Below, piece after piece: positions 1 to 20,240 of a stretch of DNA of 20,240 nucleotides; position 1 is the first letter of the stretch; the number at the start of each line of letters is the position of its first letter. The notes below the pieces were generated by a model. The model made no database searches. It was not told the DNA's origin and was given only the letters and a program-made list of their open reading frames with translations. A program made the translations under genes and the position numbers. Source of the stretch: Bacteroidota bacterium (GTDB lineage: Bacteria; Bacteroidota; Bacteroidia; Sphingobacteriales; Sphingobacteriaceae); NCBI GenBank assembly GCA_013288465.1, contig JABDBT010000039.1:1-20240 (forward strand), written 5' to 3'.

Positions 1-32
1 TTGTTAATCCACCATATAACCTGTTATTTTTG
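1..32 (+). promoter_or_regulatory. Candidate Bacteroidetes promoter of the aldolase gene
   Basis: TATTTTTG at 25-32 is a full match to the Bacteroidetes -7 box TAnnTTTG. A TTG at 1-3 lies 21 bases upstream, close to the expected place of the -33 TTTG box, whose first base would fall outside the window. Transcription would begin about 25 bases before the ATG at 64. This is inferred from consensus only. Confidence 0.42.
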
Positions 33-63
33 CCACTACCACAATTTACTAAGCTGATAACCA

Positions 64-1083
64 ATGGATATTAAAGCATTGAAACAAACCGCCGCGGCAT
101 TAATGGCCGGGCACAAAGGCCTGCTGGCCATGGACGAAAGTTTGCCAACCTGCAATAAACGGTTCGCCGAGGTGGGCATACCCCAAACGGTTGAATATCG
201 CCGCGCCTACCGCGACATGATAGTTAACACCCCAAATTTTGGCGACTGCATAAGCGGCGCCATACTGTTCGACGAAACCATTTACCAGGCCACCACTACC
301 GGTGTTTTATTTGTTGATATATTAAAACAGGCGGGCATTATCCCCGGTATAAAGGTTGACGAAGGCGCTATTGATCTGGCAGGTTTCCCCGGCGAAAAAA
401 TAACCGAAGGGTTGGACGGCCTGCGCACCCGCCTGGCTAAATACTACAGCCTGGGCGCGCGTTTCTGCAAGTGGCGCGCCGTTATCACCATTGGCGACGA
501 TATACCCACCAACGGCTGCATTGATGCCAATACGCATTTGCTGGCCCGCTATGCCGCCCTATGCCAGGAAGCCGGCATGGTGCCCATTGTTGAACCTGAA
601 GTGCTGATGGACGGCAACCATACGATAGAAAAATGCTACGAAGTAACCGCCAACGCCTTGCGGTCGCTGTTTGCGCAGTTGCATATCCAAAGGGTAAACC
701 TGCAGGGCATCATCCTGAAACCAAATATGATCATAGCGGGTAAGGCCTGTCCCAAACAAAACAGTATTGATGAGGTTGCCGAGGCCACGGTAAACTGCCT
801 GTTAGAAAATGTACCGGCTATAGTGCCCGGCATTGCCTTCCTATCCGGCGGACAATCGGCTGCTGATGCATCAGCGCATTTAAACGCCATGCACGTAAAG
901 TTTAAAGGCATACTACCCTGGGCGCTCACCTTTTCGTTCGCCCGGGCCATACAACAACCCGCCCTCGAAATTTGGCGCGGCAAGGACGAAAATGTAAAAG
1001 AAGCGCAAAAAATGCTGTATCACCGCGCATCATTAGATAACGCCGCAAGGAGGGGCGAGTACACGGCGGAAATGGAAAAGTAA
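64..1083 (+). CDS. Class I fructose-bisphosphate aldolase
   Basis: This 339-residue protein is a cytoplasmic class I (Schiff-base) fructose-1,6-bisphosphate aldolase, splitting FBP into dihydroxyacetone phosphate and glyceraldehyde 3-phosphate. It aligns by eye with the animal/plant-type family over its whole length. The N-terminal LLAMDES gives the catalytic Asp (D24). K98 (GIKVDEG) and K137 (CKWRAV) match conserved active-site lysines. VEPEV at 176-180 holds the conserved glutamates. K219 in IILKPNM is the Schiff-base lysine, and SGGQS (261-265) is the phosphate-binding loop. The C-terminus (WALTFSFARAIQ, then RGEYTAEM) also fits, but it ends without the C-terminal Tyr of the animal enzymes. 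The gene stands before manA and would take hexose phosphates from the neighbouring mannose route into lower glycolysis. The ATG at 64 is the natural start, as it places LLAMDES at the usual distance from the N-terminus. Confidence 0.93.
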   Translation: MDIKALKQTAAALMAGHKGLLAMDESLPTCNKRFAEVGIPQTVEYRRAYRDMIVNTPNFGDCISGAILFDETIYQATTTGVLFVDILKQAGIIPGIKVDEGAIDLAGFPGEKITEGLDGLRTRLAKYYSLGARFCKWRAVITIGDDIPTNGCIDANTHLLARYAALCQEAGMVPIVEPEVLMDGNHTIEKCYEVTANALRSLFAQLHIQRVNLQGIILKPNMIIAGKACPKQNSIDEVAEATVNCLLENVPAIVPGIAFLSGGQSAADASAHLNAMHVKFKGILPWALTFSFARAIQQPALEIWRGKDENVKEAQKMLYHRASLDNAARRGEYTAEMEK

Positions 1084-1105
1084 AAAGCGCGGCTGCGCGA
1101 ATCCC

Positions 1106-1212
1106 TCCCGAGAGTTATCGGGATGAGGAGCGGAGAGGTGTGTTTCTCGAAACATATCGGCGAAACACACCCCTGCCACTACTCAGCCAAACGCGCCCCC
1201 TCTCAAGAGGGG
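1106..1212. repeat. Cluster of three short hairpins after the aldolase gene
   Basis: Three inverted repeats follow each other. TCCCGA/TCGGGA spans 1106-1123. A 9-bp perfect pair GTGTGTTTC/GAAACACAC lies at 1138-1146 and 1162-1170. CCCCTCT/AGAGGGG with a 2-base loop spans 1197-1212. None has a clear T-run, so they look like palindromic intergenic repeats rather than a canonical terminator, though any could stop aldolase transcription. The rest of the 1084-1528 gap is filled by the two repeats listed separately. Confidence 0.5.
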
Positions 1213-1233
1213 AACTTATAAAAAGCGTTTTTT

Positions 1234-1310
1234 CCCAACCCTCTTTACCGCTTGCGGTAGAGAGGGTCGCCCAGCGAAGCGTCGGCGGGGTGAGTCATCG
1301 CCGGCACGCT
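1234..1310 (+). repeat. Intergenic repeat family A, copy 1
   Basis: This element starts with a hairpin (CCCTCTTTACCG, then CGGTAGAGAGGG) and continues into GTCGCCCAGCG and GGGTGAGTCATCGCCGGC. Closely similar copies occur at 2634-2710 and 13952-14032, and an inverted diverged copy at 2557-2625. It is intergenic in every case, with no coding potential conserved between copies. Confidence 0.8.
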
Positions 1311-1426
1311 GAATAAACGAAACTACTTCCGAATACGGGAGTTTTAATAAAAGAAAAAACAAAAAGTCTCCTCAACCGGGGGAGATTTAGAGGGGGCTAT
1401 AGACAAAAGCCCCTTCGAAGGAAAAA

Positions 1427-1521
1427 ACAAAAAAAGCCCCTCTCCCAAACAAACCTTTTCCGCTTCCCTTCTCCTTTGGAGAAGGTGGCCGAAGGTCGGA
1501 TGAGGCAAAGAGGGGTTGGGG
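1427..1521 (+). repeat. 95-bp repeat family B, copy 1 (leader of manA)
   Basis: This block matches 2793-2887 at 94 of 95 positions by direct comparison; the one difference is G at 1505 against A at 2871. It ends 7 bases before the manA start codon. It contains the hairpin CTTCTCC-TTT-GGAGAAG (1468-1484) inside an outer pair CCCCTCT (1437-1443)/AGAGGGG (1509-1515), so the mRNA just before the start codon could fold into a long stem. Confidence 0.9.
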
Positions 1522-1528
1522 TGAGGCC

Positions 1529-2554
1529 ATGACACAAACAAAACTATATCCGCTAAAATTTGAACCTATATACCAGTACCGGATATGGGGAGGCCGCCGC
1601 CTGGCTAACTTGCTGAGCAAGCCGCTGCCGCCCAATGATCCCATTGGCGAAGCCTGGATATTAAGCGACCGCGACGATCACCCCAGTTTGGTGATGGATG
1701 GCCCGCTAAAAGGGAAGTCGATCAAAGAGTTATTAGCCGAATCTAAAGAAGAACTGCTGGGCAAATACGCGGCGGATTATGAGCGCTTCCCGTTATTGCT
1801 CAAATTTTTAGACGCGCAGAAAGTATTATCGGTACAGGTACACCCGTCGGATGATAAAAAGAAATACATCCCCAAAGGCGAAAGCGGTAAAACCGAAGCC
1901 TGGGTAGTTTTAGAAACCGGCGCAGAGGGCCGCATTTATGCCGGGCTAAAACCGGGCACCACCAAACAAAGTATCAAAAAAGACTTAGCCGCCCATAAAG
2001 TAGCTAATGACCTGGCAAGCTTTGTGCCCAAAGTGGGCGATGCCGTTTTTATAAAAGCCGGCACCGTACATACCCTTGCCGATCTGGTAGTTTTTGAGGT
2101 ACAGGAAAATAGCGACGTTACCTACCGCCTGTATGATTGGGACCGCATTGACGAAAAAACAGGCAAACCCCGCCCTTTGCAGGTGGAGCAGGCCCTGGCC
2201 TGTATTGATTTTTCGCTCACCAATATTGGCCCCGTTGTGCCGTTTAAACAAGACGACGGTACAGTTTTAAGGGAGAAAATATTTGATTCGGATAAGTTCA
2301 GGGTAACCCGGCTTACCTGCGGATCGGTATTTACGGTAGGCGAGGAGGGCGCGCCGGTTGTGCTGATAGGCATACATGGCGAAGGCCGCATACAAACCAA
2401 AACCGAGGCTTATACACTGGCCAAAGGCGAGGTAATGTTATTACCCGCGTCAGTTGGCCCATGCCAGTTTATATGTAAAAATGAAATGGTTGTACTGGAG
2501 GTTGGGTTGCCGGAAGTGGGATTGGTAAATAAAGATAATGGTTTAGCGAGGTAA
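1529..2554 (+). CDS. manA: Mannose-6-phosphate isomerase, type I
   Basis: This 341-residue cytoplasmic zinc enzyme interconverts mannose 6-phosphate and fructose 6-phosphate. It begins with the family's LKFEPIYQYRIWGG and has GEAWILSDRDD at 40-50. The metal ligands are visible as Q103 and H105 (VQVHP), E123 (GKTEAW) and H181 (AGTVHTL), with the conserved arginine R200 in the VTYRLYDWDR segment. The length fits the compact Bacillus-type isomerases (a little over 300 residues) rather than the longer E. coli ManA. The ATG at 1529 is preceded by repeat B, not by a Shine-Dalgarno site. A phosphomannomutase-like gene and a GH130 gene follow on the same strand. Each is separated by hundreds of bases of repeats, so a single operon is not certain. 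Confidence 0.93.
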   Translation: MTQTKLYPLKFEPIYQYRIWGGRRLANLLSKPLPPNDPIGEAWILSDRDDHPSLVMDGPLKGKSIKELLAESKEELLGKYAADYERFPLLLKFLDAQKVLSVQVHPSDDKKKYIPKGESGKTEAWVVLETGAEGRIYAGLKPGTTKQSIKKDLAAHKVANDLASFVPKVGDAVFIKAGTVHTLADLVVFEVQENSDVTYRLYDWDRIDEKTGKPRPLQVEQALACIDFSLTNIGPVVPFKQDDGTVLREKIFDSDKFRVTRLTCGSVFTVGEEGAPVVLIGIHGEGRIQTKTEAYTLAKGEVMLLPASVGPCQFICKNEMVVLEVGLPEVGLVNKDNGLAR

Positions 2555-2556
2555 AT

Positions 2557-2625
2557 CGGCGATGACTCGCCCGGTCTTTGCTTCGCTCGACCGCCCTCTC
2601 TTCTGCAAGCAGAAAAGAGGGGATT
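2557..2625 (-). repeat. Intergenic repeat family A, inverted diverged copy
   Basis: Read on the minus strand, this stretch is a diverged version of family A: CGGCGATGACTC, GCTTCGCT, CCCTCTC and AAAGAGGGG are kept in order. It stands head to head with the plus-strand copy at 2634-2710, with fewer than 10 bases between them, so the two could form one large cruciform. It begins right after the manA stop codon. Confidence 0.65.
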
Positions 2626-2633
2626 TGGATTTT

Positions 2634-2710
2634 CCCAACCCTCTTTACCGTTTACGGTAGAGGGGGTCGCCCAGCGTAGCGTCGGCAGGGTGAGTCGTCG
2701 CCGACATGCG
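2634..2710 (+). repeat. Intergenic repeat family A, copy 2
   Basis: Same element as at 1234-1310 (CCCAACCCTCTTTACCG, then CGGTAGAGGGGGTCGCCCAGCG and GGGTGAGTCGTCGCCG) with a few substitutions. The hairpin bases have changed in a compensating way: TACCGTTTACGGTA here against TACCGCTTGCGGTA in copy 1, which suggests that the stem matters. Confidence 0.8.
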
Positions 2711-2792
2711 ATAATCAGGTTCGATTGAACTTAATAATATTGCCGATAGTGATGGTTTTAATAACAGATAGATAAAATACTTAAATAGATAA

Positions 2793-2887
2793 ACAAAAAA
2801 AGCCCCTCTCCCAAACAAACCTTTTCCGCTTCCCTTCTCCTTTGGAGAAGGTGGCCGAAGGTCGGATGAGACAAAGAGGGGTTGGGG
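2793..2887 (+). repeat. 95-bp repeat family B, copy 2 (leader of the phosphomannomutase-like gene)
   Basis: This is the second copy of the 95-bp element, differing from 1427-1521 by one base. It ends 8 bases before the ATG at 2896. The flanks differ between copies, which fits insertion or conversion of a discrete element rather than a longer duplication. Confidence 0.9.
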
Positions 2888-2895
2888 CTAAGCTT

Positions 2896-3675
2896 ATGAA
2901 AAAACTAATTGTATTTGATCTCGACGGCACACTTGCCGAAAGTAAAGCGGCTATTGATAAACAAATGGTAACCGTTTTAGACGCGTTGTTAAACGTGGCC
3001 AAAGTAGCCATTATATCCGGCGGCGACTGGCCCCAGTTTGAAAAACAGGTGTTAGCCAAATTGGGGCATATTAAACAGCTCAAAAACCTATACATACTGC
3101 CAACCTGCGGCACAAAGTTTTACCGGTATAAAAAATCGGGGTGGGTAAAGCTGTATTCGGAAGATTTTACGCCCGATGAAAAAACAAAGATCATTGATTC
3201 GTTAAACGAAGCGGTAGAAGAGTCGCATATCAAACCCGCAAAAACCTGGGGCGAACAAATTGAGGACAGGGGCAGCCAGATCACCTTCTCGGCATTGGGC
3301 CAAAAAGCGCCGCTGGATGCCAAAAAAACTTTCGACCCTAAATTCATCAAACGCAAAAAAATACAAAAAGCGCTTAGCTTCACAATACCTAACTTCGCCG
3401 TTAATTTAGGCGGAACAACATCGGTTGATGTTACCAAACCCGGTATTGATAAAGCTTACGGCATAAAAAAGTTAAAAGAAATATTAGGGATCAAAAAAAG
3501 CGAAATGCTGTTTATCGGCGATGCTATTTTCCCCGGCGGAAACGATTACCCCGCCAAAGAAGCAGGCGTAGCTTCCGTATGCATCAAAGACCCCGACGAA
3601 ACAAAACGCGTTATAGAAGGTATTATAGCTTGTTTGGATAAACAAGGGAAATATACAAAGGGGCTGGGTGTCTGA
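2896..3675 (+). CDS. HAD-IIB family protein resembling eukaryotic-type phosphomannomutase
   Basis: The 259-residue protein begins MKKLIVFDLDGT, with HAD nucleophile D8 and acid/base D10. Later segments line up by eye with eukaryotic phosphomannomutases: ISGGDWPQFEKQ (40-51), EDRGSQITFSALGQ (123-136), GGTTSVDVTKPGIDK (172-186) and GDAIFPGGNDYP (208-219), followed by PDETKRV. The order and spacing fit the PMM cap and core. The role would be interconversion of mannose 1-phosphate and mannose 6-phosphate, which suits the position between manA and a GH130 gene. A plain sugar-phosphate phosphatase of the same HAD-IIB class cannot be excluded. An in-frame ATG at 2842 is rejected as start because it lies inside repeat B and would add 18 residues encoded by the repeat. 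The TGA stop lies in the left arm of a palindromic repeat. Confidence 0.82.
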   Translation: MKKLIVFDLDGTLAESKAAIDKQMVTVLDALLNVAKVAIISGGDWPQFEKQVLAKLGHIKQLKNLYILPTCGTKFYRYKKSGWVKLYSEDFTPDEKTKIIDSLNEAVEESHIKPAKTWGEQIEDRGSQITFSALGQKAPLDAKKTFDPKFIKRKKIQKALSFTIPNFAVNLGGTTSVDVTKPGIDKAYGIKKLKEILGIKKSEMLFIGDAIFPGGNDYPAKEAGVASVCIKDPDETKRVIEGIIACLDKQGKYTKGLGV

Positions 3676-3782
3676 ACCATGATTCATAGGATTGAAAGAT
3701 TGTCATGATGCATATCAATTAGAAATCCTTTAATCCTAAAATCAGCCGAATCATGGTTCAGACAAAAATCATGGTTCAGACA
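3671..3782. repeat. Palindromic repeat family C, copy 1
   Basis: TCTGAACCATGATTC at 3671-3685 is a perfect 15-base inverted partner of 3748-3762. Internal AGGATT/AATCCT pairs lie between the arms. The right arm is partly duplicated at 3766-3782 (AAATCATGGTTCAGACA). The left arm overlaps the last codons of the preceding gene, so TGA at 3673-3675 is part of the repeat. A second copy lies at 8100-8193. Confidence 0.85.
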
Positions 3783-4115
3783 ACCCGTCAGCAGAACAGC
3801 TTCGGCCAAAATCTGGCAAAACAATGCAGGGCAGTGCGGCAGCAGGGCATAGGAAATATTTGCAGAAGGGTCGGCCACGAGCAAGTGCGCAGGCCACAAG
3901 CGTACAAGGCGGGGCAACTGTTTCCAGCCCAGGTTTTGTCGGATTTGCAGCGCAAAGGCCCGTGCGGCAAAGAAGCCTTTCTACTGACTTGATCTTTTGG
4001 TTACTTTTGTATCAAGACAAAAGTAACAGCCTCCGCGGCAATTGAGCGGACGAATGCTCTCATTTACAACGAAATATCTTTCGAAAGACTATCTGATACA
4101 GAAGTTGCCACGCCA
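3782..4115 (+). repeat. Long (about 330 bp) repeat family D, copy 1
   Basis: This block is highly similar along its whole length to 5251-5583, in the same orientation, and the two flank the GH130 gene. Shared landmarks include GGCAAAACAATG, AGAAGGGTCGGCCACGAGCA, CAGCCCAGGTTTTGTCGGAT and CCTCCGCGGCAATTGAGCGG. It holds a perfect 11-bp hairpin GTTACTTTTGT-ATCAAG-ACAAAAGTAAC at 4000-4027. Short reading frames on both strands cross it, but they are broken differently in the two copies, so I regard it as non-coding. From 4116 to the GH130 start nothing is recognisable. Confidence 0.85.
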
Positions 4116-4209
4116 CTTAATAGTGCCCCACCCACATTAAAGACAAAAAGCCCCAACCAAAAACATTTTACTTTAAAATTGTTTGATAAATACGTACCAA
4201 ATAACTACC

Positions 4210-5223
4210 ATGATATCCGTAAAAAAAGAAGGCGTATTACTCAGGCAAACCAACCTGGAATTTGAGAACGAAGGAGTTTTAAACCCGGCTATTATAGTTG
4301 ATGGGGAAGATATTCATATGTTTTACCGGGCCGTGCGTATCGGCAATTACTCAACCATAGGCCACTGCAAATTAAGCGGCCCCTTAACCGTTGCCGAACG
4401 TGATACCAGGCCCATATTATTTTCGCAAATGGACTATGAAACCCATGGGCTCGAAGACCCGCGGATAGTTAAGATAGACGGGTTATATTATTTGAGCTAT
4501 ATCGCCTATGATAGTAAAGATGCGCTCGGCGCGCTGGCAACCTCTACAGATCTTGTGAATTGGGAAAGACAAGGCATTATTGTACCGCAAATTCCATACA
4601 CCGAATTTCTGCGGCTGATCAAAACCAACCCCGAAATCGACAACCGGTACGCCGATAACTTTGACCCCAACAATACCGTAGTGATGGATAAGGACCTGGT
4701 TTTCTTTCCGCGCCGCGTAAACGGGAAACTCACTTTTTTGCACCGCATTAAACCCGGCATACAACTTACCGCTGTTGACAGCCTTGACGAGTTAACCATG
4801 GATTTCTGGAAAAACTACGTACAGCACCTCAACGAAAATATTGTAATTACCCCTAAATATCCCTATGAGGTTAGGTATGTAGGCGGCGGCTGTCCGCCAA
4901 TTGAAACGGAACACGGCTGGGTTATGATCTATCACGGCGCGAAGGATGCCCCTGTAAAGGGTTTTGAATATTCGGCCTGCGTGGCCCTGCTTGATCTGGA
5001 TAACCCGCTTAAAGAAATTGCCAGGCTGCCCTACCCGCTGTTTAAACCCGACCAGGATTATGAGCTCGCCGGCGATGTGGATGATGTGGTATTCCCCACC
5101 GGCACCGCTTTGTTTGGCGATACCCTGTACATCTACTACGGCGCCGCCGATGATATTATCGCGGTTGCATCAGTAAGTTTATCGGGGTTAGTGAAGGAGT
5201 TATTGGCGAATCTGAAAAGTTAA
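4210..5223 (+). CDS. GH130 family mannoside phosphorylase-type glycosidase
   Basis: The 337-residue protein has the single five-bladed beta-propeller sequence pattern of GH130, enzymes that cleave beta-mannosides, mostly by phosphorolysis with release of alpha-mannose 1-phosphate. Visible family segments are NPAIIVDGEDIHMFYR (25-40), GLEDPRI (80-86, D83 being the probable catalytic Asp), VGGGCPPIETEHGW with YHGAKD (224-246), and a C-terminal IYYGAADDIIAVA (308-320). No signal peptide is visible, so it should act in the cytoplasm on imported oligosaccharides. The neighbouring phosphomannomutase-like and manA genes would take up mannose 1-phosphate. The ATG at 4210 is preferred; a TTG at 4183 would add nine residues with no family support. 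The exact linkage and acceptor cannot be read from the sequence, and some GH130 members are hydrolases. Confidence 0.85.
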   Translation: MISVKKEGVLLRQTNLEFENEGVLNPAIIVDGEDIHMFYRAVRIGNYSTIGHCKLSGPLTVAERDTRPILFSQMDYETHGLEDPRIVKIDGLYYLSYIAYDSKDALGALATSTDLVNWERQGIIVPQIPYTEFLRLIKTNPEIDNRYADNFDPNNTVVMDKDLVFFPRRVNGKLTFLHRIKPGIQLTAVDSLDELTMDFWKNYVQHLNENIVITPKYPYEVRYVGGGCPPIETEHGWVMIYHGAKDAPVKGFEYSACVALLDLDNPLKEIARLPYPLFKPDQDYELAGDVDDVVFPTGTALFGDTLYIYYGAADDIIAVASVSLSGLVKELLANLKS

Positions 5224-5250
5224 TGATTCCATAAGATTAGCATTAGATAA

Positions 5251-5583
5251 AACCGTCAGTAGAAAAGCTTCGGGCGAAATCAGGCAAAACAATGTGGGCC
5301 AGTGCGGCTGCAGGGCATAAGAAATATTTGCAGAAGGGTCGGCCACGAGCAAGCGCAGGCCATAAGCGCACAAGGCGGGGCAATTGTTTCCAGCCCAGGT
5401 TTTGTCGGATTTGCAGCGCAATGGCCATGAGCGAAAAGAAGCCTTTCTACTGACTTGATTTTTTGGTTACTTTTGTATCAAGACAAATAGTAACAGCCTC
5501 CGCGGCAATTGAGCGGGCTGATGGTCTTATTTACAACAAAATACCCTTCGAAGGACTAACCAATGCGGATATTGCCGCCCGCC
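5251..5583 (+). repeat. Long repeat family D, copy 2
   Basis: Direct-orientation copy of 3782-4115, with small indels. The hairpin at 5466-5494 has an extra base in its right arm (ACAAATAGTAAC), which spoils the perfect stem of copy 1. The copy starts 27 bases after the GH130 stop codon. The rest of the interval up to 5679 holds the uxaC promoter candidate. Confidence 0.85.
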
Positions 5584-5624
5584 TATCGTTTGCGTAAAAA
5601 AATACGTTAAAACACGCTTCATTG

Positions 5625-5656
5625 TTTGCTAAACCGTTAGATATAAGCTATAATTG
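5625..5656 (+). promoter_or_regulatory. Candidate promoter of uxaC
   Basis: TTTG at 5625-5628 and TATAATTG at 5649-5656 are 20 bases apart, close to the Bacteroidetes pattern TTTG-N19-TAnnTTTG, with one mismatch in the -7 box. The start codon lies 23 bases further on. This would drive uxaC and the overlapping kinase gene. Confidence 0.42.
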
Positions 5657-5679
5657 TTGCCCCAAAGGATAGTGAAAAA

Positions 5680-7080
5680 ATGAAGAATTTTCTGGATCAG
5701 GATTTTATATTACAAACAGATACCGCTAAGCAGTTATACCATAATTATGCCAGCGAGATGCCCATTATTGATTACCATTGCCACTTACCGCCCGACCAGA
5801 TCGCCAATGATATTAATTTTGATAACCTAACCCAGATATGGCTTTACGGCGACCATTATAAATGGCGTGCCATGCGTGCCAACGGCGTAAATGAAAGCTA
5901 TATCACCGGCAATAAAACTGATTGGGAGAAGTTTGAAAAATGGGCCGCTACCGTACCTTATACCCTGCGTAACCCGCTATATCATTGGACACACCTGGAA
6001 CTGCAGCGCTATTTTGGCGTAAAGGAATTATTATCTGCTGATACCGCTAAAAAAATATTTGACGAGTGCAGCGAAAAATTAAGATCGCCCGAGTTTAGCG
6101 TGCGTAACCTGGTTAAAAACAAAAAAGTTGAACTGGTAGGCACTACGGATGATCCGCTGGATAATTTAGCTTATCACCAAAAAATAAGTAAAGATGGTTA
6201 CCCGGTAAAAGTGTTACCCGCCTTCAGACCGGATAAAGCTATGAACAGTGATGATGTAGCTGGGTTGAATGCTTATATCGATCAACTGGAAAAAGTTGCC
6301 AATGCCACCATTACCGACCTGAATAGTTACCTCGACGCGTTAAAATCGCGCCATGATTACTTCCATGCCAACGGTTGTAAAATATCAGACCACGGCTTAG
6401 AGCAAATTTATGCCGATGATTATACCGAACAGGAAATAAAAGCTATATTCCTGAAAATAAGAGGTAAGCAGAATATTACCGCCGAAGAAAACTTAAAGTT
6501 CAAGTCGGCTATGCTTTACCAGTTTGCTATCTGGGATCATGAACGGGGTTGGGTGCAGCAATACCATTTAGGCGCGTTACGCAATAATAATGAACGTACA
6601 CTGAGAGAGCTGGGCCCTGACACAGGGGTTGACTCGATAGGTGATTTCCCGCAGGGAAAAATGCTATCTAAATTCTTAAACCGTTTAGACTCTACCAACC
6701 AGTTAGCCAAAACTATACTCTATAACTTAAACCCGGCCGATAACGATCTGATGGCCTCCATGACCGGCAATTTTAACGATGGCTCGGTAGCCGGGAAAAT
6801 TCAATTTGGTTCGGCCTGGTGGTTTTTAGATCAGAAGGACGGTATGACGCAGCAACTTAACTCTTTATCTAACATTGGTTTAGTAAGCCGTATGGTAGGG
6901 ATGCTTACAGATTCGCGCAGCTTTATGTCGTTCCCGAGGCATGAGTATTTCCGCAGGATATTGTGTAACCTGTTTGGGAATGATATCGAAAACGGCGAAA
7001 TGCCAAATGATATAGCCTGGACAGGTAAGATCATCAAAGATATTTGCTACTTTAATGCAAAAGAATATTTTGGATTGTGA
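5680..7080 (+). CDS. uxaC: Uronate isomerase (glucuronate/galacturonate isomerase)
   Basis: UxaC converts D-glucuronate to D-fructuronate and D-galacturonate to D-tagaturonate, the first step of the hexuronate (Ashwell) pathway in the cytoplasm. The 466-residue length is typical of the family. The amidohydrolase-type metal motif HCH is present at 33-35 (IIDYHCHLPP). The following stretch, including WLYGDHYKWRAMRANG, TLRNPLYHWTHLELQRYF and later VGTTDDPLDNL, matches the family. QFGSAWWFLDQKDGMTQQ and a C-terminal VGMLTDSRSFMSFPRHEYFRR are also characteristic. The ATG at 5680 lies 23 bases after a candidate promoter. The stop codon overlaps the GTG start of the kinase gene by four bases, so the two are probably translationally coupled. 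Fructuronate reductase and mannonate dehydratase are not nearby. Confidence 0.96.
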   Translation: MKNFLDQDFILQTDTAKQLYHNYASEMPIIDYHCHLPPDQIANDINFDNLTQIWLYGDHYKWRAMRANGVNESYITGNKTDWEKFEKWAATVPYTLRNPLYHWTHLELQRYFGVKELLSADTAKKIFDECSEKLRSPEFSVRNLVKNKKVELVGTTDDPLDNLAYHQKISKDGYPVKVLPAFRPDKAMNSDDVAGLNAYIDQLEKVANATITDLNSYLDALKSRHDYFHANGCKISDHGLEQIYADDYTEQEIKAIFLKIRGKQNITAEENLKFKSAMLYQFAIWDHERGWVQQYHLGALRNNNERTLRELGPDTGVDSIGDFPQGKMLSKFLNRLDSTNQLAKTILYNLNPADNDLMASMTGNFNDGSVAGKIQFGSAWWFLDQKDGMTQQLNSLSNIGLVSRMVGMLTDSRSFMSFPRHEYFRRILCNLFGNDIENGEMPNDIAWTGKIIKDICYFNAKEYFGL

Positions 7081-8096
7081 TAAGTAAAATATTATGTTTC
7101 GGCGAGCTTTTGTTGCGCATTTCACCTGCGCCGCAGGAGGATGAGGGTGTAGAAAAACACCCTTTTTACTTATATATGGGTGGCGCCGAAGCTAATGCCG
7201 CAACCGCGCTTGCTGGTTGGAATGTACCCGTAAAATATTGCACCGTACTGCCCGATAATTTTATGTCGCGCCATGTGATCGATTATTTGGAGTATAAGGG
7301 GATATTCACCTCATCCGTATTACTCGCCGGCAGCCGTGTGGGTATTTATTATTTAGAGCGCGGTGCCGATTTAAAAGGCAGTGTAGTTTATGACCGTGCC
7401 GGTTCCTCATTTTCTGAGCTAAAGCGCGGGATGATTGATTGGGATAAAGTTTTCCGTGATGTAAGCTGGTTTAATTTAACGGCTATCAGTCCGGCGTTGA
7501 ACGAGAACGTGGCCGATGTTTGCCTGGAGGCATTAGAGGCGGCATCCCGCAAAAATATAACCATATCCATTGACCTGAATTACCGGTCGCGCCTTTGGAA
7601 GTACGGAAAAGACCCGGTTGAAATTATGCCCGCCCTGGTAGCGCATTGCGACCTGGTGATGGGGAATATATGGAGCGCCAATACCTTATTGGGTACAGCC
7701 ATTGACGAGAATATTCACGCTAAAGGCAGCAAAAAGGCCTACCTGGATCATGCAGAAGTTACTTCTGTCGAAATTATGCGGCGTTTCCCTAAAGTGAAAA
7801 CTGTAGCCAACACGTTCAGGTTTGACAGCGAGGCCGATCATACCAATTACTACACCACTTTATATACTAACGGACAATCATATCACTCGCCCGAATTTAA
7901 CTGCGGCGCTGTTGTTGACCGCTCGGGCAGCGGCGATTGCTTTATGGCAGGCCTTATCTACGGTTTCTACAACAACCACCAACCGCAGGAAATAGTTAAC
8001 TATGCCACTGCCGCCGCCTTTGGCAAATTGCAGGAGCAGGGCGACGCCACCGGACAGGATATATTGATGGTTAAGAAAGTTAATGATGGGGAGTAA
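7077..8096 (+). CDS. kdgK: PfkB-family sugar kinase, probable 2-keto-3-deoxygluconate kinase
   Basis: This 339-residue cytoplasmic kinase probably phosphorylates 2-keto-3-deoxygluconate (KDG) to KDPG. The N-terminal ILCFGELLLRIS and YMGGAEANAATALA (33-46) form the substrate side of the PfkB fold. SIDLNYRSRLW (164-174) is typical of KDG kinases, and DRSGSGD (281-287) carries the anion hole and the catalytic base D287. The GTG at 7077 overlaps the uxaC stop (GTGA), and no better in-frame start exists before M34, which is already in the core. A second KDG kinase-like gene lies at 8747-9772. This copy differs in its C-terminal region, with KLQEQGDAT where the other has KHTIPGDLN, so its substrate could be a related keto-sugar acid. 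Confidence 0.82.
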   Translation: MISKILCFGELLLRISPAPQEDEGVEKHPFYLYMGGAEANAATALAGWNVPVKYCTVLPDNFMSRHVIDYLEYKGIFTSSVLLAGSRVGIYYLERGADLKGSVVYDRAGSSFSELKRGMIDWDKVFRDVSWFNLTAISPALNENVADVCLEALEAASRKNITISIDLNYRSRLWKYGKDPVEIMPALVAHCDLVMGNIWSANTLLGTAIDENIHAKGSKKAYLDHAEVTSVEIMRRFPKVKTVANTFRFDSEADHTNYYTTLYTNGQSYHSPEFNCGAVVDRSGSGDCFMAGLIYGFYNNHQPQEIVNYATAAAFGKLQEQGDATGQDILMVKKVNDGE

Positions 8097-8099
8097 TTA

Positions 8100-8193
8100 T
8101 CTGAACCATGATTTGTAGGATTTATAGATTTTCATGATTGACTTTCATTAATTTATCAAGCTAATCCTTAAATCCTACGAATCAAGGTTCAGA
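8100..8193. repeat. Palindromic repeat family C, copy 2
   Basis: The left arm at 8100-8124 and right arm at 8169-8193 are 25-base inverted partners with two mismatches. The arms begin TCTGAACCATGATT as in copy 1 at 3671. The element sits between convergent genes, 3 bases after the kinase stop codon and 6 before the stop codon of the DUF386 gene. It may serve as a bidirectional transcription stop, although it lacks a clean T-run. Confidence 0.85.
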
Positions 8194-8199
8194 CAAGCC

Positions 8200-8649
8200 T
8201 TATATCCTCACCTTCACCACCAATTTCTTGATCAGCCCATTGCCAATCATCGGCGCATGAACATCATCAGGGTAGAAAATAACAAACTGGCCGCCTTTTA
8301 AACTAAAATGCATGTCAGGTGCATCAGCATAAAACAGTACGTCTTTCTCGTCGCTGTATTCGCCTTTGGGTTGGGTGCAGTCGGTACGGGGTTTCCAGCC
8401 CATGCTTTCATTGCCACGTATGCATACCTGTATATCAATGTTTTTGTTGTGGCATTCAAATTTTTCTGCGGCAACATCGGCAGTTTTGCCTTCATTGTCA
8501 GATACGATAACTTTCAGCCCATCGGCAATATCGTATTTGCCAATTTCCATCGCTTCCAAATCCTGCGCATACAGGTATTCAAAAGCGGCCTTAAAGTTTT
8601 TATGTAACCCGAAATACTTTTCGGCGTTTGCGAGAGAATCTATGATCAT
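8200..8649 (-). CDS. YhcH/YjgK/YiaL (DUF386) family protein, cytoplasmic
   Basis: The 149-residue protein is a full-length DUF386 member, a small cupin-like metal-binding fold. The usual ligand set is visible: E65 and H67 in ECHNKN, D72 and Q74 in IDIQ, H131 in FYPDDVHAP, and the closing KKLVVKV. In E. coli, YhcH (NanQ) has been described as a sialic acid anomerase, and other members are linked to sugar catabolism genes. A sugar-acid anomerase role in the uronate pathway is therefore a reasonable inference, but unproven. No signal peptide is seen. It lies downstream of the second KDG kinase on the same strand (97-base gap), probably co-transcribed. A paralogue with a signal peptide lies at 10814-11446. 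Confidence 0.85.
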   Translation of the reverse strand: MIIDSLANAEKYFGLHKNFKAAFEYLYAQDLEAMEIGKYDIADGLKVIVSDNEGKTADVAAEKFECHNKNIDIQVCIRGNESMGWKPRTDCTQPKGEYSDEKDVLFYADAPDMHFSLKGGQFVIFYPDDVHAPMIGNGLIKKLVVKVRI

Positions 8650-8663
8650 TGTTGTTTTGGTTT

Positions 8664-8743
8664 ATAGCCCATGGTCAATAGTCCATGGCTGAATGATCGA
8701 CGGCCCATAACTATCGACTATGGGCCATCGACTATCGACAAAA
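8664..8743. repeat. Inverted and iterated short repeats between kdgK-2 and the DUF386 gene
   Basis: GGCCCATA (8702-8709) and TATGGGCC (8719-8726) form a perfect 8-bp stem. The unit ACTATCGAC recurs at 8710-8718 and 8730-8738. Just before it, a second palindromic patch is built on CCATGG (8668-8689). It may attenuate read-through from kdgK-2 into the DUF386 gene, but there is no direct evidence. Confidence 0.6.
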
Positions 8744-8746
8744 AAT

Positions 8747-9772
8747 CTACCGTTGCACCCTGCCAGAGCCATCACCCTTAACCAGTTCCTGTACTTCGCT
8801 TAAAGTAGCATGGTTCAGGTCGCCCGGGATAGTGTGTTTAATGGCGGATGCAGCAACGCCAAACTCGGCGGCATCGCTCATTTTCATGCCGGTAACCAAA
8901 CCAAATATAAAGCCGCTGGCAAATGAATCGCCGCTGCCAACACGGTCAACTATACGTACTTCGTATTGTTTGGTATGGTGAAATTCGGTGCCATTATATA
9001 CCAACGCGCTCCAGCCGTTATCAGATGCGCTATGGCTTTCTCTTAAAGTAGAGGCAATGTATTTAAAGCCAAATTTAGCCTGCATTTGTTGGAAAACGTC
9101 TTTATAACCGTCAAGGTTCAGTTCGCCTTTGGTAACGTCGGTACCGGCGCTTTTAAAGCCTAAAGTAGTATCGGCATCTTCTTCGTTGCCAATACAAACG
9201 TCAACATATTTACAAAGCTCGGTCATTACCTCGCGGGCTTTTTCCTTGCTCCAAAGTTTTTTGCGGTAGTTAAGGTCAATACTGGTGGTAATGCCTTTAG
9301 CTTTGGCGGCCTTTAAAGCAGCTAAAGTAAGCGCGGCAGCTTTATCACTTAGCGCCGGGGTGATGCCGGTAGTATGGAACCAATCAGCCCCTTCAAATAT
9401 TTTGTCAAAATCAAATTCACTGGCTTCCACTTCTGATATCGAAGCATCGGCACGGTCATAAACCACCTGCGATGCACGCATAGAAGCGCCTGTTTCTAAA
9501 AAGTAAATGCCTAAACGTTTACCGCCGCGGGCAACAAATTGCGTATCAACACCATAACGGCGCAGGTGGTTAATAGCTGCCTGTCCAATTGGATTTGCAG
9601 GTACTTTTGATACAAATGTTCCGTTTAATCCGTAGTTGCAAAGCGCGGCTGCAACGTTAGCCTCGCCGCCACCATAGGTAACATCAAAGGTATCGCTTTG
9701 TACAAATCTCTTGAAATCAGGAGTTGATAACCTCAACATTATTTCTCCCAGTGTAACTACTTTTTTAGACAT
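8747..9772 (-). CDS. kdgK: PfkB-family 2-keto-3-deoxygluconate kinase (second copy)
   Basis: The 341-residue protein has the PfkB kinase layout: VVTLGEIMLRLS at the N-terminus, YGGGEANVAAAL (33-44), GITPALS (136-142), SIDLNYRKKLW (164-174), and DRVGSGD (276-282) with catalytic base D282. KHTIPGDLN (312-320) is typical of KDG kinases, so this is the stronger of the two candidates for KDG to KDPG. It is transcribed away from kdgA, whose product takes the next step, with a 219-base shared regulatory region. The start MSKKVVTLGE is well placed; no Shine-Dalgarno site is seen, as usual in this phylum. The DUF386 gene follows on the same strand. Confidence 0.87.
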   Translation of the reverse strand: MSKKVVTLGEIMLRLSTPDFKRFVQSDTFDVTYGGGEANVAAALCNYGLNGTFVSKVPANPIGQAAINHLRRYGVDTQFVARGGKRLGIYFLETGASMRASQVVYDRADASISEVEASEFDFDKIFEGADWFHTTGITPALSDKAAALTLAALKAAKAKGITTSIDLNYRKKLWSKEKAREVMTELCKYVDVCIGNEEDADTTLGFKSAGTDVTKGELNLDGYKDVFQQMQAKFGFKYIASTLRESHSASDNGWSALVYNGTEFHHTKQYEVRIVDRVGSGDSFASGFIFGLVTGMKMSDAAEFGVAASAIKHTIPGDLNHATLSEVQELVKGDGSGRVQR

Positions 9773-9821
9773 CGTGATTGCTATGTTTTAATTTGAAAAA
9801 TAAATTTATAGTTCTTTTATG

Positions 9822-9835
9822 GTTTACTTGTAAAC
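9822..9835. promoter_or_regulatory. Palindrome in the kdgK/kdgA divergent region
   Basis: GTTTAC-TT-GTAAAC is a perfect inverted repeat with 6-base arms, located 50 bases upstream of the kdgK-2 start codon. Its size and place suit an operator for a repressor of the kinase gene. No cognate regulator is in the window. Confidence 0.35.
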
Positions 9836-9889
9836 TGTCAAAATTACATGAAACCAAACTAAATAGCTAAGTTTTTATATAAAAGTTAC

Positions 9890-9901
9890 GGAAACGATTT
9901 C
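9890..9901. promoter_or_regulatory. Possible LacI-type operator upstream of kdgA
   Basis: GGAAACGATTTC has the AAACGATTT core often seen in operators of LacI-family regulators, with one mismatch between half-sites. It lies about 90 bases before the kdgA start codon in the shared divergent region. The sequence is short, so chance cannot be excluded. Confidence 0.3.
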
Positions 9902-9991
9902 GTAGATAGTTTATCATTATTGAAGCCCGCTATGGAGTGGTATATTATTTTCTTTATACATTTAACCCCAAAATACATTAAAATTATTACC

Positions 9992-10651
9992 ATGGATAAG
10001 AAGGCAGCCATTTTAAAACTAATACCCGAGCAAGGGATACTACCCTTATATTTTAACAAAGACACAGAAGTTAGCGTAAACATATTACACGCTTTATATG
10101 AAGCAGGTATCCGTACCGTTGAGTACACTAACCGTGGCGAAGCTGCTTTAAAGAATTTCGCCAAGCTGCGCGAGGTTTGTGATAAAGAGTTAGGCGGCAT
10201 GTATTTGGGTATTGGCACCATTAAAGACGCGGCCAGCGCACAGGCATTTATTGACGCGGGTGCCGATTATATTATTAGCCCCGGATTGGTTGAAGAGGTA
10301 ATACCGGTTGCCAACAAACACAGTATGTTATGGGTGCCCGGCTGTATGACGCCTACCGAAATTATAAAAGCCGAAAACTTAGGCGCTAAATTTATCAAAC
10401 TATTCCCCGGTAACTTACTGGGCCCATCATTCCTGGCAGGTATTAAAGAGTTATTTCCTAATACTTTATTTATGCCAACCGGTGGTGTTGAGCTATCTAA
10501 AGAAAACATTGGCGGCTGGTTTAAAGCCGGTGTTTGTGCCGTTGGTATGGGCAGCAAGCTGATAAGCAAAGACGTAATGGAAGGCAAAAAATACGCCGAA
10601 CTAACCGAAGCTACCAAACAAGCACTGGAAATAGTAAAAGCCAGCAGGTAA
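9992..10651 (+). CDS. eda: KDPG (2-keto-3-deoxy-6-phosphogluconate) aldolase
   Basis: The 219-residue cytoplasmic Schiff-base aldolase splits KDPG into pyruvate and glyceraldehyde 3-phosphate, the last step of uronate catabolism. Visible motifs are the catalytic Glu E45 in VEYTNRGE, GIGTIKD (73-79), the GCMTPTE segment (117-123), K136 in GAKFIKLFPGN as the Schiff-base lysine, and PTGGV (162-166). The frame is open from an ATG at 9920, but the 24 extra residues are hydrophobic and unlike the family, so the ATG at 9992 (MDKKAAILKLI) is chosen. The gene is divergent from kdgK-2 and ends in a strong terminator, so it is probably monocistronic. Confidence 0.93.
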   Translation: MDKKAAILKLIPEQGILPLYFNKDTEVSVNILHALYEAGIRTVEYTNRGEAALKNFAKLREVCDKELGGMYLGIGTIKDAASAQAFIDAGADYIISPGLVEEVIPVANKHSMLWVPGCMTPTEIIKAENLGAKFIKLFPGNLLGPSFLAGIKELFPNTLFMPTGGVELSKENIGGWFKAGVCAVGMGSKLISKDVMEGKKYAELTEATKQALEIVKASR

Positions 10652-10674
10652 GGCAATTGTTGATTCAAGTAAAT

Positions 10675-10714
10675 AAAGAAGCCCGATCATTTTCATCGGG
10701 CTTCTTTGTTTTTT
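10675..10714 (+). terminator. Rho-independent terminator of kdgA
   Basis: AAAGAAGCCCGAT at 10675-10687 pairs perfectly with ATCGGGCTTCTTT at 10695-10707 (13-bp stem, 7-base loop). TGTTTTTT follows directly. It lies 24 bases after the kdgA stop codon and is the clearest terminator in the window. The A-rich left side means it could also act on transcripts arriving from the minus strand. Confidence 0.92.
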
Positions 10715-10813
10715 AAGTTGCTTTACACTAAGGAGTTTATTGCGATATAAGCAGGTTTCAAATTTGCATCCAAATAAATTCGAAATTGAACATTCGAAAT
10801 CCGAAATCAACCC

Positions 10814-11446
10814 CTACTTAACCACCCTTATCTTAATTACCACCTTTTTAGCCTTGCCATCATAGCCATCCACCTTTAAATGCGGGCGGTGAGCTTCGGC
10901 AGGGAAGTATAAGAAAAAGTTTTGAGGTGTGGCTACATGGTAGTCGCCGCCGTCATATTTGTAGAAGCCAATATCCTTGGTTTCATCGTAAGGGGTAACA
11001 ACCTCTTTTATATTGGTAAAAGGCGTGCCGCCAATTTTCTCTTTACCTTCAATTACATAATGCAGATCGATATAATTATGATGATCTTCCCAGTTTGATT
11101 GCGACATATCTTTCAGCGGATCATCAGATACGGCTGCATATACATTATCGCCATCAATTGGGTATTTGCCCGGTTTCAAACCGGCAAGGTCTTTTCTCTG
11201 CAAAAATTTAAATGCTTTATCCCAGCCTGCCTTATTGGCAAAATACTGTTTGGCAAATTCGCGGCTGTTTACTGACGGGTCAATATTTTGTTTTAGATCG
11301 GGCGCCCACTCTTTGCTTTTAACCCATTTATCGGCTGTTTTTTTGCTCCAGTTTGCGGGGTCGGTTATTTGCGACAAAGCTGCGGTGCTTATAAATAAAA
11401 AAGCCGTTAATATGGCCATACTGCTATACGTTGACAGGTTTTTCAT
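10814..11446 (-). CDS. Exported YhcH/YjgK/YiaL (DUF386) family protein
   Basis: The 210-residue protein starts with a Sec-type signal peptide (MKNLSTYSSMAILTAFLFIS, cleavage likely near residue 25). A linker of about 50 residues follows (ITDPANWSKKTADKWVKSKE), then a DUF386 domain (about 65-208). The metal-site residues of the family are kept: E120 and H122 in WEDHHNYID, D127, H186 in FPAEAHRPHL, and the final KVVIKIRV. It shares the family fold with the cytoplasmic protein at 8200-8649 but is longer and predicted to be periplasmic. No lipobox Cys is seen. It is divergent from the GH3 gene and shares with it a region holding a 14-bp palindrome, which suggests co-regulation. A role on sugars released outside the cytoplasm is inference. 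Confidence 0.85.
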   Translation of the reverse strand: MKNLSTYSSMAILTAFLFISTAALSQITDPANWSKKTADKWVKSKEWAPDLKQNIDPSVNSREFAKQYFANKAGWDKAFKFLQRKDLAGLKPGKYPIDGDNVYAAVSDDPLKDMSQSNWEDHHNYIDLHYVIEGKEKIGGTPFTNIKEVVTPYDETKDIGFYKYDGGDYHVATPQNFFLYFPAEAHRPHLKVDGYDGKAKKVVIKIRVVK

Positions 11447-11535
11447 AAATTGTTAGTGGGTTTATAATTTATCCCTAAATAACGGTATTTTATTCAATTT
11501 TAATATAGTGTAAACAGACTTTATCAAAACCGGGG

Positions 11536-11572
11536 AAAAAAGTTCCGCAATCGATTGCGAGAAACTTTTTTT
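11536..11572. promoter_or_regulatory. Perfect palindromic operator in the DUF386/GH3 divergent region
   Basis: CGCAATCGATTGCG at 11546-11559 is a perfect 14-bp palindrome with the CG centre typical of LacI-family operators. It is extended by outer arms AAAAAAGTT (11536-11544) and AACTTTTTT (11563-11571), offset by two bases. ATTG at 11554-11557 lies 20 bases before TACTTTTA (11578-11585), a near match to the -7 box, so the palindrome would overlap the -33 element of the GH3 promoter. Lying between divergent genes, it is not a terminator. Confidence 0.6.
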
Positions 11573-11640
11573 ATTTATACTTTTAAAAAATAAACCCAAT
11601 AAACTTTCCTTAAGCCAATTAAATTAATAATCATTAACAC

Positions 11641-13869
11641 ATGAAAAAGCTGTTTACCAACAAATTAAGCCTTTTATTGCTTGTAGTGCTGCTGCTGCCA
11701 ACATTAGCGCTGGTGAAAAAGAAAAAAATTCAATACAAATTCCAGGATACTTCACTACCTGTTGAAGACCGGGTGAACGACCTGGTCTCAAAAATGACAT
11801 TGGACGAAAAGGTAGGCCAAATGCTTAACCATGCCCCGGCCATTGACCGTTTGGGCATACCTGCTTATGATTGGTGGAACGAGGCTTTACATGGCGTTGC
11901 CCGTGCCGACAGGTATGGTTATAAAACAACATCCTATCCGCAGGCTATAGCTATGGCCGCTACATTCGACAAAGCTTCCATACACCAAATGGGTGATTAT
12001 ACCGCCGAAGAAGGCCGTGCCATTGATAATGAAAGCTTGAAAAACAATAAACATGATATCTATACCGGGTTAACTTACTGGTCGCCCAATATCAATATAT
12101 TCAGGGACCCACGCTGGGGCCGTGGGCAGGAAACTTATGGAGAAGACCCGTTTCTAACCGGCTCAATGGGAAAAGCATTTGTTACCGGCTTACAGGGCGA
12201 CGACCCTAAATACTTAAAAGCCGCCGCATGTGCCAAGCATTACGCGATACACAGCGGCCCCGAATCGTCAAGGCATAAGTTTAATATTGATGTAAGCGAT
12301 TATGACCTTTGGGATACTTATTTACCGGCTTTCCATAACCTGGTAGTAAATGCTAAAGTTGCCGGCGTAATGTGCGCTTATAACGCATTTAGGGGGCAGC
12401 CTTGCTGCGGCAGCGATATATTGTTAACCAACATACTGCGCAACCAATGGAACTTCACCGGCTACCTTACTTCTGATTGCGGCGCTATAGATGATTTTTA
12501 CAGGAAGGGCGCTCATCAAACCTCGCCAGATGCAGAAAGCGCGGCTGCTGATGCTGTGCTGCATACTACTGACGTTGAATGTGGAAACGCAACCTATAAA
12601 TCATTGGTTAAAGCGGTAGCAGACGGAAAGTTGACGGAAGAACAAATAAATACATCTGTAAAAAGGTTGTTCACTATCCGCTTCCGTTTAGGCTTATTTG
12701 ACCCTATTGATCAGGTTAAATACCGCCAGGTGCCCATTACCGAATTAGAAAGCCCCGCACACCATGCCCAGGCTTTAAAAATGGCCCGCCAGTCTATTGT
12801 ATTACTTAAAAACCAGGGTAACCTATTGCCTTTAAGCAAACATTTAAAAAAGATAGCCATTATAGGCCCCAATGCCGATAATGGGCTTAGTATATTAGGT
12901 AATTATAATGGTACGCCAACGCATAAGGTTACGGCGTTACAAGGCATTAAAGCAAAGCTGGGCCCAGCTACTGAAGTTGTTTATGCAGTAGGAACTGACT
13001 TTGTGGTTAATGGCGGCGTTAAGGCCGATCATACAAGTTTGATAGATAGTATTAAAGATGCCGATGTAATTGTATATGTTGGCGGCATCTCACCCCGTTT
13101 GGAAGGTGAAGAAATGCGTGTAAACAAAGATGGTTTCAGCGGTGGCGACCGTACTTCCATTTTATTGCCAAAGGCTCAAACAGATCTGTTAAAAGATTTA
13201 AAAGCAACCGGCAAACCGGTGGTTTTTGTAATGATGACTGGCTCGGCAATTGCTACGCCATGGGAATCAGAAAACATCCCGGCAATTGTGAACGCGTGGT
13301 ATGGTGGCCAGGATGCAGGTACGGCGCTTGCCGATGTGCTTTTTGGCGATTATAACCCCGGCGGACGTTTACCGGTAACTTTTTACAAAAGCGACAGTGA
13401 TTTGGGCTCGTTTGAAGATTATTCCATGAACAACCGCACCTACCGCTACTTTAACGGTACGCCTTTATATGGTTTTGGTTATGGTTTAAGCTATACCAAA
13501 TTTACCTATGGCGATTTGATGGTTCCGGCTACTATCCCGGCAGGTAAAAAAGTGATGGTGAGTGTAAAAGTTACCAATGCGGGCAAAATGGATGGCGAAG
13601 AAGTTACACAGCTTTATTTATCACATTTAGGGCTTAAAATTAAAGCGCCTATAAGGGCTTTAAAAGGGTTTGAACGCACATTTATAAAGGCGGGCCAAAG
13701 CAAGATCATCAAATTTGAACTTAAAGCCGAAGATCTGTCATTAATTGATGCCGATGGCCATGGCGAAGCGGTTAAAGGCAAGCTATTAATAAGCGCAGGC
13801 GGAAGCCAGCCCGATGCCCAAACCCGTATCAGCAAAAAAACAGTGTCAAAAACGATAGCTATCATTTAA
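11641..13869 (+). CDS. GH3 beta-glycosidase, probable exported beta-xylosidase/beta-glucosidase
   Basis: The 742-residue enzyme has an N-terminal hydrophobic signal (about 1-25). The GH3 TIM-barrel domain runs to about residue 355 and contains WWNEALHGVARA (78-89), DPRWGRGQETYGEDP (156-170) and AKHYAIHSGPESSRH (198-212), with nucleophile D279 in YLTSDCGAI. The alpha/beta sandwich domain (about 385-615) carries EGEE near 488-491, from which the acid/base Glu is expected, and ends YGFGYGLSYTKF. A C-terminal fibronectin-III-like domain (about 635-735, with NAGKMDGEEVTQLYL) follows. SDCGAIDDF and the histidine-rich substrate loop recall the xylosidase branch of GH3, which suits the neighbouring GH8 Rex gene and the uronate genes. 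Substrate cannot be fixed from sequence alone. The mature N-terminus begins oddly basic (LVKKKKIQY), so the cleavage site is uncertain. Confidence 0.9.
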   Translation: MKKLFTNKLSLLLLVVLLLPTLALVKKKKIQYKFQDTSLPVEDRVNDLVSKMTLDEKVGQMLNHAPAIDRLGIPAYDWWNEALHGVARADRYGYKTTSYPQAIAMAATFDKASIHQMGDYTAEEGRAIDNESLKNNKHDIYTGLTYWSPNINIFRDPRWGRGQETYGEDPFLTGSMGKAFVTGLQGDDPKYLKAAACAKHYAIHSGPESSRHKFNIDVSDYDLWDTYLPAFHNLVVNAKVAGVMCAYNAFRGQPCCGSDILLTNILRNQWNFTGYLTSDCGAIDDFYRKGAHQTSPDAESAAADAVLHTTDVECGNATYKSLVKAVADGKLTEEQINTSVKRLFTIRFRLGLFDPIDQVKYRQVPITELESPAHHAQALKMARQSIVLLKNQGNLLPLSKHLKKIAIIGPNADNGLSILGNYNGTPTHKVTALQGIKAKLGPATEVVYAVGTDFVVNGGVKADHTSLIDSIKDADVIVYVGGISPRLEGEEMRVNKDGFSGGDRTSILLPKAQTDLLKDLKATGKPVVFVMMTGSAIATPWESENIPAIVNAWYGGQDAGTALADVLFGDYNPGGRLPVTFYKSDSDLGSFEDYSMNNRTYRYFNGTPLYGFGYGLSYTKFTYGDLMVPATIPAGKKVMVSVKVTNAGKMDGEEVTQLYLSHLGLKIKAPIRALKGFERTFIKAGQSKIIKFELKAEDLSLIDADGHGEAVKGKLLISAGGSQPDAQTRISKKTVSKTIAII

Positions 13870-13951
13870 TGCAATAAGCTCATTGCGAGGCAGGGAGCGG
13901 GGCGGATGGCGGGAAATGCCATTAACCTGAAAAAATATATCGCCGTTAAAA

Positions 13952-14032
13952 CCCTCTTTTCGCGGTAGCGAAGAGAGGGTCGCCCAGCGTAGCGTTGGCG
14001 GGGTGAGTAATCGCCGACAAGCGATTAACGAA
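13952..14032 (+). repeat. Intergenic repeat family A, copy 3
   Basis: CCCTCTTTTCGCGGTAGCGAAGAGAGGG forms the leading hairpin here, with a different loop from copies 1 and 2, followed by the shared GTCGCCCAGCGTAGCGTTGG and GGGTGAGTAATCGCCG. It lies between the GH3 and GH8 genes. Nothing else is recognisable in that gap. Confidence 0.75.
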
Positions 14033-14090
14033 GGTTTCGCGTTAATGTAATAACATTGACCACCACGACCAGTCGCTAAAAATTAAAAAT

Positions 14091-15404
14091 ATGGCACATA
14101 ATTTAACCGGGAAAATGGCATTCGGCTTTTGCAGAACGGCACTTTTGTTAATCATACCTTTTCTATGCCTGCAATCCACCGCGCAGGATCTAAAACTAAA
14201 CGACGGCAAAGGCGCGTACAAAACCAAAAAATACCGCAACCTTTTTAAAGAGGACGGCCATAGCGATAAAGAAATACATAATAAGATAGATGCTGCCTTT
14301 CACCAGCTTTTTTATGGCGATACAGCCCATGCCACTGCTTTTGACGCGGGTAAAAATGAAAATGGGCCGCTAATGTACGTGTCTGATGTTCCGCATTATG
14401 ATATTCGTACAGAAGGCATGTCATACGGTATGATGATAGCTGTGCAGCTGAATAAGAAGGCGGAGTTTGACGCGATTTGGAACTATTGCATGACCTATAT
14501 GTACATCAGCTCCAAAGACCATCCTGCCGAAGGCTATTTTTCATGGCACTTAAACCGTAAAGGCGAGGCAATGGAAGAAACGCCCGCGCCCGATGGCGAA
14601 CAGTATTATGCCATGGCGCTGTATTTCGCGTCGGGCAGGTGGGGCAATGGCAAAGGGATATATGATTACCATGCCTGGGCCGATAAAATATTGACCGCTA
14701 TACGGCACCGGGAAGTAAAATCGGGCAATACCAAATTCGGGCCGCGTACATTAGGCTCGATGATAAACGAAGAGCATAAAATTATAAAGTTTGTACCTGA
14801 TGTAAACAGGGGTAACTTTACAGATGTTTCCTATCATTTACCTGCGTTTTATGAGTTATTTGCGCGTTTGGGGCCAAAGGAAGACAGGGCCTTTTGGGCA
14901 GCCGCGGCAGATACCAGCCGTAATTTTTTTCAGAAAGCGACTAACCCTGTAACCGGCCTCGCGCCCGATCAATCTAATTTTGATGGTACACCGACCTCAA
15001 GAGGCACCCGGACAAGTTTTTTTTCTTTTGATTCATGGCGGTCGCAAAGCAACTGGGCGGTTGACTGGGCCTGGTGGCATAAAGACCCGCGTGAGCAGGA
15101 GCTAACAGACCGCATACTGACCTTTTTCGCCTCAAAGGGTATGGATATCTACGGCGACCAATACCGGCTTAACGGCGACCCTATAAACACCCGTGCGGGT
15201 ATGCACCACTCAAGCGGATTGGTAGCTACAAACGGCGCGGCGGCCATGGCCGCTGCAAACCCACAGCTACAGCGCGATTTTGTTGAAGCCCTTTGGAACG
15301 AACCTATCCCGCATGAATGGGTGGAACGTTATTATGATGGGTTACTGTATATGATGAGCCTGCTGCATGTGAGCGGGAATTATAGGATATATGCGCCGAG
15401 GTAA
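14091..15404 (+). CDS. GH8 family enzyme, probable reducing-end xylose-releasing exo-oligoxylanase (Rex)
   Basis: The 437-residue protein has a signal peptide (hydrophobic stretch 16-28, cleavage near STAQD at 29-33). The rest is a GH8 (alpha/alpha)6 barrel. DIRTEGMSYGMM (104-115) holds the general acid E108 and is typical of Rex-type enzymes, which remove xylose from the reducing end of xylo-oligosaccharides. Other conserved pieces are APDGEQYYAMAL (166-177, with D168) and FDSWRSQSNWAVDW (313-326, D314 being the likely base). It would act outside the cytoplasm with the upstream GH3 enzyme to finish xylan breakdown. An internal ATG at 14115 (MAFGFCRTALL) would also give a good signal peptide, so the start is uncertain by eight residues. 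A GH8 endo-xylanase or chitosanase is less likely given the RTEGMSYG motif. Confidence 0.87.
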   Translation: MAHNLTGKMAFGFCRTALLLIIPFLCLQSTAQDLKLNDGKGAYKTKKYRNLFKEDGHSDKEIHNKIDAAFHQLFYGDTAHATAFDAGKNENGPLMYVSDVPHYDIRTEGMSYGMMIAVQLNKKAEFDAIWNYCMTYMYISSKDHPAEGYFSWHLNRKGEAMEETPAPDGEQYYAMALYFASGRWGNGKGIYDYHAWADKILTAIRHREVKSGNTKFGPRTLGSMINEEHKIIKFVPDVNRGNFTDVSYHLPAFYELFARLGPKEDRAFWAAAADTSRNFFQKATNPVTGLAPDQSNFDGTPTSRGTRTSFFSFDSWRSQSNWAVDWAWWHKDPREQELTDRILTFFASKGMDIYGDQYRLNGDPINTRAGMHHSSGLVATNGAAAMAAANPQLQRDFVEALWNEPIPHEWVERYYDGLLYMMSLLHVSGNYRIYAPR

Positions 15405-15446
15405 GGTAATCTGAATAAGAATCAGGCATTATTTATAAAACTCATT

Positions 15447-15496
15447 GCCCCGGGCTTTAGCCCGGGGATTAAAGTGTTGTAACAAGGCTTTAGCCA
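15447..15496. repeat. GC-rich hairpin repeat GGCTTTAGCC after GH8
   Basis: CCCCGGGC-TTTA-GCCCGGGG (15448-15467) is a perfect 8-bp stem with a 4-base loop. A shorter unit GGCTTTAGCC follows at 15486-15495. No T-run follows, so it is probably a REP-like element, though it could mark the end of the GH8 transcript. The rest of the 15405-15624 gap is AT-rich. Confidence 0.65.
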
Positions 15497-15597
15497 AAAT
15501 AGTGCTGCTCAGTACTCATACTTTAGAGGAAAATAATTATAGTTGATTCAATATAAATAAAGATAACAGAATATCAACCGGTTAGGCAATATACTTG

Positions 15598-15605
15598 TAT
15601 TTTTG
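15598..15605 (+). promoter_or_regulatory. Candidate -7 box of the FRG-domain gene
   Basis: TATTTTTG is an exact TAnnTTTG match 19 bases before the ATG at 15625. No TTTG is found at the -33 distance, so support is partial. It suggests that the gene has its own promoter. Confidence 0.33.
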
Positions 15606-15624
15606 ACCATATACGAATGTTTTT

Positions 15625-17091
15625 ATGGGTGAAATTTATTACGCGAAAGACGTCCATGAAGCAATATCATTGGCAAAAGACTTTAAAGCAAGAGGAACAT
15701 ACAACCTATTCCGTGGACAGGCCAAAAACTGGTCAGTAATGCCTTCCTTGGGCAGGTTGTTGCCAAATATGGCTCTGGAAACTAAAGAAAAATTCGACAG
15801 GCTTTTTATGTTTTTTGAATCGACTCCGGCACTTAATAAATATAAAAAGGATGCGGATTGGTTTTGGGCTATTGCTCAACATTATGGTTTGCCAACCAAT
15901 TATATCGATTTTACTTTGAACCCAGAGGTGGCTGCCTTTTTTGCGACAAATGATCCTGCAAACTTACTTGAAGAGCAATGCGTGATCGTCTGTCTTGATG
16001 AGCTAGATTTCATGTCATTCATGGATGGCCTAAAAACGCATTTCAAAGAAGAAGACGTAATCCCGCCATATGTCGCGCGAATCGATGTTGACAATCTTTG
16101 GCGTCTGCAGGCTCAGGAAGGATGCTTCCTTTTCACTCCCTATAATCGAATAGAGTTTTATTATGATTTTGATCGTATATTATTTCCATATACAAAACCT
16201 TATCGAGGCATCAGCAAAGGGAATATCTACCCAGCAAGGAAAAGTGAACTTGAAATCTACATGGATCAATTTTTTAATTCCGAAGAGCGCCACGAAGGTT
16301 ATTTAAGATTTAAAAAATTCGCTGAAACACTTAAAGTACCTGTAACTACAATTGGCGAATTGGAATATGATCATCTTTTTAAAAGCAAAAAAACGCACCA
16401 AAGCTGGCGTTCGGCTAACTATAAACTGTGGGATTTCCCATTATCAGAACCTTGGAAAACCGATGACAAAAAAAAGCACCTTCACCTGTCGTATGATCAT
16501 GACCTGCCGTCAGAAACCCAAACTAAATTGCTAACAATACAATTAAAAGCACTTTTTGAAGAGCGACATGTACATAGGACGACATACTTGCGATTTCACA
16601 TTGATTGTAAAAATAAGGTGTCAAAGAAATTTTTATCAATTATTAGTCGAAGTTGTTCAAGATTATGGGATGGAACACGCAATCTGCCATTTACGAATGA
16701 AGAAATCGTCGAAATGATCAGCAGATATATCGTGTTGGAAATGAAAGAACAACAAGGGATAAAAGCAATCTTTGACACTGATGAAAAGCTTATACTTCTT
16801 GAAATGCAAAGTAAGTATGGAAGCATTACTCGATGCCGCGTCACTCCGAGGATATTAGTTTCTGCCTTAAGGACTGATCTATATGATGTATTATCTGAAC
16901 AGGCTCCTAAAGGATTGCAACCAGAAATTCTGTTACATATTAATAATCCGAGGCTGATTTTTGATTTTAGTAAACTACTATTGGTATTCAAAAAAGAAAT
17001 AATTTGTTATCAGGTTCTGTATAATAGTGAAAAAGACAATCCTGTAATATTTTACACACCAGCACAGGTAGATGTACTTGGCTATGCGTAA
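15625..17091 (+). CDS. FRG-domain protein of unknown function
   Basis: The 488-residue protein carries an FRG domain (about 1-190). It has the name-giving F29-R30-G31 (NLFRGQAKNW), then WFWAIAQHYGLPTNYIDFT (79-97), with the conserved H86-x-G-x-P-T and D95, and RLQAQEGCFLFTP (160-172), the family's Q-x-G motif. The remaining roughly 300 residues are not recognised; they are predicted soluble, rich in charged residues, with no membrane segment or signal peptide. FRG domains are poorly understood and occur in variable regions of many genomes. The gene differs from its neighbours in composition: 14 of 60 bases are G or C at 16981-17040, against 34 of 60 in a GH8 sample at 15181-15240. It also has no metabolic link to them. 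Horizontal gain is plausible, and a defence or stress role is only a guess. Confidence 0.82.
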   Translation: MGEIYYAKDVHEAISLAKDFKARGTYNLFRGQAKNWSVMPSLGRLLPNMALETKEKFDRLFMFFESTPALNKYKKDADWFWAIAQHYGLPTNYIDFTLNPEVAAFFATNDPANLLEEQCVIVCLDELDFMSFMDGLKTHFKEEDVIPPYVARIDVDNLWRLQAQEGCFLFTPYNRIEFYYDFDRILFPYTKPYRGISKGNIYPARKSELEIYMDQFFNSEERHEGYLRFKKFAETLKVPVTTIGELEYDHLFKSKKTHQSWRSANYKLWDFPLSEPWKTDDKKKHLHLSYDHDLPSETQTKLLTIQLKALFEERHVHRTTYLRFHIDCKNKVSKKFLSIISRSCSRLWDGTRNLPFTNEEIVEMISRYIVLEMKEQQGIKAIFDTDEKLILLEMQSKYGSITRCRVTPRILVSALRTDLYDVLSEQAPKGLQPEILLHINNPRLIFDFSKLLLVFKKEIICYQVLYNSEKDNPVIFYTPAQVDVLGYA

Positions 17092-17155
17092 TTTGATTTG
17101 TTTTCTCGTCCTCCTTCTGGAAACAATTCCGGGACAATGATATGGATATTGGACA

Positions 17156-17371
17156 TTAATGCAGGTTTTCAATTCTGCCATCGGCGAATTCAGCAATCAT
17201 GTGTCCATTCTTTTCATAAACCAAAGGCTGCCCTATGGAGAATAGGTATTTCCGGGCTTCGGCCTTATTCTCTTGTTGCCAGTTTTTTAATTCTAAAAAC
17301 GTCATCTGGAAAGGCGATTTTGTCATTTCGCCTTTTTTTACCATTACTTCTAACGGAATATCTTGTTGCAT
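17156..17371 (-). CDS. Small conserved-looking hypothetical protein (71 aa)
   Basis: This short gene encodes 71 residues with balanced composition: MQQDIPLEVMVKKGEMTKSP, then a helical-looking LELKNWQQENKAEARKYLFSIG, and a C-terminal part ending HMIAEFADGRIENLH. There is no signal peptide, membrane segment or Cys. I accept it as real because the reading frame is clean and protein-like and sits upstream of nothing else on that strand. The plus-strand frame crossing the same bases reads like noise. It could be a small cytoplasmic partner protein; function unknown. It lies 91 bases downstream of thyA on the same strand and may be read from that transcript. Confidence 0.65.
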   Translation of the reverse strand: MQQDIPLEVMVKKGEMTKSPFQMTFLELKNWQQENKAEARKYLFSIGQPLVYEKNGHMIAEFADGRIENLH

Positions 17372-17462
17372 GGTAAGCCGCTTTAGTATATTTCAAAAAT
17401 AATAAAAATAAAGGAATACATTATCTCAAAATCATCCATCACTCGACAACACAAAACTTTAG

Positions 17463-18284
17463 CTACACCGCCACTTCCCCCTTAATATGCGGCCACGGGT
17501 CGTAATTCTCTAATATAAAATCCTCAAATTTAAACTGAAAAATATCCTTTACATCCGGGTTTATTTTCATGGTAGGCAGGTGGCGCGGTTCGCGGCTTAG
17601 TTGCAGCTTGGTTTGCTCCAGGTGGTTATTGTACAGGTGCGCGTCGCCAAGGGTATGTACAAAATCGCCATAATCTAAATCACAAACCTGTGCTATCATC
17701 ATGGTTAATAAAGCATACGAAGCAATATTAAAAGGCACACCCAAAAATATATCAGCGCTGCGCTGGTATAGTTGGCAAGATAATTTGCCCTTTGTTTCCC
17801 CCTTTAGGGGGTTAGGGGGCGCCACATAAAACTGGAACATATTATGGCACGGTGGTAGCGCCATTTTATTTACATCGGCCACGTTCCATGCCGAAACAAT
17901 GATACGGCGCGAGTCGGGGTTGGTTTTTATTTGGTGAATGATCTGGCTTATCTGGTCAATATGGCCGCCGTCAGGCGTTGGCCATGATCGCCATTGATAC
18001 CCATACACCGGTCCCAGGTTACCGTCGGCATCAGCCCATTCGTCCCATATACGCACACCGTTCTCTTTCAGGTAACGGATATTGGTATCGCCGGTTAAAA
18101 ACCATATCAGCTCATGTATAATTGATTTTAGGTGCAGCTTTTTGGTGGTAACCATCGGGAAACCATCCTGCAGGTTAAAACGCATTTGGTAACCAAATAC
18201 ACTGATGGTGCCGGTGCCGGTACGGTCATGTTTTTGCGTGCCGGTTTCCATCACATGGCGCATTAGGTCGAGATATTGTTTCAT
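17463..18284 (-). CDS. thyA: Thymidylate synthase with a short in-frame insertion
   Basis: ThyA makes dTMP from dUMP with methylene-tetrahydrofolate. The 273-residue protein matches E. coli-type ThyA along its length: [19 protein letters not shown] near the N-terminus, [19 protein letters not shown] (81-99), RRIIVSAWN (126-134), catalytic C146 in [32 protein letters not shown] (171-190), and GDAHLYNNH (213-221). Residues 156-165 ([10 protein letters not shown]) replace a single residue between FQFYVA and GKLSCQ in the usual family sequence, adding nine residues; this matches 273 against the usual 264. The open frame extends upstream to 18503, but those residues are encoded by TTGTAA-type repeats, so [11 protein letters not shown] at 18284 is the start. 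A dihydrofolate reductase gene, a common partner, is not adjacent. Confidence 0.95.
17790..17819 (-). repeat. Palindromic G/C repeat inserted in frame in thyA
   Basis: The 30 bases encode [10 protein letters not shown] and centre on CCCCC-TTTA-GGGGG (17798-17811), followed by TTAGGGGG (17812-17819). This kind of C/G-run sequence looks like an intergenic palindromic repeat, not like thyA. The surrounding residues join smoothly if it is removed. Confidence 0.72.
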
Positions 18285-18366
18285 GTTGTTAAGTTGTAGT
18301 TGTTGTAAGGGTTGTAAAGGTTTTAGTTGTTGTAAGAGTTGTAAATGTTGTAGAGGTTGTAAATAT
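18285..18366. repeat. TTGTAA-type degenerate tandem repeats in the thyA leader
   Basis: About nine imperfect units of the type GTTGTAA(A/G)G follow directly upstream of the thyA start codon. GTTGTAGTTGTTGTAAGGG at 18293-18311 is complementary, with one mismatch, to 18461-18479 in the second block. The unit lengths vary and no spacers exist, so this is not a CRISPR array. Confidence 0.8.
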
Positions 18367-18450
18367 TGGAAAATATCGGAGATTTTGAGGCTTAAAAAGT
18401 GCGCTAAACCTTTGCAACAGTTATAACCTATAAAACTTTTAATAAAATTA

Positions 18451-18489
18451 ACTCTTACAACCTTTACAACAACTACAACCTTTACAACT
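18451..18489. repeat. Second, inverted block of TTGTAA-type repeats
   Basis: CTTACAACCTTTACAAC and following units are the reverse complement of the block at 18285-18366. The two blocks therefore form a long imperfect inverted repeat across the thyA leader, with about 149 bases between the best-matching arms. Confidence 0.75.
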
Positions 18490-18517
18490 TCTCTACAAAC
18501 CACAAATAAAAATAATC

Positions 18518-18525
18518 TATTTTTG
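18518..18525 (+). promoter_or_regulatory. Candidate -7 box of ispE
   Basis: TATTTTTG, an exact TAnnTTTG match, lies 45 bases before the ispE ATG. No good -33 box is seen at the right distance, so this remains a weak prediction. Confidence 0.3.
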
Positions 18526-18570
18526 GTATCCTATGGATGTTTAAAAATATAGTCCATTGTTAATCTTTTT

Positions 18571-19368
18571 ATGATCACATTTCCCAATGCCAAAATTAAT
18601 ATTGGCCTTAATATTACCGAACGCCGTACAGATGGCTACCATAACCTGGAAACCGTTTTTTATCCCATAAAAATAAATGACGCGCTGGAGATCGTTGAAA
18701 GCAATAAACTAAGCTTTCAATCATCAGGGCTCGAAATCCCCGGCAGGGTAGAGGATAACCTTTGCATTAAAGGCTATCACCTGCTCAAAAAAGATCACGA
18801 CCTGCCTCCCATAACCATACACCTGCATAAACATATCCCGATAGGCGCAGGGCTGGGCGGCGGATCGGCCGACGCGGCATTTTTTATAAAATTGGTTAAT
18901 GAAAAATTTGAATTAGGCTTATCTATCGACCGGATGCAAAATTATGCCCGCCAGTTAGGCGCCGACTGTGCTTTTTTTATCGAAAATAAACCCGCGTTCG
19001 CTTTTGAAAAGGGGGATGAATTTGAGCCTGTAAGGCTCGACCTGTCCAAATACAAAATTGTACTGGTGATGCCGCCTGTGCAAATATCAACTGCCGAGGC
19101 TTACCGGGGCGTTAAGCCAACACCGGTTAAACAATCATTAATGGAACTGATAGAGCTGCCGGTTAACCAATGGAAGAAATACATCAAAAATGATTTTGAA
19201 GAATCGATATTCAGGAACAATGCAGAAATAAGAGGGGTGAAGGCATCGCTATATGAAGCCGGGGCATTATATGCCAGCATGAGCGGGAGCGGGGCTTCTG
19301 TATTCGGGATATTTGAAACAACCCCGGATTTGGGGTTTTTAGAACAGGATAATACAGTTTTCTATTAA
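18571..19368 (+). CDS. ispE: 4-diphosphocytidyl-2-C-methyl-D-erythritol kinase
   Basis: IspE phosphorylates CDP-methylerythritol with ATP in the MEP pathway to isoprenoid precursors. The 265-residue cytoplasmic GHMP kinase starts MITFPNAKINIGLNI, with catalytic K8. It has the RRTDGYHNLETVF segment (18-30), the glycine-rich ATP loop PIGAGLGGGSADAAF (90-104), catalytic D132 in LGADCAFF, and the C-terminal SMSGSGASVFGIF. The length is slightly below that of E. coli IspE (283), as is common in Bacteroidota. It is divergent from thyA; the ATG at 18571 is the only start that leaves the N-terminal motif intact. The gene ends in front of a long inverted repeat. Confidence 0.96.
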   Translation: MITFPNAKINIGLNITERRTDGYHNLETVFYPIKINDALEIVESNKLSFQSSGLEIPGRVEDNLCIKGYHLLKKDHDLPPITIHLHKHIPIGAGLGGGSADAAFFIKLVNEKFELGLSIDRMQNYARQLGADCAFFIENKPAFAFEKGDEFEPVRLDLSKYKIVLVMPPVQISTAEAYRGVKPTPVKQSLMELIELPVNQWKKYIKNDFEESIFRNNAEIRGVKASLYEAGALYASMSGSGASVFGIFETTPDLGFLEQDNTVFY

Positions 19369-19371
19369 TTT

Positions 19372-19479
19372 CGGAAGGCGAAATGCCGATTGCGGAATTG
19401 TTAATTTATTTAGAGTTTGAACCAATTCAAACTTCCGCATTTGACATTCCGACTTCCGCAATCGGCATTCCGCCTTCCG
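19372..19479. repeat. Long inverted repeat between convergent ispE and the oxidoreductase gene
   Basis: The arms 19372-19397 and 19454-19479 are 26 bases each and complementary with one mismatch. A smaller perfect hairpin GTTTGAA-CCAA-TTCAAAC (19415-19432) lies in the 56-base loop. Its place between convergent genes suggests a role in stopping transcription from both sides, but TTCCGC-type iterations in the loop show that it is also a repeat element. Confidence 0.8.
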
Positions 19480-19498
19480 CATTCAAATAAATCCGAAA

Positions 19499-20240
19499 TC
19501 AAAGTCCCGCATCATCCGTAACGCCCCGGCTAACGCCCTCTACCCAGTCTTTATCACCCAAGCCTTTGGCTACGGCTGTTAATAAGCGGTTGTGAACGAT
19601 GTTTACCATGGGCATAGGGGTTTCGCTTAGTTGCGATAATTTAAGCGCCAGGCGGGCATCCTTGTAGCCTAATTTTGCTTTGAACCCTACAGGCTCGTAT
19701 TGTTTATTGGCGATAAGCTTGCCATAGTTTTTAAATATCGGCGCGGTAAAAAGTATCGAACCAAAAAAGTCGGCAACCTGGGCGCGGTCAAGCCCGTTTT
19801 TCTCGGCCAGGGTATAAGCTTCGGCCATCATTTCCATAGCCGCCAGTATCATAAAATTGCCCGCCACTTTCACAACGTTGGCGCCGCCCGGTGTTTCGCC
19901 AAAATCAATAATAGCCTGTCCCATGGCTTCCAGTATGGGCTTCACTGTTTCTTTTACCTTAGGCTCGCCTGATACGCATATCCAGAGTTGTTTGGCTGCC
20001 GCTGCCTCGGGCCTGCCAAATACCGGTGCTGCTAAATAGTGGTTGCCAGCTGCCTTATGCATCCCCGCGAGATAGGTAGCCGTTTCGGGCGAGATAGTGC
20101 TCATCGAAATATGTACCGCGTTTTTAGGCAAGGTTTGTAGCAGGCCGCTCTCGCCAATTGTGGCCTCCTTAACAATTTCATCTTCCGATAGCATGGTTAT
20201 AACAACATCAACGCCTATGGCCGCACCTGCAGGCGTTTTG
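19499..20240 (-). CDS. 3-hydroxyisobutyrate dehydrogenase-like NAD(P)-dependent oxidoreductase (5' end outside window)
   Basis: About 247 residues of a beta-hydroxyacid dehydrogenase are visible; the frame stays open to the window edge, reading KTPAGAAIGVDVVITMLSED. The N-terminal Rossmann GxGxxG motif and start codon therefore lie beyond 20240, and the ATG at 20194 is internal. Family marks are STISPETA, the substrate-binding loop near APVFGRPEAA, and GGANVVKVAGNFM, with the conserved catalytic Lys of the G-x5-K-x3-N pattern. An all-helical C-terminal domain follows. Members reduce or oxidise small hydroxy acids such as 3-hydroxyisobutyrate, tartronate semialdehyde or succinic semialdehyde; the substrate here is unknown. 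A link to the sugar-acid genes 8 kb away is possible but not shown. Confidence 0.87.
   Translation of the reverse strand, partial: KTPAGAAIGVDVVITMLSEDEIVKEATIGESGLLQTLPKNAVHISMSTISPETATYLAGMHKAAGNHYLAAPVFGRPEAAAAKQLWICVSGEPKVKETVKPILEAMGQAIIDFGETPGGANVVKVAGNFMILAAMEMMAEAYTLAEKNGLDRAQVADFFGSILFTAPIFKNYGKLIANKQYEPVGFKAKLGYKDARLALKLSQLSETPMPMVNIVHNRLLTAVAKGLGDKDWVEGVSRGVTDDAGL

Follow-up and report, generated by a model that had tools for sequence, protein, structure and literature searches.

The thymidylate synthase gene (thyA) in a 20,240-nucleotide (nt) stretch of DNA, here called the window, contains in its reading frame an exact arm of an intergenic palindromic repeat. Comparison with related genes indicates that a permissive hairpin loop of ThyA has probably captured such arms in frame repeatedly, with the arm apparently overwriting loop DNA that was already there.

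ThyA of the window and its loop

The loop and the arm were located in the window as follows.

17463..18284, minus strand: thyA, thymidylate synthase, intact, 273 aa (PF00303, E 8.5e-130)
17784..17822, minus strand: long-form loop of ThyA, 13 residues (155-167); short forms have ADGK or similar
17796..17819, minus strand: repeat arm, A type, exact, CCCCCTAACCCCCTAAAGGGGGAA, encoding PPNPLKGE (residues 156-163)
17798..17811, strand not assigned: palindromic core of the arm, CCCCCTTTAGGGGG

On the plus strand, 17798-17811 reads CCCCCTTTAGGGGG and is followed by TTAGGGGG. Bases 17790-17819 encode residues 156-165, which are flanked by FQFYVA and GKLSCQ. A sequence-only reading of this DNA had counted ten residues here in place of the usual one. 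Three PDB alignments (one Brucella and two E. coli sequences) have a single residue at the site, so the net gain in the 273-aa protein is indeed nine. The long loop was absent from the solved ThyA sequences aligned, three in each of two comparisons.

The protein is full length, matches PF00303 and retains the catalytic Cys loop, with C146 invariant in 65 sequences. A structure predicted from 65 aligned sequences had a mean pLDDT of 88, with 94 for block 151-160 and 95 for block 161-170, and Foldseek matched it to E. coli ThyA (1nce) with a TM score of 0.90. Mapped on this model, residues 156-165 form a predicted hairpin turn in a surface loop, between strands 147-155 and 167-178. The sequence-only reading had placed the extra residues in the neighborhood of the active site, just after the catalytic Cys loop; the turn does not include the catalytic C146 itself.

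A search of the window for CCCCCTTTAGGGGG with at most two mismatches, for which shuffled sequences averaged 0.22 matches, gave two matches at one place; they are the same site, as the core reads almost identically on both strands. No second copy of the arm unit was found inside the 20,240 nt. The window also holds other repeats. A 9-base unit (GTTGTAAAG) forms a tandem array at 18285-18372, directly upstream of the thyA start, and lengthens the open frame. Locus L240 (genome G042) has a frame with similar residues (QLQPLQL) upstream of thyA; its thyA frame is broken at two places, one of them within the repeat-bearing loop, perhaps through sequencing errors. A second palindromic repeat family of about 80 bases lies between larger open reading frames (ORFs) at 1230-1309, 2630-2709 and 13943-14022 and, inverted, at 2557-2621. 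A 97-base direct repeat (99% identical) occupies 1425-1521 and 2791-2887, and related inverted repeats around TCTGAACCATGATT were seen at 3669-3785 and 8097-8199.

The interspersed repeat

Arm copies were counted in 16 relatives and in 149 genomes from the genus to which G002 belongs; G002 is the source of L002, a Mucilaginibacter record, and the best named matches of this genus are Mucilaginibacter. With at most one mismatch, the 23-base unit CCCCCTAACCCCCTRAAGGGGGA was found in 10 of the 16 relatives. The sequence-only reading had likened the loop DNA to a mobile palindromic repeat, and this was borne out: the loop DNA holds an arm of an abundant, interspersed, intergenic inverted repeat present at the same threshold in 124 of the 149 genus genomes, with up to 59 copies each. 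A reversed-pattern control gave zero matches in all 149. Exact arms of a second subtype, B (CCCCCYRGCCCCCTRAAGGGGGAGC), were present in 98 of the 149 genomes, again with zero control matches.

The arm measures about 24-27 bases, and the element 76-176 bases end to end where both arms are present. We sampled 60 arm loci (30 + 30), taking the copies listed first rather than a random set. Fifty-one of the 60 arms lie in no ORF of at least 100 aa. The sample comprised 56 distinct arms, some of them in genes; in 25 of these an inverted partner follows no more than 220 bases downstream. G stands directly before the arm in 46 of the 56 and A directly after it in 53; this A is followed by C or T and then by mixed bases. 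The three preceding bases vary (AAG in 19, TAG in 14, GAG in 6, and others), and a stop trinucleotide, counted irrespective of frame, directly precedes 15 of the 56 arms, compared with 0.05 per position. With the limit raised to three mismatches, 9 of the 40 genomes examined from outside the genus had arm matches, and in several the core read CCCCCGAAGGGGG. The repeat may therefore be one member of a larger group. No known RNA family matched at the arm at gathering score in five sources; the one RNA-family match, in L363, sits away from the arm.

Y1/RAYT transposases were considered as a possible mover of the arm, and no clear association was seen. PF01797, a model that we take to cover IS200 as well as RAYT, matched in 129 of the 149 genus genomes. 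Several arm-free genomes have a match, and seven genomes with 11-23 arm copies (G029, G065, G067, G084, G092, G100 and G150) have none. Arm-like sequence was absent from the four Y1 loci examined, and a crude motif scan found no Y1 transposase ORF in the 60 arm loci. Repetitive extragenic palindrome (REP) insertions in such transposase genes have been recorded in Bacteroidetes (PMC6006769), which keeps a mover of this kind conceivable.

Loop DNA in related thyA genes

ThyA was matched with an E-value of 1e-60 or below in 144 of the 149 genus genomes. The 144 thyA genes parsed, with the window gene counted in and G042 excluded, have loops of 13 residues (n = 100), 15 residues (n = 2) or 4 residues (n = 42). 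In the comparison with related ThyA proteins that the sequence-only reading had proposed, most genus genes share the 13-residue loop length of the window, and the ten loci named Pedobacter among the matches have short loops. In the 100 loops of 13 residues, P is retained in 100, K in 95, G in 97 and E in 99.

Outside the genus, the loop region matched in 389 of 399 family genomes, in two E-value classes. Forty genomes were picked from the better class for that reason, and all 40 have a 13-residue loop, for example APAQPEKGILKPQ and APPNPEKGQTKAQ. Thirty-three of them have no arm copy at one mismatch or fewer, and P, K and G stand at three arm-peptide positions in all 33 of these loops; 27 of the 40 have no arm match even at three mismatches. 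At class level, 26 of 395 genomes matched the loop region at E 1e-20 or better, 15-residue loops among them. The 13-residue loop is long established, a hairpin turn that exists in long and short forms in the ThyA of this family. Since 27 outside-genus genomes have the long loop and no arm match within three mismatches, the repeat seems to have rewritten the DNA of the loop rather than created it. A recent insertion into a short ADGK loop was therefore rejected as the general account. The proposal of an in-frame insertion into thyA is supported for the arm, which is in frame, but not for the origin of the nine residues. Of the two-part refutation that the sequence-only reading had set, one half applies: the extension is old, yet the unit has many other copies in related genomes. 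The window gene groups with short-loop genes (98% support, in a 14-row set that includes five long loops), and the protein tree agrees. For this gene, among its short-loop relatives, a gain of the long loop together with the arm is possible.

The loop DNA of the window matches the arm exactly over 24 bases (17796-17819). Mismatches to the arm among the 100 13-residue loops numbered 0 in 12 loops, 1 in seven and 2 in four, with a second peak at 9-10. Thus, 23 of the 100 (window included) lie within two bases of the arm and 77 beyond. PPNPLKGE is encoded by 23 loops, and 12 have the exact arm in DNA, including those of Mucilaginibacter flavidus (L004) and M. phyllosphaerae (L024). Codon use in the remainder of thyA predicts 2.2e-5 exact arms per loop. 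The remainder of the gene differs by 10.6-22.4% among the 12 exact-arm thyA genes, with a median of 45% at third positions. An old loop without any repeat was excluded by the repeat copies in related genomes and by these exact matches beyond codon expectation.

The edges of the arm were also compared. The first base after it, which lies outside the arm definition, is C or T in 18 of 23 arm genes vs 3 of 67 non-arm genes (P 1e-11), and in 54 of the 56 sampled arms. AG precedes the arm in 18 of 23 arm genes vs 38 of 67 non-arm genes, a difference that was not significant (P 0.08). The two 15-residue loops (L134 and L154) agree with the B subtype at all 24 bases, at the same loop site. Two arm subtypes in the same loop require at least two captures on sequence alone. 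In another Bacteroidia lineage, locus L308 has a thyA loop with its own G-rich palindrome (PPSNSPQGGEG), a candidate second palindrome family in this loop; this version has only two matches in its genome (G451), beside 17 looser arm relatives.

We mapped arm state on a loop-free thyA tree, a quick single-gene search in which 44 of 141 inner branches have support below 80. Arm state required 21 changes for 23 arm genes (shuffles, mean 21.6; 84 of 200 at or below 21), and short vs long loop required 10 changes compared with 36.5 in shuffles. Arm state is scattered on the tree like random labels, whereas loop length is not. Arm state and repeat copy number were weakly related (P 0.06 against decayed long loops and P 0.002 against short loops).

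Pairs of genes diverging by 6-10% were compared across the 24 loop bases. Pairs of an arm gene with a non-arm gene differ at 10.5 of these bases (10 pairs), of which at least four follow from the definition, a variable A/G base aside; pairs of two non-arm genes differ at 5.3 (10 pairs). The larger difference points to replacement rather than slow decay. The pairs L172/L198 and L161/L197 are each about 8.5% different outside the loop and differ at 8 and 12 of the 24 bases inside it. Arm genes differ from each other at only 1.7 of 24 bases, although this value and the conservation of the arm are partly circular, following from the choice of genes with at most two mismatches. The closest pair, L124/L148, differs at 23 of 780 bases outside the loop, and six of these differences are crowded into the 21 bases that follow it. 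At five of the six, L124 has the state of the outgroup L141, which identifies L148 as the changed gene. The derived tract of about 60 bases in this non-arm gene is a recombination that removed an arm.

In the genomes compared, no capture event with a known donor copy was found. The arm-like loops of L208 (G112) and L280 (G313) have two mismatches each, and neither genome has a copy within one mismatch; in G307 the sole arm match is thyA itself.

Several other histories could yield such a pattern. A single ancestral arm insertion might have made the long loop, leaving the present exact arms as chance survivors among decayed copies. Consistent with this, 32 of the 33 outside-genus loops without an arm copy (at most one mismatch) resemble the arm peptide in at least four of eight residues in register, and looser repeat relatives occur in the 9 of 40 outside-genus genomes mentioned above (at most three mismatches), although some of these are the thyA loop itself. 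We nevertheless consider a single insertion unlikely, because the mismatch counts have two peaks (0-2 and 9-10) instead of spreading around one mean, exact arms occur in genes with 45% third-position divergence, the site is common to two arm subtypes, and close pairs differ over much of the loop. Rather improbable as well is that arm loops spread among strains as thyA segments through ordinary homologous recombination. The difference between L124 and L148 in one short tract including the loop speaks for such spread. So does the likeness of arm-gene flanks at 120 bases, which exceeds that of random labels (P 0.02) and makes some thyA-to-thyA transfer likely. The flanks are no more alike than random labels at 30, 60 and 300 bases (P 0.42, 0.59 and 0.20), however, and segment spread leaves unexplained how the arm entered thyA, why there are two subtypes and why a second gene is affected.

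The loop DNA could also have arisen in place, by peptide selection or quasi-palindrome correction of a GC-rich turn, with its likeness to the repeat a coincidence. The P, K and G of the old motif were already at matching places in 33 of 33 loops, and the core is a near-perfect palindrome. We hold this origin to be very improbable, since exact matches are far above codon expectation, the base after the arm also tracks the repeat, and the upstream CCCCCTAA is not explained by a palindrome.

Under repeated capture, arm copies would overwrite the coding DNA of the loop again and again within the genus; such replacement is suggested by the scatter on the tree, by the arm edges and by the constant loop length. 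The route may be ectopic gene conversion or template switching, guided by residual matching between loop and arm, and guidance by a partial match would preserve loop length and frame. Transposition followed by trimming would be an alternative route, with overwriting the likelier of the two. Read by eye, the forward arm has only one stop-free frame, which encodes PPNPLKGE; this peptide resembles the old motif, which would let the enzyme tolerate the arm. After capture, the loop DNA would decay under protein-level constraint, with P, N/D, K, G and E mostly kept, and loops would also be swapped between strains by homologous recombination. Most likely, the arm has no catalytic role and is a tolerated passenger in a permissive loop.

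A second gene and comparison with known repeats

Three sampled arms (L086, L338 and L339) lie in frame in TIGR02757/DUF2400, a protein unrelated to ThyA, the family being confirmed for L086 and L339, and their reading frame is the same as in thyA. An arm-bearing TIGR02757 query was searched against the genus. Its 30 best matches, a biased set, gave 28 parsed loops, 21 of them with an arm; 40 other matches, taken at intervals from lower ranks, gave 30 parsed loops, eight of them with an arm. Twelve of the 70 loops were not parsed. Several loops (L338, L339, L363, L380 and others) hold both arms and the spacer, and arm-free loops of 24-25 residues coexist with them (L399 and L417). Under a loose pattern, another segment, similar to VILSDSEG and presumably also a repeat, was seen in 8 of 30 loops (L383, L385, L389, L402, L403, L411, L414 and L418). 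Repeats of several families may therefore be able to land in the TIGR02757 loop.

Protein-coding palindromes are reportedly present in Wolbachia. In-frame palindromic elements in conserved genes have been described above all from Rickettsia, where the RPE, about 100-150 bp long and palindromic, with inverted repeats at its ends, occurs between genes and in frame in conserved protein genes (PMC2229807 and PMC10969869). The analogy to RPE that the sequence-only reading drew is a good one: the repeat described here is interspersed, has inverted ends, measures 76-176 bases end to end and occurs both between genes and in frame, with TIGR02757 joining thyA. It differs in its Bacteroidota host, in that thyA has a single arm replacing existing loop DNA at fixed length, and in that the same thyA site has seemingly been struck again and again. 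Because of the host, we do not file it as RPE, to which it is likened by description and not by sequence.

REPs are portrayed as short palindromes in inverted pairs at gene ends and also within genes; their TAG ends provide stop codons, and Bacteroidetes have CGTC repeats (PMC3733652). For one subclass, which abounds in Bacteroidetes and Cyanobacteria, REP insertions within tnpAREP transposase genes are described as predominant (PMC6006769). The repeat shares short palindromes in inverted pairs and the stop trinucleotide before 15 of 56 arms. It differs from REPs in that no fixed GTAG/CGTC tag was found beside the 56 arms, no clear dependence on Y1-type transposases was seen, and the genes struck are thyA and TIGR02757, not a transposase gene; lacking the fixed tag, it is not filed as REP. 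Miniature inverted-repeat elements (MITEs; Neisseria NEMIS and others) are small and non-autonomous, many with an open frame fused to genes (PMC2229807). The comparison with them covers small size and in-frame fusion. We found no report of such repeats in thyA or TIGR02757 in the open-access literature, a scope that leaves aside most subscription papers.

A broader history is conceivable, and we put it forward tentatively: the long ThyA loop could itself be a fossil arm of a repeat superfamily, fixed family-wide and later, in the Mucilaginibacter lineage, templated anew by extant arm copies; TIGR02757, where whole elements are present, would then show a more recent stage of this process. If so, intergenic palindromes and the surface loop of an essential enzyme would evolve together. 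The enzyme concerned is essential and structurally well known, its relatives include arm-bearing, arm-free and short-loop alleles, and a second gene holds complete elements. Such material allows direct tests of the way in which a small palindrome comes to lie in frame within a gene and of its subsequent retention as protein.
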